Shown here: in pieces, positions 1-64,000 of the stretch
Layout: each line of letters begins with the position of its first letter
Numbering within the stretch: position 1 is the first letter of the stretch
Source: Candidatus Eremiobacterota bacterium
Lineage (GTDB): Bacteria; Vulcanimicrobiota; Vulcanimicrobiia; Vulcanimicrobiales; Vulcanimicrobiaceae
DNA length: 64,000 bases
Assembly: GCA_019235885.1 (NCBI GenBank)
Contig: JAFAKB010000072.1
Location: 1-64,000 of the forward strand
Reading direction: 5' to 3'
Translations under genes and position numbers: made by a program
Notes under the pieces: model-generated
What the model was told of the DNA's origin: nothing
The model's input: the letters and a program-made list of their open reading frames with translations, nothing else
Databases searched by the model: none

Positions 1-525
1 GAGCGTCAGCAGCGTCATCCCGTACTTCTTGAACGTGTATGCCGGGGCACCGGCAACCCACATCGACCGCAGCGCGATCGGCGGCGAGAGCGTCAGGATA
101 TGCGCGTTGGCAGCCTTCTCCAAGTGCGGCAGCGCCGCGCGCGTCACGAGATACGTCGCGCGCGGCCCGATCGCGGTCATCAAATCGAATGCCTTCGCGT
201 CGACCTGCGCCGTCCCGCCCAATCGGATGGCGCTCGCGTTGTTCACCACGATATCGATCCCGCCGAACCGTTCCGCTGCCGCCGCGACCGCGCGCGCGAT
301 CTCTTCCTCGGAGCGCACGTCGCACTGAACCGCCAGCGCTTTTCCGCCCGCTGCTTCGATCTCCGCGGCCGCGGTGTGGATCGTGCCGGGGAGCTTCGGA
401 TGCGGCTCGACGGTCTTCGCGGCGACGACGACGTTCGCGCCGTCGCGCGCCGCGCGCAAGCCGATCGCCAGGCCGATCCCGCGGCTCGCGCCGGTGATGA
501 AGAGCGTCTTGCCGGCGAGGCTCAC
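1..525 (-). CDS. SDR-family oxidoreductase (HSDL2-like), 3' end outside window
   Basis: Reading leftwards from a GTG at 525, the protein opens with a Rossmann nucleotide-binding motif (TGASRGIG, about residues 9-16) and later shows NNASA. A YTFKK segment close to the window edge is the YxxxK catalytic pair, and a serine lies upstream in ILTLSPP. This is the classical short-chain dehydrogenase layout. The spacing and the NNASA variant resemble the HSDL2/peroxisomal SDR branch, often tied to acyl-CoA metabolism. The start codon overlaps the enoyl-CoA hydratase stop (GTGA), so the two are probably co-translated. The C-terminus lies beyond position 1, so any SCP2 domain cannot be checked. Family assignment is firm; the substrate is unknown. 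Confidence 0.85.
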   Translation of the reverse strand, partial: MSLAGKTLFITGASRGIGLAIGLRAARDGANVVVAAKTVEPHPKLPGTIHTAAAEIEAAGGKALAVQCDVRSEEEIARAVAAAAERFGGIDIVVNNASAIRLGGTAQVDAKAFDLMTAIGPRATYLVTRAALPHLEKAANAHILTLSPPIALRSMWVAGAPAYTFKKYGMTLLTL

Positions 526-1274
526 GCGCGTGGGCCGCGCTGGAAGAACGCGCTCATCACGGCCCGCGCCTCGTCGGAGGCGAGGCGCTCGCCGAAGGCG
601 GTGCTCTCGCGCGCGATCGCGGCCAGAATCGTCTCGCGGTCCCAGTTCACCAACCGCTTCGTCTCGCGCACCGCTTGGCGCGGCTTGGCGGCGATCGCGC
701 GCGCCGCGCTCGCCGCCGTCTCGTCGAGCAGCGCGTCGTCGACCAGCGTGGTGACGAGCCCGTCGTCGTACGCCTGCTGCGCGCCGATCGTCTCGCCGAG
801 GAAGAGCGCGGCGCCGGCGCGCGCGCGGCCGATCCGGCGCGCGAGCAGCACGCTGCTCCCCGCCTCGGGGACGAGTCCCAGATCGACGAACGGCACCTTG
901 AACGTCGCCCCCGGCGCTGCGTAGACGAGGTCGCAGTGCAGCAGCATCGTCGTCCCGATCCCGATCGCCGCACCGCGCACCGCGGCGATCAGCGGCACGT
1001 CGGTCGTCACCAAGGCGTTCAAAAAGCGAAAGACCGGCGCGTCCTCGCCGCGCGGCGGCTGCTCGAGAAAGTCGCGCAGGTCGTTGCCGGCGGTGAACGT
1101 CTCGCCGCGCCCGCTCAGGAGCAGCGCGCCGACGTCGTCCCGCCCGGCCGAGACGATCGCCTCCGCGAGCGCCGCGTACATCGCGGTCGTGAGCGCGTTC
1201 TTCTTGTCCGGGCGGTCGAGAACGACGTGGCGGACGCCCTCGCGGTCCTCCACCGAGATGCCGAGCGAAGTCAT
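522..1274 (-). CDS. enoyl-CoA hydratase/isomerase family protein
   Basis: A 250-residue crotonase-fold protein. Diagnostic segments are LDRPDKKNALT near the N-terminus, the oxyanion-hole region with AGNDLRDF, GAAIGIGTTMLLHCD in the middle, and GLVPEAGSS, where many hydratases and isomerases place an acidic catalytic residue. I chose the ATG at 1274 (MTSLGISVED) because the longer frame only adds an arginine-rich leader without homology features. It overlaps the following SDR gene by four bases, implying a two-gene acyl-CoA (fatty acid or side-chain) catabolic unit. Whether it acts as hydratase, isomerase or another crotonase enzyme cannot be decided from sequence. Confidence 0.85.
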   Translation of the reverse strand: MTSLGISVEDREGVRHVVLDRPDKKNALTTAMYAALAEAIVSAGRDDVGALLLSGRGETFTAGNDLRDFLEQPPRGEDAPVFRFLNALVTTDVPLIAAVRGAAIGIGTTMLLHCDLVYAAPGATFKVPFVDLGLVPEAGSSVLLARRIGRARAGAALFLGETIGAQQAYDDGLVTTLVDDALLDETAASAARAIAAKPRQAVRETKRLVNWDRETILAAIARESTAFGERLASDEARAVMSAFFQRGPRA

Positions 1275-1372
1275 ATCCGCGCACTCCGCCCGCCGCCGAG
1301 CGGTTCCTGCCGCCCTGCCCGAAATCTGCCGCCGCGCAAGAAGCGGGCGCGCGCGGCCGAAGGCGCCGCACG

Positions 1373-2299
1373 ATGTTCGCACTCGCCGTTTTGCTCGCGC
1401 TCGCCTCGACGCCGCCCGCGATAACGCCGGTTTCCGGCACCGTCGCAGGGAACGTCGTCGTCCTGACGCCGGCCGACGCGGTACACCGAACGCTGCGCGT
1501 CCTGCTCGACACCGGCGGGTTCGATCTGATCGAGAGCGATGCAGTCACCCGCTTCGGCCTCGAGCGCGTCCCGATCGAGCTGCGCTCCGGCCGGCGCGAG
1601 ACCGTCGTCTTCCCCGACTGGATCGGCACGTCGTTTCCGCCGCCCGCGACGCGCTGGCTGGTGGCGCGGCCGAACGCGCTGCGCGACGGCTTCGCCGCGC
1701 CGGTCGACGCGACGCTCGGACCGGCGTACCTGCTCGAACACACGCTGACCGTGGACTATCCGCACCGCACGATCGCGCTCGGAACGCCGCCGGACGGCGG
1801 AGCCGCCGTGCCGCTGACGCTCGCCGTCGGCCGCCCCGCCGCCGAAGGGGTTCCGCCCGAAGTGTACGCGCTGGTCGGTGTGAACGTTGCGGGCGAAGCG
1901 CTGACGATGCTGCTCGACACCGGCGCGACCGCGCGCGTCCGCGATGCCGTGAAACGTTCCGTCGAAGACGGCGAGCCGATCCACCAAGTGTGTTTGATCG
2001 AAAGCGCCGTGCTGCAGCGCTGGCACCGCGCGCATCCGCGCTGGACGTTCATGGAATCGGCGTTCGACGTCGCCGGCGACCGGGACGGCAGCGCGTCGGC
2101 GGCGATCCTCGTTCCGGAGCTGCGCATCGGAGATCTGCGCGCGCCGCCGACCTGGTTCGTCGAGCGGCGCGACGCTTCGACGTTCGCCGCGCTTTCGAAG
2201 GCGTTCGGCAAACCCGTTTCCGGCGATCTCGGCGGCGACGCGCTGCGCCGCTGGCGCGTGACGTTCGACCTCCACGGCGAACGGCTGCTGCTGCGCTGA
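1373..2299 (+). CDS. secreted aspartic protease-like protein with two DTG motifs
   Basis: A 308-residue protein with a short hydrophobic N-terminus that looks like a signal peptide. It has two aspartic-protease active-site motifs in one chain: LLDTGGF (Asp46) and LLDTGATAR (Asp182). Each sits after a hydrophobic beta-strand, as in retropepsin-like domains. The C-terminal FDLHGERLLLR resembles the closing strand of bacterial retropepsin-like proteins. Two motifs about 136 residues apart suggest a compact two-lobed protease rather than a homodimeric retropepsin. It is divergent from the enoyl-CoA hydratase gene and followed 51 bases later by a second exported protein. The substrate is unknown. 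Confidence 0.7.
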   Translation: MFALAVLLALASTPPAITPVSGTVAGNVVVLTPADAVHRTLRVLLDTGGFDLIESDAVTRFGLERVPIELRSGRRETVVFPDWIGTSFPPPATRWLVARPNALRDGFAAPVDATLGPAYLLEHTLTVDYPHRTIALGTPPDGGAAVPLTLAVGRPAAEGVPPEVYALVGVNVAGEALTMLLDTGATARVRDAVKRSVEDGEPIHQVCLIESAVLQRWHRAHPRWTFMESAFDVAGDRDGSASAAILVPELRIGDLRAPPTWFVERRDASTFAALSKAFGKPVSGDLGGDALRRWRVTFDLHGERLLLR

Positions 2300-2350
2300 C
2301 CGTCGGGGCCGCGCCAGGAGTCCGACCGGCCTGGACGAACGGCGTCCGCG

Positions 2351-3136
2351 ATGGGCGCGCACCGTCTCGCGGCCGGCTCGGCTCTCGTCATCGCCTGCAT
2401 CGCGGGCTGGGCGGTGAGCGCGAGCGCGCAGGCGCAGCCGACGGCGGCTCCCAAGCCGAACCGGGACAGCTCGATCGTGCAGCCGCTCACCGAGATCGGG
2501 CGCGTTCGGGCGCGCACGCCGTACTGCACCGCGCTCGCGCGCGCGCGGCCCGGGATCGACGCTGCGATCGCCTACGAGTTCGCCGTGCCGATTCTCGGCG
2601 ACGACCTCGCGCACTTTCGCCTCGACTCGTACCTCACCAAGGATCAGTCGCTCACCAAGAGCGAGAGCGACGTGCGCGCATTGTGGCAGCTCGCGAAGGC
2701 GGGCCGCACGGAGGTGCAGGCGCTGCGCCAGGCCGCGAACGCCGACGGCGTCGATCCGGAGAAGCGCAAGGAGATGCTGGCCTTCGCCAACGCGCTCGAC
2801 GGCGCGAAAGCGCGGCAGATGATGCTCGCGAAGTCGATCGCGCGGACCGTCGCAACGCTCGCCGAAGCTCCGGTGCACCTGCTGCTCGACGGGCCGCTCG
2901 ACGATCACGGCGGCAGCGCGCTCGCGCGCGGCGGGAAGCTCTCGGAGTCGATCACGATGTCCCAGGTGACCGCCGTCGCGCAAACGCTCACGCAGGCCGA
3001 CGCGCTCGCGGATCGCGTGCGCGCGCAGCAGATCTTCGCGACGTTCGCCGACGAAGATTTCATCCGCGACGATCTCAAGACGGCCGCCGAGCACGCGACC
3101 AACGCGATGCAGCTCGGCCGCTGCGACCAAGTCTAG
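2351..3136 (+). CDS. exported protein of unknown function
   Basis: The 261-residue product has a clear signal peptide (hydrophobic stretch at about residues 7-24, likely cleaved after ASA or AQA). The rest is mostly helical and rich in Ala, Asp, Lys and Gln, with two cysteines in the mature part (PYCTALARA near the N-terminus and GRCDQV at the C-terminus) that could form a disulfide. I recognise no family. It follows the aspartic protease-like gene in the same direction. Its TAG stop overlaps the TAG stop of the convergent transporter gene in a shared ctag. Confidence 0.7.
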   Translation: MGAHRLAAGSALVIACIAGWAVSASAQAQPTAAPKPNRDSSIVQPLTEIGRVRARTPYCTALARARPGIDAAIAYEFAVPILGDDLAHFRLDSYLTKDQSLTKSESDVRALWQLAKAGRTEVQALRQAANADGVDPEKRKEMLAFANALDGAKARQMMLAKSIARTVATLAEAPVHLLLDGPLDDHGGSALARGGKLSESITMSQVTAVAQTLTQADALADRVRAQQIFATFADEDFIRDDLKTAAEHATNAMQLGRCDQV

Positions 3137-4347
3137 CGCGCGAGCAGCGCCGCGGCGAGCAGCGCGGCAGGGGTGACCGCGATCCCCACCGCGGCGAACC
3201 GCAGCGGCGACACCTCGACGTTCGCGCGGCGCAGGATCGCCAGCCACAGCAGCGTCGCGAGCGAACCGTTCGCCGTCAGGTTCGGACCGACGTTGACGCC
3301 GACCAGCGCGGCGGCGCTGAAGGCGGCCGGCGGGTGCGCGGCCGCGACGTACTTGCCGAGATCGAGGCCGACCGGGAGGTTGTTCACCACGTTCGAGGCG
3401 AGCGCGCTCGCGAAGGCGATGCCGAGCTGCGCGAGCGGCGTCGCGACGTGGTTCGCCCACCCGAACAGCATCCGCGGCAGCGCTGAAGCGCCGGCGAGGT
3501 CGAGCGCCTCGACCAGCACGAACAGCGCCGCGGTCAGCGCGACGACCGGCCAGGCGATTCCGCGCGCGATCGCGAGCGGCGCGGCGCGCTCGCGCGTCGT
3601 CGCGAGGAGCGCCGCCGCAAGCCCGAGCGCGCACGCCACCGCTCCGAGCGGTCCGCCCAGCGACGACGTCGCCACCAACACCAGCGCGCCGACGACGAGG
3701 GCGCCGCTCGCGAGCGCGCGCGGCGGCGGCGCGCTTCCGTCGTGTACCATCAAGTCTGCTGCGACGTCGCGCCGGAACAGCAGCGCCAGCGCGGCGTACG
3801 TCAGCGCGATCGACGCAAGCGCGGCGAGCCCGAACGACATCAGCCAGCTGCCCAGCGGCGGGACGCCGGCATGCGCGAAGAAGAGCAGGTTCGACGGGTT
3901 GGAGATCGGCAGCACGAAGCTGGCCGCGTTCGCGACCAGCGCGCAGGCGAAGACGTACGCGTGCGGGCGCGCGTCGGTGCGTGCGACCGCCTGCAGCACC
4001 GCGGGCGTGAGCACCACGATCGTCGCGTCGTTCGAGAGAAACGCGGTCGTGCACGCGCCCGCCGCATAGACGAGCGCCAGCAGCCGCCCGCGCGAGCCGC
4101 CCGCCGCGCGGACCGCCCACGCCGCAATCCACTCGAAGACGCCCTCCACGCGCGCGAACTCCGCAAGCGCCATCATCCCGATCAGAAACAGGTAGACGTC
4201 GAGCCCGCGCGCGACGGCCGCATAAGCGGCGTTCGGCGCGAGCGCGCGCAAGAGGACGAGCGCGATTGCGCCGCCGCACGCCCACCACGCCTCGCAGATC
4301 TTGAACGGGCGAACGATCACGCCGAGCAGCGCGAGCCCGGCGATCAC
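3133..4347 (-). CDS. ArsB/SLC13-type anion transporter
   Basis: A 404-residue integral membrane protein with about ten to twelve hydrophobic segments. It carries the ArsB/ion-transporter-superfamily signatures FLSNDATIVVLTPAV (N-terminal half) and PISNPSNLL, and a matching re-entrant motif SNVVNNLPVGL in the second half, the pseudo-symmetric partner of the first. Members move arsenite, dicarboxylates or other anions; nothing here selects a substrate, and there is no arsR or arsC nearby. It uses a GTG start 16 bases downstream of the nagA stop, so it is likely transcribed with nagA. A role in a nagA-linked pathway is inference only. Confidence 0.8.
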   Translation of the reverse strand: MIAGLALLGVIVRPFKICEAWWACGGAIALVLLRALAPNAAYAAVARGLDVYLFLIGMMALAEFARVEGVFEWIAAWAVRAAGGSRGRLLALVYAAGACTTAFLSNDATIVVLTPAVLQAVARTDARPHAYVFACALVANAASFVLPISNPSNLLFFAHAGVPPLGSWLMSFGLAALASIALTYAALALLFRRDVAADLMVHDGSAPPPRALASGALVVGALVLVATSSLGGPLGAVACALGLAAALLATTRERAAPLAIARGIAWPVVALTAALFVLVEALDLAGASALPRMLFGWANHVATPLAQLGIAFASALASNVVNNLPVGLDLGKYVAAAHPPAAFSAAALVGVNVGPNLTANGSLATLLWLAILRRANVEVSPLRFAAVGIAVTPAALLAAALLAR

Positions 4348-4363
4348 AGTGGCTACGATCGGA

Positions 4364-5533
4364 TCAGGCGTTCGCCGCGCGCGAAGGGCGGTAGAGGTGC
4401 GCGCCGCCGTAGACCGGCAGGCCGCCGACGATCGTCGAGAGGACCTGGTACTCGTCGCTCCAGATCGAGAGGTCGGCGCGTTTCCCGGGCTCGATCGTGC
4501 CGAGCTCGCGGTCGAGGTTTAGCAGCCGCGCCGGGCTGCGCGTCGCGTTGGCGATCGCGGTCTCGAACGGGATGTCGGCGTAGATCATCAAGTTGCGCAC
4601 GGCTTGGTCCATCAGCAGCGCGCTGCCGGCGATCGTACCGTCCTCGGCGCGCACGACGCCGCCTTCGATGCGGTAGCCGCTCCCGGCCGGCGGCATGTTG
4701 TCGGTCGCCAGGACCAGCCGGTCGTGCAGCGTGCGGTAGAGCAAGTCGACCATCGCGGGCGCCACGTGGTAGCCGTCGCAGATCAATTGCACCGTCGTGC
4801 GCGACTCTTGGATGAACGCCGCGAGAATCGAAGGGTCGCGGTGGTCGAGCGGCGGCATCGCGTTGAACGCGTGCGTCACCGTGCGGAAGCCGAGCCCGAT
4901 CGCGAGCATCCCCTCGCGGTAGTGCGCCGCGGTGTGTCCCGCCGAGCACACGATGCCTTGGTCGAAGAAGAAGCGCGCGACCTCGTCGACGCCCTCGGCC
5001 TCCGGCGCCATCGTCACCAGCACCAGCGCGCCGCGGCAGGCTTCGATCATCTCCTGCGCGCGCTCCATCGTCGCCGGCAGGATCCACTCCGCGCGGTGGA
5101 CGCGGCGAAACTTCGGGTTCAGGAACGGCCCTTCGAAATGAATGCCCAGACACCGCGCGCCGATCGGATCGCCGGCTTCGACGAGCTGGTTTGCGGCTTC
5201 CGAGACTTCCGCCGCCGCGTGCATCATCGACTCCCACGGCGCGGTCATGATCCCGGCGCAATAACCGGTTGCTCCCTGCCGCGCGTACGCGCGCGCGGCG
5301 ACTTCGACCGCGGTTCCTTGATCGCGGTTGAACAGAAACTCGTCGGCGCCGTTGGTGTGGACGTCGATCAGACCCGGAGCGACGATCGCGCCGTCGGGCG
5401 GGCGCAGATCGGTAGGACCGTCCTCGGGAAGTATCCGTGCGATCCGCCCGCGGTCCACGGCGATCCGACCGTGGGCCAGCGTGCCGTTGCCGAGCGCGAT
5501 TCGCGCGGGCCCGAGGATGTAGGTGTCGGACAC
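4364..5533 (-). CDS. nagA: N-acetylglucosamine-6-phosphate deacetylase
   Basis: A 389-residue amidohydrolase of normal NagA length. Recognisable sites in order are DVHTNGADEF (the position where E. coli NagA has an LNG variant of the metal motif), HFEGPFLNPKFRRVH (metal-binding Glu and substrate loop), SAGHTAAHY, THAFNAM, DGYHV and ATDNMPPAG carrying the catalytic Asp. NagA hydrolyses GlcNAc-6-phosphate to glucosamine-6-phosphate and acetate in amino-sugar recycling. The canonical TDA is TDN here. No nagB, nagC or PTS component is adjacent; the co-directional neighbour is an ArsB-type transporter 16 bases downstream. Confidence 0.92.
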   Translation of the reverse strand: MSDTYILGPARIALGNGTLAHGRIAVDRGRIARILPEDGPTDLRPPDGAIVAPGLIDVHTNGADEFLFNRDQGTAVEVAARAYARQGATGYCAGIMTAPWESMMHAAAEVSEAANQLVEAGDPIGARCLGIHFEGPFLNPKFRRVHRAEWILPATMERAQEMIEACRGALVLVTMAPEAEGVDEVARFFFDQGIVCSAGHTAAHYREGMLAIGLGFRTVTHAFNAMPPLDHRDPSILAAFIQESRTTVQLICDGYHVAPAMVDLLYRTLHDRLVLATDNMPPAGSGYRIEGGVVRAEDGTIAGSALLMDQAVRNLMIYADIPFETAIANATRSPARLLNLDRELGTIEPGKRADLSIWSDEYQVLSTIVGGLPVYGGAHLYRPSRAANA

Positions 5534-5607
5534 GTCCGGTTCGATTCGGGGACGGCGCGTCGGCGACCCTCTTTCAAAATACTCAGGAAAAGCTAAGGAA
5601 CGTATGC

Positions 5608-8463
5608 CTACGAGCGGCTCCCGAAGAGCCGCCGAATGAACGATTTACGCTCGCTTGGTACGGTGTCGGACGGTCGCGGCGCCGCGGCTGCCAAGCGCTC
5701 GCGTTCGGCGCGCTCGCGCTCGCCGCGCGCGAGCCGCGCCATGTGCTCCTCGGCGTGCGACTCCAGCGTCGAGCGGAGGGCGAGCAGCTCGTTCCAGCCG
5801 GCCGGCGCGCGGCTCGCGTCGAGCGCTTCGCGGTACTCGAGCGTCGAGGTGGTGAAGATCCGCTGCGGAACGATCGCGCGCTCGCGCAGGTAGCGGTCGG
5901 CGAGCATCACGACGTTGCGGCGCTCGGCCGAGTCTTCGTGATCCGCCATCGTGTGCACGAACGCGATCGGCTTGCCGTCGCGCGCGATCTGCGCGTACAG
6001 CTCGAGCTCGCGGTCGTCGAGCTGGCGCGAGAAGAGCGCCAGGATCTCGCTCGCCGCCGACGCGGCGGCGCGCACGATCTCGCCGGCGAGCGGGAAGCCG
6101 GAGTCGAACGCCGGCGTGTGCACGAGCACGAGCTCGCGCGGGAGCGTCCACGGCGTCTCGATCAGGACCGGCGTGCGCGCCGCGGCCTCCAGCGTCTCGT
6201 CGAGCGCGATCTCGTTCCAGCCCGCGTCGTCGCCGAGCGCATACGCGCGATGGCGCTCGCCGTAGCGCACGTGCACCGGAAAGTGCAGCTCGACGTCGGC
6301 GCCTTCGTCGGCCAGCACGCGCGAGCCGGCGATCGCGTTGATCAAGCTCGACTTGCCGCGTTTGAAGGCGCCGATCACCGGGACGCGCCAGCGCTCGGGG
6401 CGCAGACCGTGCTCGTACGTGAGCGGATCGAAGCGCGCGCCGTCGGACGCCGCGACGCGCGCCGTCCCGGCGCGCGGGTCGAGCGGGATCGAGGGATCGG
6501 CGAGCTCGGCGCGTTCGGCGCGGCTCTCGCGCGCGAACGCTTCGGTGCGCGTCTCCACGCGCGTCGCGAGCATGCGCGCGGCGGATGCGCGCTCGCGCGC
6601 CGCGCGCGCGGCCGCGGCGCGGTCGTCGCCGGCGGCGTGCGCGGCGAGCGCGCGCTCGAGCGGACCGATCGCTTCGGCGCGCACGCGCGGCGCCAGCGCG
6701 GCGGCCCGCGCGCCGAGCCCGCGCGCGATCGTCTCGACCTGCGCGGCGATGCGGTCGACGTACGCTTCGAGCTGCGCGTCGAAGGCGGGATAGATCGTCG
6801 CGCCGAGATCGGCGAGCAGCTCGCGCTTCATGTACGCGTCCGGCGGTGCGGCGCCGAAGCGCTGCGCGACCGCGTCAACCAGCGCGACGGCGGGACCGCC
6901 GAGCGCGCCGAGGACGATCGAGCTGCGCAAGCCGGTCTCGATGTCGGTGCTCCACGCGCCGCTCGAGGCGTCGGCGCCGAACGCGCGCGCGGCGTCCTCG
7001 GTGACCGGAAAGCGTTCCGCCGCCAGCGCGTCGAGCAGCGGCGCCAGAACGCCGCCGCGGTCGGCCTCGCGCGCCGCGCCGACGACCGCAGCGGACGCGC
7101 TCTTCGCCTCCTCGCGCAGGCGTTTCGCAACCAGCTCGGCGGCGTCGGCGGCGAAGCGCCCGATCGCCGTAGCCAGCACGTCGTCGACCAGGATGTGCAG
7201 CTTCTGGCGGTCGCGCAAGCGCGCGACGTCGGCGACGTCGAACGAGCGCGCGATCGTGCGCGCCAGCGCCGCGCGCATCTCGGCGCCGCGCGCGCGCGTC
7301 GTCGCGGCGAGGTTCGCGCCGGTTGAGTCGAGCGCCGCGCGCGCGGCCTGCGCCGCCGCGTCGAACGCGTCGAGCGCGGGCGCGACCGCGTCGCGCCGCG
7401 CGCGCGCTTCGTCCGCCGGAGTTTCCAGCGCGGCTGCGTCGAACGCGAGCGCGTCGGCGGCGTGCGTCGCGACGCGGCGCGCTTCGGCGGCGGCGCGGCG
7501 CAGACGCGAGCGGCCCGTCGTCGCGACCAGCGAGGCGTCGAGCGCCTCGAGAAACGGCCGAAAGCGGCTCTGCTCGATCAGCGCGCCGTCGTGCTGCAGC
7601 AATCCTTCGGCGTACTCGCGCGCGGAGAGCGGAAAGACCGGCGTCCCGGGCGCGTGCTTCGCGGCCTGCGCGACGATGCGCTGCGCCGCCGCCTGCCAGG
7701 CCTCGGGCGCGTCCGCGCTCGGCGTGCCGGAACCTTCACGCATCCGCCACAAGTCGATCTTCGTCTGCACGATGAAGACCGACTCGATGTAGCGCCGGAC
7801 GATGCCGAGAAAGGACGCGTCGCCTTCGGTGAACGGCTGCTGCGTATCGATCAAATAGAGCACCGCGTCGGCGCCCGGCAGGTACGAAAGCGTCGCGCGG
7901 CGGTGCGCCGGGTTGATCGAGGCCAATCCCGGCGTGTCGGCGACGACGAACCCGCCTTTGAGAAAATCGGAGTCGACCGCGACGCGCACCAGCACCGGCG
8001 CGCCGGAGTCTTCTGCGGCCGTCGCGTCGTGCAGGTGCGCCTCTTCCGCGACCGCGACGAAGCGCGCCAGGTGCCCGAGCGGCACGCGCTCTTCGCGACC
8101 GTTCGCGTAGACCGCCGTCGCCGACTCGTCGGCGGCGTAGGCGAGCTCGGTGATCGTCGCGGTCGAGGGGTTGATGTCGGTCGCGAGCAGTCCGGCGATG
8201 CGCTTCCCGCCGGGACGCTCCTCGAACTCGACCTTGCCGAGCAGCGCGTTGAGCAGAAACGACTTCCCGCTCGAGAACTCGCCGACGACCGCGAGCACGA
8301 AGCGCCCGTCGCGCAGCCGCGCGATCGTGCGCGCCAGCGCTTCGGCGTCGTCCGCGCCGTCATGGCGGCGCGCGGCGTCCGCAGCGACCGCCGCGCGAAG
8401 CTCGTCGAGGCAGTCGGCGACGTCGTCGCGCGCGCGGCGATAGATCTCGAGCGGGTCGGTCAC
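5608..8463 (-). CDS. tandem dynamin-like GTPase (two G domains)
   Basis: A 951-residue protein made of two dynamin-like halves. The first G domain has G1 GEFSSGKS (about residues 61-68), a G2 threonine in the segment with STATITEL, G3 DTPGLAS and G4 TKID, followed by a long Ala/Arg/Glu-rich helical region. The second G domain (from about residue 690) has G1 GAFKRGKS, but G3 reads HTPAF instead of DTPG and G4 reads TMAD, so it may bind nucleotide differently. The C-terminus is basic (KSFIRRLFGSRS), as if membrane-binding. The layout resembles fused bacterial dynamins such as DynA, which act in membrane fusion or repair. I chose the GTG at 8463; a longer start at 8571 only adds an arginine-rich leader. 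Confidence 0.88.
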   Translation of the reverse strand: MTDPLEIYRRARDDVADCLDELRAAVAADAARRHDGADDAEALARTIARLRDGRFVLAVVGEFSSGKSFLLNALLGKVEFEERPGGKRIAGLLATDINPSTATITELAYAADESATAVYANGREERVPLGHLARFVAVAEEAHLHDATAAEDSGAPVLVRVAVDSDFLKGGFVVADTPGLASINPAHRRATLSYLPGADAVLYLIDTQQPFTEGDASFLGIVRRYIESVFIVQTKIDLWRMREGSGTPSADAPEAWQAAAQRIVAQAAKHAPGTPVFPLSAREYAEGLLQHDGALIEQSRFRPFLEALDASLVATTGRSRLRRAAAEARRVATHAADALAFDAAALETPADEARARRDAVAPALDAFDAAAQAARAALDSTGANLAATTRARGAEMRAALARTIARSFDVADVARLRDRQKLHILVDDVLATAIGRFAADAAELVAKRLREEAKSASAAVVGAAREADRGGVLAPLLDALAAERFPVTEDAARAFGADASSGAWSTDIETGLRSSIVLGALGGPAVALVDAVAQRFGAAPPDAYMKRELLADLGATIYPAFDAQLEAYVDRIAAQVETIARGLGARAAALAPRVRAEAIGPLERALAAHAAGDDRAAAARAARERASAARMLATRVETRTEAFARESRAERAELADPSIPLDPRAGTARVAASDGARFDPLTYEHGLRPERWRVPVIGAFKRGKSSLINAIAGSRVLADEGADVELHFPVHVRYGERHRAYALGDDAGWNEIALDETLEAAARTPVLIETPWTLPRELVLVHTPAFDSGFPLAGEIVRAAASAASEILALFSRQLDDRELELYAQIARDGKPIAFVHTMADHEDSAERRNVVMLADRYLRERAIVPQRIFTTSTLEYREALDASRAPAGWNELLALRSTLESHAEEHMARLARGERERAERERLAAAAPRPSDTVPSERKSFIRRLFGSRS

Positions 8464-8590
8464 GCGGCGCTCACGCCGGGCCGCTTCGCGACGGGCCGGA
8501 TGCCTTCCGTCAGCTTCTCCGCATCGGCGGAGCAGGAACCGAGCGCGGCGTCCCCGTACTCGCCAGCCCACGCTTCGACCGGGGTGTCTC

Positions 8591-9874
8591 TTGAGCGATC
8601 ATACGACGATTCCGCGCTATCTCCGAGGTCGCGGTGCGGCCCTCCATCTGCCGCGCAGCAAAGCCGCCCTTGACGAGTTCCATGCCAAGATCAAGCAGAA
8701 GGTGGACGCCGTCACGGCGGCCGGCGAGGGCGGGCAGTGGGATCCCACCGTGCAGGCGATGGCCGATCTCATCGCCGCGGATCCGATCATCCGGATGTAC
8801 GCCGAGGAGATGATCGTCCAGGTGCAGCAGCTCCCGAACCCGCCGCCCTCGACGGTGACGTCGGTCGAGCAAATGCTCGAAGCCCTCAACTACATCGTCA
8901 CGCTGGCGCCGGAGTACAATCCCGATCCGAGCCAGCGGAACGCGTTTCCGATGTCGTCGCTCTTCGCGTACCTGATGATGACGGTCGCCGGCGAGGCGCT
9001 GTTCCGCAACCGAGCCTACAACGCTTCGGTCCAGGCAATCCTGCAGCAGTGGTGCGCCTACCTCAACAGCCCCGACAGCACGAGCGTGCTCAATGACGGT
9101 TACTACGGCTGGATCTCGCCGCCCGCGATCACCGAGTTTCACCTCGACGACTTCATCTTCGACCCGAATGCGCCGTTCGGGGGCTGGACGTCGTACAACG
9201 ATTTCTTTCACCGCGAGATCCAGCCGCAGAACCGCCCGGTCGCGGGACCGGGCGATCCGACGGTCGTCGTCTCCGCCAACGACGGGAACCTGGTGTCGAT
9301 CGCGCAAGGCGTGCAGCGGACGGCTCAGTTCTGGCTCAAGGACGAGCCGTTCTCGCTGGCCGACATGCTCAACGACAGCTCGTTCGTCGACCGCTTCGTC
9401 GGCGGCGACGTCGTGCAGACGTTCTTGAGCGGCGCCAACTACCACCGCTGGCGCGCGCCGATCTCGGGCACCGTGGTTTCCACCGAGGTCGTGGGCGGCC
9501 TCATGTTCAGCGACGCGGAGGCAGCCGGTCTCGACCCGAACGCCGTGCTCTCGGAAGGCTACTACGCGTCGGTGAACACGCGCGGGCTCGTCTACATCGA
9601 CAGCGGCGATCCGGTGCTCGGCACGGTCTGCGTGATCCCGATCGGCATCACCGAGATTTCGTCGGTCACGATCACGGTGCAGCCGGGCCAAGTCATCGCG
9701 AAAGGCGACGAGCTGGGCTACTTCAGCTACGGCGGCTCCAGCATGTGCCTCGTCTTTCAACCCGGCGCCATCGCAAGCTACACGGTGGGCCCGCCGCCGC
9801 CGTACCCCATCGTCGATCCGAGCAGCGGGCCGCCGGTGGTCGCCAACGCGCAGATCGCCGTCGCGAACGTGTGA
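8591..9874 (+). CDS. phosphatidylserine decarboxylase-family protein, PsiD-like
   Basis: A 427-residue member of the pyruvoyl decarboxylase family. The N-terminal 160 residues (with DPIIRMYAEEMI and NYIVTLAPEYN) look like the extra domain seen in fungal PsiD-type proteins. The catalytic part follows: FFHREI, SANDG (triad Asp position), YHRWRAP and the self-cleavage region YGGSSMCLVF (Ser383/Ser384). Classical enzymes have YHRxH in the third motif; here the second His is Arg. The product could be phosphatidylethanolamine or an amine from an amino acid, since PsiD decarboxylates tryptophan. The start is TTG, chosen because the N-terminal domain begins there. No membrane helix is evident. It is divergent from the dynamin gene, so the two may share a promoter region. 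Confidence 0.82.
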   Translation: MSDHTTIPRYLRGRGAALHLPRSKAALDEFHAKIKQKVDAVTAAGEGGQWDPTVQAMADLIAADPIIRMYAEEMIVQVQQLPNPPPSTVTSVEQMLEALNYIVTLAPEYNPDPSQRNAFPMSSLFAYLMMTVAGEALFRNRAYNASVQAILQQWCAYLNSPDSTSVLNDGYYGWISPPAITEFHLDDFIFDPNAPFGGWTSYNDFFHREIQPQNRPVAGPGDPTVVVSANDGNLVSIAQGVQRTAQFWLKDEPFSLADMLNDSSFVDRFVGGDVVQTFLSGANYHRWRAPISGTVVSTEVVGGLMFSDAEAAGLDPNAVLSEGYYASVNTRGLVYIDSGDPVLGTVCVIPIGITEISSVTITVQPGQVIAKGDELGYFSYGGSSMCLVFQPGAIASYTVGPPPPYPIVDPSSGPPVVANAQIAVANV

Positions 9875-9889
9875 CGCGGTCGCGCGCGT

Positions 9890-11242
9890 TCAGCCGCGGA
9901 TGACCGCCAGCGCCTCGTCGCGGTGCTGCTCCATCAGCGCGCGAGTGTCGCCTTCGACGTTGACGCGCAGCAGCGGCTCGGTGTTCGACTTGCGCACGTT
10001 GAGCCACCAGTCGGGATACTCGATCGTCACGCCGTCGAGGTGGTCGACCTTCGCGTCCGTGTAGTGCCGTTCGAGCCGCTGCATCTCGCGGTCGGCGTCG
10101 GCGACCGGCAAGTTGATCTCGCCCGAGCGGAAGCGCGTGTTGTACGGCGCGATCGCCTTCGTGATCGGGCCGTCGATCTCGCTGAAGAGATCGAGGCACT
10201 GCAGCAGCGCGATCATCCCCGAGTCGGCGAACCAGTTCTCGCGGAAGTAGAAGTGGCCGCTGTGCTCGCCGCCGAAGGGGATGTCTTCCTCGCGCATGAT
10301 CGGCTTGATCAGCGAGTGCCCGACAGGCGAGCGCCGCGGGATCCCGCCGTGCGCCGTGACCGCCTCGGGGACGCTGCGCGAGCAGATCAGGTTGTAGAGG
10401 ATCTTCGAGCCGGGATACTTCTTGAGCGTCGCGACGCCGACCGCGGCGGTGACGATGCTGCCGTCGGGGAAGCCGCCCTGCTCGTCGACGATGAACATCC
10501 GGTCGGCGTCGCCGTCGAACGCCGCGCCGAGATCGCAGTGCTGCTCCAGCACCGCTTTGCGCAGGGCGAGCTTGTTCTCGTCCTCGATCGGCGAAGCCGG
10601 ATGGTTCGGAAACGTTCCGTCCAGCTCGAAGTACAGCGGGACGACCTCGACCTGCGGCAGGTACTTGAACACGTACGGCACGGTCAGCCCGGCCATCCCG
10701 TTGCCGGCGTCGATCGCGATCTTGTAGGGCTTGATCTTGGCGACGTCGCGGATGAAGGAGACGCAGTGCTTGCCGAAGTCGTCGAGGATCTCGCGCGAGC
10801 CGACCTTCCCTTTGCGCGCCGGCTCCTTGAAGTCGCCGGCGAGCGCGAGGTCGCGCACCTCGCCGAGCCCCGTGTCGAGCGAGATCGCCTGCGCTTCCTC
10901 GCGGCAGAACTTCAGCCCGTTGTACTGCGCCGGGTTGTGCGAGGCCGTGATCATCACGCCGCCGTCGAAGCCGTAATGGCCGACCGCGAAGTAGAGCGCG
11001 TCGGTCGAGATCATCCCGATGTGCGTCACGTCGGCCCCGCCTTCGGTCGCGCCGCGGGTGAGCGCTTCGATCAGCGCCTCGCCCGAGGGCCGCATGTCGC
11101 GGCCGATACAGATGTTGGTGCGGCCCAGCGCCTGCACGAACGCGCGTCCGATCAGATAGGCGACCTCGGGGGTGAGCTGGGTTCCGACGATCCCGCGGAC
11201 GTCGTAGCTCTTGAAGATCGACGTGTCGAACGCGTTGGGCAT
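9890..11242 (-). CDS. phosphomannomutase/phosphoglucomutase
   Basis: A 450-residue alpha-D-phosphohexomutase. All four sites are visible: the phosphoserine loop TASHNP (MITASHNPAQYNGLK), the metal loop DGDADR, the sugar-binding loop GGEHSGH and the phosphate-binding loop RKSNTEP. Such enzymes interconvert hexose-6-phosphate and hexose-1-phosphate, supplying GDP-mannose or UDP-glucose precursors. This suits the exopolysaccharide locus further along, although that lies about 23 kb away. The ATG at 11242 (MPNAFDTSIFKSYDVRG) was chosen because the family starts just before the YDVRG motif. The gene converges on the PsiD-like gene and is divergent from the pseudopilin operon. Confidence 0.93.
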   Translation of the reverse strand: MPNAFDTSIFKSYDVRGIVGTQLTPEVAYLIGRAFVQALGRTNICIGRDMRPSGEALIEALTRGATEGGADVTHIGMISTDALYFAVGHYGFDGGVMITASHNPAQYNGLKFCREEAQAISLDTGLGEVRDLALAGDFKEPARKGKVGSREILDDFGKHCVSFIRDVAKIKPYKIAIDAGNGMAGLTVPYVFKYLPQVEVVPLYFELDGTFPNHPASPIEDENKLALRKAVLEQHCDLGAAFDGDADRMFIVDEQGGFPDGSIVTAAVGVATLKKYPGSKILYNLICSRSVPEAVTAHGGIPRRSPVGHSLIKPIMREEDIPFGGEHSGHFYFRENWFADSGMIALLQCLDLFSEIDGPITKAIAPYNTRFRSGEINLPVADADREMQRLERHYTDAKVDHLDGVTIEYPDWWLNVRKSNTEPLLRVNVEGDTRALMEQHRDEALAVIRG

Positions 11243-11343
11243 GGCCGGGCCGGTTTCGGAAGGCCGCCCCGCGACCCCTACGCTGTTGCGGCGAGCGGTC
11301 GCCGCGTGCATCGTTTCCGAGCGGCGCGGGCACCGCAGCCGGT

Positions 11344-12519
11344 GTGCGGGATTCACGGGCCGGCTTTTCGCTGATCGAGATCCTCGTCGCGGCCGCGGCG
11401 TTCGCGGTGGTCGCGTTCGGCGCGTTCGAGGTGGTGCGGCAGCTCGTCGCGAGCTCGCGCCAGCTCACCGCGCGGCATCTCGCCTACGCGTCGCTCGAGC
11501 GGCTCGGCGCGCAGCTGCGCGCCGAAGCGCGCACGGCGACCGCGATCTGGAGCAGCTCGCCGACCGCGGACGCGGCGCACGACGGCTGCGTGCAAGTCGA
11601 CTTCTTCACCGCCGACGCAGCCGGACCGAAGTTCTGGAGCTACCGCAACTTCCCGCACCACACGGATGCCGACGCAGCTCCCGGCGACGCGCTGGTGCGG
11701 CTCGCCGGGAGCGCGCCGCTCGCCGCCTGCGACGCGGCGCAAACCGGCGAGGTCGTGCTCTCGCACGTGCAGCCGCCGCTCGTCGTGAGCGCCCTCGCGG
11801 CGAACGCGCTCGCGGCGCACCTCGATCCGTACCTGCAGCAGCCCGATTCGCCGTTCGTCGCCGCGAGCGTTCCGGCGGTTGCGCCGGTCGCGCTCGGCGT
11901 GCTCGACGCGAGCGGGAACGCGGTGAGCGGCGCCAACACGACCCTCGAGCTGCGCGTCGACACGGCGGACGGATCGCGCGTCGTCGACTTGCTCCCCGGC
12001 GTCTTTCCGAACGGCTTCACCGAGGTGCTGCACTACACGTGCAGCGAGCGCTGCGACGCCGGCCACGACACCGCCGCACCGAAGACGCTCACCAGCTGCG
12101 CGCTGAGCTGGCAGCCGGGGTGGAGCACGTTCGTGCGCTGGAGCGACTACGCGACGAACGCCGACGGTTCGCTGACGTTCCCGAGCGGCTGGTTCATCGG
12201 CGGCAGCTTCGTCTTCACGTACTCGGGGACGCGCGCGTCCGACGGCGGAACCGACACGCTGGTCAAGCCGTACGCGGCGACGAACTGGGACGCGGCGCGC
12301 GACTACGCGGTGTTTCCGCCGGACCGTTCGGCGGCCGACGGATCGCTCGCGGGAAGCTTCGCGCCGTGGGACGTGCGCGCCGAGTCGCCGGCGGCGTGGC
12401 TCGCCGACTTCGCGCCGTATCTGGCCGCCGGAACGCGCGCGCCGGTCGACGCGGAGAAGCAGCGCTGCGACGCCGTGCAAGCGCAAGGAGCCAGCGGTGG
12501 ATTCTATGCGAACGGCTGA
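11344..12519 (+). CDS. type IV pilin-like (pseudopilin) protein, large
   Basis: A 391-residue protein with a short leader and a class III signal: cleavage expected after Gly in AGFSLIEILVAAAA, with Glu at mature position 5 and a hydrophobic helix of about 20 residues. The large Ala/Asp/Thr-rich C-terminal domain contains cysteines in pairs (HYTCSERCDAG) and is bigger than a major pilin, as in minor pseudopilins of the GspJ/PilW type. The start is GTG. It is first of a three-gene set; the next gene starts 23 bases before this stop. No pilus ATPase, inner-membrane platform or prepilin peptidase is nearby, so the assembly machinery must be elsewhere. Confidence 0.82.
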   Translation: MRDSRAGFSLIEILVAAAAFAVVAFGAFEVVRQLVASSRQLTARHLAYASLERLGAQLRAEARTATAIWSSSPTADAAHDGCVQVDFFTADAAGPKFWSYRNFPHHTDADAAPGDALVRLAGSAPLAACDAAQTGEVVLSHVQPPLVVSALAANALAAHLDPYLQQPDSPFVAASVPAVAPVALGVLDASGNAVSGANTTLELRVDTADGSRVVDLLPGVFPNGFTEVLHYTCSERCDAGHDTAAPKTLTSCALSWQPGWSTFVRWSDYATNADGSLTFPSGWFIGGSFVFTYSGTRASDGGTDTLVKPYAATNWDAARDYAVFPPDRSAADGSLAGSFAPWDVRAESPAAWLADFAPYLAAGTRAPVDAEKQRCDAVQAQGASGGFYANG

Positions 12520-13063
12520 CTTGCTGCGAGCGGCCGAGCGCGGCTTCACGCTGCTCGAGCTGCTGATCTGCATGGCGATCCTCGCGCTCGTGAGCGCCTC
12601 GACGCTCGGCGCGTTCGCGGCGGTCGCGCGCAACGCGGCGACCGGCAGCGCGCGGGAGCTGGCGCTGATGGTCGGCGAGAACGCGCTGGTGCGCGCCCGT
12701 GCGGCGATCGCGTACGCGTCTTCACCGGCGCAGGACGGCGCCGCGCTGATCGGCGACCGCTCGTGGGGGCTCGTTCCGGGACCGAGCAGCTACGTCGCGG
12801 GCGCGCAGCTGCGCGCGGCCGCGCCGTGCGGCGCGCAAGCGGCGTTGCTGCTGAAGCTGCCGGTCGCGACGGCGTACGACGCGCCCAGCGAACGTTTCAC
12901 CGTCGTCGTCACGTACCCGCGCGATCCGTGCCGCGCGGCGAGCGAGGGCGCGATCGCGCCCGACAACGCCGCGACGGTGACGCTCGCCGAAACGCTTCCG
13001 CCGTCGGTCTATCCGCCGGGCCAGGTGCTGCGGCGCACCGTCGCGCCGCCGGCGAGGATGTAG
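12497..13063 (+). CDS. type IV pilin-like (pseudopilin) protein, small
   Basis: A 188-residue protein with the canonical prepilin sequence RGFTLLELLICMAI: Gly at the cleavage site, Phe+1, Glu+5 and a hydrophobic N-helix. The globular part holds two cysteines (APCGAQ and DPCRAA) that may pair. The GTG at 12497 is favoured because AAGGAG at 12485-12490 lies six bases before it; an ATG nine bases further in is the alternative. It overlaps the previous pseudopilin by 23 bases, and its stop shares one base with the next start, so the three are tightly coupled. It is probably a minor pseudopilin (GspI/PilV size class). Confidence 0.82.
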   Translation: MDSMRTADLLRAAERGFTLLELLICMAILALVSASTLGAFAAVARNAATGSARELALMVGENALVRARAAIAYASSPAQDGAALIGDRSWGLVPGPSSYVAGAQLRAAAPCGAQAALLLKLPVATAYDAPSERFTVVVTYPRDPCRAASEGAIAPDNAATVTLAETLPPSVYPPGQVLRRTVAPPARM

Positions 13064-13908
13064 TGCTCGGCACGACGCTGTGGTTCGTGCTCGCGATCGG
13101 CGTGCTGGCCGGCGCGCTGCTGAACGGCGCCGCGGCGTTCGCCCGCGCCGGCGTGCAGGCCGCGGCCGACCACGCGGTCGAGGCGGCGCTGCACGACGCG
13201 GTCGCCGACTACCAGAACGCCTTGCAAACGGCGATCGCGCAGAGCGCCGCGCCGCTCGCGCCGAGCGAGCCGTTCACCGGTTCCACGCCCTCGCTCGACG
13301 CGTACGCGCACGCGCTCGCCGCGCTGCCGAACCCGCTGCAGCGCACCTACCCGGCGAACGATCAAAGCGCGCCAGCCGGTCCGCGCTTCACGCTCGCGTA
13401 CACCGTCACGCCGACGACGCTCGCGGCTCCGGACTGTCCGCAACTCGGCGCGGCGCCGTCAGCGCAAGGCTCGGACACGGTCGCGTGGCTGCAGTGCAGC
13501 GGCTTCGTGCAAGAGTCGCGCCTTTCGCTGCACGTCGCCGTGAGCGTGCTCGACGCGGCCGGCGCGCAGACGCTGGCGCGCCGCGATCAGTACGTGACGC
13601 TGCGGGTGTTCGCGCAGCCGCCGTACAGCGCGCTCGTCGGCCGCAAGGACGCTGCGGCGCCGGACGATGCCGCCGACTCCGGCGCTCCGTCACCGCCGGC
13701 GCACGAAGGCGACCTCGGCGGCGGGACGCTCAGCGGCGCCTCACCCCCGCCCGCGGCGAGCCCGTGGCCGGCCGGCGGGACGCTGATCCACGTGCGCTAC
13801 GAGTGCGCCGACGGCGCCGGGCACTGCGCCGGCGCCGCGCCGCCCGATCCCGACGCGGACCTGCGCGCGGGCGCGCGCTGGTCGAACGGAAACCGGCCGG
13901 CGCCGTGA
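13063..13908 (+). CDS. single-pass exported protein of the pseudopilin operon
   Basis: A 281-residue product whose GTG start shares one base with the previous stop (taGtg). A hydrophobic helix (FVLAIGVLAGALLNGAAAFA) occupies the N-terminus, followed by a long Ala-rich helix and a Pro/Ala-rich C-terminal half containing spaced cysteines (CPQL, LQCSG, YECADG, HCAGA). It has no canonical prepilin cleavage motif. The topology resembles PilX/GspK-type minor components, which have an N-terminal helix plus a soluble tip domain, but I cannot assign the family by sequence. Its position as last gene of the pseudopilin operon supports a role in the same filament or secretion complex. Confidence 0.6.
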   Translation: MLGTTLWFVLAIGVLAGALLNGAAAFARAGVQAAADHAVEAALHDAVADYQNALQTAIAQSAAPLAPSEPFTGSTPSLDAYAHALAALPNPLQRTYPANDQSAPAGPRFTLAYTVTPTTLAAPDCPQLGAAPSAQGSDTVAWLQCSGFVQESRLSLHVAVSVLDAAGAQTLARRDQYVTLRVFAQPPYSALVGRKDAAAPDDAADSGAPSPPAHEGDLGGGTLSGASPPPAASPWPAGGTLIHVRYECADGAGHCAGAAPPDPDADLRAGARWSNGNRPAP

Positions 13909-13913
13909 GTGGC

Positions 13914-14321
13914 TTAGAAGCGCTGGTTCCAGCGGCGGCGGCGCTGGAGGACGGGCTTCGGTCCGCGGTGCGGGTAGAGCGAGAGCGTCGAGAGCGAGGC
14001 GCCGCAGAAGAAGCCGACCAGATCGGCGGTCACCTCGTACATCGTCTTGCTCGTCATCGGCGTGCGCGAGCGCAGCACCGGAACGCGCGCCTGCACGAAC
14101 GCGACGGCCGCGTTGCCGGGCGAGTCGTACGCGATCCGCACCGTCGCGTTGCCGCGGCGGAAGAGGATGGTGTCGCCGTCCTCGTTCTCGATCCGCATCC
14201 CGGGGACCAGGATCGGAAGCGCTTCGCGGATGCGCGCGACGTAGACGTCGAACGCCAGACTGCGCGCGAACTCGACGCCGCTCGGGGTGGGGCCCATCGC
14301 CGCCGTGCCGGACCGGTTCAT
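13914..14321 (-). CDS. conserved-looking protein of unknown function
   Basis: A 135-residue soluble protein with alternating hydrophobic strands (ILVPGMRIENEDGDTILF, ATVRIAYDSPG, AAVAFVQARVP) that suggest a small beta-rich fold, and a very basic C-terminus (QRRRRWNQRF). I recognise no family. The ATG at 14321 overlaps the TGA of the upstream gene (ATGA), indicating translational coupling; another in-frame ATG lies at 14297. It converges on the pseudopilin operon with only five bases between stops. Confidence 0.6.
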   Translation of the reverse strand: MNRSGTAAMGPTPSGVEFARSLAFDVYVARIREALPILVPGMRIENEDGDTILFRRGNATVRIAYDSPGNAAVAFVQARVPVLRSRTPMTSKTMYEVTADLVGFFCGASLSTLSLYPHRGPKPVLQRRRRWNQRF

Positions 14322-14611
14322 GGCCGAGCCTGCTGCTGGACGCGTGCAGCTTCGAAGAATGCCGCGCGGTTCAAGTCCGCGTGCCGCGGGCAGGGAACGA
14401 GATCGCACGCGCCGGCGTGCTCCCGCGCGGCGCACCCGCAGCGCCAGACGTGATCTTCCGTGTCGTCCAGCCCGCTTTGCGCATATCGGAACGTGCGGCT
14501 CGGGAGCCCTAAGATGGACCGTAGAAAAACGAACGTGTGCTGGTAGATACGCACTTCGCCCTGTCCTTGGGAATGCAACAGGTCCCACACCTCGACCGGG
14601 ACGTTCAGCAT
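14318..14611 (-). CDS. small Cys/His-rich protein, unknown function
   Basis: A 97-residue protein. Its C-terminal half has closely spaced metal-ligand-type residues (HVWRCGC, EHAGACDL, VPCPRHADL), which could bind zinc or iron, though no named finger pattern fits. The N-terminal half (VPVEVWDLL, IYQHTFVFLRSILGL) looks globular. It starts with an ATG after an A/T-richer stretch that may hold the promoter, and its stop overlaps the next start. That coupling is the main argument that it is a real gene. Confidence 0.5.
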   Translation of the reverse strand: MLNVPVEVWDLLHSQGQGEVRIYQHTFVFLRSILGLPSRTFRYAQSGLDDTEDHVWRCGCAAREHAGACDLVPCPRHADLNRAAFFEAARVQQQARP

Positions 14612-14714
14612 AAGCGAGCGAGCTCACAGTTGCAAGCGATCGCCGCCGGCTCAGCACAATATAAACCGTCGTTTTACCGTCCCGTGACGAACGTGCGTTC
14701 GGCCCGTCGCTCCG
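14612..14714 (-). promoter_or_regulatory. intergenic region with likely promoter for the 14611-13914 gene pair
   Basis: The stretch between the hydrolase stop and the small Cys/His gene is clearly less GC-rich than its surroundings. On the minus strand it contains TTTATATTGTG, a plausible -10 region, about 35 bases before the ATG. The palindrome-like CGAACGTGCGTTCG (14688-14701, 6-bp arms) lies upstream of it and could be an operator or the hairpin end of the hydrolase transcript. No convincing -35 box was found. Confidence 0.3.
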
Positions 14715-15674
14715 TCAGCGCGCCGTCAACGGCGTCAGGAACGCTTCCAGCGTCGCGTTGACGCTCTCCGGCTCTTCCTCGTGCGGCAGCAGGCCGCTGT
14801 GCGCGAACGTCGTCAGCCGCGCGTCGCGCGCAAGCCGCAAGAACTCGTCGGCGTTCGCGCGCGGGTTGAGCGCCGGCGCGCGCTCGCCCCAGAGCACGTG
14901 CAAAGGCATCGTCAAGAACGGCAGGTCGCGCGCGACGTCGCAGTCGAGCGCGCCGCCGGCGAACGCCGCCGGGACGTAGCGCGCGCCGGGCTGGTGCATT
15001 ACCGCGTAGTAGTGCTCGACGATCTCGTCGGTAACGTGCGCGGGATCGCCGTAGACCTGCCGCTCGAGAAACCACCGGATCGACGGCTTCGAGCCCAGCA
15101 CGTTGAAGAGCGCTTCGCCGACCAGCGGCGAGCGCAGCAGCACCGTCAGCGCCGAGCTCACGCCGCGCGGCCCTTTGTCGAGCGTTCCGGCGAGCCCGGC
15201 CGGGCAGATCACCGCGAGCCGCTCGATGCGGTCGTGCGCGCGCGCCGCGGCGCGAATCGCGAACGCCGCGCCGAGCGAGGACGCGACGAGCGCGGCCGGC
15301 TCGGCGCCGAACGCGTCGAGCGCCGCCGCGATCTGCTCGACGAACACGTCGGCGCCGTACGCGAGCTTCGGCTTGTCGGAGAGCCCGCAGCCGAGCAGGT
15401 CGAACGCGACGACGCGGCGCGTCTGCGCGAGCAGCGGGAAGAGCTTGCGAAACTCGTACGACGACGCGCCGGCCGAAACGCCGTGGACCAGCAGGACGAG
15501 CGGTCCGGTGCCGGCTTCGGTCGCGAAGATCTCGTGGCCGCGCCACGTCCACGCGCGGCGGGTTCCGCCGAGCGCGTTGGTGGGCAGCGGAGCGTTGCCG
15601 AGCGCGCGATTCGCCGCAGCGATCGCGCCGGTGACGCCCGCGCCGGCGACGAGAGGTCGAACGATTCTCTTCAC
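14715..15674 (-). CDS. alpha/beta-hydrolase
   Basis: A 319-residue alpha/beta-hydrolase. It shows the HG oxyanion motif (LVHGVSAGASS), AFDLLGCGLSD typical of the fold, and a nucleophile elbow reading ASSLGAA, with Ala where the first Gly of GxSxG is usual. The catalytic His is probably in AHSGLLPHEEEPE near the C-terminus. A hydrophobic N-terminus (LVAGAGVTGAIAAAN) suggests membrane attachment or export. Bulky lid residues (RWFLERQVYGDP) are present. It could be an esterase, lipase or C-C hydrolase; the substrate is unknown. It is divergent from the small secreted protein at 15719. Confidence 0.85.
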   Translation of the reverse strand: MKRIVRPLVAGAGVTGAIAAANRALGNAPLPTNALGGTRRAWTWRGHEIFATEAGTGPLVLLVHGVSAGASSYEFRKLFPLLAQTRRVVAFDLLGCGLSDKPKLAYGADVFVEQIAAALDAFGAEPAALVASSLGAAFAIRAAARAHDRIERLAVICPAGLAGTLDKGPRGVSSALTVLLRSPLVGEALFNVLGSKPSIRWFLERQVYGDPAHVTDEIVEHYYAVMHQPGARYVPAAFAGGALDCDVARDLPFLTMPLHVLWGERAPALNPRANADEFLRLARDARLTTFAHSGLLPHEEEPESVNATLEAFLTPLTAR

Positions 15675-15718
15675 GATGTCCTGCGGTCACGGAACGGCCA
15701 GCCGAAGCGGGCGGTTCC

Positions 15719-16165
15719 GTGCCTTCTTCACCGTACCCACAAGGACACGCCCCCGCGCTTGTCGCAAGGCGGGGCGTGGTCGCCCGCGTCCTCGGCGTGC
15801 TTGCCGTGCTCGCCGCGCTGAGTGTCCCCGTGCAAGCTTCGCCGTGCGGCGTACCGGTCGGGCGAGTCGTCACGCTCAAGTCGACCGAGCTGGACCCCGA
15901 CGTCTTCGTCTGGGACGCCAAGCAGCGCGTCGTCGACTACGCGGGCGGGTTCTGGCACGACAGCCGCGACGTCATGCAGCACACCCTGCTGGCCAAGCCG
16001 GGGACCCGCGCCGTGATCGTGACGTGCAGCGCCGGGATCGTCCATCCGAAATACGCCGCCGACGCGCGCGACGCGATCGGGATCAAGCTCACCAACGGCC
16101 CGAACAAAGGCCGGTACGGCTGGGTCACCTCGGACGACATCCACCAAATCGTCGCCGGCCGCTGA
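15719..16165 (+). CDS. small exported protein, unknown function
   Basis: A 148-residue protein with a GTG start, a basic n-region and a hydrophobic segment (VLGVLAVLAALSVPVQA) likely cleaved after VQA. The mature part has two cysteines (SPCGVP and VTCSAG) and a C-terminal GRYGWVTSDDIH that resembles an SH3-like strand pair. I recognise no family with confidence. It lies just upstream of the ammonium transporter, but 104 bases with regulatory repeats separate them. Confidence 0.65.
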   Translation: MPSSPYPQGHAPALVARRGVVARVLGVLAVLAALSVPVQASPCGVPVGRVVTLKSTELDPDVFVWDAKQRVVDYAGGFWHDSRDVMQHTLLAKPGTRAVIVTCSAGIVHPKYAADARDAIGIKLTNGPNKGRYGWVTSDDIHQIVAGR

Positions 16166-16177
16166 GCGCCGAACGCT

Positions 16178-16229
16178 TTCGCCATTTGTCGACACACGTC
16201 GTGACGAACGGCTGATTCGTTCGCCATTT
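16178..16229 (+). promoter_or_regulatory. direct repeats upstream of amtB
   Basis: The 10-mer TTCGCCATTT occurs twice, at 16178-16187 and 16220-16229. Start-to-start spacing is 42 bases, about four turns of B-DNA, so two proteins would bind the same face. Both lie within 95 bases of the amtB GTG. This is the arrangement expected for a transcription-factor site pair, perhaps nitrogen control. No sigma-54 -24/-12 promoter was found. Confidence 0.4.
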
Positions 16230-16269
16230 CCCTAATTGCAGGCGCGTGCGCGCCCTTTAGAATGAACGG

Positions 16270-17511
<1,242 letters not shown>

Positions 17512-17533
17512 CGCCGCAAGGAGCTTTCGTTCG

Positions 17534-17665
17534 GTGGAAATCATCGTCTCGTTGATCGCCTTCTTCGCCCTGATCGTCTCGTGGTTCGTCCTGCCGGCGG
17601 CGCCGCGGCAAGCGAAAGAAGTCCACGTGCGCGCCGCTCCGGAGCCGCTGGCCACCGCAGCGTAG
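17534..17665 (+). CDS. 43-residue single-pass membrane microprotein
   Basis: A short frame opening with GTG, preceded by AAGGAG (17518-17523) at ten bases. The product has one hydrophobic helix (IIVSLIAFFALIVSWFVLP) followed by a short basic/Ala-rich tail and a TAG stop. It starts 22 bases after amtB, so it is likely on the same transcript. Known bacterial microproteins of this shape often modulate a membrane partner, but a link with the transporter is inference from position only. Confidence 0.55.
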   Translation: MEIIVSLIAFFALIVSWFVLPAAPRQAKEVHVRAAPEPLATAA

Positions 17666-17672
17666 CGCGCCG

Positions 17673-17688
17673 AAGCTCGCGCGAGCTT
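17673..17688. terminator. palindrome between convergent amtB and btuD transcripts
   Basis: AAGCTCGCGCGAGCTT is a perfect 16-bp palindrome filling the gap between the microprotein stop and the btuD stop on the other strand. It could fold as a 6-bp stem with a 4-base loop on either transcript. There is no T tract, so its role as a bidirectional terminator is tentative. Confidence 0.35.
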
Positions 17689-18462
17689 TCAGCGCGGGAC
17701 GGCGTTGCGGTGGAACGCCAGGCCGCCGGGCCGGCGCTCCACCGTCACCGCGACGCCGTACGCGCGCGCGATCGACTCGGCGGTCAGCGCGCGTTCCGGC
17801 GGGCCGTCCGCGACGACGCCTTCGCACCCCAGCACGACGACGCGGTCGGCGAACGCGGCAGCCTCTTCGAGCTGGTGCAGCACCGCGACGACGAGCGCGC
17901 CGTCCTCCGCGAGCTCGCGGACGAGTTGCAGCGTCTCGACCGAGGCTTTCAAGTCGAGGTGCGACGTCGGCTCGTCGAGCAGCACGACCGCGGCGCGCTG
18001 CGCGATCGCGAGCGCGATCCAGACCCGCTGCCGCTCCCCGGCGGAGAGCGTTCCCAGCTCCCGCGCGCGAAACGGCGTAAGCCGGGTGCGCGCCAGCGCG
18101 TCGTCCACCACGGCCGCGTCGTGTTCGGTCGCCTCCCACTCCCACCAGCGGTGGTGCGGAAAGCGCGCCGCCGCAACCGCGTCGGCGACGCTCAGCGCGG
18201 CGAGAACCGGTTCGGTCGGATCGACCAGCGCGATCCGCTTGGCGCGTTCGCGCGCGTCGAGCGCGCGCACGGCGACGCCGTCCAAACGCACGCTTCCGGC
18301 GGCCGGCGCGAGCGCGCCCGCCATCGTGCGCAGCAGCGTTGTCTTGCCGACGCCGTTGGCGCCGACCAGCGCGACGAGGCCGCCCTCGAGCGCGAGCGAG
18401 ACGTCGCGCAGCAGCGTTCGGCCGCCGCGCTCGATCTCGACGCGCTCGAGGGCGAGCGTCAC
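17689..18462 (-). CDS. btuD: cobalamin/iron-type ABC transporter ATPase
   Basis: A 257-residue ABC ATPase with Walker A GANGVGKTT (about residues 34-42), signature LSAGERQR, Walker B VVLLDEPTSHLD and switch His in LHQLEE. Size and sequence style match FecE/BtuD/FhuC importers. With btuC and btuB upstream and a cobalamin riboswitch at the head, B12 uptake is the likely role. The start is GTG, seven bases after the stop of the metallopeptidase gene, which separates it from btuC. Cobalamin specificity is inferred from context, not from this protein. Confidence 0.85.
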   Translation of the reverse strand: MTLALERVEIERGGRTLLRDVSLALEGGLVALVGANGVGKTTLLRTMAGALAPAAGSVRLDGVAVRALDARERAKRIALVDPTEPVLAALSVADAVAAARFPHHRWWEWEATEHDAAVVDDALARTRLTPFRARELGTLSAGERQRVWIALAIAQRAAVVLLDEPTSHLDLKASVETLQLVRELAEDGALVVAVLHQLEEAAAFADRVVVLGCEGVVADGPPERALTAESIARAYGVAVTVERRPGGLAFHRNAVPR

Positions 18463-18469
18463 CGCAGCG

Positions 18470-20509
18470 CTAGTTGCATTGACCGGCCGGTCCGATGCAG
18501 GCGCCGTTGTCGTCGTAGCTTCCCTGCGTCAGCGCGCCCTGCACGGATCCACCCGGCGCGGACGCCGAGTTGAGCTCGACGAGCGAGCCGCCGGATTTCG
18601 CCGTATTGAAGAACAGCGTCGCGCCGCTGATCAGCTTGGCGTGCACCGTGACGCTCGGCGTGAGCTTGATGCGCGCCGCGCCGCCCGGGTTCGACAGGGT
18701 GATGTCCTCGGGCGAGCGCGGTCCGTCGAAGCGCAGGTTGTACGTCGTTCCGCCGGGGAACGTGATCGTCGTGAGCCCGTTCAGCAGCACGTTGCTGCCG
18801 AACGTGAAGCGCGGATCGGTCGAGGCGACGTTGCGCGCGCCGAGCGCCGCGGCGAACTCGTCGTAAAGCTGCGCCCACGTCTCGCCGTTTCCGGCCTCGG
18901 CGACGATCGGGTGCAGGTTCGCGACGCTCGACGAGGACGGGCTCAGGTCGGCGTACAGCCGGTGCAGCGCCGCGTCGCCGCCGAACCGGTCGTACATGTA
19001 GCGCGCCAAGAGATACGCGCCGCCGTAGCTGCCCTGCGTGTTGTGGAAGAAGCCGTAGCTCGGCGTCTGCGACGTGCTCAGCGGGTCTTGGTCGTACCCG
19101 GTGAACGAGGGGATCGAGAAGTTCCCCGGCGCGAACATGTACGCCCAGGCGTCGTAGCGCGGCTCCCACGACTGCGGCGAGTTGACGCCGCTGCCGAGCA
19201 CGAGATCCTCGGCCAGCTCGGAGCAGCCTTCGTCGACCACCGGGTCGTCGAAGTAGCCGGTAACGTTGTTCTGCAGCTCCGGGATCAGCACTTTGTTCAG
19301 CGCGTGGAGATAGTGCTGGAACTCGTGCGGCACCGAGCGCGGCATGTCGAGCGTGCGCCAGAACCCCTCGTCGGCGACCGTGCTGGAGCCCGTATTATAC
19401 TTGTCGGCGCCGATGACGACCATCGGAAGCTGGTTGCTGGGTGCGTGCGGGCCTTTGAACGCACAGTTGAGCTCTTGGTCGTTCAAGTCGTTGCGGAAGT
19501 CGAAGTAGCCGCCCTCGCCGTTGGCGGCGAGTGCGTTCGTCACGAGGATGCTGACGTGGGGATCGGTTCCGGAGAGATCGACGGTCGGCTGATACGACGC
19601 TTGCGGCAACGGCGCCCCGGTGGTGTCGCATTGCGTGTACTGCTGGTTCGCGTGGAAGAAGGCCGGGCCGTAGGCGGCCGTCTCGCGCGCGTAGTCGGTG
19701 TCGAACGTGCTCGCGGTCGTGTTCCAGTCGGCCGCGGTCGTGTTGAAGCTCGGGTCGGTCGTGACCGCGTTCTCCACCCAAACGTAAGCGTGGTTGGAGA
19801 CCGCTTGCAGCGTCGCCGGAACGTCGAGATAGCACTGACCGCCTTGGCTTTGATCGGGTGGATTGCACGTTCCGCCGACGCCCGTGATCGCGTTTTGCAG
19901 AACGTGGAACGTTCTGGTGGCGCCAACGGAGAAGCTCTGCGCCCGCCGCAGGCTCTCGGCCCGCCGGCTCAGCGGCACCCGCGAGCGGGACTGGGTTTGC
20001 TTCGCGTAGATGCGCGTCAGGGCACTGGTCCGCGGATCGAGCTGCGGACGGTACGGAAGGACCGCCACCCGCTCCATCGACATCGGCGCTCGCTGGTTCG
20101 CCGCAATGCGCACGGTTGCGGTGACGCGTGTGCGCGCGCCCGGCACTTGTCCGCCGGCGCTCTCGCTCGCGGTCACGTCGTATTCCGTCAAGCTGGTGCC
20201 GGCCGCGGCTTCGGCCGGCGTGTCGGTGCTCTGCACGACGAAGGTGCCGTCTGCCGACGCGTTCAGCATCGAGGATGCGAATTGGTTCGACGCGTTCGCC
20301 GCGAGCTGCGTCACGCCGCCGCTCGGCGCAACGTATCCGGCCGCGGGCGGCGTCGCCGTCGCAACCGGCGTCGGCGTCGGCGTCGGCAAACCGCCGCCTC
20401 CTCCGCCGCCCGGAATCGAGCCACCGCCGCCGCCGCCGCCACCGCATGCCGCTAGTGCGGCGAAAAAAACGACCGCGAGAGCCGGTCGCACCCGTGCGTT
20501 CATATGCAT
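18470..20509 (-). CDS. lipoprotein zinc metallopeptidase (HExxH) inside the B12 uptake operon
   Basis: A 679-residue lipoprotein: hydrophobic signal with lipobox AALAAC, then a Gly-rich and Thr/Pro-rich linker. The catalytic site is HEFQHYLH (His395, Glu396, His399), with a likely third ligand about 30 residues later in DEGCSELAED. This gluzincin arrangement resembles M30/hyicolysin-type peptidases. A beta-rich C-terminal domain (from about residue 560) follows. The gene lies 42 bases after btuC and seven bases before btuD, so it probably shares their transcript. The start at 20509 has GGAGGG upstream; an ATG two codons later is equally possible. The substrate is unknown; a role in freeing cobalamin from protein is speculation from context. 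Confidence 0.8.
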   Translation of the reverse strand: MHMNARVRPALAVVFFAALAACGGGGGGGGSIPGGGGGGGLPTPTPTPVATATPPAAGYVAPSGGVTQLAANASNQFASSMLNASADGTFVVQSTDTPAEAAAGTSLTEYDVTASESAGGQVPGARTRVTATVRIAANQRAPMSMERVAVLPYRPQLDPRTSALTRIYAKQTQSRSRVPLSRRAESLRRAQSFSVGATRTFHVLQNAITGVGGTCNPPDQSQGGQCYLDVPATLQAVSNHAYVWVENAVTTDPSFNTTAADWNTTASTFDTDYARETAAYGPAFFHANQQYTQCDTTGAPLPQASYQPTVDLSGTDPHVSILVTNALAANGEGGYFDFRNDLNDQELNCAFKGPHAPSNQLPMVVIGADKYNTGSSTVADEGFWRTLDMPRSVPHEFQHYLHALNKVLIPELQNNVTGYFDDPVVDEGCSELAEDLVLGSGVNSPQSWEPRYDAWAYMFAPGNFSIPSFTGYDQDPLSTSQTPSYGFFHNTQGSYGGAYLLARYMYDRFGGDAALHRLYADLSPSSSSVANLHPIVAEAGNGETWAQLYDEFAAALGARNVASTDPRFTFGSNVLLNGLTTITFPGGTTYNLRFDGPRSPEDITLSNPGGAARIKLTPSVTVHAKLISGATLFFNTAKSGGSLVELNSASAPGGSVQGALTQGSYDDNGACIGPAGQCN

Positions 20510-20551
20510 GGCGCCCTCCGTACGCCGCCCGCTCGGCTCGCACCCGTCGGC

Positions 20552-21532
20552 TCAAGCGTACGCATGTGCGGCACCGCGCAAATACAACACCAAGAACGTC
20601 GGTACGCCGACGAACGCGAGCAGCACGCCGAGCGGGATCTCAGCCGGTGCCGCAAGCGTGCGCGCGAACGCGTCGGCGAGCACGACGAGCGCTGCGCCGA
20701 CCAGCACGCTCGCCGGAACGAGCGCGCGCAGATCGGGGCCGACGACGCGCCGCGCGAGATGCGGGACGACCAGCCCGACGAAACCGAGCAGCCCCGCGAG
20801 CGCGACCGCGGCCGCGGTCAGCAGCGTCGAGGCGACGAGCAGCGCCCACTGCAAGCGGGTGACGTCGACGCCGAGCGCGGCGGCGCGTCCTTCGCCGAGC
20901 CGCAGCACGTTGAGCGCCGGAATCGCCGCGGCGCCGATCAGCGCGCCGAGAATTACTTCAGGCGTGGCGGCGCCGAGATCGGACCAGCCGCGCCCGGCGA
21001 GCGAGCCGGCGAGCCAGGCGAGGATCGCTTCGCTCGCGGTGCCGCGCGCGAGCCGCTCGAGCGCGAGCGCGACGACCGCCGACAACAGCGCGGAAAGCGA
21101 GATGCCCGCCAGCACCAGCCGTTCCGCGTCGAGCCGCGGACCGCGCCGCGCGAGAACCGCGACCAGCACCGCCGTCGCCAACCCGGAGACGAATCCCAGC
21201 GGCGGAATCAGCACCGGTGCGACGCCGAGCGTCGCGGCGATCGCGATCGAAGCGCCGGCCCCGCTCGCGACGCCGGTCAGATACGGATCGACGATCGGGT
21301 TGCGCAACAGCGCCTGCAACAGCGTGCCGGCGAACGCGAGCGCGCCGCCGACGACCGCGGCGAGAACGACGCGCGGCACGCGCAGTTGCCACACGATCGT
21401 CGCCGCGTCGCCGCCCGACGAGGGATGGAGCAGCGCGTTGAGGAGCGCGTCGGGCGCGAGCGCGGCGCCGCCGAACGCGACGCCCGCCAGCATCGCGAGC
21501 GGGACCAGCGCGGCGAGCGCCGCCAGCCTCAC
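20552..21532 (-). CDS. btuC: cobalamin/iron-type ABC transporter permease
   Basis: A 326-residue FecCD/BtuC-family permease with about nine to ten membrane helices. Typical segments are QLRVPRVVLAAVVGGALAFAG (the LRLPR motif region), LLRNPIVDPYLTGV, GLLGFVGLVVPHLAR (the loop contacting the ATPase) and PAEIPLGVLLAFVGVP near the end. The GTG start overlaps the btuB stop (GTGA), so the two are translationally coupled. It brings the vitamin across the inner membrane with btuD and the btuF binding protein. The B12 assignment rests on the riboswitch; alone it could equally be a siderophore permease. Confidence 0.9.
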   Translation of the reverse strand: MRLAALAALVPLAMLAGVAFGGAALAPDALLNALLHPSSGGDAATIVWQLRVPRVVLAAVVGGALAFAGTLLQALLRNPIVDPYLTGVASGAGASIAIAATLGVAPVLIPPLGFVSGLATAVLVAVLARRGPRLDAERLVLAGISLSALLSAVVALALERLARGTASEAILAWLAGSLAGRGWSDLGAATPEVILGALIGAAAIPALNVLRLGEGRAAALGVDVTRLQWALLVASTLLTAAAVALAGLLGFVGLVVPHLARRVVGPDLRALVPASVLVGAALVVLADAFARTLAAPAEIPLGVLLAFVGVPTFLVLYLRGAAHAYA

Positions 21533-23397
21533 CGCGTCGAGAGCTCCACCGCGAAGGTGCGTCCCGGCATCGGAAACCCGCCGACGTCTTCGTAGCGCTC
21601 GCCACCCAGATCGTAGACGCGCAGCGAGAGCAGCGCGCGCGGCGCGAGGCGCAAACGCGCGTACGCGTCGACGCGCGTGAACGGCGGCGCCGCGCCGAAC
21701 GGATCCGCGTTGCGCCCGACCGAGTGCGCGACGAGCCCGGCCGCCGCGAGCAGCGCGCGCGGCGCGGCGGCGTACGCGAGCTCGACGTTCGAGACGATCA
21801 CCGGCCGGCGCGGCAGCCGCTGCTCCGCGGCGGTGAAGTTCTGCGCGCGGTAGAGGTCGGTGAAGTTCACCCGCGCGGTCACGCCGTTCAGCGGCCGCGT
21901 CCGCACGTCCAAGGTGAAGCCGGCGATCGACGCGCGCTGCACGTTCTCGACGCTCGAGGACGTCGCGACGATCAGATCGTTGCCGGCGGTGACGAACCAG
22001 CCGAGGCTCGCACCGCCGAGCACGTTCGCCGCGTCGAACGCGAGGTCGAGGTTCTTCGTGCGCTCGGGATGCAAGTTCGGGTTCGAGAAACCGGGGTAGT
22101 ACAGGTCGACCGCGGTCGGCGCGCGGAACGCGGTCGAAGCGTTCGCGCGCAGCGCGAGACCGTCGCCGATGCTCCACGTTCCGCCGAGCGAAGGCGCCAG
22201 CGCGCCGCCTTGCGCGCCGTCGCGCTCGGCGCGCAGACCGGCGTACGCGCGCAGCGTGCGCGTCAGCCGCAGCTGGTCCTGTGCGTAGACCGCCGTTTGC
22301 GCGAAGCCGTGCGCCGGCGGGCTGCCGTCGCCCGCGTCGATGCGGTCGGCGCCGTGCGCGAGGTCGACGCCGTAGACGAGCGCGCCGCCCTCGTTCTGCA
22401 CGACGTCGCGCAGCGAGAGCTGCAGCCGCGACTCCACGTTCAGCAGCGCGAACGGCGCGCCGGTGAAGCTCTCCGCGGCGACCGGATCGCGGTAGACGAG
22501 CGACTCGCGCGTTCCGCTGAGGTCGAGCGTGAGCGCGGCGCGCCGCGTGGCGTGCGTGAACGAGGCGCGCGCGTCGGCGGTCACGTCGTCTTGGCGCGCG
22601 TTCGGGGTCACAAACGCGACCGTGCCCGGCACGCCGAGATGGCGCGCGACGATGCCGGCGTCGAGCGCGAGACCGAACGCGCCGAGATGCGTGGTGGTGC
22701 GCCCGCGCAGCGACGTCGAGGCGAGGTCGACGTCGGTGCGCACGCCGGCCGGATCGCTGCCGACGGCGGGAAACGCGAAGTCGTTGCGCGCGACGCGCCG
22801 CTCGAAGGCGATGTTCGGCGCGTCGATCACCAGCGCGTTCTCGCCGAACGTCGCCGCCGAAACGGTCGCGAGCGTCTCGCGCCGGTTTGGCGGCACGGTC
22901 ACGATGTTGATGACGCCGCCGATCGCGCCGGTGCCGTACAGCGTCGCGCCGCTCCCTTCGACGATCTCGATGCGCTCGACGCCGGCGGTCGGCAGCGCGC
23001 CGAGGTCGATCGTGCCGATCTGCGCGCCGGCCAGCGGGCGCCCGTCGACGAGCACGAGCGTTTGGTTCGTGCCGGTTCCGCGCAGCGCGACGCCGGCGAA
23101 CGAGCCGACCGGCCCGTTTCTGGTGACGACGACGCCGGGCACGTCTTCGAGCGCGGCGGCGACGGTGGTGAAACCGCGCCGCACGATCTCGGCTTTGGTG
23201 ACGACGTACGTCGTCTTGCTGGTCGCGCCGGCCGGCTCGTCGCGGCGGTCGCTGGTCGAGACGCGGCCGATCTCGCCGAGCCCGGCGGTCGAAGATGAGG
23301 GCGAGGGGCTTGGCTCGGGCGCGGACTGCGCGAGCGCCGGCGCGCCGGCGAGTGCGATAAGGGCGGCGCAGAGTGCCGCGGAGGTGCGGAAGTGCAT
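21529..23397 (-). CDS. btuB: TonB-dependent receptor (BtuB-type)
   Basis: A 622-residue outer-membrane receptor with a signal peptide (ALCAALIALAGAPALA). The plug domain spans about residues 60-170 (AALEDVPGVVVTRNG, LRGTGTNQTLVLVDGRP, IEIVEGSGATLYGTGAIGGVINIVT), followed by a 22-strand-type barrel ending in FAVELSTR. The length matches BtuB. The ATG at 23397 follows a cobalamin riboswitch, the main reason for the B12 assignment. It overlaps btuC by four bases. Energy would come from TonB/ExbBD, which are not in this window. Confidence 0.92.
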   Translation of the reverse strand: MHFRTSAALCAALIALAGAPALAQSAPEPSPSPSSSTAGLGEIGRVSTSDRRDEPAGATSKTTYVVTKAEIVRRGFTTVAAALEDVPGVVVTRNGPVGSFAGVALRGTGTNQTLVLVDGRPLAGAQIGTIDLGALPTAGVERIEIVEGSGATLYGTGAIGGVINIVTVPPNRRETLATVSAATFGENALVIDAPNIAFERRVARNDFAFPAVGSDPAGVRTDVDLASTSLRGRTTTHLGAFGLALDAGIVARHLGVPGTVAFVTPNARQDDVTADARASFTHATRRAALTLDLSGTRESLVYRDPVAAESFTGAPFALLNVESRLQLSLRDVVQNEGGALVYGVDLAHGADRIDAGDGSPPAHGFAQTAVYAQDQLRLTRTLRAYAGLRAERDGAQGGALAPSLGGTWSIGDGLALRANASTAFRAPTAVDLYYPGFSNPNLHPERTKNLDLAFDAANVLGGASLGWFVTAGNDLIVATSSSVENVQRASIAGFTLDVRTRPLNGVTARVNFTDLYRAQNFTAAEQRLPRRPVIVSNVELAYAAAPRALLAAAGLVAHSVGRNADPFGAAPPFTRVDAYARLRLAPRALLSLRVYDLGGERYEDVGGFPMPGRTFAVELSTR

Positions 23398-23434
23398 CGG
23401 GGTCCTTCCCTTGACGCGAGGGGTGAGGTTGATG

Positions 23435-23622
23435 AACGTCCGCGCGACGGTATCCTGGCTTCGCGGATCGATGCCTCGTGCTGCGGCCTTCCAGCCCTTC
23501 CGGACCGTGACGCGCAGCGGCTCCCCGCTGACAGTGGCGCGACCACGCCGGATTCTCACCGGCTTCCCGCGCACGCGAACTCGACCGGTGTTCGGGGCGC
23601 CGGTTGCGCGAATCCTGGTCCC
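23435..23622 (-). promoter_or_regulatory. cobalamin riboswitch upstream of btuB
   Basis: On the minus strand the leader contains GGGAAGCCGGTGAGAATC (the AAxCCGGTGAAATCCGG-type core, within 23547-23568), then GTGGTCGCGCCACTGTCAGC, and GAAGCCAGGATACC (the 3' core, 23449-23462) before the btuB ATG. The order, spacing and sequences are those of the AdoCbl-binding class. The outer stem can pair CGCGC near 23612 with GCGCG near 23440. B12 binding normally shuts down expression of such uptake genes. The outer limits are approximate. The 5' edge lies about 40 bases from the divergent btuF start. Confidence 0.92.
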
Positions 23623-23664
23623 GGTCGACGAGGTGCGAGCGTCTCGCCGCCGTATCGCCTCGCG

Positions 23665-24531
23665 GTGATCGTTCGCACCGCCGCACTGGCCGCGCTGATG
23701 GCGCTCGCGTCGTGCGCGCCGCCGCGATATACGACAGAAGTGAAGATGATCGCCGGGCCGCCGGTGAACCGCGTCGTCTCGCTGGTTCCGTCGATGACCG
23801 AAGATCTGTTCGCGGTCGGCGCGGGCGACAAGGTGGTCGGCGTCTCGACGTTCACCGACTATCCGCCGCAGGCGAAGCGGTTGCCGGTCGTCGCCACGTT
23901 CGCGTCGATCGCCACCGAACGCATCGTCGCGCTGCATCCAGACCTGGCGATCGGGATCGACGCGCAGGACCGGCTCGCCGGCGACCTGCGGCGCGCGCAC
24001 GTTCAGGTGCTGCTCCTGCGCGACGACGGCTATGACGACATCTTCCGCAACCTGATCCAGATCGGCGCGGCGACCGGACATACCGGCGATGCGTTGGCGC
24101 TGATCAAGCACCTGCGCGCGCGGACGCAAGAGCTCGTGCGCAGCGTCAAGCCGCGAGCGCGCAAGCCTGCGGTGTTCGTCGTGCTCGGCAACGTCCCGGT
24201 CTACACGGTCGGCCACGGCTCGTACATCGAGCACCTCATCGAGCTGGCCGGCGGCCGCAACGCCGCCGGCGACGTGCGCGCGCCGTACGCGCGCTACAGC
24301 GCCGAAGCGCTCGTCGCGCGCCAGCCCGATCTCCTGATCGTCGATCCGGACATCCATCTGAACGAAGCGCTGAGCCGACCGCCGTGGAACGCGCTGCGCG
24401 CGGTGAAGCAGCACCGCGTCTACACCCTTCCCAACGCCGCGATCCTGGAACGCCCCGGCCCGCGCTACAACCAGGGCCTGGCGTGGCTGATCGCAACGAT
24501 CGAGCGCGCCGCGTTGTCTAACCACCGTTGA
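23665..24531 (+). CDS. btuF: cobalamin-type periplasmic substrate-binding lipoprotein
   Basis: A 288-residue protein with a GTG start, hydrophobic leader and lipobox LASC, so probably lipid-anchored. Family hallmarks are RVVSLVPSMTEDLFAVGAGDKVVGVS at the N-terminus (split by the usual first strand), then LHPDLAIG, a long linking helix and QPDLLIVDPDIH. These match BtuF-like binding proteins (class III, PBP2-like). It is divergent from the btuB operon, so the riboswitch controls the other strand, not this gene. Its stop overlaps the TTG start of hflX, making an unexpected pairing with a ribosome-associated GTPase. Confidence 0.88.
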   Translation: MIVRTAALAALMALASCAPPRYTTEVKMIAGPPVNRVVSLVPSMTEDLFAVGAGDKVVGVSTFTDYPPQAKRLPVVATFASIATERIVALHPDLAIGIDAQDRLAGDLRRAHVQVLLLRDDGYDDIFRNLIQIGAATGHTGDALALIKHLRARTQELVRSVKPRARKPAVFVVLGNVPVYTVGHGSYIEHLIELAGGRNAAGDVRAPYARYSAEALVARQPDLLIVDPDIHLNEALSRPPWNALRAVKQHRVYTLPNAAILERPGPRYNQGLAWLIATIERAALSNHR

Positions 24532-25646
24532 ACGTGCAAGAACACCGGCGTCTCTATCCGACCGGACCCGCGGCCCAGCGTGCGCTCGTCGTTGCGGTCG
24601 ACCTGCAGGATCCGCAGCGGCCGCTCGCGCCCGAGCTGGCCGAGTTCGTCGCGCTCGCGAAGGCGGCCGGCGCGGCGGTCGTCGGCGAGGTCGTTCAGAA
24701 GCTCTCGCACGTCGATCCGGCGACGCTGGTCGGGAGCGGGAAGGCGCGCGAGATCGCCGAGCGAGCCGAAGAGCTGAACGCCGACGTGCTCTTCGTCTTC
24801 AACGACTTGCGGCCGCGCCAGCGCAACAACTTGGAGAAAGTCATCCCGCTGCCGATCGTCGACCGCACGATGCTGATCCTCGACATCTTCGCGCAGCACG
24901 CGCACTCGCGCGAGGGACAGCTGCAAGTCGAGCTGGCGCAGCTGCGCTACCGGCAGTCGAACCTCATCGGTGTCGGAGCCGCGCTTTCGCGGCTGGGCGG
25001 CGGCGTCGGAACGCGCGGCCCCGGCGAGACGAAGCTCGAAACCGACCGCCGCCGCATCGCGCAGCGCGTCACGCATCTGCAGCGGCAGCTCGAGGACGTT
25101 CGCAAGCAGCGCGGGACGCGCCGCGCCGGTCGCGGGCGCGATCCGTTCGTCGCGCTGGTCGGCTACACCAACGTCGGCAAGTCGTCGCTGCTCAACCGGC
25201 TCGCCGGGACGGGCCAAGGCGAAGGCGCCTTCGTCGCCGACCAGCCGTTCGCGACGCTCGACCCGACGCTGCGCCGGGCCTACGTCGCGCCCGGCACGAA
25301 CGTGCGCCTCGCCGACACCGTCGGCTTCATCACCGCGCTGCCGCAAGAGCTGGTCAACGCGTTCCGCGCGACGCTCGAAGAGCTCGACGCGGCCGACGTG
25401 CTGCTGCACGTCCACGACGCCGCGAATCCCGACTGGCCGCGCCAGAAAGCCTCCGTCGAAGCGATCCTGCGCGAGCTGAAGCTGGAGGAAAAGCCGGTCA
25501 TCGAGGTCTTCAACAAGATCGATCGGATCGACGCCGCCGGGCGCGCGGCGCTGCCGCCGAACGCGATCGAAGTCAGCGCCTCGACCGGCGAAGGGATCGA
25601 CAAGCTGCGCGCCGCGGTCGCGCAACGCGTCGAGCCGAGCCGGTGA
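24528..25646 (+). CDS. hflX: GTPase HflX
   Basis: A 372-residue OBG-HflX-family GTPase. The N-terminal domain has KLSHVDPATLVGSGKAREI, followed by the linker QLAQLRYR and the Gly-rich GTRGPGETKLETDRRR. The G domain carries G1 GYTNVGKSS (about residue 211), G3 DTVGF and G4 NKID, ending with the SASTGEG G5 region. HflX binds the 50S subunit and rescues stalled or heat-damaged ribosomes. The first codon is TTG, overlapping the btuF stop (TTGA); a GTG two codons later is an alternative. It overlaps the next gene as GTGA. Confidence 0.95.
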   Translation: MNVQEHRRLYPTGPAAQRALVVAVDLQDPQRPLAPELAEFVALAKAAGAAVVGEVVQKLSHVDPATLVGSGKAREIAERAEELNADVLFVFNDLRPRQRNNLEKVIPLPIVDRTMLILDIFAQHAHSREGQLQVELAQLRYRQSNLIGVGAALSRLGGGVGTRGPGETKLETDRRRIAQRVTHLQRQLEDVRKQRGTRRAGRGRDPFVALVGYTNVGKSSLLNRLAGTGQGEGAFVADQPFATLDPTLRRAYVAPGTNVRLADTVGFITALPQELVNAFRATLEELDAADVLLHVHDAANPDWPRQKASVEAILRELKLEEKPVIEVFNKIDRIDAAGRAALPPNAIEVSASTGEGIDKLRAAVAQRVEPSR

Positions 25647-26380
25647 TCGGGCGCGCGGTGCGCAACGCCGTGCTCGCGTGCGCGGCCGCCGCGGCATTGG
25701 CCGGCTGCGCGCCGCGCGAGCAAGCGAAGAGCACCGAGCGCGACCGCTACGTCAGCGCGTACGAGCAGCTTCACCCCTCCGTGGTGTTGTTCACGATGAA
25801 GATTCCCGCCGACGATCCGAAGCGCAAGGGCGAGTGGGACGACGCGTACGGGAGCGGAGTGGTCGTCGAGAGCGGTTCGTGGGGCTCACGCATCCTTACC
25901 GACGCGCACGTGATCGCCGACGCGAAAGACTTGGTGGCGACGGTCGACGACGGACCGCACGCGCCCGCGCGCGTCGTCGCGACGACCGGCGAGAGCGACG
26001 ACCTCGCGCTCGTCGATGCGCCGCTCAAAAACATGAAGCCCGCGAAGCTCGGCACCATCGCGAACTTGGAACCGGGAACAGCGATCGGCGTCCTCGGCTA
26101 CCCGATCCCCGACGCCTTCGACGACGAGCACCTCGGCCGCACGGTCTCGCTCTACACCGGCCGCGTCGCGAGCGTGCGCAAAGGCGCGCTCGAGCTCGAC
26201 GTCGCGATCATCCCCGGCGAGAGCGGCGGCCCCGTCTTCGACGTCTCGACCGGCGAGGTCATCGGCATCGCCGAGTCGCGCTTCGAGGAAGAGCGCGCGA
26301 TCGGTTTCGCCACCCCGATCGACGCCGCAACCCGCTTCCTCGCCGCCCACCGCCGAACCACCGCCGCTTCAAGACGCTAA
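25643..26380 (+). CDS. trypsin-like serine protease lipoprotein
   Basis: A 245-residue S1C-type protease without a PDZ domain. It has an N-terminal lipobox (AALAGC) and a triad at TDAHV (His), SDDLALV (Asp) and GESGGPV (Ser). The fold segments YGSGVVVESG and GYPIPD fit HtrA-like chymotrypsin domains. Lipid anchoring suggests envelope quality control. The GTG start overlaps the hflX stop, so both stress-related genes share an operon with btuF. The lack of PDZ makes it more a DegS-minus-PDZ or trypsin-2 type than a full HtrA. Confidence 0.88.
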   Translation: MIGRAVRNAVLACAAAAALAGCAPREQAKSTERDRYVSAYEQLHPSVVLFTMKIPADDPKRKGEWDDAYGSGVVVESGSWGSRILTDAHVIADAKDLVATVDDGPHAPARVVATTGESDDLALVDAPLKNMKPAKLGTIANLEPGTAIGVLGYPIPDAFDDEHLGRTVSLYTGRVASVRKGALELDVAIIPGESGGPVFDVSTGEVIGIAESRFEEERAIGFATPIDAATRFLAAHRRTTAASRR

Positions 26381-26397
26381 GTCGGAGGTTTGGGGCG

Positions 26398-26763
26398 CTA
26401 CAGTCCGGTGGTCGACTGGAGGCCGATCAGGCCGAGCTCGCTGGTTTGGTCCTTGCGGACGACGACTTGCGCCGTGTAGGTGTTGTAGCCCGGCGAGCTG
26501 ATCGTAATCGTCTGCGTCCCGGTCGGGACGCTGTTCACGGTGAACGCGCCCTTGTCGGCCGGCGAGATGCGCATGACCTGGGTGCCGATCTGGATCGTCG
26601 CGTTCGGGATCGGCTGGTCCTGATGGTTGGCGTCGACCAGCCGCCCGGTCACCGAGCCGCGCTCGGTCACGCCCTCGGGGTTGGGGTTCTCGCAGCCCTT
26701 GGCGCCCAGCAAGGTCACCGCGGCAAGCGCGACCAGACCGAGGACGGAGGCGCGCCGGGTCAA
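26398..26763 (-). CDS. lipoprotein with a carboxypeptidase-regulatory-like/PEGA-type domain
   Basis: About 121 residues. A hydrophobic stretch ([18 protein letters not shown]) ends in a Cys that may be lipidated, followed by a small beta-sandwich: [40 protein letters not shown]. This is the pattern of carboxypeptidase-regulatory or PEGA domains, usually surface-associated. The start is uncertain; TTG at 26763 is the best in-frame codon close to the signal, though no good ribosome site precedes it. It is divergent from nuoA with only about 20 bases between starts. Confidence 0.65.
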
Positions 26764-26784
26764 GTTCGTGTATATCTTCAGGTC

Positions 26785-27128
26785 GTGTCTCCCTATGGTC
26801 CGGTCGCTATCTATCTCGCCGTCGCGTTCGCGGCTTCCCTCGGGTTTTGCATCCTCCCGGGTCTTCTCGCCAAGAAGAAGCCGAACCCCGTGAAATCGGA
26901 AGCGTACGAGTGCGGCGTCGAGCCGACCTCCGACGTCTCCGGGCGCTTCCCGGTGAAGTTCTACCTGATCGCGATGCTGTTCGTGATCTTCGACGTGGAG
27001 GCGGCCTCGTTCTATCCCTGGGCCGTGCAGATGCACGCGCTGCGGCTCTTCGGCCTGGCCGAGATGCTGATCTTCGTGATCGTGCTCGCCGTCGGCTACG
27101 CATACGTGTGGAAGCGAGGCGGTTTCGC

Positions 27129-27138
<10 letters not shown>
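26785..27138 (+). CDS. nuoA: NADH-quinone oxidoreductase subunit A
   Basis: A 117-residue membrane subunit with three helices. It has the family signature EAYECGVEP in the loop after helix 1 and [16 protein letters not shown] in helix 2. It belongs to the membrane arm of complex I near the quinone site. The GTG at 26785 is the only suitable start. It overlaps nuoB by ten bases. Confidence 0.93.
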
Positions 27139-27611
<473 letters not shown>

Positions 27612-27624
27612 CGAGAAAGCCTAC

Positions 27625-28362
27625 ATGCCCAGCCCTCAAGCGCCTCCGGCCGGAGCGACCGCTCTGGACCCCACCGCGGTACGTCCCGATATCGCCGACG
27701 CGCGCGTCGTGCGCACCACGCCGGGCGAGCTGCGCGCCGTGCTCGACGGCCTGCGGAACGAGGGGATGACGATGCTGGTCGACGTCGGAGGCGTCGACTA
27801 CCTCGAGCGCGTGCCGCGCTACGACGTCGTCTATCATCTGATGAAGATCACCACCGCGCCGGCGAGCCCGGCGCAGGTCGGAACGCCCGAGCGGGTGCGC
27901 GTGCTGTGCGGCGTCCCGGGCGACGCGCCGGTCGTGCCGTCGGTCGCCGGCGTGTGGCCGAGCGCCGACTGGGCCGAGCGCGAAATCTTCGATTTGTACG
28001 GAATCACGTTCACCGGCCATCCCGACCTGCGCCGCATTCAAATGCCGGACGAGTGGGAAGGCCATCCGCTGCGCAAGGACTACCCGCTGCGCGGCCCCGC
28101 GCGCGAGCGCACCCCGCGCCCCTCGTTCGCGCTGAAGTCGAACGTCGCCGCGGGCACGCCCGCGTCCGGGCGCACCGCCGCCGCGCTGCAGAAGCAGATC
28201 GCGCAGGCGCGCGGCCGCAGCGAGCTCCACGGCGCCGCCGATCCTGCCGCAGCCGCGCAAAGCGCGAAACATCCCGGCGGCTCGGCAACCGCGGGTGAAG
28301 CGAAGCCGGAACAGCTGGCGGACCGTCCCGTCAACTTGAAGTCGAAAGACAATACGCCATGA
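27625..28362 (+). CDS. nuoC: NADH-quinone oxidoreductase subunit C
   Basis: A 245-residue 30-kDa-type subunit. The hallmark is DWAEREIFDLYGITFTGHPD, then RIQMPDEWEGHPLRKDYPL at about residues 135-155. After this comes an unusual 90-residue tail rich in Ala, Lys, Gln and Gly that is not part of the conserved fold and may be disordered. The stop overlaps the nuoD start (ATGA). Confidence 0.93.
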   Translation: MPSPQAPPAGATALDPTAVRPDIADARVVRTTPGELRAVLDGLRNEGMTMLVDVGGVDYLERVPRYDVVYHLMKITTAPASPAQVGTPERVRVLCGVPGDAPVVPSVAGVWPSADWAEREIFDLYGITFTGHPDLRRIQMPDEWEGHPLRKDYPLRGPARERTPRPSFALKSNVAAGTPASGRTAAALQKQIAQARGRSELHGAADPAAAAQSAKHPGGSATAGEAKPEQLADRPVNLKSKDNTP

Positions 28363-29594
28363 CCATGTCGAGCGTCGCGCCGGAGGCGGCGGGCTACAAC
28401 GTCGACGTCGTCGAGAAGACCGACAACCGCATGGTGCTCTCGATGGGACCGCAGCATCCCTCGACGCACGGCGTGCTGCAGATCGTCACCGAGATCGAAG
28501 GCGAGATCGTCACCAAGGCGTCGCCGGAGATCGGCTACCTGCACACCGGGATCGAGAAGAGCGCCGAAAACCTGTTCTGGTCGCAGGCCTCGACGGTGAT
28601 CGAGCGGATGGACTACCTCTCGCCGCTCACCAACGCGCTGTGCTACTACCTCGCGGTCGAGAAGCTGCTCGCGATCGAACAGCAGATTCCGCCGCGCGCG
28701 CAGCAGGTGCGCGTGCTGGTCAGCGAGCTCTCGCGGATCGCCTCGCACTGCGTGTGGCTCGGCACCGGCGGGATCGACCTCGGCGCGCTGACCGGATTCT
28801 TCTACTGCTTCGATCTGCGCGAGCGGATCCTCGATCTGTTCGAGATGTCCGGCGGCGCGCGGATGCACCCCAACTACATTCGCGTCGGCGGGCTGGCGCA
28901 AGATCTCCCCGACGGATTTCTCGGCAAGCTCGACGCGGTGATCGACATGTACGAGCCGCGGATGCGCGACGTGCGCCGGCTGCTGCAGAAGAACCCGATC
29001 CTGCAAGACCGCATGATCGACGTCGGGATCATCGAGCCGCAGGACGCGGTCGCCTGGAGCCTGACCGGCCCGGTGCTGCGCGGGACCGGGATCGCGTACG
29101 ACGTGCGCAAGGCCTTCCCGTACTGCGGTTACGAGAACTACGAGTTCGACGTTCCGACGCGCACCGAGGGCGACGCCTACGCGCGCTTCCTGGTCCGGCT
29201 CGACGAGATGGACGAAGCGATGCGGATCGTGCGCCAAGTGCGCAAGGAGCTGGACGCGCCCGGCCCGTGGCAGATTCCCGACACGAAGTTCGCGCCGCCG
29301 CCGAAAGAGACGATCGCGCTCTCGATGGAGGCCCTGATCCATCACTTCAAGCTGGTCTCCGAGTCGTTCCGCGTCCCGCCCGGCGACGTCTACCAAGCCG
29401 TCGAGGGCCCGCGCGGCGAATTGGGGTACTACGTCGTCTCGAACGGCGACAACCGCCCGTGGCGCGTGCGCACCCGCCCGCCCTCGATGTACAACCTGCA
29501 GGTGCTGAAGAAGATCGCGCTCGGCGAGCTGATCGCCGACATGGTCGTGATGATCGGTTCGCTGGACCCGGTGTTCGGCGAGGTCGACCGCTAG
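28359..29594 (+). CDS. nuoD: NADH-quinone oxidoreductase subunit D
   Basis: A 411-residue 49-kDa-type subunit with MGPQHPSTHGVLQ near the N-terminus (quinone-site His in the HPSTHG loop), GYLHTGIEKSAE, FEMSGGARMHPNYIRVGG and the C-terminal SLDPVFGEVDR. It forms the quinone pocket with nuoB. It is the last nuo gene here: the next gene is on the opposite strand and overlaps its TAG. NuoE-N are therefore not in this cluster. Confidence 0.95.
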   Translation: MTMSSVAPEAAGYNVDVVEKTDNRMVLSMGPQHPSTHGVLQIVTEIEGEIVTKASPEIGYLHTGIEKSAENLFWSQASTVIERMDYLSPLTNALCYYLAVEKLLAIEQQIPPRAQQVRVLVSELSRIASHCVWLGTGGIDLGALTGFFYCFDLRERILDLFEMSGGARMHPNYIRVGGLAQDLPDGFLGKLDAVIDMYEPRMRDVRRLLQKNPILQDRMIDVGIIEPQDAVAWSLTGPVLRGTGIAYDVRKAFPYCGYENYEFDVPTRTEGDAYARFLVRLDEMDEAMRIVRQVRKELDAPGPWQIPDTKFAPPPKETIALSMEALIHHFKLVSESFRVPPGDVYQAVEGPRGELGYYVVSNGDNRPWRVRTRPPSMYNLQVLKKIALGELIADMVVMIGSLDPVFGEVDR

Positions 29595-30040
29595 CGGAAG
29601 CCGCGCGCCATCAACGCGGCGCAGAGCGGGATTAGCATCAGCAACGTGACTTCGAGCGCGAGCAGCGCGCGCGTCTGCGCGTATGCGCGGCGCTCGATGC
29701 GGATCGTTCCGTCCGCCAGCGCGGTCGCGCCGAGGCGCAGGAAGTGGATCGTCGGCGGGATCGAGAGCAGCGCCCCGGCGGCGAACAGCGCCATCTTCGT
29801 CCAGAAGATCGGGTTGTGCAGAAAGTACGCGGCGGTCTTCGGCGAGTAGATCAGCCGCAGGATCCCGCTGACGATCACGAGCCCGGCGACGATACCGTAG
29901 GCGCGGTCGACCGACCGCAGCCGCGCGAACGTCGGCCCGGCGAGGACCTCGCGGTAGAAGAAGACCTCGGCGAACAGGCAGCCGGCGAGGGTGAAGATCA
30001 GGCCGAAGTGCAGCCAAGCGAGCAGCGCGTCGAGCAGCAT
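29591..30040 (-). CDS. DUF2214-type membrane protein
   Basis: A 149-residue protein with four membrane helices. The segment YFLHNPIFWTKMALFAAGALLSIPPTIHF (read as two parts) is typical of the DUF2214 family of predicted membrane proteins, whose function is unknown. I chose the ATG at 30040; a TTG five codons upstream is possible. It is convergent with nuoD, sharing the bases ctag for both stops. Confidence 0.72.
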   Translation of the reverse strand: MLLDALLAWLHFGLIFTLAGCLFAEVFFYREVLAGPTFARLRSVDRAYGIVAGLVIVSGILRLIYSPKTAAYFLHNPIFWTKMALFAAGALLSIPPTIHFLRLGATALADGTIRIERRAYAQTRALLALEVTLLMLIPLCAALMARGFR

Positions 30041-30146
30041 GGCGGACAGGTTCAACCGACCCCTCGGCGCGGTCCCGCCTACCCGGTTTTGCGTATGGGG
30101 GAGTCGACCCGCCCGGCGTTAGGGTGTAGCCGAGGAGGACTGCTCC

Positions 30147-31973
30147 ATGACCAAAATCACGGCTCTCGCCGTCGGCCTGGGCGTGCTGACCGCCTCGTGC
30201 TCCGGCGGGCACGGCGCGACGACCCTGCCGCCCCCCGGCCGCGGCGCTTCGGCGTCCGGGGCCAGCACCATGGGCGCGCACAACCTGCGCCCGAAGTCGA
30301 TCGCCGCGCCGGCCGGCTGGGCCGCGACCGGGACGGGCGCGCTCCCGCTGGCGAACGCCACCGACCTGGGCCAGCTCGACCGCGGCAAAACGGTCGACGT
30401 CACGCTCGCGCTGCAAATGCGCAACGTCGACGCCGCCAAGGCCGCGATCGCGGCGCATCAGGTGATCTCGCGCGGCGCGTTCGTCGCGCAGTACGCGCCC
30501 TCGTCGAGCCAAGTCTCCGCGGCGGTCGGCTATCTCCAAAGCCAAGGCTTCAGCAACGTTCAGGCGGCGCCGAACAACATGCTCGTCACCGCGACCGCCT
30601 CGGCCGCGACGGTCGAGAAGGCGTTCGACACCTCGCTGCACGCGTTCAACGTCGGCGGCAAGACGTATTTCGCGAACACGCAGCCGGCGTTCGTGCCCAG
30701 CGCGCTCGGCGGAAACGTCGTCGCGGTGCTCGGGCTCAGCAATGCACCGGGCATGAAGCCGTCGCCGATCACCAAGCCCGCGACCGGCGTGTCGCCGGGC
30801 ACGTTCGACGCCGGCGGTCAGCCGCATCCGACCAGCTGTCTGGAGAACGCGAACCAGACGACCGGGGCGCCGGTCTGCCCGCGCTGGTACGATCCGGCGA
30901 CGTTCAACATCACCTACGACGCTGGGAGCACGCCGCCGGCGACCAACACCCCGGTCGCGATCGTCGCGATCGGCGATCCGTCGCAGGGAATCGCCGACTA
31001 CCGGTACGGCGCGCAGAAGTTCGGTCTGCCGAGCGTTCCGCTCAACGTCATCCACGTCGGCGCAGCGACCAGCGACACGACGGGGAACGGCGAGTGGACG
31101 CTCGACCTCACGTACATTCAGGGAATGGCGTACAGCGTGCAGCGGATCGACCTGTACACCGCGCCGAGCTGGGCGTACTCGGATCTCGTGCGCGCCTTGA
31201 ACAAGTGGGCCAGCGACGACACCGATCCGGTCTTGAACGCCTCGATCGGCGGCTGTGAAGCCTTCCCGTACATCAGCGGCGACATGCTGGCCGGCGACAT
31301 GGTGCTGGTCGAAGCGGCGCTGCAAGGCCAGACGCTCTTCGCGTCGACCGGCGACACCGGCGCGTACTGCGGCGTCGACGGCGTTCCGCCGAACGGCGGC
31401 GTCGGCGGTGCGCCGTTCGTCGAGTATCCGGCCTCGTCGCCGTACGCGGTCGCGGTCGGCGGCGTCGACGTCTTCAGCAACGTCGACGGAACCTATCTCG
31501 GCGAAGACGCCTGGCAGTCGGGCGGCGGCGGCCTGAGCCAGTTCGAGTACTCGCCGTACTGGGAGCAAGGGGTTCAGCCCGTCGGCACGACGCCCATCGG
31601 CTACAGCTTCCGCGGCGTGCCGGACGTCGCGTACGACGCCGGGATCGAGACCGGCGGCCTGACCTGGAACACGGCCGGATCGTCGTTCATCAACGGCGGG
31701 ACGAGCTTGGCCTCGCCGATGGCCGCGGGCGTGTACGCACGGATGCAGAGCGGGCACGGGAACGCGCTCGGGTTTGCGGCGCCGCTGCTGTACGCGATCT
31801 ACGGCCGAAGCTCGGCGCAAGAGCTGAACGGCCCGCCGGCGACGCAGCTCTACGGCCCGTTCCACGACGTCCTGGTCGGCACGAACGGCCTCTACACGGC
31901 GAAGCCCAATTACGACTACACCACCGGGATGGGCAGCTTCGACATCGCGCGCCTCTACGCAGCGCTCAAGTAG
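30147..31973 (+). CDS. sedolisin-type (S53) serine-carboxyl peptidase, lipoprotein
   Basis: A 608-residue exported protease with a signal and lipobox LTASC. A pro-kumamolisin-like prodomain spans about residues 75-230 (LALQMRNVDAAKAAI, AVVAVLGLSN). The catalytic domain has Glu316 and Asp320 in GEWTLDLTY and the nucleophile Ser520 in GGTSLASPMAAG, where SGTS is more common. The end (FHDVLVGTNG, then YDYTTGMGSFD) fits the calcium-site region. These enzymes degrade protein in acidic environments. GAGGAGG precedes the ATG. A strong terminator follows. Confidence 0.9.
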   Translation: MTKITALAVGLGVLTASCSGGHGATTLPPPGRGASASGASTMGAHNLRPKSIAAPAGWAATGTGALPLANATDLGQLDRGKTVDVTLALQMRNVDAAKAAIAAHQVISRGAFVAQYAPSSSQVSAAVGYLQSQGFSNVQAAPNNMLVTATASAATVEKAFDTSLHAFNVGGKTYFANTQPAFVPSALGGNVVAVLGLSNAPGMKPSPITKPATGVSPGTFDAGGQPHPTSCLENANQTTGAPVCPRWYDPATFNITYDAGSTPPATNTPVAIVAIGDPSQGIADYRYGAQKFGLPSVPLNVIHVGAATSDTTGNGEWTLDLTYIQGMAYSVQRIDLYTAPSWAYSDLVRALNKWASDDTDPVLNASIGGCEAFPYISGDMLAGDMVLVEAALQGQTLFASTGDTGAYCGVDGVPPNGGVGGAPFVEYPASSPYAVAVGGVDVFSNVDGTYLGEDAWQSGGGGLSQFEYSPYWEQGVQPVGTTPIGYSFRGVPDVAYDAGIETGGLTWNTAGSSFINGGTSLASPMAAGVYARMQSGHGNALGFAAPLLYAIYGRSSAQELNGPPATQLYGPFHDVLVGTNGLYTAKPNYDYTTGMGSFDIARLYAALK

Positions 31974-32005
31974 GTGCGCGCCGTCTGAACCTCTGCTCGC
32001 AAACG

Positions 32006-32044
32006 ACCGCCGGCGCCGTTCTCCTCGCGGCGCCGGCGGTTTTT
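32006..32044 (+). terminator. Rho-independent terminator after the sedolisin gene
   Basis: A 13-bp perfect inverted repeat, ACCGCCGGCGCCG and CGGCGCCGGCGGT, with a 9-base loop, ends in TTTTT. It lies 33 bases beyond the stop codon. Confidence 0.9.
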
Positions 32045-32230
32045 CGCCCGATTTTCGCGCGCCGTGTCGAAACTCCGCACCGCCGAACGTCGTAATAGTG
32101 AACGCCGACAAGCGTGCACGGTAGGTCCAATCTTGCCACGCTCGCGAGTACCGCTGGCAACTTTCGCATCACGGCAAGATGTCACGCACGGTGCTCGAAA
32201 CGCGTCTGTTCTTGCGGAGGCCCGTTCCCG

Positions 32231-32575
32231 ATGTTCCCGATCACCGGCACCCAGACCGTCCATCAGAACTTTTCCGCCAACGGCGAGGAGGTCCGCGGCG
32301 CGCTCGCATCGCTCTCGTTCGCGGTCGCGCTCGTCGTCGACGCCGCCGGAGATTCGGAAATGCGTCTGGCGCGCTCGGCGCGGCACGCCACCGGCGCGCT
32401 CGGCGATGCGCTGATGGTCGCCGCCGGGCGGCCCTCGCACCGGCTCTGGCGCGAGGCGCGCTCGCTGGTCGCGGACTTCGTCCGCGACGCCGAGGACGCG
32501 CCGCTCGCGTACGAGGCGCACGAGGCGCTGGACTCGCTGCGCAGCTTCGTCGACGAGAACGCCGACCTGGCGTAG
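32231..32575 (+). CDS. small soluble protein, unknown function
   Basis: A 114-residue, mostly helical protein rich in Ala, Arg and Asp. The ATG at 32231 has GGAGG at 32216-32220. I recognise no family. The roughly 185 bases between the preceding terminator and this ribosome site are lower in GC and probably hold its promoter, but I cannot point to convincing -35 and -10 boxes. It lies upstream of the membrane-protein/XRE pair and may be independent of it. Confidence 0.55.
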   Translation: MFPITGTQTVHQNFSANGEEVRGALASLSFAVALVVDAAGDSEMRLARSARHATGALGDALMVAAGRPSHRLWREARSLVADFVRDAEDAPLAYEAHEALDSLRSFVDENADLA

Positions 32576-32602
32576 AATAGCGCGTCCGCGCTTGACGCGC
32601 GT

Positions 32603-32618
32603 GTAAGGTATACCTTAC
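32603..32618. promoter_or_regulatory. 16-bp perfect palindrome, candidate XRE operator
   Basis: GTAAGGTATACCTTAC is exactly self-complementary. It lies nine bases before the GTG of the membrane-protein gene, and TTGACG at 32592-32597 could be a -35 box, so the palindrome would cover the -10 region. The second gene of the unit encodes a small XRE repressor, so autoregulation here is likely but inferred. Confidence 0.6.
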
Positions 32619-32627
32619 CATGTCCGG

Positions 32628-33038
32628 GTGAGAGCCGAGGAGCGCAGCAGCCTGCTGCACGATCTGTGCGTGGAGACGCTCGACTCGTGGCGCGGGATGT
32701 CGCTCACGTCGCGCGTGGTCCTGGCCGCGGGCGTGATCGGAATCGTGGTGCTGAACGTGCTGGAGCGCACCACGATCCCAGGCGCGCTGCTCTCGGCGCT
32801 GCGCGTCGCGGCGCTGACGGCCGTCGTCGCCGGCTGCGTCGCGAACTCGCGCGCGGCCGATGAGTTCTACCAGCGCGTGTACCTGTACGCGTGTACGTTC
32901 ACCCTGGTGGTCGCCGTGCCGGTGCTGTACGCGCTCGCGGAGTTCGGCGTGAACCTCGGCGTCCGTTCGGTCTCGGTGGTCGCAGGAATCTTCGGCGTCG
33001 CGTTCCTCGCCGTGTTCGCGGCGATGCGGCGCGGATGA
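32628..33038 (+). CDS. membrane protein paired with XRE regulator
   Basis: A 136-residue protein with four hydrophobic helices (VVLAAGVIGIVVLNVL, LRVAALTAVVAGCV, LYACTFTLVVAVPVLYAL, VSVVAGIFGVAFLAVFA). Small multi-pass proteins like this often precede a short Cro/CI-type regulator in bacteria. The GTG start lies directly after the palindrome; the stop overlaps the XRE start as ATGA. It may sense or sequester a signal for its partner, but no function is known. Confidence 0.7.
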   Translation: MRAEERSSLLHDLCVETLDSWRGMSLTSRVVLAAGVIGIVVLNVLERTTIPGALLSALRVAALTAVVAGCVANSRAADEFYQRVYLYACTFTLVVAVPVLYALAEFGVNLGVRSVSVVAGIFGVAFLAVFAAMRRG

Positions 33039-33232
33039 AGAACCGCGTGCGCGAGCTGCGGCTGGAACGAAATTGGACGCAGAAGGACCTCGGCGACCGG
33101 CTCGGGATGTCGCGCCAAGCGATCATCGCGATCGAGAACGAGCGCTTCGATCCTTCGCTGCGGCTCGCGATTCGCATGAGCCGTCTGTTCAAGAAGCGGG
33201 TCGAAGAGATCTTCGTCGCGGACGACCGTTAG
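33035..33232 (+). CDS. small XRE/Cro-type transcriptional regulator
   Basis: A 65-residue protein that is almost only a helix-turn-helix: VRELRLERNWTQKDLGDRLG (helices 1-2), MSRQAIIAIENERFDPSL (recognition helix), then FKKRVEEIFVADD. The LFKKRVEEIF ending is typical of short regulators of this group. It is coupled to the upstream membrane-protein gene and probably represses the shared promoter at the palindrome. Its 3' end overlaps the antisense end of the S9 peptidase remnant. Confidence 0.9.
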   Translation: MKNRVRELRLERNWTQKDLGDRLGMSRQAIIAIENERFDPSLRLAIRMSRLFKKRVEEIFVADDR

Positions 33233-34097
33233 ACGGCGCGCAGGCCGCGGCGCCGCCGGTGATCGCTTCGTCGCTCATGATGCCGCCGATGTACGCGATC
33301 CGCTTCCCGTCGCCGGACCATCGCGGTGAGGCGATCTGCAGTTGCGGATGATGGATCTTCGTCGCGTTTCCGGCGGCGAGATCGAGCGTGTACAGCTCCG
33401 CGATCCACCAGTTCGCATCGCCGTTCCCGTGCGCGGCCGTCGCCGCGAAGCGCGTTCCGTCCGGCGACCAGTCGAACTCGTAGACGTTCAGATCCTTCGG
33501 GCCGAGAAGCCGCACCGCGCCGCCGCTCGCCGGCACGACCGCGAGCCGCTGCTCGTAGACCACCGTGCCCACCACGCCCGCGTCGGGCGTCGCGGGGTTC
33601 AGCGGGCTCGGCGCCTTCGGCGCGTCCGGCGAGTACAGGAACGCGATGCGTGCCCCATCCGGCGACCAGCGGGGCGTCGAGAGCGGCCCGTTCGCGCGCG
33701 TGAGGATCCGCGCCGCCCCGCTTGCGGCCACGCCGGCGATCGCGATCTGCGGCTGTCCCTTCGAGTCGGTGGTGACGAAGGCGATGCGCCGGCCGTCGGG
33801 CGACCAGGCGAGATCGCTCTCCTCGCAGCGCCGCCCCGGACACGCCGTGATCGCGCGCGCGACGGCGGCATGCGCGACCTCCGCGAGCCGGATCGAGCTA
33901 TGGTCGCCAACGCTTTCGACGTACGCGAAGCGCCGGCCGTCCGGCGCCAGCGCGACCTGGACGAACTGGTGGACTCCGCTGAGCGTCGCGGCGATGTGCT
34001 CGAACGGCACGGGCTCGGCGCCCGTCGCTCGCGGCAGCCCGGCCGCGGCCAGAGCAGCCCACGCGACAAGGACTCCGAGTCGACTACGGTTCGGCAT
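33189..34097 (-). pseudogene. truncated S9 (prolyl oligopeptidase-type) peptidase: propeller only
   Basis: Signal peptide (VLVAWAALAAAGLPRATG) then a TolB-like beta-propeller with repeated SPDGRR/SPDGAR/SPDGTR/SGDGKR blades, as in S9 peptidases. The recognisable part ends at YIGGIMSDEAITGG, the point where intact relatives run on into the last blades and the alpha/beta-hydrolase domain. Here it continues for about 20 unrelated residues, partly antisense to the XRE gene, and stops. At 302 residues it lacks the catalytic domain, so it is most likely a decayed remnant of a deletion or insertion near 33255. A stand-alone propeller is less likely. Confidence 0.7.
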
Positions 34098-34283
34098 CCC
34101 GGACGATACCGCGCCGGCTACCGGAAACCCGGCCGCGGATTCCGGAGGCGCGAGCGGCCGCCCGCGCCCGGTCGCGCTGACGGAGCGCACATCTGACGGG
34201 AGTCCATAAACATTCCGCTCGCGGAGGCCGATACAAGGGATTACCGGCGGCCGCCGCACCGATCACCTTCGCGAGAGGAACCC

Positions 34284-34448
34284 ATGCACACGGGCATTCC
34301 GGCGCGGCGCGTGAGCACGCGCGTCAAAGCCAAACGCAGCGGAACGCGACTGAACTCGCTCGAGACGCTGCTCGTCGTCCTGAGCGTCGTCGCCCTCGTC
34401 GACTGCGCCGTCATCGCCTGGCTCATCGTCCGCGGCTTCGCGGACTGA
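34284..34448 (+). CDS. 54-residue membrane microprotein
   Basis: A short frame with GAGAGGA six bases before its ATG. The product has a basic N-terminal half (ARRVSTRVKAKRSGTR) and one hydrophobic helix (TLLVVLSVVALVDCAVIAWLIV), suggesting an N-in single-pass protein. The unusual AT-richer upstream segment (34200-34280) could hold a promoter. No family is recognised. It is followed by a hairpin at 34462-34490. Confidence 0.55.
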   Translation: MHTGIPARRVSTRVKAKRSGTRLNSLETLLVVLSVVALVDCAVIAWLIVRGFAD

Positions 34449-34461
34449 CCGCCGCCGAAAC

Positions 34462-34490
34462 CGCGCCCTCGTCCCGGCGGCGAGGGCGCG
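34462..34490 (+). terminator. GC-rich hairpin after the 54-residue gene
   Basis: CGCGCCCTCG and CGAGGGCGCG form a perfect 10-bp stem with a 9-base loop, 14 bases beyond the stop. It lacks a T tract, so termination would be weak or Rho-assisted. Confidence 0.45.
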
Positions 34491-34638
34491 CTCGCGTGCT
34501 TGCAGCCACGCAAAAATGCGCGAGTCTCCCCCAAATTTGAGGGGCGATAAAGGGCCGTTCGGCTCCGGGACCGCTGCCCCTGAACGACCTAGGCTCCGGG
34601 ACGAAAGCACGTCGTACAACGGGACGTTCTTTTCACTT

Positions 34639-34650
34639 GGACCCATGTCC
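34639..34650. promoter_or_regulatory. GGACC-N3-GTCC dyad upstream of the exopolysaccharide locus
   Basis: GGACCCATGTCC lies 57 bases before the start of the initiating glycosyltransferase. The same GGACC-N3-GTCC form recurs at 53078 and 60877, each intergenic. It may be an operator for a LuxR-type regulator encoded at the distal end of the locus; this is inference. Confidence 0.45.
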
Positions 34651-34706
34651 GGTCGGCGACATTTTAGGAGCGCACCGATGCGCACCAGCCGCCGCAAGGA
34701 TTGGAC

Positions 34707-36131
34707 ATGGCCGTCGCCGTCGAACATGAATTCGCCGCCCTCCCGCATGCCGATGCTCGTCCCGGCGTGCACATGTTCTCGCGCGCCTGGGTCCTGGCGC
34801 TCCTGGCGGCCGACGTGGTGCTGTTCCTCGGCGCGACCTATCTCGCGAGCCTGTTCGTCAAGCACTTCTGGCTCCCGACGCTGCTGATCCGCCACGTGGC
34901 GGTCCCCGCGACGCTGACCGCGGTCCTGTCGGTCGTCGTCTTCTGGCAGTTGGGCCTCTACCGCCACTCGTTCGCGATGTCGGTGCGCGACGAGTTCTAC
35001 CACACGGTCGCCGCGCTGTCGCTGGCCTCGGCGCCGGTGCTGATCCTGTTCTCGATCTTCCCGACGATCTCGACCTCGCGGCTGGTCGCGATCTTCGGCC
35101 TGCTCTTCGCGATCGCGCTGGTCGGGACGGCCCGCGCGACGTTCCACCGCCTGCGCGACGTCTTCATGCTGGCCCACCCGCGCCGCATCGCGGTCGTCGG
35201 CCATCCATCGCGCCTCGAGTTCGCCGAGGACGCGATGCGCTCGCTCCCCAACGCGCGCGTCTTCCGCCTTTCCGTCCCGAACATCGACGCGGTCGGCGCG
35301 CTGAGCCCCGACGCCGTTGCCTCGCAGGTGTGGTTCCGCCACGCGATCGAGTGGGGCTGCGAGACGCTGGTCTTCACCGAGATCCTGCCGCCTTCGATGA
35401 TGCCGCAGGTGCTCGCCGCCGCGCAGCAGGCCGGGATGACGATCGCCTTCGCGCCGCCGCGTATCCGCGTGCACGCCTACGACCTGCACATGGAGCAGGT
35501 CGGGAAGCAGGCCCTGATCGTCGCCAGCCCGCTCAAGGCGACGCGCTCCGGGGCCCGCCTCGGCAAGCGGCTCTTCGACGTCACCATCGCCGCGCTCGCG
35601 CTGGTGCTCTTCGCGCCGGTGATGCTGCTGGTCGCGGCGGCGATCTCGCTCGAAGACGGCGAGCCCGTCCTGTACCGCCAAGAGCGCGTCGGCCGCGACG
35701 GCAAGAGCTTCACCATCTTCAAGTTCCGCTCGATGCGGACCGACGCCGAAAAGGACGGCGCGGCGCTTGCCACCCGCGGCGACGCGCGCGTCACCCGCGT
35801 CGGGAAGCTCATCCGCCGCACCTCGCTCGACGAGCTGCCGCAGCTATTCAACGTGCTGCGCGGTGAGATGTCGATCGTCGGCCCGCGCCCCGAACGCCCG
35901 GTCTTCGTGCAGCAGTTCGAGCAGAAGTACCCGCGTTACGCCGAGCGCCACCTGGTCGCGCCGGGGATCACCGGCTGGAGCCAAGTCTACGGCAAGCGCG
36001 TCGTCGGGTTCGAAGACGTGCCCGAGAAGCTGAGCGGCGATCTGTTCTACGTCGAGAACTGGTCGCTGTTCATGGACGTCGCGGTGTGCCTGAAGACCGC
36101 GGCCGAAGTTCTCTTCCACAAAGCCGCCTAG
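34707..36131 (+). CDS. polyprenyl-phosphate glycosylphosphotransferase (exopolysaccharide initiation)
   Basis: A 474-residue WbaP/CpsE-type enzyme. Four N-terminal membrane helices (residues about 25-140) and a CoA-binding-like domain (RRIAVVGHPSRLEF) precede the catalytic bacterial sugar transferase domain: KRLFDVTIAALALVLFAPVM, YRQERVGRDGKSFTIFKFRSM, RRTSLDELPQLFNVLRGEMS, VGPRPERP and PGITGWSQV. It links the first sugar-1-phosphate to undecaprenyl phosphate. The ATG at 34707 has AAGGA six bases upstream. It heads the locus and is followed 13 bases later by an acyltransferase. Confidence 0.93.
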   Translation: MAVAVEHEFAALPHADARPGVHMFSRAWVLALLAADVVLFLGATYLASLFVKHFWLPTLLIRHVAVPATLTAVLSVVVFWQLGLYRHSFAMSVRDEFYHTVAALSLASAPVLILFSIFPTISTSRLVAIFGLLFAIALVGTARATFHRLRDVFMLAHPRRIAVVGHPSRLEFAEDAMRSLPNARVFRLSVPNIDAVGALSPDAVASQVWFRHAIEWGCETLVFTEILPPSMMPQVLAAAQQAGMTIAFAPPRIRVHAYDLHMEQVGKQALIVASPLKATRSGARLGKRLFDVTIAALALVLFAPVMLLVAAAISLEDGEPVLYRQERVGRDGKSFTIFKFRSMRTDAEKDGAALATRGDARVTRVGKLIRRTSLDELPQLFNVLRGEMSIVGPRPERPVFVQQFEQKYPRYAERHLVAPGITGWSQVYGKRVVGFEDVPEKLSGDLFYVENWSLFMDVAVCLKTAAEVLFHKAA

Positions 36132-36144
36132 CGCGAGCGCCGCA

Positions 36145-37335
36145 ATGAGCGCGCCGATTCAAGTCGCGGGCCGCACGTACTATCCGCACGTCGAAGGCTT
36201 GCGCGGCGTCGCGGCGCTGTACGTCTTCGTCTTCCACATCTGGCAGACCGCGATCCAGCACCCGGCGACCGGGACGCTGACCGCCTGGCTTGCTGCGACG
36301 CCGTTTCTGCAGTACGGACACTTCGCCGTCGCCGCGTTCATCGTGATCTCGGGCTACTGTCTGGCGCTGCCCGTCGCGCAGCGCGGCCCCGGGTCGTTCG
36401 ACGCGAAGCAGTTCTTCGTACGGCGCGCGTGGCGGCTGATGCCAGCGTACGTTCCGGTCGTGCTGCTCTCGGTGATCCCGTTCTGCGCGGTCGCGCTGCT
36501 CACCGGCACGCGCATCAACCTGCCGCACATCGGAATCGCCGTCGCGCTCCACCTGGCGCTGATCCACAACCTGTTCTTCGCGACGACGGAGTACTTGAAC
36601 GGGCCGCTGTGGAGCATCGCGCTCGAGTGCCAAATCTACGTGGTCTTCGCGCTGCTGCTGATCCCCGTCTGGCGGCGGTTCGGGATCGCCGCGCAGCTGG
36701 CGGTCGCGCTGGTGCTCGGCTTCGTTCCGCACTTCGCCTTCCAGCACGTTTCGCGCGCCTTCGACTGGACCGTGCCGTGGCTGCTGGGACTGTTCGCGAT
36801 GGGCGTCGTCGCGGCGGCGATCTGCGCGCGCCCGGCGCTGCCCCGGCTGCCGTGGAACGCGCTTACCGCGCTCGCGGCGGTGGTCGCGGTGATCGCCATC
36901 GTGCCGTTCCGCGACGGCGTCACGTTGGATTTCTGGCTGTGGCCCGGCGATCTCGCGCTCGGCGCGACGCTGGCGCTGTTTTTCGTCGCCGCGCATCGCA
37001 ACGCGCGCATCCTGCCGGCGCGCCTGCTGAGCGCGCGTCCGGTCGTCTTCCTGGGCACGTTCTCGTACAGTTTGTACCTGATCCACGCGCCGCTCGTCGA
37101 TCTGGTCGGCGTTCTGCTGAAGCGCGCGCACGCGGGGCCGCTCGAGAGCGTGCTGGTGTGGCTGCTCGTCGTGCTCGCCGTGGTCGCGCTCGCGTACGGT
37201 TTCTACCGCCTGTTCGAGCGCCCGTTCATGACACCGTCGTTCCGCCGCGCGATGCAGCGCCGGCTGCGAAAGAACAACAGCGCGGACCCCGCGCCCGAAA
37301 CCGTTTCGGAGCTGGTGGCGCAGCCCGCGTCCTGA
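36145..37335 (+). CDS. acyltransferase 3 family protein
   Basis: A 396-residue membrane protein with about ten helices. The N-terminal signature HVEGLRGVAALYVFVFH carries the conserved Arg and His, and VISGYCLALPVA follows. The C-terminal part (FLGTFSYSLYLIHAPL) is also typical. Members O-acetylate or otherwise acylate surface sugars. It is coupled to the next glycosyltransferase (TGATG overlap), so it probably modifies the polysaccharide made here. Confidence 0.9.
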   Translation: MSAPIQVAGRTYYPHVEGLRGVAALYVFVFHIWQTAIQHPATGTLTAWLAATPFLQYGHFAVAAFIVISGYCLALPVAQRGPGSFDAKQFFVRRAWRLMPAYVPVVLLSVIPFCAVALLTGTRINLPHIGIAVALHLALIHNLFFATTEYLNGPLWSIALECQIYVVFALLLIPVWRRFGIAAQLAVALVLGFVPHFAFQHVSRAFDWTVPWLLGLFAMGVVAAAICARPALPRLPWNALTALAAVVAVIAIVPFRDGVTLDFWLWPGDLALGATLALFFVAAHRNARILPARLLSARPVVFLGTFSYSLYLIHAPLVDLVGVLLKRAHAGPLESVLVWLLVVLAVVALAYGFYRLFERPFMTPSFRRAMQRRLRKNNSADPAPETVSELVAQPAS

Positions 37336-38579
37336 TGCGGCTCTGCATCGTCTCGGCGAAGTATCCGTACGGGCAGAAGGAGCCGTTTCTCGACACCGAG
37401 CTGCGCGGGCTCGCCGCCCCGCGCGATCCGATCACCGTTTTTCCGACCTCGCCCGAAGCGGCCGCGTTCGGCTACGCCGACGTTCCGGCCGACGTCGTGC
37501 GCCTTCCGCTCGCGGGCCCCGCGACGCTCGCGCTCGCCGCGCGCACGTGCGCACGCCGCCCGCTGCGCGCGCTCGCCGCGCTGGCGGCCCTCATCGGCGA
37601 GCGCTATCCGCTGCGCGCCAAGCTGAAGAACCTCGCCGTCGTCCCGAAAGGCTTGGCGCTCGCCGAGATTGCGCGCGCGCGCCGTTTCGAGCACATCCAC
37701 GCGTACTGGCTTTCGACGCCCGCGACGGTCGGCTGGATCGCGGCGCGCGTCGCCGGCATCCCGTTCAGCGCGACGACGCACCGCTGGGATCTCTACGAGA
37801 ACAACCTGGCGGCGCGGAAGCTGCGCGACGCGAGGTTCGTGCGGACGATCTCCGAGCGCGGCCGGCGCGACCTCCTCAAGCTCACCGGCGGCGATCCCGC
37901 CAAGGCGGTCGTCGTGCGGCTCGGGGTCGAGCTGCCCGCGCCGCGTCCCGTCTCGGTCCCCGCCGGCGAGGGCGGCGCGCCGTTCGTGGCTGCGGAGCCG
38001 CTGTCCGATCGCGCGCGGCCGCTGCGGATTCTGTGCGCGGCGCGGCTGGTCGCGGTCAAAGGGCACGCCGTGCTGGTCGCGGCGCTGGCGCTGCTGCGCG
38101 CGCGCGGCGTCCCGTTCGCGTGCACGCTGGCCGGCGAGGGCGAGCTGCGCGGCGAGATCGAGCGCGCGATCGAGGCGGCCGGCCTCGGCGACGCGGTGCG
38201 GCTCGCCGGCGACGTCCCGCACGACCAGCTGCTCGCGCAGCTCGAAGCCGGCGAGTACGACGTCTCGGTGATCTCGAGCATCGAGCGCCCGGGCGGGCTG
38301 ATGGAAGGCGTCCCGGTCGCGCTGATCGAGGCGATGGCGGCCGGCGCGGTCGTCGTGGGCACCGACTCGGGCTCGGTTTCCGAGCTCGTCGACGGCACGA
38401 CGGGACTGCTGGTGCCGCAGTCCGACCCGGCCGCGCTGGCCGAGGCGCTGGCCCGGCTGGCCCGCGACCCGGAGCTGCGCGCACGGCTGCGCGAGGCCGC
38501 TCGGCAGCGGGTCGAGGTCGACTTCGACCGCACCCGGACCACTGCACGCTTGCGTGCCATGATGGCGAGCTCATCGTGA
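37335..38579 (+). CDS. GT4-type glycosyltransferase
   Basis: A 414-residue GT-B enzyme. The N-terminal domain has HIHAYWLSTPATVGWIAA. The C-terminal nucleotide-sugar domain shows LRILCAARLVAVKGH, AGEGELR and the EX7E-type region EGVPVALIEAMAAGAVVVGTD, followed by VSELVDGTTGLLVPQSDP. It probably uses a nucleotide sugar to extend the repeat unit. The sugar is unknown. The start shares a base with the acyltransferase stop. Confidence 0.9.
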   Translation: MRLCIVSAKYPYGQKEPFLDTELRGLAAPRDPITVFPTSPEAAAFGYADVPADVVRLPLAGPATLALAARTCARRPLRALAALAALIGERYPLRAKLKNLAVVPKGLALAEIARARRFEHIHAYWLSTPATVGWIAARVAGIPFSATTHRWDLYENNLAARKLRDARFVRTISERGRRDLLKLTGGDPAKAVVVRLGVELPAPRPVSVPAGEGGAPFVAAEPLSDRARPLRILCAARLVAVKGHAVLVAALALLRARGVPFACTLAGEGELRGEIERAIEAAGLGDAVRLAGDVPHDQLLAQLEAGEYDVSVISSIERPGGLMEGVPVALIEAMAAGAVVVGTDSGSVSELVDGTTGLLVPQSDPAALAEALARLARDPELRARLREAARQRVEVDFDRTRTTARLRAMMASSS

Positions 38580-38665
38580 GAGGGGCTCACCGGCGGGGTA
38601 TATCGTGCGGGGCATCACTCGCTTGGAAGCTTGGCCCGTCGCGTCGAACCTCACGGATGTAAGAT

Positions 38666-40120
38666 ATGCTCGCCTCGAACACCCTGCGGCCTGATCTGAG
38701 CGACCGGCGTACCCGCCTGGCCCTCGGCATCGCAGTGCTCGGCGCGCTCATCGCGGCGTTCGTGTACACGATCGGGACCGGCGACGTGCGGCTGACGGTC
38801 GCGGTCGCCGGGGTGGCGATCGCGCCGGCGCTGCTGGTCCTGGCGATCAAACGCTCGTACCTGTTCCCGTACGGGCTCTACATCGTCTTGATCCCGTTCG
38901 ACAACATGCTGAAGATCTCGGGCTCGGGCACGCTCACCAAGATGCTCGGGATCGTCTCCACGCTCTTCATCATCGTCTACGCGATCAGGCGCAAGGGGCT
39001 CAACCAGCCGCCGCTCACGCTGTACGTGTGGTGCGGTTACGTGATGTGGCTGCTCTGCTCGCTGCTGTGGACCAACGACGTCTCGACCGGGTTCACCGAC
39101 GCCGAGCAGATCATCTCGCTGGTCGCGATGTACGCCGTCCTCGCCGTCGCGCCGGTCGAGGAGCGCGACGTGCGCGCGGTCTGCACGTGCATCGTGCTGG
39201 GCGGGATCGCGGCGGCGTTCTACGGGATGTACCTGCTCCACCAGAACCCGGTGCAGACCGCCGGCGAGTACAACCGGCTCATGATCAACGTCGACGACCG
39301 CACGATCGACGCGAACCACTTCGCGAACGCGATGCTGGCGCCGATCGCCCTCTCGCTGGTCGCCCTGCTCAACGCGCGCAAGCCGCTGATGGTGCTGGGC
39401 TCGCTCTTCGCGCTTACCGTGCTGATCGGGGGAGTGCTGATGAGCCTGTCGCGCGAGGCGATGCTGGCGATCGTCCTGATCGTCGTGGTGGTGAGCCTGT
39501 TCTCGAAGCGCCGCGTGCTCGCCGCCGCGATCGGCGCGCCGCTGCTGATCCTGACCCCGATCCTGGTCCCGTCGATCGGCGTGCGGATGAGCGACGCGTT
39601 CAAGACCGGCGGCGCCGGACGCACCGGCATCTGGGAAGTCGGCTGGCGCATCTTCAAGCAGCATCCGTTCTTCGGCGTCGGTTCCGGCGGGTTCATCGAC
39701 GCGTACAACCGCAACTACCTGCACGTCTTCCAGTTCTACAACGCCGGCTGGAACCGGCCGCCGCACAACACGCTGCTCCACACCGCGGCGGAGCTGGGCG
39801 TCGTCGGCGTGCTGTTCGTCGTGACGGCGTTCGCGGTCACGTTCCGCCAGTTCCGCCCGATCAAGCGCGGGGACTCGCTCTACGATCTGCGCGTCGCGTT
39901 CACCGCCTCGCTGCTCGGGCTCGCGCTCGTCTCGCTCTTCATCGACCTGCTGAACTACAAGTACTTCTGGCTCGCGCTGACGACGGTCGCGCAGATGCGG
40001 ACGGTCGTCGCGATGCGGCGGCGCGCCGCGCCGGCGCCGGTGCTCGCGAACGAACCCGTCCCGGCGCTCCCGGTGCGGCGCACCTTCCTTCGGCGGCGCT
40101 CGGCACCGGCGGCGCCGTGA
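38666..40120 (+). CDS. O-antigen ligase/polymerase-type membrane protein
   Basis: A 484-residue protein with about eleven to twelve membrane helices. It has the Wzy_C-type periplasmic loop: RTGIWEVGWRIFKQHPFFGVGSGGFIDAYN. The next part (HNTLLHTAAELGVVGVLFV) is also typical of O-antigen ligase/polymerase proteins. It likely polymerises the repeat units at the outer face of the inner membrane. It overlaps the following gene (GTGA). Confidence 0.88.
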   Translation: MLASNTLRPDLSDRRTRLALGIAVLGALIAAFVYTIGTGDVRLTVAVAGVAIAPALLVLAIKRSYLFPYGLYIVLIPFDNMLKISGSGTLTKMLGIVSTLFIIVYAIRRKGLNQPPLTLYVWCGYVMWLLCSLLWTNDVSTGFTDAEQIISLVAMYAVLAVAPVEERDVRAVCTCIVLGGIAAAFYGMYLLHQNPVQTAGEYNRLMINVDDRTIDANHFANAMLAPIALSLVALLNARKPLMVLGSLFALTVLIGGVLMSLSREAMLAIVLIVVVVSLFSKRRVLAAAIGAPLLILTPILVPSIGVRMSDAFKTGGAGRTGIWEVGWRIFKQHPFFGVGSGGFIDAYNRNYLHVFQFYNAGWNRPPHNTLLHTAAELGVVGVLFVVTAFAVTFRQFRPIKRGDSLYDLRVAFTASLLGLALVSLFIDLLNYKYFWLALTTVAQMRTVVAMRRRAAPAPVLANEPVPALPVRRTFLRRRSAPAAP

Positions 40121-41655
40121 ACGTAGCCGTCGCGCTCACCTCGCCCGTCGTCCCGGCGTGGCTCGCCGCGTGCATCGAAGCGCTGCGCAGGCAGCCGGAA
40201 CTGACCACGCGCGTCGTCCGCGTCGCCGGAGCAGCGCCCGCGCCGCCCGGCGGTCCGGCGGCGCGCCTCGGCGGCAAGGCGCTCGCGCCGGTGACGGTCG
40301 CGCTCGACGAGGGCGATCTGCACGCCGCCGATCTCGTCGTCGACCTGACCGCCGGCGGCGTCGCGTCCGGCGGTTCGCATGGCGTATGGTCGTTCCGGCT
40401 CGGCGAAAACGACGACCGCACGCTGCCCTTCGCGCATGAGATCGCCGCGGGCGCGCGGACGTTCGAGATCGCGCTGGTGCGGCGGATCGGCGAGCGGCGC
40501 GAGGCGTTGCGCATCGGGCGCTTCGCGGTGACGCGCTGGTATCCGAGCACGCTGAAGCTCGCGCTTTCACAAGCCGCGCGCTGGCCCGCGACGCTCGCGG
40601 CGGCGCTCGCTTCCGGCGCGCAGCTCGATGCCGTCCGCGAGGAAACCGCCCCGCATTCGCTGCAGCTCGGCGCCCTCGGACGCGCGCGCTTCGGTGCAGC
40701 GCTGCTGGCGCGGCTCGCCGGCGCCGCTGCGACCGCGCTACTCCAGATCGATGAATGGAATGTCGGCTTCGTCGACGGCGGCCCGCGCGCGTTGCTCGCC
40801 GAGGGACCGCTGCGCGTGCGCTGGCTGCCGGCACCCGACCGCAATGCCTTCATCGCGGATCCGTTCGTCGTCGCGCGCAACGGCGTGCGCGCCGTGTTCG
40901 TCGAGACGATCGGATTCGCCGACGAGCGCGGCCGCATCGAAGCGCTCGTCCTCGACGAGAACGACCGCGTCGTGCGGCGGGAGCGCGCGATCGACGGCGC
41001 GACGCACCTGAGCTATCCGTATCCGCTCGAGATCGACGGCGAGCTCTACCTCGTTCCCGAGAACAGCGCCGGAAACGAGGTCGCGCTCTACCGCTGCGTT
41101 CGCTTTCCCGACCGCTGGGAGCGCGAGGCCGCGCTGTTCGCCGGTTTCGACGGCGTCGACACGACGCTGTTCCGCCACGACGGCCGGTGGTGGGCGTTCT
41201 GCACGCGCTGGTCGCACGGCTCCACGCTCGCGCTCTTCGCGTTTCACGCCGAGACGCCGCGCGGCCGCTGGACGCCGCACGCGCTCAACCCGATCGTCGT
41301 CGACGTCGCGAGCGCGCGCCCCGCGGGACAGCCGTTCCTCGTCGACGGAACGCTTTACCGGCCGGCGCAGGACTGCTCGCAGACGTACGGCGGCGCGCTG
41401 GCGATCGCGCGCATCGACCTGCTCACGCCGACCGCGTATCGCGAGACGATCGTCCGCCGCCACGGCGCGCGCGCCTTCGGCCGCTGGGGCGACGGCATCC
41501 ACACTGTGAGCTTCTGCGGCGACACGGTGGTCGTCGACGGCAAGCGCGCTTACCGCGATCCGCGGAAGCTTCCGCTCGCGGCGAAGAAGGTGGGCGCCCA
41601 CGTCGCGCGCCTGTTCAACCGCCGCCGCCCGGCCAAAGAAGCGACCTTCGCTTAA
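40117..41655 (+). CDS. polysaccharide-locus protein with GINT1-like/GH43-like propeller domain
   Basis: A 512-residue protein. The N-terminal about 200 residues (VNVAVALTSPVVPAW, ADLVVDLTAGGVASGG, GVWSFRLGEN) resemble a formyltransferase- or nucleotide-binding-type domain with the motif order degenerate. The second half is a beta-propeller (IADPFVVARNGVRAVFVE, LSYPYPLEIDGELYLVPEN, PLGRWTPH-like turns, ARPAGQPFLVDGTLYRPAQDC). It looks like the domain found at the N-terminus of plant GINT1-type enzymes and related to GH43 folds. It may transfer or trim a sugar. The GTG start overlaps the polymerase stop. The name is tentative. Confidence 0.55.
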   Translation: MNVAVALTSPVVPAWLAACIEALRRQPELTTRVVRVAGAAPAPPGGPAARLGGKALAPVTVALDEGDLHAADLVVDLTAGGVASGGSHGVWSFRLGENDDRTLPFAHEIAAGARTFEIALVRRIGERREALRIGRFAVTRWYPSTLKLALSQAARWPATLAAALASGAQLDAVREETAPHSLQLGALGRARFGAALLARLAGAAATALLQIDEWNVGFVDGGPRALLAEGPLRVRWLPAPDRNAFIADPFVVARNGVRAVFVETIGFADERGRIEALVLDENDRVVRRERAIDGATHLSYPYPLEIDGELYLVPENSAGNEVALYRCVRFPDRWEREAALFAGFDGVDTTLFRHDGRWWAFCTRWSHGSTLALFAFHAETPRGRWTPHALNPIVVDVASARPAGQPFLVDGTLYRPAQDCSQTYGGALAIARIDLLTPTAYRETIVRRHGARAFGRWGDGIHTVSFCGDTVVVDGKRAYRDPRKLPLAAKKVGAHVARLFNRRRPAKEATFA

Positions 41656-41922
41656 GCCGGCTCGCCGGATTCCGATAACTAGAGAGCGGACCGGCGGAGA
41701 CCTCGTGTAGACGCCGCTCCGGTTTACGCTCTCGAAGGCGAGGAGCGTCGCTTCGTCATGGGCGGCGCGCCTGAAAAAAAGATCGCTACACCGTCGGTCA
41801 TGCCGGCAAGCTCGCCCGGCGGTGCAGCGCGAGATCAGCAGCCTACTCGACGTGCTGACTCTTCGGACCAAGTGTAACCGAAGTCACGCGTCGAGCGCAA
41901 TCACCTACCTGGGGATTTTCCG

Positions 41923-43917
41923 ATGCGTGCGCGTTCGGCCGTGTTGCGGCTTTGTGTCGTCGTCTCTTCGCTGTTGCTCGCCGCCTGCGGCGGCGGTGGC
42001 GGCAGCTCCGCCCTGCCGGCGGCGAACCTTGCGCCGCAGCCCGGCAACGGCGCGGGCAGCGGAGCGCCGGCCTCGGTCGCGTTCACGATTCAGATTCCCT
42101 CGGCGTCTTCGAGCGGATCCAAACGCCGTCCGCGCTACGTCTCCGCGGGGACGAAATCGGCCAGCGTCGCGTACGGTACGAACCGGCAGGTCGTCGACTG
42201 CACGACGACGTGCTCGCTGCAGATGACGGTGCTCCCGGGAACGGTCACCTTCAACGTCGGACTGTACGACGCGAGCGCCGGCGGCGGAAACCTGCTGGCG
42301 AGCGGAGCGACGACGACGACCATCGTGCCGGGACAGCAGAATTCCGTGAACATCACGTTCGCGGGCGTGGTCGCGAGCATCGCGCTCCTCTTCGGCGCCG
42401 GCTCCGTTGCGGCCGGAACGCCGGCGAGCGTTCCGGTGACCGTGACCGCGAAGGACGCCGCCGGCTACACAATCGTCGGCAGCGATCCGTACGCGACGCC
42501 GATCGCGCTCAGCGTCGACGGCTCGGGCGCCGCCGCGCTCTCGACGAGCTCGGTGAGCTCGCCGTCGTCAACCGTGTTGCTGAACTACAACGGCTCTTCG
42601 AACGTGAGCGCGCTGCACGTCTCGGCGAGCGTGCCCGGAACGAACGTCGCCGCGCAATCGCCCGCGCTGGCGGTGCAAGCGCCGGCGCCGCCGGCGGGCA
42701 GCGTGCCCGCGCACGTGACGACGTACTACTATTACGGCATCAACGGCACCAACGCGTCGATCCCCGCGAGCTGGATGGCCGCGCATGCCGACTACGTCGA
42801 AGACGACGGCGACACGGTCGCGCACGCGAGCGCGTTCAAGGCGGCCGGCGGAAAGTACGCGGTCTCGTACACCGACCCGGCCTACGTGCCGTACTGCTTC
42901 GCGCCGTTCTCCGGCCCGCAAGCGTCGTGCCAAGGCCAAGTCGGCAAGCTCGTCACCGACGAGTCGGCGTGGTTTCACGGACCCGACGGCACGCGCACGC
43001 GGAGCTACGTCGACGCGCACTTCGGTTATAAGGAAGTGCTGAACCCGGCGTCGCCGGCGGCGCAAGACGCGTATCGCAAGACGACGCAGGCGATCCTCGC
43101 CAACGGCCCGATCGACTACTTCTTCGCCGACGACGCGGGCGGCGTGTACATCGGCTCGGACGGCACCGAGATGACGGGCTGGTTCTGGGGCTTCAACGCG
43201 CCCGGCACGGAGATCACCACCGACGCCGACTTCATCGTCGCGAACAAGAAGATGCTCGCCGCGGCGGCGAAGCCGGTCGTGCTCAACGGCAGCACGCCGT
43301 ACACGATGCTGCCCTCGTACAACGGGGCCTGGCTCGACTCGCCGAACGTGATGGCGCAGAACTTCGAGGGCTGCTTCTCCGACGACAACGGCGCGGTCGC
43401 CGGGCCGCACAACAACCGCTGGGTCTATCAGTCGAACGCGCTGCTGGCCACGTACGCGCACCGCACCAACGCGGTCTGCATGATGTACGCCAACCCGACG
43501 CCGGCCAACCGCGTCTACGAGATGGCGTCGTGGTGGATCACCTACGACGAGCGCTACTCGATCGCCGCGCCGTATACGTCGTACCCGCTGAAGGACGGCT
43601 TCACCGTCGTGCCGGAGTACGACGTCGTGCCGCGCCAACCGCTCACCTCACCGTCGGGCGACGTCTCGTCGATGCGCTCGGCGAGCGGCGCGTACGTCCG
43701 CGAGTTTGCCGCATGCTATCAAGCCGGCGCGCCGCTCGGGCCGTGCGCCGCGGTCGTGAACGCGTCCTCGTCGACCGAGTCGATGCCCATCCTGAGCGGC
43801 CGTTACACGAGCTCGCTCGTGCTCGACGATGCGAGCGAGTACACCGGGGGCAAGGCGAACTGGACCGGAACGATCCCCACCTCGCTCGCGCCGCAGACCG
43901 CGCTGGTTCTCCGCTGA
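41923..43917 (+). CDS. lipoprotein with putative TIM-barrel glycoside hydrolase domain
   Basis: A 664-residue exported protein with lipobox LLAAC and a Gly/Ala linker. Ig-like beta-rich segments (residues about 40-260) come first. A C-terminal catalytic-looking domain follows: VTTYYYYGINGTNASIP, DYFFADDAGGVY (paired Asp), and WWITYDERYSI. This resembles barrel-type glycoside hydrolases, but I cannot name the GH family. It has an independent upstream region of 267 bases with no gene. It could cut or trim the exported polysaccharide. Confidence 0.65.
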   Translation: MRARSAVLRLCVVVSSLLLAACGGGGGSSALPAANLAPQPGNGAGSGAPASVAFTIQIPSASSSGSKRRPRYVSAGTKSASVAYGTNRQVVDCTTTCSLQMTVLPGTVTFNVGLYDASAGGGNLLASGATTTTIVPGQQNSVNITFAGVVASIALLFGAGSVAAGTPASVPVTVTAKDAAGYTIVGSDPYATPIALSVDGSGAAALSTSSVSSPSSTVLLNYNGSSNVSALHVSASVPGTNVAAQSPALAVQAPAPPAGSVPAHVTTYYYYGINGTNASIPASWMAAHADYVEDDGDTVAHASAFKAAGGKYAVSYTDPAYVPYCFAPFSGPQASCQGQVGKLVTDESAWFHGPDGTRTRSYVDAHFGYKEVLNPASPAAQDAYRKTTQAILANGPIDYFFADDAGGVYIGSDGTEMTGWFWGFNAPGTEITTDADFIVANKKMLAAAAKPVVLNGSTPYTMLPSYNGAWLDSPNVMAQNFEGCFSDDNGAVAGPHNNRWVYQSNALLATYAHRTNAVCMMYANPTPANRVYEMASWWITYDERYSIAAPYTSYPLKDGFTVVPEYDVVPRQPLTSPSGDVSSMRSASGAYVREFAACYQAGAPLGPCAAVVNASSSTESMPILSGRYTSSLVLDDASEYTGGKANWTGTIPTSLAPQTALVLR

Positions 43918-44000
43918 CCGACAACCCGGCGACCCCAGTACCGGCGAGCGGCGACGAGAAGCGCGCTTCACCGCTGCTCGTCACCGGCGGGCTGGGGTTC

Positions 44001-45263
44001 ATGCTCGCCGGCTCGCTTGCGGTCGCGCTGTCGTTGACCGAGTACGCCGCGCGCGCGGAGCAGGCGCCGCCGCCGTTCGCGGCGGCGCTCCCCTACCTCG
44101 TCATCGACCCGCAGTTCGCGCCGCCGACGGCGGTGCATCTCGCGCTCGTCGCCATCGGCGCGCTGCAGGCGCTGGGATTGTTGCTGCTGTACCGCGCGCT
44201 GCGCAACCGCCCGCTGCTGAGGTCCCAGTTCGGAGTGCTCGCGATGCCGGCGGCGCTGATGGTGTTTTTCGCGCTCCGCGCGCACGCGGTCTCGGGGTTC
44301 GACACGTACGCGTATGCCGGATACGCGCAGCTCGCGCACCTGGCGGACGCGTACACGCCGCCGGCGACGCGCCTGCCGGGAACGTTCGGGGTGGTGAACG
44401 ACGTGTGGGGATTGCCGCTCGTGCCGTGCTATTACGGCCCGCTGTGGGTGGTGCTCTCGCAACTCGTCGCCGGCCACGCGGGCTCGCTCGGCACGGCGAT
44501 CTTCGCGCTGCGGCTGCTCGAGGTGCCGGCGCTGATCGCGGTCGTCCTCGTGCTCGCGCGCTGGAAGCGCGACGCCGCGCTCGTCGCGCTGCTGGCGCTC
44601 AACCCCGCCGTCTACTCGCTCTACGTCGCGAACGCGCACAACGACCTGCTCGCCGTCGCGCTGCTGCTGGCGGCGAGCGCGCTCGCGCGCCGGTTCCCGC
44701 TCGCGGCTGCGCTCGGCGTCGCCGCGGCGGCGCTGATCAAAATCCCGTTCGCCGCGGCGGCGCTCTACGTCTTCGCCGGGCGCGGCCAGCTGCTGCGCCG
44801 GGTATGGTGGATCGCGCTCACCGCCGTGCTTGCCCTGGGCTTGTCGTTCGCATTCGGCGGCAAGCCGTACTTCGAAGACCTGGTGATGCGCGTTCACCAA
44901 ACGACGGCGAGCTCCGGATTGCTGTACGTGTTGACCGCGCGCGTCATCAAAGCGGGGCTCGCGATCGTCGCGGCGGTCGCGCTGCTGACCGCGTTTCTGC
45001 GCGCCGCAGTGTGGCGGACCGCGGGGTGGTCGTTCGTCACGCTGGGTTCGCTGACGTACCCGTGGTACTTGATTTGGCCGCTGCCGTACGCCGCGCTCGA
45101 GCGTCGCGCGCTGGCGTGGTTCCTCGTTCCGCTTCCGCTCCTTGCGGCGGCGATGGAGCCGGCGTTTCCGCACCTCGGTTTGGGCCAGGGCGTGCTGCTC
45201 GCGATGCTGATCGCCGCCGCGTACGAGATGCTGCGCGCGCGCCCGCTTTCGGTCGAGGAGTGA
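44001..45263 (+). CDS. GT-C-type membrane glycosyltransferase (GT87-like)
   Basis: About 420 residues, roughly eleven helices. The first periplasmic loop region has SGFDTYAYAGYAQ with an Asp typical of GT-C catalysis, followed by PCYYGPLW. ALLALNPAVYSLYVANAHND fits GT87/ALG-type mannosyltransferases using lipid-linked sugars. ATG 44001 cuts into the first helix; a CTG at 43914 overlapping the previous TGA would restore it, so the true start may be upstream. It ends in a bidirectional terminator. Confidence 0.75.
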   Translation: MLAGSLAVALSLTEYAARAEQAPPPFAAALPYLVIDPQFAPPTAVHLALVAIGALQALGLLLLYRALRNRPLLRSQFGVLAMPAALMVFFALRAHAVSGFDTYAYAGYAQLAHLADAYTPPATRLPGTFGVVNDVWGLPLVPCYYGPLWVVLSQLVAGHAGSLGTAIFALRLLEVPALIAVVLVLARWKRDAALVALLALNPAVYSLYVANAHNDLLAVALLLAASALARRFPLAAALGVAAAALIKIPFAAAALYVFAGRGQLLRRVWWIALTAVLALGLSFAFGGKPYFEDLVMRVHQTTASSGLLYVLTARVIKAGLAIVAAVALLTAFLRAAVWRTAGWSFVTLGSLTYPWYLIWPLPYAALERRALAWFLVPLPLLAAAMEPAFPHLGLGQGVLLAMLIAAAYEMLRARPLSVEE

Positions 45264-45303
45264 ACGCTCTAGTGGGTCACCGCAGGGGACCCGCTAGAGC
45301 GTT
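45263..45303. terminator. bidirectional hairpin between convergent genes
   Basis: AACGCTCTAGTGGGTC and GACCCGCTAGAGCGTT pair over 16 bases with one G-T wobble and a 9-base loop. The stem includes parts of both stop codons (TGA ending at 45263 and TAG on the minus strand at 45294-45296), so it would act on both transcripts. Confidence 0.75.
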
Positions 45304-46496
45304 CGCCCCGGGCCGTAGACGATGTTCGCGACCGCGAGCTTGAGGTCGAAGAACTTCGGGCGCAGGTACGCGATCGCGCCGGCTCGCCAACCCGGACGGG
45401 CCAGCCGGTACTGCTGCAGGACGTGCACCTCGTCGGCGTAGCGGGCCTTGTACTCCTCGTCGCCGCGCATGAAGTCGAACCGCTGGTAGCCGGACTCGAT
45501 CGCGGTGCGGATCGCGCGCCCGATGATCCCCTTGCCGGGTGAGAGCTTGTCGTAGTCTTCGTCGAAGCCGATGATGTAGAGCCCGAAGTACGAACGCGGC
45601 TGGTCGACGAACGCGGCGGCGCCGGCGATCGGGCGCGTCCCGTCCCAGTAGATGATCAGCCGCAGCACGCCGGTCGCGTACGCGTTGCGCAGCAGGCTGC
45701 CGACGCGCCGGTGCGCGCGCTTCAAGTTTCCGCCTTGGCGCTTGTGGTGGACCGTCACCATCGCGTCGACGTGCGCGTCGACGTCCGCGCCGGTCGGCTC
45801 GGAGATGCGGAAGCCGGGGAGCGCTTCGGCGAGCCGGCGCTCGACGCGCACCATGTTGACCCGCGTCTTCGCGGTGATCCGTTTGGTGATGTACTCGTCC
45901 CACGTCGCGGGCAGCTCGCACCACCGGCACTGCGTCTCCTCGCGCGACTCGAGCCGCAGGCCGCGCTCGACGAGCCTTTTCACCAGCGTCTCGATCCGCG
46001 GATCCGAGACGTCGAGCAGGTTCAGGCCGTCCCACCGGCGCGCCAGCAGCGCGTCGGCCAGCGCCTCGATCGCAGCGTCCGCGCGCGCCGGCAGCGCCAC
46101 CATGCCGGCATAGTCCGCAGCCGGGTTGCCGCCGAGAAAGAGCTCGCGGTCGAGGAAGAAGCCGTTGTGCGCGAGCGGCAGGTACGCAATCGCCGTGCCG
46201 CCCTCGCGCACGACGAGGATCGACCAGCGCATGCGCGCGACGGGCAGATAGGCGCGCAGCCAGGCCCAGGTCATGAAGACGCTGACGTGCGGGTCGGCGT
46301 CCTGGAGCTCTTCCCAGCGCGCGCGCTCGGCGTCGAACGCCGCGAGCGTGGTGATCCGCTCGACCTGCATGGCAGGGGCATGCGCGATCGAGCGCTCGCG
46401 TTCCGCCTCGAATCCGTTCAGGGTGGTAATCGGCGAGTCCACGGTTGCTTCTTTCATCCCCGCGGCCGCGGCCCTCGTAACGGGATTTTCTAGCAT
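45294..46496 (-). CDS. FemAB/CelD-type GNAT acyltransferase
   Basis: A 400-residue double-GNAT protein. The first lobe has FMTWAWLRAYLPV and GGNPAADYAGM; the second has HHKRQGGNLKRAHR, a long helix, then YFGLYIIGFDEDYDKLSPGKGIIGRAI and FDFMRGDEEYKARYA. This matches the BcsL/CelD acetyltransferase 6 family found in polysaccharide loci. It may acylate or N-acetylate a sugar. Another in-frame ATG lies at 46457. It overlaps the upstream glycosyltransferase by seven bases. Confidence 0.82.
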   Translation of the reverse strand: MLENPVTRAAAAGMKEATVDSPITTLNGFEAERERSIAHAPAMQVERITTLAAFDAERARWEELQDADPHVSVFMTWAWLRAYLPVARMRWSILVVREGGTAIAYLPLAHNGFFLDRELFLGGNPAADYAGMVALPARADAAIEALADALLARRWDGLNLLDVSDPRIETLVKRLVERGLRLESREETQCRWCELPATWDEYITKRITAKTRVNMVRVERRLAEALPGFRISEPTGADVDAHVDAMVTVHHKRQGGNLKRAHRRVGSLLRNAYATGVLRLIIYWDGTRPIAGAAAFVDQPRSYFGLYIIGFDEDYDKLSPGKGIIGRAIRTAIESGYQRFDFMRGDEEYKARYADEVHVLQQYRLARPGWRAGAIAYLRPKFFDLKLAVANIVYGPGRTL

Positions 46497-47536
46497 TGCC
46501 GGCCGGCGTCGTACAGCGCGATCACGCGCTCGGCCCAAGCGTCGAGGTCGCCGCCGGACGACCGCGCGGGGGGAGACGGCCCGGCGAGCGCGGCCTGCAG
46601 CGCCGCGGCGAGCGCGTTCGGATCGCCGCTCCGCGCGAGCCGAACGCCGGGCTCCGTTCTCGCCAGCTCGACCGCCCAGGGCAGGTCGCTCGCCACGACC
46701 GGAACGCCGCACGCGAGCGCCTCGAGCGCGACGAACGGCAGACCCTCGCCGCGCGAGGGCAGTGCGAGCGCGTCCGCCGCCCACAGCACCTCGCGCACGT
46801 CGTCGGTGAGCGGTATCGCGACGACGCGGGCGTGGCGTGCGAGCTCGTCGACCGCGGCGTCCGGCGTCGCGACGGCGATGACCGTCGCCCCCGGCAATGC
46901 GGGCAGCGCGGCGGCCAGGACGTCGGCGCCTTTGAGCGCCGGATCGCGCCCGAAGAACGCGACCGCCGGGCCGTCGATCCCGAGCCGTTCGCGCGCGGCT
47001 GCGCGGTCGGCCGGATCGGGCGGACGGAAGCGCGCGCCGTCGACGGCGTTGCGGACGACGACGACCTTCGCCGGCGCGGCGCCGAGCGCGCGCGCCTCGG
47101 CCGCGATCGTCTCGGTGACGCAGACGAACGCGTTCACCCGCAGGCCGAGCACGCGGTACTTCAGCGCGCGGCGCGGCGTCGCGCGCAGCGGTCCGCCGCC
47201 GGGCTCGAAGGTCGAGTGGAGGTGCCACAGCAGTCGCGCGCGCGAGGGCCACACCGCGAGCGTTACCGGCACCAGCCAGTCGTGAAAGTGCGCGTGGACG
47301 AGGTCGCCGCGGAGCCGTACGACCTCCCGCGCCGCCGCCCGCCCGTCGTTCGGCACGACGTGCAGTCCGACGCCGAGCGCGCGGACGCCGGCGTGCCAAG
47401 CCGCCGGCCCGACCTCCGGGGCGACGACCTCGAGCACGTCGCCGCGCGCCGCGAGCCGCGCCGCGACGCGCTCCAACGCCGGGATGAATCCCCCGCGCTG
47501 GCGGCCTCCGTAGGCGGCGGCCCAGACGACTCGCAC
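46490..47536 (-). CDS. GT4-type glycosyltransferase
   Basis: A 348-residue GT-B enzyme. It has HAHFHDWLVPVTLAV and LLWHLHSTFEPGG in the acceptor domain, KVVVVRNAVDGARF at the hinge, AFFGRDPALKGADV and SRGEGLPFVALEALACGVPVV (EX7E region) in the donor domain. The GTG at 47536 gives a start at the first beta strand. It is divergent from the next glycosyltransferase. Confidence 0.87.
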   Translation of the reverse strand: MRVVWAAAYGGRQRGGFIPALERVAARLAARGDVLEVVAPEVGPAAWHAGVRALGVGLHVVPNDGRAAAREVVRLRGDLVHAHFHDWLVPVTLAVWPSRARLLWHLHSTFEPGGGPLRATPRRALKYRVLGLRVNAFVCVTETIAAEARALGAAPAKVVVVRNAVDGARFRPPDPADRAAARERLGIDGPAVAFFGRDPALKGADVLAAALPALPGATVIAVATPDAAVDELARHARVVAIPLTDDVREVLWAADALALPSRGEGLPFVALEALACGVPVVASDLPWAVELARTEPGVRLARSGDPNALAAALQAALAGPSPPARSSGGDLDAWAERVIALYDAGRQC

Positions 47537-47634
47537 GTTGCAGACGCTTGCCCGCTTCCGAGTCGTGCAAAACGCGCTTCGCACGAGCCGATCCCGGGAA
47601 GAAGCGGACCGAATGCAATGCAAGGAGGCACTCG

Positions 47635-48837
47635 GTGCGCGTCGCGCTGATCGCTCAATTCTATCCGCCTGAGCCGCTGGCGGCGGCGAACCGGCTCTCC
47701 GCGATGGCGCGCGCCTTCGCCGAGGGCGGCGACGACGTCCACGTCTACACCGCGATGCCCTCGTTCCCCGACGGGGTGATCGCCGAAGGCTACCGCGACC
47801 GGCGGCACCTCGTCGAGAGCGACGGCCGCGTCGTCGTCGAGCGGGTGTGGACCTACGCCGGCGCGGCGACGCCGGGCAGCCGCGTCCTGAACTGGCTCTC
47901 GGTCGCGGCGGGGATCGCCGCCCGCATCGTCGCCGTGCGGGAGCGCTACGACGCGATCGTCGTCTCGTCGCCGCCGATCACGCTGGCCGCGCCCGCGTTG
48001 GCGGCGGCGTTCGCCCACCGCGCTCCGCTGGTCGTCGACGTGCGCGACGTCTTCCCCGACGTAGCGGTGAAGATGGGCGCCTGGCGCGCCGACTCGCGGC
48101 TGGCGCGCACGGTCGGCCGCGTCGCCGACGCGCTCTACGCGCGCGCCGCGCTGGTCACCTCGGTCACCGAGCCGCAGTGCGCCGAGATCGTCGCGCGCGG
48201 CGTCGACCCCTCGAAGGTGGCGCTGTTCTCGAACGGGTTCGACCCGATCGAGCCGGCCGCCGCGCCGGCGCTGGCGCCGCTCCCCGGCGTGCGCGACGTC
48301 GTCTACGTCGGCAACATGGGGCTCTCGATGGCGCTCGACGTGGTGATCGATGCCGCCGCAGTGTTGCGCGACGATCCGACGATCCGCTTCGTGATGGTGG
48401 GCGGCGGCTCGGCCGCGGCCGGGTTGCGGGCGCGCGTCGCCGCCGAAGGGCTTCGCAACGTGGTCTTCACCGGACCGCTGCCGCGCGCCGAGGCCGCCCG
48501 CGCGCTCGCCGACGCCGCCGCGACGGTGGTGCCGCTGGTCGCGACGATCACCGACACGCTGCCGACGAAGCTGTTCGACGCGATGATCGCCGGGACGCCG
48601 ATCGTGCTGAGCGCCTCCGGCGAGGCGAAGCGCGTCGTCGAGGCGGCCGGCGCGGGCCTCGTCGTGCCGCCCGAAGACCCGGCTGCGCTCGCCGCCGGCG
48701 TTCGCGACCTGCTGAACGACCCGGCCCTGTGCGCGCGGCTGCGGGCGAACGGACCGCCGTTCGTGCGCGCGAACTACGACCGGGCCGCGGTGATGAGGCG
48801 CTTCGCCGAGCGCGTGCGCGCGCTCAGCGCGCGGTAG
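47635..48837 (+). CDS. GT4-type glycosyltransferase (WcaI-like)
   Basis: A 400-residue enzyme opening with VALIAQFYPPEPLAAANRLS, typical of WcaI-like glycosyltransferases of colanic acid-type loci. VVDVRDVFPDVAVKMG and VALFSNGFDP follow; the donor domain has VVYVGNMGLSMALDVVIDAA and DTLPTKLFDAMIAGTPIVLS. The GTG has AAGGAGG (47622-47628) six bases upstream. The last 64 bases overlap the convergent gene. Confidence 0.9.
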   Translation: MRVALIAQFYPPEPLAAANRLSAMARAFAEGGDDVHVYTAMPSFPDGVIAEGYRDRRHLVESDGRVVVERVWTYAGAATPGSRVLNWLSVAAGIAARIVAVRERYDAIVVSSPPITLAAPALAAAFAHRAPLVVDVRDVFPDVAVKMGAWRADSRLARTVGRVADALYARAALVTSVTEPQCAEIVARGVDPSKVALFSNGFDPIEPAAAPALAPLPGVRDVVYVGNMGLSMALDVVIDAAAVLRDDPTIRFVMVGGGSAAAGLRARVAAEGLRNVVFTGPLPRAEAARALADAAATVVPLVATITDTLPTKLFDAMIAGTPIVLSASGEAKRVVEAAGAGLVVPPEDPAALAAGVRDLLNDPALCARLRANGPPFVRANYDRAAVMRRFAERVRALSAR

Positions 48838-49922
48838 AGCGCGGCGTACCGGCGCGCCTGCGTGGCGACGTCGAACTCGACGGCGGCGTGCGCGTAGGCC
48901 GCGTCGGCCCGCACGCGCGCCGCGGCGGGGTCGGAGATCGCCTCGAGCAGCGCCGCGGCGACGGCCGCGGGGCTGAACTCGCGCGCGACCAGCCCGTAGC
49001 GGCCTTCACCCATCAGCGTGCTCGCGCCCGACCAGGGCGTGGTCACGATCGGGATGCGCTCGAGCATCGACTCGATGATCGCCAGCGGCATCGCTTCGCG
49101 CGCCGAGGTGAGCAGCGAGAGGTCGGCGCCGGCGAGCAGCTCGCGCACGTCGGTGCGAAACCCGAGAAACTGCACCGTCTCGCCGAGCCCGGCCGCCGCC
49201 GCACGGGCCTGCAGCTCGGCGCGCAGCGGCCCGTCACCGGCGAAGGCCAGCCGCACCCGGGTGCGGACCTCCGGCGGGAGCGCGGCGACCGCGTCGATCG
49301 CCAGATCGTGGCGTTTCTGCTCGAACAGCCGCGCGACGACGAGCACCGCGACCTCGCCGGGACCGGCGCCCAGCGCGGCCCGCGCGCGCTCGCGGGTCTC
49401 CGGCGGGTGCTCGACGGGCGGGATGCCGTTCGGAATCACCACGATGCGCTCGAGCGGGATCGCTTCGGCCGCGGCGAGCTGCGCGCGCCGCGGCGCCGTG
49501 AAGTCCACGAACGCGGTGGTGCGCGGCTTCAGCAACCGGTTCAGCGCGGTGAAGACGAAGCGCGGGGCCGGCGGGGTGAGGTCGGGGTTGTGCTCGGTGT
49601 GCACGACGATCGGGACGCCGGCCAGGACCGCCGCCAGCCGGCCCCAGTACCGGCCGTGGTGGCCGTGCGTGTGCACCACCTCGGGCCGCAGCCGGCGCAG
49701 CTCGCGGACCATCCGCCACAGAAAACCGAGGTCCTTGCGGCCGGCCCGGTCGATCGCGACGACCGGGACGCCCGTGCGCTCGCGCGCCTCCGGATGCTTC
49801 GAGCGGTTGACGGTCATCGCCGTCAGCTCGACGTCCGGCTCGCGCGTGTGCCGCATCAGCAGCGCCACGACGTTCTCCGCCCCATACAATCCGAGGTCCC
49901 CGCAGACGTGAACGACGCGCAT
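48774..49922 (-). CDS. GT4-type glycosyltransferase
   Basis: A 382-residue GT-B enzyme. It begins VVHVCGDLGLYGAENVVALL, then VVHTHGHHGRYWGRLAA, VVIPNGIPPVEHPP at the hinge, VAVLVVARLFEQKRHD, and SAREAMPLAIIESMLERIPIV as the EX7E region. It overlaps the neighbouring glycosyltransferase tail by 64 bases and is divergent from the membrane protein that follows. Confidence 0.9.
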   Translation of the reverse strand: MRVVHVCGDLGLYGAENVVALLMRHTREPDVELTAMTVNRSKHPEARERTGVPVVAIDRAGRKDLGFLWRMVRELRRLRPEVVHTHGHHGRYWGRLAAVLAGVPIVVHTEHNPDLTPPAPRFVFTALNRLLKPRTTAFVDFTAPRRAQLAAAEAIPLERIVVIPNGIPPVEHPPETRERARAALGAGPGEVAVLVVARLFEQKRHDLAIDAVAALPPEVRTRVRLAFAGDGPLRAELQARAAAAGLGETVQFLGFRTDVRELLAGADLSLLTSAREAMPLAIIESMLERIPIVTTPWSGASTLMGEGRYGLVAREFSPAAVAAALLEAISDPAAARVRADAAYAHAAVEFDVATQARRYAALYRALSARTRSAKRLITAARS

Positions 49923-49988
49923 CTACGCACCCTCTACCCTCTGCGGTGCCCGCTAACTCGCTTGCGAACGGGGTAAACCGAACCCCGA

Positions 49989-51191
49989 ATGCGATCGCGC
50001 AGGCTTCGAACGCTGCTTGCCTTTGCGCTCGTGCTGCTCGCCACCGCGGTCACCGCCGCCTACCGGCTGCACCACGACGCGCGCATCTGGACCTCCGACT
50101 CGGCGATCTACCTGCGCATGGCGCTCGAGGACCGCGGGCTCTCCCGCGAGGAGGCGAAGCGTGAAGCGGACGCGTTCATGTCGGCCACGCCCGAAGCGAA
50201 GATCCCTGAGTCGAAGGACTTCTACGGGCCGCACACCCCGCCGTTCTATGCCGCGCAGTACGAGCTGTTCCGGACCCGTCCGCTCTACCCGCGGCTCGCC
50301 GCGCTGCTGTACGGCCGGCTCGGACCGCACGGGATGCAGCTCATCAGCGCGGCGGCGTACGTCGCCGCGAGCCTGGTGATGCTGTGGCTGCTCATGCTGC
50401 TGGTACCGGACTGGACGGCGGCACTCGGCGCGCTTGCCTTCGCGACGGCGCCGCAGGTGCTCTCGCTGGCCGCGCTCCCGCTCACCGACGAGCTGGCGCT
50501 GCTGTTCTGGACCGCCGCGCTCGGCGCGATGCTGCTCTACCTCCGCGCGCCGCGGCCGGCGGTGCTGGTCGCGGTCCTCGCCGCGGCGCTGCTGCTGACG
50601 TTCACCCGGCCCGCCGCGTACCTGCCGTTCGGGGCCGCCTGCGGCGTTCTCGCCGTCGCATGGCGCGCAGGCGAATCGCCGGCGCGGCGCTCGGCGCTGG
50701 CGCTGCTGGCGGTGACCCTCGCCGCCGGGCTGGCCTTCGCCGCCTACAGCTTCGCCGTCCACGGCCCAGGGCTGACCGCGCAGCTGCGCTGGCAGTACGA
50801 CTGGCAGCACACGGTCCACGGCTTCGGCGCCGGCGGCTCGTTCGTGGGCTGGTACGCCGCCGCGCTGGCCGCGGCGCTCGGGCTGTTGCTGACAGTGGCG
50901 GTCTACCGGTACGCCGCGCTGCTTCCGCTCGTCCTCGCCGGCGTCGGGCTGCGGGTCGCGCGCCGCGCCGACGCGGCACTGCTGGTCGGGGCCGCGGCCG
51001 GCGCGCTGGCCGCGATTGCGGCGAACCCGCTCGAGCTGAACCGCACCGTGCTGCTGCCGCTCACCCCGGTGGTCGTGATTCTTGCGACGATCGGCCTCGA
51101 CGTGCTGTTCCGCGCCGCCCGCGCTGCTGCCGGCGGCTCGGAAGCAGGCGATGCGCTTGCCGGCTCGCCGGATGGGTATAGTCCCCGGTGA
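49989..51191 (+). CDS. GT-C-type membrane protein (GT39/dolichyl-mannosyltransferase-like)
   Basis: A 400-residue protein with about ten helices. The first loop (RLHHDARIWTSDSAIYLRMALEDRGL) carries Asp residues, and a long loop follows with KIPESKDFYGPHTPPFY. LLTFTRPAAYLPFGAACG is characteristic of the ArnT/GT39 group that uses polyprenyl-phosphate sugars. It is shorter than ArnT. The stop overlaps the ABC ATPase start (GTGA), linking it to export. Confidence 0.7.
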   Translation: MRSRRLRTLLAFALVLLATAVTAAYRLHHDARIWTSDSAIYLRMALEDRGLSREEAKREADAFMSATPEAKIPESKDFYGPHTPPFYAAQYELFRTRPLYPRLAALLYGRLGPHGMQLISAAAYVAASLVMLWLLMLLVPDWTAALGALAFATAPQVLSLAALPLTDELALLFWTAALGAMLLYLRAPRPAVLVAVLAAALLLTFTRPAAYLPFGAACGVLAVAWRAGESPARRSALALLAVTLAAGLAFAAYSFAVHGPGLTAQLRWQYDWQHTVHGFGAGGSFVGWYAAALAAALGLLLTVAVYRYAALLPLVLAGVGLRVARRADAALLVGAAAGALAAIAANPLELNRTVLLPLTPVVVILATIGLDVLFRAARAAAGGSEAGDALAGSPDGYSPR

Positions 51192-52213
51192 CCATGAGGG
51201 ATGCGATGCTCACGGTGGAGCACGTCGACAAGTCGTTTCCGGTCGCGCACGGCTTCTCGGCGATGTTGCGAACCTTCGCCGGCCAGCGCATTCCGCGCCA
51301 GCAGGTGCTCTTCGACGTCAACCTGCGCGTCGGCCGCGGCGAGCTCTTCGGGCTGCTCGGCCCGAACGGCGCCGGCAAGTCGACGCTGCTCAAGCTGCTG
51401 GCGACGCTGACGACGCCGGACCGCGGCCGCATGACGATCGACGGGATCGACGTCGCCGCCGAGCCGCTCGAGGCGAAGCGCCGGATCGCGCTCTGCACCA
51501 GCGACGAGCGCTCGTTCTACTTCCGGCTGACCGCGCGCCAGAACCTGATGTTCTTCGGCGCGCTGATGGGGCTGTCGGGCGCGCACTTGCGGCAGCGTAT
51601 CGAGGAGTGCGTCGCATTGGTCGACCTGAGCTCGCACCTCGACCGCCGCTTCGGCGGCTTCTCGTCCGGGATGCGGGTGCGAATGACGGTCGCGCGCGCG
51701 CTGCTCGCCGACCCATCGATCATGTTCTTCGACGAGCCGACGCGCGCCGTCGATCCGGTCCACGCCGAAGACTTGCGCAATTTGATTCGCCGCCAATTGG
51801 TCGAGAAGGCGGGGAAGACCGTGATCCTCGCGACCAATCTGCTCGAGGAAGCGTGGGCGGTCTGCGACCGGGTCGCGGTCGTCAACAAAGGCCGCATCGT
51901 GGCGATGGGGCCGCCGCGCGAGCTGGACCGCGAGATCGGCGCCGTCGCGCGCTACCGCGTGACCGTCGACGAGGTGGACGAAGATCTGCTGGCGCGCACG
52001 CGCACGGTTCCGGGCTTCCGGGACCTGCGCATCGAGCGCTCCGAGCGCGGCGTCGACCTGACCGTCGAGATGGATCCGTGCGAAGGCGCGCTCGGCGCGC
52101 TGATGCGCGCGGTTTCCTGGGACGCCGCGACGCTGCGCGATTTTCGCCCCGTCGACACCGAGGCGATCGACGTCTTCAAGCGAGTGACGAGCGATGACAA
52201 CCACCGCAATTAG
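51188..52213 (+). CDS. ABC-2 type exporter, ATP-binding subunit
   Basis: A 341-residue ABC ATPase with Walker A GPNGAGKST, signature FSSGMRVR (divergent from LSGGQ) and Walker B IMFFDEPT, followed by ATNLLEEA. The C-terminal about 100 residues form an extra domain (VTVDEVDEDLL, VDLTVEMDPCEG) as in DrrA/NodI-type exporters. It overlaps the permease gene by 20 bases. The cargo could be a polysaccharide or a lipid-linked precursor. Confidence 0.9.
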   Translation: MTMRDAMLTVEHVDKSFPVAHGFSAMLRTFAGQRIPRQQVLFDVNLRVGRGELFGLLGPNGAGKSTLLKLLATLTTPDRGRMTIDGIDVAAEPLEAKRRIALCTSDERSFYFRLTARQNLMFFGALMGLSGAHLRQRIEECVALVDLSSHLDRRFGGFSSGMRVRMTVARALLADPSIMFFDEPTRAVDPVHAEDLRNLIRRQLVEKAGKTVILATNLLEEAWAVCDRVAVVNKGRIVAMGPPRELDREIGAVARYRVTVDEVDEDLLARTRTVPGFRDLRIERSERGVDLTVEMDPCEGALGALMRAVSWDAATLRDFRPVDTEAIDVFKRVTSDDNHRN

Positions 52214-53033
52214 GCTCGCCCCGTCGACCCCGCTCGCGAAGATCGGCGCGATCTTCCGGCGCGACGCGATCGTCACGCTGTCGTACCCCGGCAACTTCGC
52301 GATCTCGTGGGTCTCGATTCTGGTCGAGGTCGTGATCGCGTGGTACATCTCGATGCTGGTCCATCCGTCGGCGAAGTACGGCGGCGGCAGCGGCGAGGTC
52401 GCGGGCTACTTCCAGTTCATCGCGATCAACTTCGCGTTGGTGCGCTTTCAGACGGCGGCGCTGAACAGCTTCGCCGATGCGATCCGCGACGGCCAGCTGA
52501 CGGGGACGCTCGAAGTCGTGCTCGCGACGCCGACGTCGCTGCCGGTCCTCGTCCTCTCCTCGGGGTTGTGGTCGTTCACGCTGACGGCGCTGCAGACGAC
52601 GTTCTTCCTCATCGTCGCGGTCGTCTTCGGGCTGGACCTCAGCCACACCAACCTGCTGACGGCCGCCGTCTTTCTGGTGCTCACGATCGCCGCCGTCTCG
52701 CCGCTCGGCGTGCTCGCCGCCGCGCTGGCGATGGTGATCAAGAAGACGGGCCCGGTCGAGTGGCTCTCGCTCGCGAGCGCGTCGCTGTTCGGGGGCGTCT
52801 ACGTCCCGCTCAGCTCGCTCGCGATGTGGCTGCAGGTCATCGGCTCGTGTCTTCCGATCAGCCACGCGCTGGTCGGTTTCCGCGCCGCCGCCGCCGGGGT
52901 GCCGCTCAGTCACGTCGCCGGCGAGGCCGTCTGGCTTCTCGGCTCCGCCGTGCTGCTGACCCCGCTCGCACTTTGGATCTTCGTCCGCGCGGTCAACAAA
53001 GCGCGCGTCGACGGCACCCTCGCGATGTACTAG
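52194..53033 (+). CDS. ABC-2 type exporter, permease subunit
   Basis: A 279-residue protein with six membrane helices: SWVSILVEVVIAWYISMLV, then VVLATPTSLPVLVLSSGLW and SLASASLFGGVYVPLSSLAM near the end. This is the ABC-2 membrane fold. The ATPase gene overlaps it upstream; no second permease is present, so it probably acts as a homodimer. It is the only recognisable exporter of the inner membrane in the locus. Confidence 0.88.
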   Translation: MTTTAIRLAPSTPLAKIGAIFRRDAIVTLSYPGNFAISWVSILVEVVIAWYISMLVHPSAKYGGGSGEVAGYFQFIAINFALVRFQTAALNSFADAIRDGQLTGTLEVVLATPTSLPVLVLSSGLWSFTLTALQTTFFLIVAVVFGLDLSHTNLLTAAVFLVLTIAAVSPLGVLAAALAMVIKKTGPVEWLSLASASLFGGVYVPLSSLAMWLQVIGSCLPISHALVGFRAAAAGVPLSHVAGEAVWLLGSAVLLTPLALWIFVRAVNKARVDGTLAMY

Positions 53034-53077
53034 GCCCGGTCCACGTCGCGCCGCCGGGACGCGACATGAGCCAATAG

Positions 53078-53089
53078 GGACCATTGTCC
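53078..53089. promoter_or_regulatory. GGACC-N3-GTCC dyad upstream of the exported protein gene
   Basis: GGACCATTGTCC lies in the 108-base gap after the ABC permease. It matches the form at 34639 and 60877. Confidence 0.45.
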
Positions 53090-53174
53090 TTGGTGAATCG
53101 GGACTGCCGCCACGTCGTCTGCTCTCGTCCATCGGGCATCCTTGATGCAGCCTCGTAAGGAGATGAGTAGCACG

Positions 53175-53918
53175 ATGTGGATCACCCGCCCGGCCGTTGC
53201 CGTACTTCTCGTCGCCTCGATGGGACTGCCGGCAATGGCTCAGCCCATCGAGATCGCGACGCTGGGACGCGCCCCGCTGATGGGCCAGTCGACGAACCCC
53301 ACCGAGCTCAAGTACAACGTCAAGAAAAACGAAGCGGTGCTGCGCCAAGCCGGAATGGACTTGGGGCTGACCACCGAGCAGTACGAGCAGTTCAGGCTCG
53401 CGCTCGACGTCGGTAAGCCGAACTGGGTCACGGTTCCGCGCCACCTCGACGCGATGACCTGGGCGTCGAACGGTCAGGTCCACGTCCTGCGCGACGTCAT
53501 CATCCCGGCGAACCAGAAAGGCGTCGAGGTCGACCTGCACTCCGGCGACAAGATCATCTCGCTGTTCCTGCCGGCGCGCTGCGGCAACCTCTCCGTGATC
53601 CGCCGCAACGTCCCGCACATCGCCGCGGTCCGCAACTTCCCGGTCCCGCACGTCGCCGCCGTCGCCGCCCCGCAGCCCTGCGGCCCGGGGATGGTCGGCT
53701 CCTACTATCCGGACTGCCGGCAAGTCGCGGTCGTGACGCCGCCTGCCCCGCTGGTCGCGCCGGTCGTCCCGGTCCCGCCGCCGCCGATCCCCGTCCATCA
53801 TGGGATCAACCTGTTGCCGCTGGCTGCCGTGCTGCCGTTCCTGTTCCACGGCGGCGGCGGAGGTGGTAGCCCGCCGCCGAGCGGGGGAACGATCGTAGGG
53901 CCGCCACCCTGCCCCTGA
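53175..53918 (+). CDS. exported protein with Pro/Gly-rich C-terminus
   Basis: About 247 residues with a signal peptide (AVAVLLVASMGLPAMAQ). The mature N-terminal half (YNVKKNEAVLRQAGMDLGL, then LRDVIIPANQKGVEVDLHSG) looks like a compact fold; four cysteines follow. The tail is rich in Pro, Val and Gly (PPPPIPVHHG and a run of Gly and Pro). I see no family. ATG 53175 has AAGGAG 12 bases upstream; starts at 53145 or 53163 are possible. Position in the locus and the upstream dyad suggest a surface or matrix role. Confidence 0.65.
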   Translation: MWITRPAVAVLLVASMGLPAMAQPIEIATLGRAPLMGQSTNPTELKYNVKKNEAVLRQAGMDLGLTTEQYEQFRLALDVGKPNWVTVPRHLDAMTWASNGQVHVLRDVIIPANQKGVEVDLHSGDKIISLFLPARCGNLSVIRRNVPHIAAVRNFPVPHVAAVAAPQPCGPGMVGSYYPDCRQVAVVTPPAPLVAPVVPVPPPPIPVHHGINLLPLAAVLPFLFHGGGGGGSPPPSGGTIVGPPPCP

Positions 53919-53969
53919 CGCCGACGGACCGGCGCTGACTCGAAGCACGAAAGGATTCGTGAGGTGAGC

Positions 53970-54080
53970 ATGAACCCAAGGAATTTCCGGAGCGCCGCCG
54001 CCGCGATCACCGCGGCGGCGACCGCGCGCGAGCCGTTCGGCCGCAGAGCGCCGTTCACGTTCGACGACGCGGGCCTCTGA
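53970..54080 (+). CDS. possible 36-residue peptide
   Basis: A short frame with GAGGTGA close before its ATG, encoding an Ala/Arg-rich peptide (NFRSAAAAITAAATAREP). It overlaps the 3' end of the convergent VanZ-like gene by 26 bases. The ribosome site is the main support; it may be spurious. Confidence 0.25.
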   Translation: MNPRNFRSAAAAITAAATAREPFGRRAPFTFDDAGL

Positions 54081-54429
54081 TGCGCGCCGCGACGACGCCG
54101 AGCCAGCCGCCGGCGGCGCCGCAGAGAACGTCGAAGACGTTCCATGCGACGCCTTCGTGCGAGCCGCGCACGCCTTGGACGATCTCGATCGCCGCCGAGT
54201 ACGCCGCCACCATGAGCGCGCCGCGCAGCGGCGCCTGCGCGCTCGGCCCGAGCGCTTTGTCGGAGGTGAACCCGACCAGCGCGAAAGCGGCAATGCTGTA
54301 CGCTTTGCGCAGCAGCACGTGCCAGGAAAGCGCGGGCGGCGAGGTAAGGTCGTACACCTCGTTGCTGATCGCGGCCCAGAACAGCACCGCGGCGACGACG
54401 GCCGCCGCCACGCTCCAGAGCCATCTCAC
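54055..54429 (-). CDS. VanZ-like membrane protein
   Basis: A 124-residue protein with four hydrophobic segments (SVAAAVVAAVLFWAAIS, RKAYSIAAFALVGF, LRGALMVAAYSAAIEIVQG, VLCGAAGGWLGVVAA). The GxxxE(I/A)xQ-like segment AAIEIVQGVRGSHEG and VAWNVFDVLCGAAGG are the typical VanZ core. It starts with GTG and is divergent from the Wza-type gene with 24 bases between starts. VanZ proteins give low-level teicoplanin resistance in some bacteria, but their role in polysaccharide loci is unclear. Confidence 0.8.
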   Translation of the reverse strand: MRWLWSVAAAVVAAVLFWAAISNEVYDLTSPPALSWHVLLRKAYSIAAFALVGFTSDKALGPSAQAPLRGALMVAAYSAAIEIVQGVRGSHEGVAWNVFDVLCGAAGGWLGVVAARIRGPRRRT

Positions 54430-54453
54430 GCCGTCCGCCCCCGGGGAATCGTC

Positions 54454-55416
54454 ATGATCCTGCGCTCGACCCATTCGCTCCGTGCTCTCGCGGCCGCCGC
54501 CGCGATCCTGCTCGGCGCCGCGCCGCTCGCCGCGCTCGCGCAATCGGTGACGCCGCTCGAGCCGCCGCCCCCGGTGCAGCAGCCGATCGGGCCGTCGTCG
54601 ACGGTCTCGCCGACGATCCACCCCGGCGACCAGCTCGCGATCTCGGTGTACGGGCACCCGGATCTGACCCAGAACGCGGTGGTCCAGGCCGACGGCACGA
54701 TTCAGTACCCGCTGGTCGGACGCGTCTTGGTTACGGGGATGAGCTCGGCCGAGGCGCGCGACGCGCTCGCGCACAGCCTGCAGAAGTATCTGAAGCATCC
54801 GATCGTCTCGCTCGCGGTGCAGCAGCAGGGCAGCATCAACGTGCTCGTCCTCGGCAACGTGAAGACCTCGGGGCGCTACACGCTGCGCAGCGGCTCGCAT
54901 CTGAGCGACGCGATCGCGGCGGCCGCCGGGATCGTGCAGATGAACGGGGACTTCCCGCCGGCGCGGCTCTCGCAAGACGGCACGACGCAGACGATCGACC
55001 TGCAGAAGCTGCTGCACGATGGCGACACCTCGCAGAACCCGGAGCTCTCGGACAACGCGATCGTGTACGTCACCGGCGCCGAGACGATCCGCGTGCAGGT
55101 GCTGGGCGCGGTCTCGCGGCCCGGCAACGTCGAAGTCAACGTCGGCGACCGGCTCTCGATGGCGCTCGCGCGCGCCGGCGCCGAAGCGTCGGCGAAGTCC
55201 GACCTCAACCGCGTGTACCTGACCCGAACCGATCCAACGACGGGGAAGACGCTGCCCTCGTACCAGATCAACGTGTTCGAGGCGCTCCAGCGCGGCGACC
55301 AGCGGTACGATCCGATCCTGCGCAAGGACGACAAGATCTACGTCCCCGAGGCCCGCACGATCAGCCCCGCGATGATGGGTATACTCGGAGCGCTCGGCTC
55401 TTTGCTGCGGCTCTAG
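54454..55416 (+). CDS. Wza-type polysaccharide export protein
   Basis: A 320-residue exported protein with signal (AAAAAILLGAAPLAALAQ) and no lipobox. The poly_export (PES) domain is clear: IHPGDQLAISVYGHPDLTQ, VQADGTIQYPLVGRV; two SLBB-type repeats follow (INVLVLGNVKTSGRYTL, IRVQVLGAVSRPGNVEV). It would form the periplasm/outer-membrane channel with the co-polymerase. The lack of a lipid anchor differs from Wza itself. Followed 12 bases later by the co-polymerase gene. Confidence 0.92.
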   Translation: MILRSTHSLRALAAAAAILLGAAPLAALAQSVTPLEPPPPVQQPIGPSSTVSPTIHPGDQLAISVYGHPDLTQNAVVQADGTIQYPLVGRVLVTGMSSAEARDALAHSLQKYLKHPIVSLAVQQQGSINVLVLGNVKTSGRYTLRSGSHLSDAIAAAAGIVQMNGDFPPARLSQDGTTQTIDLQKLLHDGDTSQNPELSDNAIVYVTGAETIRVQVLGAVSRPGNVEVNVGDRLSMALARAGAEASAKSDLNRVYLTRTDPTTGKTLPSYQINVFEALQRGDQRYDPILRKDDKIYVPEARTISPAMMGILGALGSLLRL

Positions 55417-55428
55417 GAAAGGACTCCG

Positions 55429-57624
55429 ATGTACGAACAGCAGCGGCTTCCCGGCACCTCCGTCCCGCTGGCGAGCCCGATCAGCGGGCGCACGCCGGTC
55501 GACGTCGATCCGACCGCGATGTGGAACTCGTTCGTCGGCACCCTCTCGCGCCGCCGGGTTCTCTTCGCCGCGATCGTGCTCGGCGTGATCGGCGCGGTCC
55601 TCATCGTCACCTTGCTGACGCCGAAGCGCTACACCGTCGACGTCAAGATGATCGCCGGCAACCCGAATACGATCGCGCAGAACCAGCAGGGCGCGCAGAC
55701 GGCGCTGCCGGTGCTCAACGCGCTGCTGCTTGCGAACGTGGCGCAGTCGGCCGAGACCTACGCCGAGCTGATGGGTGAGACGCCGGTCGTGCAGCACGTC
55801 ATCGACGATCTGCGGCTGCAGACCGACGTAAAGACGCTGCAGGGCGCGGTCAAGGTCAAGCCGGTCACGAACACCAACATCATCACCGTTTCGGTGTCGT
55901 GGAGCGATCCCGTGACCGCGGCCAAGATCGCCAACGATTTCGCTTCGGTCTTCGTCGCGCGCGAGGCCGAGCTGGTCGGAAGCCAGGCCGGCGGCGCGCT
56001 GCAGTTCCTCTCGAAGCAGCTCCCGATCGCCGAGAAGAACCTTGCCCGCACCTCCGACGCGGTCGCCCGCTACCAGACCAGCCACAACATCGCCGACCTG
56101 ACCACGCAGACGGCGGCGACGGTCAACGCCGCGCAGGCGATCGACTCGAAGATCAACCAGGTGCAGCTCGACAAGCAGCAGGCCGACGCCGAGATCAGCT
56201 CGCTCTCCGGCGCGCTCGGCGCGATGCGCCCGACGACCGGCGGTGGCGGAACGGTCACGCAAAATCCCGTCCTCCCGCAGCTCACCCAGAAGCTCGCCGA
56301 CCTGCAGATCCAGCTCGGCAGCGCCCAACAGCAGTACACCGACTCGCATCCGACGGTCATCAGCCTCAAGCAGCAGATCGCCGACGTGCAGCGCCAGATC
56401 AAACGCACGAAGCCGACGATCGTCGCCTCGACGAGCACCGTGGCGAACCCGGTCTACCAGCAGCTCTCGCAGCAGCGCGCGGCCGCCGAGGCGGCGAGCG
56501 CGAGCGCGAGCGCGCAGCTCGCAGTCCTTGCGCGCCAGCGTTCGGCGATCAACCCGCAGCTCGCGGCGCTTCCGGAGCAGCAGGCGAAGCTCGCCGAGCT
56601 GCAGCGCCAGAAGAAGATCGCCGAGGACGTCTACAACGCGCTGCAGCAGAAGTACAACGACGCGATGGTTTCGCGCCAAACCGGGATCAGCGACGTCGCG
56701 ATCACGCAGCCGGCGCTGGCCGAGCTGGCGACGAAGACGCCGCACCTGACGATCAACCTGATCGTCGCGACGATCGTCGGCGTGCTGCTCGGGCTCGGGA
56801 TCGTGTTCCTGGTCGACTGGTTCGACGGGCGCATCCGCGACGAGCGCGACGTCGAAGGCGAGCTGCAGCTCCCGGTGCTGGCGACGATCCCGCAGCTGCC
56901 GTCCGGCGACGGCGCCGCGGCGATTCCCGCCACCGTGCGCAACGCGACCCTGGAGTCGTACTTCCAGCTCGTCCTCGCCATGCGCTACAGCTCCGACCAT
57001 CCGCTGCGCAGCGTGACGATCACCAGCCCGCTCAAGGGCGACGGCAAGTCGACGGTCGCGATGAACGTCGCCGGCGCGTTCGGCGAGATCGCGGTCTCGA
57101 GCATCGAGCGCGAGGCGCGCGTGCTCATCATCGACGCCGACATGCGGCGGCCCTCGCTGCACCGCAAGTTCGAGGTGTCGAACGACATCGGCCTCTCCGA
57201 CTTGCTGATCGGGCGCGCCTCGCTCGCGCAGTGCGTGAAGCGGACGGACCGTCCGGGCGTCGACGTGCTGACCAGCGGCACGCACTCGCCGAACCCGATC
57301 AAGCTGCTGCAGTCGAACCGGTTCGACGCGCTGCTGCGCGAAGCGCGCTCGCGCTACGAGACGGTGATCGTCGACGCGCCGGCGCTCGTCCCGGTGTTCG
57401 ACGCGGCGGTCGTCGCGGCGAAGACCGACGGCACGGTGCTGATCGTCTCGGCCGGGCACACCGACGTGCGCTCGACGCGCCGCGCGCTCGCGCGGCTCGA
57501 GGCGGTCGGCGTCAACGACCTCGTCGGAACCGTCGTCAACCGCTCGACGACGCGCGTCGACGACTACAGCGACTACTTCGCCGCCGGTGCGGCGCCGCTC
57601 AAAGAGCTGCCGCACACCGCGTAG
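55429..57624 (+). CDS. Wzc-type chain-length regulator fused to BY-kinase
   Basis: A 731-residue protein: Wzz domain with TM1 at about residues 40-62, a long coiled-coil periplasmic region rich in Gln and Ala, then TM2 (TINLIVATIVGVLLGLGIVF, about 440-460). The cytoplasmic kinase has Walker A SPLKGDGKST (about 530-540), Walker A' VLIIDADMRRPS and Walker B VIVDAPALVPV. The tail carries only two nearby tyrosines (DDYSDYF), fewer than the tyrosine cluster of Wzc. It controls polymer length and export with the Wza-type partner. Confidence 0.93.
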   Translation: MYEQQRLPGTSVPLASPISGRTPVDVDPTAMWNSFVGTLSRRRVLFAAIVLGVIGAVLIVTLLTPKRYTVDVKMIAGNPNTIAQNQQGAQTALPVLNALLLANVAQSAETYAELMGETPVVQHVIDDLRLQTDVKTLQGAVKVKPVTNTNIITVSVSWSDPVTAAKIANDFASVFVAREAELVGSQAGGALQFLSKQLPIAEKNLARTSDAVARYQTSHNIADLTTQTAATVNAAQAIDSKINQVQLDKQQADAEISSLSGALGAMRPTTGGGGTVTQNPVLPQLTQKLADLQIQLGSAQQQYTDSHPTVISLKQQIADVQRQIKRTKPTIVASTSTVANPVYQQLSQQRAAAEAASASASAQLAVLARQRSAINPQLAALPEQQAKLAELQRQKKIAEDVYNALQQKYNDAMVSRQTGISDVAITQPALAELATKTPHLTINLIVATIVGVLLGLGIVFLVDWFDGRIRDERDVEGELQLPVLATIPQLPSGDGAAAIPATVRNATLESYFQLVLAMRYSSDHPLRSVTITSPLKGDGKSTVAMNVAGAFGEIAVSSIEREARVLIIDADMRRPSLHRKFEVSNDIGLSDLLIGRASLAQCVKRTDRPGVDVLTSGTHSPNPIKLLQSNRFDALLREARSRYETVIVDAPALVPVFDAAVVAAKTDGTVLIVSAGHTDVRSTRRALARLEAVGVNDLVGTVVNRSTTRVDDYSDYFAAGAAPLKELPHTA

Positions 57625-57693
57625 GCTGGGGAACGGCCGCCGGAACGCCGCGGGCGACGGCGTTTCGGCGGCTGCGAGAGGCACGGAGGAACG

Positions 57694-58227
57694 ATGCTGA
57701 AGCTTTCGACGGTTGCGCTGATGATGCGGTACGGCATCCCGGCCGCGCTCGAGCTTCTGCGGGAACAAGTCATCGAACACACGGCCCCGCGGCGGCGGCT
57801 CGGGCGGCTCGGAAAGGAAACGCTGATCACTCGCTCCGCCTCGCTGCACGATCCGCAGAACATCTTCGTCGGCGACGACGTGCTGGTCGGACCGCACTGC
57901 AAGCTGTGGGCTTCGCGGAACGCGACGCTGACGCTCGAAGACCACGCGCTGCTCGGCCCGAACGTCACCATCATCACTTCGACGCACGGCACCGCCGATC
58001 TGACGGTGACGATGAACAAGCAGCCGGACACCGAGCGCGACGTGCGGATCGGGCGCGGCGCGTGGCTGTGCGCGAATTCCGTGATCCTGCCCGGGATCAC
58101 CGTGCACGAAGAAGCGATCGTCGCCGCCGGCGCAATCGTCACCCAGGACGTGCCGCCGTACGCGATCGCGGCCGGCGTCCCGGCGCGCGTCGTCGGCTCG
58201 CGCAAGCCCGAGCTGCAGGCGGTCTGA
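57694..58227 (+). CDS. hexapeptide-repeat O-acetyltransferase (WcaF/LacA-like)
   Basis: A 177-residue left-handed beta-helix acetyltransferase. The repeats include [33 protein letters not shown], and [33 protein letters not shown]. The His in [10 protein letters not shown] is the likely catalytic base, and [15 protein letters not shown] is the typical end. It probably O-acetylates the polysaccharide. GGAGG precedes the ATG. Confidence 0.9.
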
Positions 58228-58238
58228 GAAGCGCTGCG

Positions 58239-59177
58239 ATGTCGCTGCTGTTTCACGAGCGATGTCAGTTCGAGAACACGATCTACCGGTACGCGCCGCC
58301 GCTCGGAGAGCTGCGCGCGCTGCGGCGCAGCGTGCGGCGCTTCGCCGGCCGGTTGGGCAAGAACGCGCGGCTCGGCAAGCCGTCGCGGTACGCCGCCGGC
58401 GAGTGGGTGCGCGTGAAGGACGCCGCCGCGGTCCGCGCGACGCTCGACGCGCACGATCGGCTGCGCGGCCTGGCGTTCACCCGCGAGCAGTGGGCGTACT
58501 GCGGCAAGACGTTCCGCGTCGACGCGGTCGTGCGCCGGATGATGAACGACGACGGCGTGATGCGCTCCGTCGGGCGCACGGTCTCGCTCGACGCCGTTAC
58601 CTGCGGCGGACCGCACGAGGACGGCGGCTGCGGGCGCGCCTGTCCGCTGCTCTTCCGCGACGAGTGGCTGGAACCGTCTTCGGCGGAGCGGGCCGAGCCG
58701 CAAGGCGCGACACCGCAGTTTGCGCGCGTGCGCGCGCTGCCGGAGATCCGCGCGACGCTCGATGCGGGCGGTCGCCGCGACGGCGTAGCGTTCACGCGCG
58801 AGATGGAGCGGTACGCGGGCGCGCGGCTCGCGGTCTACAAGCGCGTGCGCCCGCTCGCCGCGACGTCGTGGCGGCGTGAGGGCGCGGCGTGGTACGTCCT
58901 CTCCGGCGCGCGCTGCAGCGGCGCGATCCTCGGGCCGGACGGGCCCTGCGACCGCGGCTGCGGTCTGCTGTGGCACCGCGATTGGATCGTGCTGGAAGAG
59001 GCGGAGCTACGCCCCGCGCCAGCCCAGTGCTTTGGCGGCGAGCTCGACGCGGTTGCGAGCCCGCGTCTTCAGCATCATGCGTTTGATGTGGTCGTGCGCG
59101 GTGGACTCGGCGATGTCGAGCGCGCTGGCGATCTGCGGGGTGCCGAAGCCCTTGAGGACGAGCGCCAGCACCTCTAG
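58239..59177 (+). CDS. tandem-repeat cysteine-rich protein of the polysaccharide locus
   Basis: About 312 residues with two copies of one domain. Copy 1 (about residues 45-145) has GEWVRVKDAAAVRATLDAHD, FTREQWAYCGKTFRV and ends CGRACPLLFRDEWLEP. Copy 2 (about 160-265) has VRALPEIRATLDAGGRRDG, FTREMERYAGARLAV and CDRGCGLLWHRDWIVLE. The WxxVKD-ATLD...CxxxCxLLxxxxWL pattern is one I associate with unnamed proteins in some polysaccharide or natural-product loci. Copy 2 lacks the Cys of copy 1's YCGK. The frame runs on 57 residues antisense to luxR, so the true end may be nearer 59010. Confidence 0.65.
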   Translation: MSLLFHERCQFENTIYRYAPPLGELRALRRSVRRFAGRLGKNARLGKPSRYAAGEWVRVKDAAAVRATLDAHDRLRGLAFTREQWAYCGKTFRVDAVVRRMMNDDGVMRSVGRTVSLDAVTCGGPHEDGGCGRACPLLFRDEWLEPSSAERAEPQGATPQFARVRALPEIRATLDAGGRRDGVAFTREMERYAGARLAVYKRVRPLAATSWRREGAAWYVLSGARCSGAILGPDGPCDRGCGLLWHRDWIVLEEAELRPAPAQCFGGELDAVASPRLQHHAFDVVVRGGLGDVERAGDLRGAEALEDERQHL

Positions 59178-59990
59178 CTCGCGCGAGCTCATCCCGAACT
59201 TGTCGGCCGCGTGCCGCAGGGGATTGCGGGAGCGATAGCGCTCGACCAGCACGCCGATCTTCGGCCCCGCCGGCCCGCTCAGCGGGGCGACGCGCACGAC
59301 CATGAACGGCAGCGGCACGACCGTGGCGGGCTCCTGCGTCGCCGGATCGTCGGTCCACGACGCCGTCACGGCCCGGACCGCGCTCTCGACCACCGGCGGC
59401 AAGCCGTCCTCGGCGAGCTCCAGGATGTTCTGCAGCACGTCGGTGGGATCGTCGTTCGGAATCCACTTCGACTCGATCGCGTAGTCGCCGGTCAGCACGA
59501 ACTGCGCCGGCGAGGCGCGCTCGGCGGTCCGCTCCTGCGCGCTCTGCTCGCCTTCGAACGTCGAGAGCCGGCGCATCAGCTCGGACCCCGAGCGCAGCGT
59601 GTTCTCGAGGAGCTTGCGCTCGTCGGGCAGGAACGCGCGCGGCCGGGCCACGATCGCCAGGCCGAAGATCGTGCGGTCGACGCCGTAGACCGCGACCAGC
59701 CCGCGCATCCCGTCGAGCGCGATCAGCGCGTCGGTGACCCGCGGGATCGGGGCCTCGGAGCGCGACTGCAGCAGCCGTTCGGCCTGCAGCCACTCCGACT
59801 GGCGCGCGGCGTTGCCGTGATCCTCGGAGAGCACCGCCTCGGTCTGGATCCCGTTCTGGTCGTAGCGCGCGAAGACGACGTAGCTCGCCTTCACCAGCGT
59901 GCGCAGCTCGCCGACGAAGGCCCGGGTCCGGTCGGCTTCGGGGACGGCGGTGATGACGGCCGCGGCGGGCGAGGTTCGTCGGTTGCGCAC
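59007..59990 (-). CDS. LuxR-type transcriptional regulator
   Basis: A 327-residue regulator. The C-terminal HTH is clear: MSSRELEVLALVLKGFGTPQ, IASALDIAESTAHDHIKRMM, KTRARNRVELAAKAL. The N-terminal part (AFVGELRTLVKASYVVFARYD, DGMRGLVAVYGVDRTIFGLAI) is GAF-like and probably senses a ligand. The GTG at 59990 is the likely start; a longer frame reaches 60254 but loses folding features. It is divergent from the response regulator at 60164 across a dyad-rich region. Confidence 0.82.
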   Translation of the reverse strand: MRNRRTSPAAAVITAVPEADRTRAFVGELRTLVKASYVVFARYDQNGIQTEAVLSEDHGNAARQSEWLQAERLLQSRSEAPIPRVTDALIALDGMRGLVAVYGVDRTIFGLAIVARPRAFLPDERKLLENTLRSGSELMRRLSTFEGEQSAQERTAERASPAQFVLTGDYAIESKWIPNDDPTDVLQNILELAEDGLPPVVESAVRAVTASWTDDPATQEPATVVPLPFMVVRVAPLSGPAGPKIGVLVERYRSRNPLRHAADKFGMSSRELEVLALVLKGFGTPQIASALDIAESTAHDHIKRMMLKTRARNRVELAAKALGWRGA

Positions 59991-60066
59991 GATCTTATTC
60001 CTATCCCGTCCGAGGCCGGTCCTCACAGGCCTTCCGTGGTCCCTAGGCGTAGAACCCCCAAAACTG

Positions 60067-60085
60067 GGGAGTCTATCGGACTCCC
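60067..60085. promoter_or_regulatory. inverted repeat between divergent regulator genes
   Basis: GGGAGTC and GACTCCC flank the five bases TATCG, a 7-bp perfect inverted repeat. It lies between the luxR and response-regulator starts and is a candidate operator for one of them. A degenerate GGACCACG half-site lies nearby at 60034-60041 (minus strand). Confidence 0.4.
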
Positions 60086-60163
60086 TCAGCGGCGACATAG
60101 TGGATGGGCCGGACGGGATAGTCCGAATGCCCTCCCCCGATAGGCCGAGAGGAAGAAGCACCA

Positions 60164-60829
60164 ATGCTTTCCACGATCCCCGCTCCCGCCCCGTCCGCCA
60201 CCAAGCCCGTCCGCGTTCTCGTGGTCGAAGGGCAGGCGTTGTTCGGAAAGGCACTTTGCCAGGTGCTCGCGAGCGATGCCGAGATCGAGGTCGTCGGGGA
60301 TGCCGACTCGATCGCGAACTCGCCGCTGCGCCGGCTCCGCCCGGACCTCATCGTCCTGGACCTCGACGGCCACAACCAAGAGTTCGCCGAGGCGATGCGG
60401 ACCTGCCGCGAATTGGCGCCCCAGGCGAAGGTCTGCGTCCTCTCGACGCACGTCCAGCCCGAGGTGATGCAGCGCTGCCTGAGCGCCGGCGCCGACGGCT
60501 ACGTGGTGAAGGACATCCTCCCGGTCGAGCTGATCCGCGCGGTGAAGAGCGTCGCCGGCGGCCACGCCTACGTCGACCCGCGCGTCGCCGGCGGCGTGCT
60601 GAAGCGCCGCTCGAACGGCTTCGGCCGGACCGCGCAGAACGAGCTGTCGGTCCGCGAGACCGAGATCATCCGCCTGATCGCGCGCGGGATGTCGAACAAA
60701 GAGATCAGCGCGAAGCTCCACCTCTCGGAAAAGACGGTCAAGAACCACATCAGCCGCATCTTCGCGAAGCTCAACATCACCGCGCGCACCCAGGCCGCCG
60801 TCCACGCGATCAAGACCGGGCTCGCCTAA
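60164..60829 (+). CDS. NarL-type response regulator, atypical acidic pocket
   Basis: A 221-residue protein. The receiver domain starts VRVLVVEGQALF, where typical receivers have VDDH; the phosphoacceptor is Asp66 in LIVLDLDGH, with Thr in LSTHVQ and Lys in YVVKD. The HTH follows: LSVRETEIIRLIARGMSNKE, ISAKLHLSEKTVKNHISRIF. With one acidic residue missing it may be phosphorylated inefficiently or not at all. No histidine kinase is adjacent. It is divergent from the luxR gene. Confidence 0.85.
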   Translation: MLSTIPAPAPSATKPVRVLVVEGQALFGKALCQVLASDAEIEVVGDADSIANSPLRRLRPDLIVLDLDGHNQEFAEAMRTCRELAPQAKVCVLSTHVQPEVMQRCLSAGADGYVVKDILPVELIRAVKSVAGGHAYVDPRVAGGVLKRRSNGFGRTAQNELSVRETEIIRLIARGMSNKEISAKLHLSEKTVKNHISRIFAKLNITARTQAAVHAIKTGLA

Positions 60830-60876
60830 GAGCCGCTTGGCCGCGTTTCCCTTAGGACCCAAGGCCTCGTTAGAGA

Positions 60877-60888
60877 GGACCACGGTCC
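60877..60888. promoter_or_regulatory. GGACC-N3-GTCC dyad upstream of the stand-alone receiver
   Basis: GGACCACGGTCC lies 16 bases before the GTG of the next gene and matches the dyads at 34639 and 53078. A GTG-proximal position could repress or time its expression. Confidence 0.45.
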
Positions 60889-60903
60889 GCGGTACCGACA
60901 AGT

Positions 60904-61260
60904 GTGGACTCGTACGTCGTGGAACCGCAGTCTCTTTTCGTTCCATATTTGAGCGACGTGCTGGCGCGCGCGGAACTGCGGGTCGTTCGGGTCGCGCCGA
61001 CCCTTGACGTCGACGACATCCGGGCGACCCATCCTGAAGCGCTGTTCGTCGACACCGACTTCCTGGAGATCGATCCAGCCGACGCGGTGAGCGCGATGCG
61101 CGCCGCCGCGCCCCGCGCGTTCATCTGCGCGTACACCGAGGGCGAGGGCCCCCGCGCCGACCGGCTCCGTTTCGCCGGCGCGAACTGCGTCGTCTCGAAG
61201 CGCTCCGGGGCGCGCGAGATCACCGCCGCGCTGCGCTCCGCGCTCGCCACCGCCTCCTGA
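60904..61260 (+). CDS. stand-alone receiver-like protein
   Basis: A 118-residue receiver fold with no output domain. It begins YVVEPQSLFVPYLSDVL, similar to the VVEGQALF start of the neighbouring response regulator; then ALFVDTDFLEID (possible acceptor Asp), ICAYTEG and ANCVVSKRSG (Lys). It appears to be a paralogue of the receiver. It could compete with the regulator for phosphate or a partner. It starts with GTG, 75 bases after the regulator stop. Confidence 0.7.
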   Translation: MDSYVVEPQSLFVPYLSDVLARAELRVVRVAPTLDVDDIRATHPEALFVDTDFLEIDPADAVSAMRAAAPRAFICAYTEGEGPRADRLRFAGANCVVSKRSGAREITAALRSALATAS

Positions 61261-61272
61261 CCGCGCCCGTGA

Positions 61273-61680
61273 TCACTGCAGCATCCACGGCTCCGGGGCC
61301 GGGCGCCGGCGGCCGCCGACGTAGAGGTAGCGGCCCCTGCGGGTCGCGCGCGGCGGCGCGGTCAGCCGCGCCTCGTCGCGCTCTAGCGTGAACGTGATCC
61401 CGCCCGCCGCGCGGTAGCGCAGCCGCGCTCCGCCCGGGTCGAGGACGACCTCACGGTGCAGCGCGTTCTCGATGCGCAGCTCGGTCAGGCGCACCGCGGC
61501 AAAGCCCCCGTGCTGCTGTGGCGGGACGAGCGCCCAGCCGTGCACCGAGCTCAGGCTGAAGTACGGCCGCAGGATCCCGGCCAGCCGCAGCTCGCTCCCG
61601 CTGGAGCCGACCGCGACGGTCAGAAGGCACGGCTTCTCGGCCCATTCCGAGAGGATGCGCTGAAATGCACCGAGTCGCAA
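61273..61680 (-). CDS. small protein of unknown function
   Basis: A 135-residue, strongly beta-type protein (LLTVAVGSSGSELRLAGIL, AAVRLTELRIENAL, LRYRAAGGITFTLERDEA) with a basic C-terminus (TRRGRYLYVGGRRRP). No family is recognised. The TTG at 61680 is the only start that fits. It converges on the receiver gene and is divergent from recQ. Confidence 0.5.
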   Translation of the reverse strand: MRLGAFQRILSEWAEKPCLLTVAVGSSGSELRLAGILRPYFSLSSVHGWALVPPQQHGGFAAVRLTELRIENALHREVVLDPGGARLRYRAAGGITFTLERDEARLTAPPRATRRGRYLYVGGRRRPAPEPWMLQ

Positions 61681-61796
61681 AACCCACGAACCCTTTCTTG
61701 CGACGAGGCGGAAGCGAAGCAGGTACGGCGGTCGGTACCCGGTTCTCCTGGTGAAAATCGGCGTCCCGTGACAACCTGTGGATGACGTGGACTAGT

Positions 61797-61876
61797 GGGT
61801 TCACCCTTGTGAACCCTCGCGTTCGGGCTTCGCCCGATCCGCGCGTCGTCGTTTGTCGGGCGGAAGCCCGACAAAC
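61797..61876. repeat. three adjacent hairpins between divergent genes
   Basis: Three perfect hairpins lie in a row: GGGTTCAC-CCTT-GTGAACCC (61797-61816), CGGGC-TTC-GCCCG (61824-61836), and GTTTGTCGGGC-GGAA-GCCCGACAAAC (61851-61876). Each is an exact inverted repeat with a short loop. They lie in the 235-base gap before recQ, which has no gene. They could be REP-like elements or a structured leader. Confidence 0.55.
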
Positions 61877-61915
61877 TCCTAGCCGGACGGTCGAAGCCGC
61901 GCAGAGGGCGAAACG

Positions 61916-63754
61916 ATGAGGCTCATGGCGGTCCAGACGGCGGAGCTGCGCGAGGCCCTCGAGCGCTGGTTCGGGTTTCCCAGCTTCCGACCGTCCCAAG
62001 AGGCGATCGTGCGCGACGTGCTTGCGGGGCGCGACGTCTTCGCGCTGCTCCCGACCGGCGGCGGCAAATCGCTGTGCTATCAGCTCCCGGCCGTGCTGAC
62101 CGAGGGCTTGACGGTCGTGATCTCGCCGCTGATCGCGCTGATGAAGGACCAGGTCGACGCGCTCGAGACCGCCGGGATCCCGGCGACCGCGCTCAACTCT
62201 TCGCTCGAATGGTCCGAGCTGCGGCGCCGCGTCGACGGTTTCGAGCGCGGCGAGTACAAGCTGCTCTACGTCGCCCCCGAGCGCTTGACGCTGCCCGGAT
62301 TCAGCGAGGACTTGCGGCGCTGGGGCGTCGCGCGCTTCGTCGTCGACGAGGCGCACTGCATCAGCGAGTGGGGCCATGACTTTCGCCCGGAGTACCGCCG
62401 CATCGCGCCGCTCCGCGAACGCTTTCCCGACGTTCCGTTCTGCGCGTTCACGGCGACCGCGACCGCGCGCGTTCGCGACGACGTCGTCGCACAGCTCGGC
62501 TTGCGGCGGCCGGCCGTCCACGTCGCCTCGTTCGACCGCGCGAACTTGACCTATCGCGTGCTGCACGCGCCGCGCAGCACCGAAGGGCTCGTGCGCTGGC
62601 TGCGCGCGCGCCCCGACGACGAGTCGGGAATCGTCTACTGCGGGAGCCGCGCGAACAGCGACAAGCTCGCCGATGTGCTGTCGGGCGCGGGGATCCCGGC
62701 GCTGGCATATCACGCCGGGCTCGACTCGGCCGCGCGGGCGAAGCGCCAGGAGGCGTTCATCCGCGACGACGTGCGCGTGATGTGCGCGACGATCGCGTTC
62801 GGGATGGGGATCGACAAGTCGAACGTGCGCTTCGTCGTGCACTGGGACGTGCCGCGCTCGCTGGAAGGCTATTACCAGGAGACGGGCCGCGCGGGGCGGG
62901 ACGGTTTGCCGGCTGAGTGCGCGTGGTTCTTCGCGTACGGCGACGTCGCGCGGATCGAGCGGTTCGTCGAGGAGAAGCCGGAGAGCGAGCGCGCGGCGGC
63001 CCGCGAGCAGCTCGAGCGCGTGAAGCGCTTCGCGTATTCGAACGACTGCCGGCGGCGCGAGCTGCTCGCCTACTTCGGCGAGACGTATCCGCGCGAGCGC
63101 TGCGAGAGCTGCGACAACTGCTTGCAGCCGCGGCGCGCGTACGACGCGACGACCGACGCGCAGAAGCTGCTCTCGTGCGTCTACCGCGTGCGCGAAGCGC
63201 ACGGTTACGGGGTCGGGATCGCGCACGTCATCGACGTGCTCGTCGGCGCCCAGACGGAGAAGGTCGAGCGCTGGTACCACGACCGGCTTTCGACGTACGG
63301 GATCGGGAAGGACCGCGACCGGCGCGCTTGGCGGCACCTGGCCGACGAGCTGCTGCGGCTGGGGCTGATCGCGCAGGACGCGGCGCGCCACAACGTCGTC
63401 TCGCTGACGGATGCGGGGAAGCGCGCGCTCGTGCGGCGCAGCCCGATCGAGGTCCGCGAAGCGGTCGCTCCGGTGGGGCCGCGGCGCGGCCGCGCCGCCG
63501 TGGCGCCGCCGGCCGAGGAGGACTACGACCGCGAGCTGTTCGCGGTGCTGCGGGCGCTCCGCCGGGAGATCGCGGTCGAGCGGGACGTGCCGCCGTACGT
63601 CGTCTTCAGCGACGCGGTGCTGCGCGCGATGGCGCGCGAGGTCCCGCGCACCCCCGCGCAGCTGCGGTCGATCAGCGGGGTCGGGGAGAAGAAGCTGGCC
63701 GACTTCGGCACCCGCTTCCTGGCGGCGATCGCCGCGCACGGGGCAGCGGGTTAA
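61916..63754 (+). CDS. recQ: ATP-dependent DNA helicase RecQ
   Basis: A 612-residue helicase of full RecQ length. It has Walker A LLPTGGGKS (Lys51), DEAH at about 143-146, motif III FTATAT, motif V TIAFGMGIDKSNVRF and motif VI GRAGRDG. The RQC zinc site includes the cysteines in YSNDCRRRELLAYFGE and CESCDNC; a winged helix follows. A C-terminal HRDC domain (about 525-605) is intact. It unwinds DNA in recombination repair. It is preceded by a hairpin-rich leader. Confidence 0.96.
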   Translation: MRLMAVQTAELREALERWFGFPSFRPSQEAIVRDVLAGRDVFALLPTGGGKSLCYQLPAVLTEGLTVVISPLIALMKDQVDALETAGIPATALNSSLEWSELRRRVDGFERGEYKLLYVAPERLTLPGFSEDLRRWGVARFVVDEAHCISEWGHDFRPEYRRIAPLRERFPDVPFCAFTATATARVRDDVVAQLGLRRPAVHVASFDRANLTYRVLHAPRSTEGLVRWLRARPDDESGIVYCGSRANSDKLADVLSGAGIPALAYHAGLDSAARAKRQEAFIRDDVRVMCATIAFGMGIDKSNVRFVVHWDVPRSLEGYYQETGRAGRDGLPAECAWFFAYGDVARIERFVEEKPESERAAAREQLERVKRFAYSNDCRRRELLAYFGETYPRERCESCDNCLQPRRAYDATTDAQKLLSCVYRVREAHGYGVGIAHVIDVLVGAQTEKVERWYHDRLSTYGIGKDRDRRAWRHLADELLRLGLIAQDAARHNVVSLTDAGKRALVRRSPIEVREAVAPVGPRRGRAAVAPPAEEDYDRELFAVLRALRREIAVERDVPPYVVFSDAVLRAMAREVPRTPAQLRSISGVGEKKLADFGTRFLAAIAAHGAAG

Positions 63755-63819
63755 ACGTTGATGCGTGAGCCGGCGTTCTCAGGGATAACACAGACCGGAA
63801 TGCCAGGATTTCGCACGAT

Positions 63820-64000
63820 ATGAGCAGGGCACCGAGCCGCTGGTCCGCGGCGACGCTCGTTTTCTCGTTGCTGCTGGGGCTGATCGGAACGAGCGTCCCG
63901 GCCGGCGCGCAGAGCTCGAGCGACACCGGAATCATCCAGATCACCGTCAAGGACGCCGCCGCGCAGCAAGCGTTGGCCGACGCGCGCGTCTTCCTCATCG
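63820..64000 (+). CDS. exported protein, 3' end outside window
   Basis: Sixty codons visible: ATG, a signal peptide (LVFSLLLGLIGTSVPAGAQ), then GIIQITVKDAAAQQALADARVF. The last part looks like the first strand of a carboxypeptidase-regulatory-type domain, as at the start of many TonB-dependent receptors; identity cannot be settled from this fragment. Confidence 0.65.
   Translation, partial: MSRAPSRWSAATLVFSLLLGLIGTSVPAGAQSSSDTGIIQITVKDAAAQQALADARVFLI

Follow-up and report, generated by a model that had tools for sequence, protein, structure and literature searches.

A predicted PsiD-like pyruvoyl-dependent decarboxylase with arginine at the second histidine position, inserted into a conserved operon of a Candidatus Eremiobacterota bacterium

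Self-cleavage of the E. coli phosphatidylserine decarboxylase (PSD) depends mainly on His144, which is also required for decarboxylation; cleavage is nearly complete in the H147N and H147A mutants, and Tyr137 binds the lipid phosphate, a position at which 85% of PSDs have Tyr and 15% have Arg (PMC7952604). For the P. knowlesi PSD, the triad His and its cleavage role have been assigned to the His147 equivalent, according to the citation in PMC7952604, and the second His is therefore not dispensable in every PSD. Outside lipid synthesis, a published list of pyruvoyl-dependent arginine decarboxylases includes an A. oryzae enzyme (PMC12283126), and a GGSS motif has been called unique to tryptophan decarboxylases (PMC6121855), of which the Psilocybe enzyme PsiD is the one compared here.

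The decarboxylase gene and its place in the PSD family

The window analysed is a stretch of 64,000 nucleotides from a Candidatus Eremiobacterota genome (contig JAFAKB010000072.1) that is assembled to 4.5 Mb in 105 contigs and is ~95% complete. On its forward strand (8591..9874), a gene with a TTG start encodes a 427-aa protein predicted to be the proenzyme of a PSD-family, PsiD-like pyruvoyl-dependent decarboxylase. Residues 52-181 (8744..9133, + strand) form a PSDC domain (Pfam PF12588; E 2.3e-33, 115.6 bits against a gathering score of 23.4) that PsiD and the A. oryzae arginine decarboxylase also have and that canonical Psd lacks. Residues 203-393 (9197..9769, + strand) form a PS_Dcarbxylase domain (PF02666; E 7.4e-37, 127.4 bits against a gathering score of 22). 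This is a genuine coding gene: a homologue with 65% protein identity occupies the same locus in a genome of the same genus (G007/L013), the two genes differ with dN 0.26 and dS 0.60 (NG86), and the fold is modelled with confidence (mean pLDDT 86.6, pTM 0.87). The model, made from an alignment of the window protein with proteins from fetched loci (L031 excepted), is weak only at residues 1-17 and 309-326. A phage or viral origin of the gene was rejected, as neither phage records nor viral contigs held a match to it.

The motifs SANDG, YHRWRAP and GGSS that a sequence-only reading had reported for this gene are present letter for letter, within VSANDG, NYHRWRAP and YGGSSM. By alignment, and all on the + strand, Asp231 of SANDG (9281..9283) corresponds to E. 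coli PSD Asp90, His285 (9443..9445) to His144, the residue of autocleavage and decarboxylation, and Phe278 (9422..9424) to Tyr137, the lipid-phosphate contact. Arg288 (codon CGC, 9452..9454) stands at the place of the second His, E. coli His147. Ser383 (9737..9739) is the predicted pyruvoyl-forming residue, with a cut between Gly382 and Ser383 predicted by homology and from the chain end in PDB 8x4q. The first His is invariant in the alignment (103/103 rows), and the Ser383 column holds Ser in all rows with a letter there.

Relatives came from a scan of 84,980 species genomes, which returned 514 matches; 80 were kept. We built two trees, a quick one and a second that was smaller and more careful, with the Arg column excluded from both. 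The window protein falls into a bacterial clade of 27 sequences from several phyla, marked by xDG and FSYGGS and here called NDG (97 SH-aLRT in the quick tree; 96 bootstrap and 95 SH-aLRT in the careful one). Its sister is a CE/CD clade that holds PsiD, the A. oryzae arginine decarboxylase (PDB 9jer) and proteins encoded on Enterobacter, Lactobacillus, Photobacterium and Plesiomonas plasmids; the first two lie nested within sequences from bacteria. A canonical PSD/Asd group lies apart from the window protein in both trees. The Asp231 column separates the two sister clades, being Glu in 59/59 CE rows and Asp in NDG, as it is in canonical PSD; positions 304, 329 and 379 also differ between them. 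The sequence-only reading had assigned the protein to the PsiD branch and proposed a phylogeny with PsiD and Psd as a check. That phylogeny puts it outside ordinary Psd, in a clade sister to the one that holds PsiD. In neither tree does it nest with PsiD, and the separate clade and Asp231 in place of Glu also set it apart from an arginine decarboxylase of the A. oryzae type.

Structural matches agree with a PSDC + PSD protein of the PsiD type. Searching the PDB by sequence gave 137.6 bits to PsiD (8x4q, residues 23-382), 111.7 bits to 9jer and 31 bits to E. coli PSD, the last covering part of the C-terminal domain. The predicted model likewise matched the folds of PsiD (E 7e-23) and 9jer (E 1e-19), and that of E. 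coli PSD at E 3e-10 over fewer columns. Both domains score above their gathering thresholds, and the first His and the Gly-Ser pair are kept. Judged from these domains, matches and trees, the part of the earlier assignment that is supported is the protein type, not a lipid-making Psd: "PsiD-like" is fair for the domain layout and "PsiD branch" is not. GGSS occurs in the window protein, in 17/27 NDG rows and in 2 CE rows, and therefore cannot indicate tryptophan as the substrate; we rejected it as diagnostic of tryptophan decarboxylases because it is common in bacterial members that have no assay.

Could the protein nevertheless be the genome's own phosphatidylethanolamine (PE)-making enzyme, or decarboxylate another phospholipid, with an unusual N-terminal domain? 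It belongs to PF02666, the PSD equivalog models of NCBIfam match it with scores below cut-off, and no second PSD-family (PF02666) gene was found in the ~95% complete source genome, leaving it the sole member there. Against this stand its position outside the canonical group in both trees and the residue at the phosphate contact: canonical PSD rows have Tyr (2) or Arg (3) at the Tyr137 position, whereas the window protein has Phe, as do PsiD, 9jer and 24/27 NDG members. The sole CDP-alcohol phosphotransferase of the source genome reached 31.4 bits against a pssA cut-off of 107, in a look-up that covered this enzyme type as distinct from the phospholipase-D-like PssA of E. coli. Within that scope and the ~95% completeness, a PE pathway is not evident from the gene content. 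Among 60 related genomes, three carried a PSD-family match (the window's own, G007 and G028) and 57 had none; the three that did were without a canonical Psd, and the G028 protein (L093) is of an "ADS" type, with PsiD as its nearest match by score. A PSDC domain is found in 2/149 genomes of the phylum, hence this is no core lipid gene, and the gene interrupts an operon that relatives keep intact (see below). Taken with these points, a role in phospholipid synthesis is highly improbable.

The residue at the second histidine position

The same reading had taken Arg288 as a sign that chemistry or maturation could differ. Over the 103 aligned rows, the second-His column holds His in 86, Arg in 10, Asn in 6 and Ala in 1, counts in which other residues may be underestimated since one of the two search patterns admitted only His, Asn or Arg there. 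Arg is present in 9/27 NDG members; by record title, those besides the window protein come from Gammaproteobacteria, Pyrinomonadaceae, Pirellulaceae, Phycisphaerales, Thermoanaerobaculia, Bradyrhizobium, Streptomyces and Gemmatimonadales. Within the clade, this column requires at least 6-7 changes, and a grouping of all Arg members into one clade is rejected (p-AU 9e-6). The closest relatives of the window protein (L013, L030, L015 and L017) all have His, the nearest of them reading YHRWH, so by parsimony the Arg of the window protein is a local change. L030, from Nannocystis exedens, reads HRWH, and the Bradyrhizobium sp. Ghvi protein (L022) reads HRWR. No column of the 103-row alignment cleanly splits Arg from His members, and we therefore rejected a compensating residue for Arg288. 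A sequencing slip is still possible for this one genome, and Arg in eight other members of the clade speaks against it.

Evidence from characterized enzymes bears on the consequence of the change. The A. oryzae arginine decarboxylase, solved also with arginine bound (PDB), has Asn at the second-His column. Its entry 9jer is deposited as a 462-aa chain that ends in GGS and a 42-aa chain that starts one residue before THCL, and the enzyme is therefore cleaved. Together with the cleavage of E. coli H147A and H147N, this indicates that a change of the second His is tolerated. Recurrent among relatives, the swap to Arg is probably harmless; altered maturation of the window protein is unlikely, because Arg recurs, 9jer is cleaved with Asn, E. 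coli His147 is mutable and the first His is invariant. The recurrence of Arg thus goes against the suspicion of odd chemistry.

The repeated appearance of Arg at one column could also be read as adaptive tuning. Arg288 would then be a functional switch, the loss of the second His slowing or blocking self-cleavage or opening a new reaction or substrate, for example one with a carboxylate side chain bound by Arg288, and the assignment of the equivalent His of P. knowlesi PSD to cleavage, as PMC7952604 cites it, fits such a role. Among close relatives, however, members with Arg are intermixed with members with His and no other column covaries, and both the Asn enzyme with arginine bound and the E. 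coli His147 mutants cleave; we consider a switch unlikely.

An insertion into a conserved operon and the neighbourhoods of relatives

The decarboxylase gene lies between a long gene for a dynamin-like GTPase (5608..8571, - strand), from which it diverges, and a phosphomannomutase/phosphoglucomutase gene (9890..11356, - strand), with which it converges. In five genomes of the same genus (L115-L119), the phosphomannomutase and dynamin-like genes are head to tail and followed by NagA, and between the first two there is no PSD-like gene and no space for one. Phosphomannomutase, dynamin and NagA make up a gene set conserved in the genus. The window and L013 have the decarboxylase gene between the first two, on the opposite strand; most members of the genus lack this gene. 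It is an accessory, single cargo gene inserted into a conserved operon. GC is lower over the decarboxylase gene (~0.66) than over the dynamin-like gene (0.70-0.79), but the phosphomannomutase gene has a similarly low value, and base composition is therefore a poor guide by itself. The remaining neighbours in the window are NagA and a citrate/arsenite-type transporter. Neither an antiporter nor an amine pathway adjoins the gene in the window, and we rejected the operon as a guide to the substrate, as none of the neighbours suggests an amine.

Among named relatives, the nearest is Candidatus Eremiobacterota bacterium RYN_345 (L013; Vulcanimicrobiota), which appears to be the same genome as G007 of the window's genus, having the same 602-bit protein (L004/L013) and a phosphomannomutase gene at about 8796 on both. 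L013 also carries, at 5191-5600, a second, broken stretch that repeats the 3' part of the gene and the DNA downstream of it, ~2 kb after the intact copy. This is a duplication within the same insertion site.

Between the window and G007/L013, the decarboxylase is 65% identical whereas the flanking genes are 84-88% identical, and its dN/dS is 0.43 compared with about 0.2 in the neighbours. A shared old insertion that evolves fast and two acquisitions at one spot are both possible, and the faster divergence would also fit relaxed constraint. On this last account, the gene could be a remnant in decay or already inactive, a cargo gene that has lost the maturation of its protein, with Arg288 as one of its lesions; the partial copy in L013 and the patchy presence in the genus would suit it as well. 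Yet the open frame is full-length with dN/dS below 1, the catalytic residues other than the second His are intact in a confidently modelled fold, and eight further NDG members combine Arg with a full-length frame, which makes decay very unlikely.

Relatives differ in their surroundings. Members of the sister clade adjoin amino acid/polyamine antiporters in Enterobacter and Photobacterium. One island of a conjugative Enterobacter plasmid (L120:3514-25029) combines EvgA, YfdX, aspartate 4-decarboxylase, an antiporter with a PSD-family gene, and CadBA. We take this to be the usual layout of decarboxylase-antiporter acid resistance; it suggests that the PSD-family gene there is a plasmid-borne acid-resistance decarboxylase under a misleading name.

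Within the NDG clade, four actinomycete genes (L028, L029, L031 and L034) adjoin genes for MbnB/TglH/ChrH, DUF2063 and ferritin-like proteins, and the Bradyrhizobium gene adjoins ATP-grasp genes; the other NDG loci have no common neighbour. A gene for a Cys-rich protein is also near the NDG-type gene at L028:7866-12895, and likewise in the other three actinomycete loci, which are possibly RiPP clusters with a decarboxylase. The 293-aa genes found 3' of the decarboxylase in L022 and L028 proved unrelated, and kinship between them was rejected. Since actinomycete members lie near RiPP genes and the Bradyrhizobium one near ATP-grasp genes, the NDG clade might be a further branch of PSD-fold decarboxylases that act on natural-product or peptide substrates and not on free arginine or tryptophan, with repeated His-to-Arg changes tuning substrate or maturation; we hold this to be doubtful.

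A separate arrangement was seen in three lineages (L014:8001-10437, L018:352-3166 and L027:1460-3965), where a second PSD-family gene directly adjoins the NDG-type gene, as if the two worked as a pair. The second gene is of the type ADS/ADC...YHRxH...GGSD, and a PSDC domain was not found in it. A gene of this second type is also nearby in L043.

Proposed function and comparison with known decarboxylases

We favour, with reasonable though not high confidence, an amine-forming pyruvoyl-dependent decarboxylase of an amino acid or an amino-acid-derived small molecule that would cleave itself at Gly382-Ser383. The literature searched held no assay of an NDG-clade protein, and self-cleavage, the pyruvoyl group and the substrate class (an amino acid or amino-acid-derived natural product) therefore rest on homology. 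The protein would be a soluble enzyme of the PSDC + PSD-domain kind. Its 427-aa proenzyme would cut itself between Gly382 and Ser383, with His285 and Asp231 activating Ser383, to give a large beta chain and, with a pyruvoyl cap, an alpha chain of 45 residues. A small amino-acid-type substrate would bind through its amino group to the pyruvoyl group as a Schiff base, and loss of CO2 would leave the amine; Arg288 would stand in for a second His needed neither for maturation nor for catalysis. An amine, the product proposed from the letters of the gene, is by homology the likeliest one. As far as is visible, the mechanism is ordinary, and no single surprising mechanism is implied.

The gene has some use because it draws attention to a family of poorly named bacterial enzymes. 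Its members are routinely named "phosphatidylserine decarboxylase family protein", a name that masks a broad bacterial set (the 514 matches of the genome scan) of likely amine-making enzymes. The recurrent Arg or Asn at the second His amounts to a natural experiment that can show which residues are necessary for pyruvoyl maturation.

Among known systems, PsiD (PDB 8x4q, 8zia) shares with the window protein the PSDC + PSD layout, the overall fold (TM 0.78 by target), the first His, the Gly-Gly-Ser cleavage site and Phe at the Tyr137 position. It differs in its 28% identity, in belonging to the CE clade, in Glu for Asp231 and in a second His that is kept (YHRWH); unlike PsiD, the window locus has no psilocybin-type cluster. 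The A. oryzae arginine decarboxylase (PDB 9jer, 9jf5, 9jfn) resembles the window protein in its layout of two domains and in its fold (TM 0.71 by target), retains the first His and GGS, is deposited as two chains and likewise lacks the second His (Asn), but it has Glu for Asp231 and belongs to the CE clade. Bacterial proteins annotated as PSD family from Enterobacter, Photobacterium, Lactobacillus and Burkholderia plasmids have the same domains at 32-38% identity and belong to the CE type; unlike the window gene, some of their genes are coupled to acid-resistance genes and to antiporters of amino acids or polyamines. E. coli Psd (PDB 7cnw, 6l06) shares the PF02666 catalytic domain, the Asp-His-Ser core and the G-S cleavage site, but it lacks PSDC and has an amphipathic lipid-binding N-terminus, Tyr137 for the phosphate, YHRVH and a separate branch in the tree.

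Follow-up and report, generated by a model that had tools for sequence, protein, structure and literature searches.

A putative metallopeptidase lipoprotein gene recurs beside cobalamin transporter genes in part of the Eremiobacterota

INTRODUCTION

What does a gene for an HExxH lipoprotein do inside a riboswitch-headed cobalamin (B12) uptake operon, between the permease and ATPase genes? The locus lies on the minus strand of the window, i.e., the whole 64,000-nucleotide stretch of DNA analyzed here (contig JAFAKB010000072.1, positions 1 to 64,000, from a Candidatus Eremiobacterota bacterium). Protease genes inside TonB-dependent iron import operons are known from FusC and PqqL (passages of PMC6793856), and riboswitch-controlled btu operons of Bacteroides encode the lipoproteins BtuG, BtuH, BtuJ, and BtuK (passages of PMC6143338, PMC10404256, PMC8941943, and PMC12751083). 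The words B12 and cobalamin are absent from the main text of the former source, and the cited passages of the latter four name no protease of the kind considered here. Likewise, no account of such a B12 uptake protease was found among the titles in a literature search, in which subscription papers were little covered. According to a soil study (PMC11287211), the soil matrix or cells retain much of the corrinoid, and microbial means of liberating it are to be expected.

RESULTS

The minus-strand order proposed in the first-pass annotation, i.e., cobalamin riboswitch, btuB, btuC, the HExxH lipoprotein gene (here M), and btuD, was confirmed, together with the spacing of M, which starts 42 nt after btuC and ends 7 nt before btuD. 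btuB (21529 to 23397) encodes a TonB-dependent outer-membrane receptor with the Pfam domains PF07715 (Plug) and PF00593 (TonB-dependent barrel) and overlaps by 4 nt with btuC (20552 to 21532), whose product is a permease matching PF01032 (FecCD) with an E value of 1.8e-80. M itself (18470 to 20509) specifies a putative zinc metallopeptidase, assigned to the lugdulysin (M30) type by motif and profile match, and is followed by the ATPase gene btuD (17689 to 18462; PF00005, ABC_tran). A gene for a btuF-like periplasmic binding protein (23599 to 24531, plus strand; PF01497, Peripla_BP_2) diverges from the operon, with the riboswitch between them. The top NCBIfam models were TonB-B12 for BtuB and NF007081, a BtuC model, for BtuC, both below their curated cut-offs; for the ATPase, models of F420-0 and corrinoid transporters ranked first and likewise fell short of cut-off. 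B12 specificity is accordingly assigned from the riboswitch and the set of genes. B12-binding domains occur in all 11 genomes of the genus, and none of the 11 matched CbiC, which was detected in 7 of 14 control genomes. The genus probably scavenges B12, a reading that involves one missing family and a set in which several genomes are incomplete.

The M protein has 679 residues, a lipobox (LAAC), and the motif HEFQH at positions 395 to 399. Homologues in 21 of the 117 genomes of the class (E<=1e-8), with the catalytic motif kept, show that M is a genuine gene and not an open frame that arose by chance. In the clade to which it belongs (described below), the lipobox is present in all seven genes with a visible start, and H395, E396, H399, E427, and Y495, the putative zinc ligands and catalytic residues, are kept in 10/10 rows. 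A profile of nine M members matched the PDB entry of lugdulysin, 7bb8, with a whole-sequence E value of 2e-5. The alignment runs through HEYQH, NEALSM, and NYSLSYLF of lugdulysin, a peptidase of family M30, in the same order as in M; its single stretches are weak, with an E value of 0.0015 for HEYQH plus NEALSM and no significance for NYSLSYLF, which holds the Tyr. Both proteins share HExxH followed by Glu and Tyr. This pattern, with the Glu in EG.S, was taken as the mark of the M30/lugdulysin type and is found in every one of the 10 clade rows, and E396 and Y495, when counted with an inferred offset, correspond to the residues changed in 7bb9. M differs from lugdulysin in its long flanks and its lipoprotein nature. 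Window M has no match to any Pfam-A family at E<=1, hence none to M16, glutathione peroxidase, or a binding domain, and no curated family model was matched; NCBIfam yielded only flagellinolysin at 0.065, and Peptidase_MA_2 appeared at 0.093 in one of the nine members. A structure model built from three sequences had a mean pLDDT of 27.8, too low to speak for or against a gluzincin fold. From its motif and profile match, M is likely to be a secreted lugdulysin-type zinc peptidase.

The possibility that the gene order is unique to the window genome was not borne out when relatives were surveyed. Within the same genus, G007 carries the full riboswitch-btuB-btuC-M-btuD operon, and one locus of G010 (contig C259) has M and btuD 4 nt apart on a contig that starts inside M, so that the upstream part is missing. 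M is divergent from btuF-btuC-btuD in G006 and from btuC-btuD in G037, G038, G039, and G040, the last with M split over two contigs. Above 500 bits, nine M genes were found in 8 of the 117 class genomes, and eight of them adjoin btuC or btuD; the remaining gene, G010:C388 (start on C391), adjoins a HutF-like gene instead. A random insertion peculiar to the window genome is unlikely, given btu-linked M genes in eight genomes.

A tree of 23 rows resolved a clade of 10 rows (support 99/99) made up of G010:C388, the eight linked genes, and G093:C348, a fragment on a contig that begins within the M gene. The neighboring type comprises 11 rows in which Q replaces E at position 434; these 'AQDLA' proteins are not one well-supported clade, since 10 rows group at 87/98 and G004 falls outside. 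The tree was built without the N-terminal fragments G093:C331 and G010:C391, the fragments L131, L136, and L138, L075 (G023, in which no HExxH was found), and the weaker phylum matches except G144 and G032. Eight of the 10 M-clade genes are immediate neighbors of btuC or btuD, spread over two families and three arrangements, versus 0 of 11 neighboring-type genes, for which stretches of 9.5 to 16.3 kb per locus were inspected. Because the rows, linked or not, were not drawn independently, the counts stand without a P value; few independent events underlie the linkage.

BtuC was detected in 106 of the 117 class genomes (E<=1e-20) and M in far fewer, which marks M as an accessory of a few genomes. 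Three further members of the genus (G001, G002, and G008) have riboswitch-btuB-btuC-btuD operons without M, with btuC-btuD distances of 40, -8, and 10 nt, respectively; M is therefore dispensable for the transporter. None of 20 btuC loci, one of them a second btu operon of G010, had M beside btuC, but these loci were preselected as having no evident M and provide no independent count. In seven more distant genomes, M-like and BtuC matches lie on different contigs (7/7), a comparison limited by draft contigs. The neighbors on the far side of M vary, with abh, amtB, or porin genes in the genus and a glnA-like gene in the second family. G093 has M fragments, one of which is beside a gene at a contig end that we take to be glnA-like, and a separate btuB-btuC contig that ends inside btuD; an order B-C-D-M-glnA is possible there, and this genome was left out of the linked count. 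The survey covered the 117 genomes of the class and, in other phyla, one named match, a Dehalococcoidia homologue with 27% identity over part of its length, located beside a presumably enolase-like gene.

Window M groups with the unlinked G010:C388 as its closest relative (100/100), and the M proteins of G007 and of the G010 btuD locus group with that of G006 (99/99). These are separate sub-branches, so the slot before btuD holds different sub-branches depending on the species. Identity between the window and G007 is 39% for M versus 82%, 88%, and 82% for BtuB, BtuC, and BtuD, respectively. In G006, BtuC (50 to 54%) and BtuD (44 to 48%) are of another type than those of the other genus members compared, and M is 66% identical to that of G007; the transporter was thus replaced, and M kept its place next to it. 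Part of this pattern could reflect inheritance of the chromosome position. Two further features of these loci were recorded. The G006 region (L061, 2518 to 9913) combines M and this other type of btuC/btuD, which has its own riboswitch and btuF, and its hflX/btuF and porin/abh surroundings are kept. The genus also has two BtuB types, with identities of 79 to 82% among the window, G007, and G001 and of 50 to 53% between these and G008/G002, despite BtuC identities of 85 to 93% among all five.

The overall GC content of M is 67.8% versus 73.4 to 75.2% for btuB, btuC, and btuD, with the drop at codon position 1. GC3 is 87.6% in M, 88.7 to 92.9% in btuB, btuC, and btuD, and 86.5% in btuF; GC1 of amtB is similar to that of M. 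There is accordingly no sign of M being a recent foreign island, with GC3 near that of its neighbors and GC1 matched by amtB. The resemblance between the btuC-btuD gap of G001 and the btuC-M gap of the window was reached by 2 of 2000 shuffles, whereas the window-G007 and G001-G007 pairs gave 34 and 497 of 2000. This thinly hints that the G001 gap may be a trace of M loss.

The riboswitch aptamer (23448 to 23569, minus strand) was identified with cmscan as RF00174, covering model positions 45 to 169 of 189 with 59.2 bits (gathering score, 31.5; E value, 3.8e-12). Downstream, a putative expression platform (23403 to 23430, minus strand) was recognized by eye as a CCCT...AGGG pairing beside the ribosome-binding site of btuB, and the elements CCCTCGCG...AGGGAA were found, again by eye, next to this site in all five leaders (window, G007, G001, G002, and G008). 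The window leader between riboswitch and btuB has no run of four T. Control of btuB thus looks translational, and it would reach btuC via the btuB/btuC overlap. The proposed B12 coregulation of M stands as far as operon structure goes, i.e., in the window and G007 the riboswitch heads the operon on the same strand with short gaps. Against it, the riboswitch seems to target the ribosome-binding site of btuB, and M has one of its own, GGAGGG. Moreover, the G006 riboswitch between btuF and M is directed at btuF, the M-btuC interval yielded no Rfam riboswitch in genomes of the second family, and none reads into M in either case. Control of M by B12 is therefore less certain than the first-pass annotation assumed. 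As to the proposed dependence of btuD translation on M, the short M-btuD gaps of 7, 10, and 4 nt fit coupled translation.

A sigma-70 scan of positions 17500 to 24000 returned no promoter-like site, a result that carries little weight for this phylum. A scan for terminators located a hairpin of seven pairs followed by seven T within the signal-peptide codons of M (20463 to 20489, minus strand). Its T run is one of only two runs of at least six T on both strands of the window, the other being at 41780 (minus strand); overall, the scan gave four terminator-like sites versus a shuffle mean of 4.0. The hairpin could lower the expression of M and btuD when M is untranslated, or it could be there by chance. 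In G007 and G006, the start of M showed no hairpin with T run.

DISCUSSION

That M is repeatedly linked to btu genes speaks for its involvement in acquiring B12. Our tentative preference, to which we would give somewhat less than an even chance, is that M is a secreted, lipid-anchored zinc metallopeptidase that plays an accessory part in the cobalamin uptake of some Eremiobacterota, perhaps by freeing protein-bound cobalamin. Under B12 shortage, the riboswitch would permit expression of btuB and the genes behind it, and cobalamin would be imported by BtuB, BtuF, and BtuCD. M would sit outside the cytoplasm on its lipid anchor, at a periplasmic or surface face, and might cut proteins that hold cobalamin, e.g., corrinoid enzymes or binding proteins in cell debris, such that the vitamin freed would pass to BtuB or BtuF. 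We consider such release of cobalamin from proteins the most likely mechanism, and a plausible one.

The closest parallel is provided by the Fus and PqqL systems (FusA-FusC and YddB-PqqL), in which, according to passages of PMC6793856, the protease processes an imported protein and the nutrient is released. As in these systems, the putative protease gene shares an operon with a TonB-dependent receptor gene in the window and G007. The enzymes and nutrients differ, however, with M16 peptidases (HxxEH) and iron on one side and an HExxH lipoprotein and a B12 transporter on the other; unlike Fus, the divergent arrangements also leave M outside the receptor operon. It is possible, although on the unlikely side, that M represents a dedicated zinc protease linked to B12 starvation that frees protein-bound cobalamin for BtuB, i.e., the B12 counterpart of FusC/PqqL. 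If true, protease-assisted TonB import would extend from iron to a vitamin, and coupling a protease to B12 import would offer a concrete way of liberating bound corrinoid.

BtuE of Escherichia coli is a glutathione-peroxidase-type protein. Its gene occupies the same slot between btuC and btuD and, in the passages of PMC6143338, is without a role in B12 transport, which may be read as the main counterexample to an uptake role of M and as a warning. M might similarly be a passenger, i.e., a secreted protease of general use in feeding on proteins or peptides, cotranscribed by chance and kept by inheritance of the locus, an explanation that we regard as rather unlikely. Besides the E. coli precedent, it would account for the operons of G001, G002, and G008 that do without M, for the one M-clade member in a HutF context, and for G006, where the BBP2 porin and abh genes persist on the far side of M and the position may therefore be inherited. 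A passenger is harder to reconcile with M keeping its btu neighbors across two families and three arrangements even as the gene on its other side changes, and with its place beside a replaced transporter in G006. M also differs from btuE in that it is not of the glutathione-peroxidase family and, as a putative lipoprotein peptidase, is found again in several arrangements.

The tight genetic linkage to btuC and btuD and the predicted extracytoplasmic location of the lipoprotein would also suit a peptidase that trims or turns over the uptake machinery itself (BtuB, BtuF, or another surface lipoprotein) and thereby controls uptake; this is improbable, since the same operon runs without M in close relatives and M adjoins quite different types of BtuC and BtuD. 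Least probable of all, M would be a cobamide-binding surface lipoprotein like BtuG, BtuH, or BtuJ with its peptidase-like core as a scaffold, as suggested by the accessory btu lipoproteins of Bacteroides, which bind cobamides (passages of PMC6143338 and PMC12751083) and, like M, are encoded in riboswitch-controlled btu operons, and by the length of M beyond its lugdulysin-aligned part, but countered by the conservation of all putative zinc and catalytic residues across the clade and by a peptidase motif in a protein with no Pfam family and thus no binding domain.

Other genes were also noted in or near the btu loci surveyed. In G018 (locus L093, 11443 to 13056, plus strand), btuB and btuF are separated by a gene for a family-5 solute-binding protein (SBP_bac_5). 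A gene for a BBP2 beta-barrel porin is located beside btuD in L060, L080, and L081, after M in L061 (G006), and before btuF in L088.
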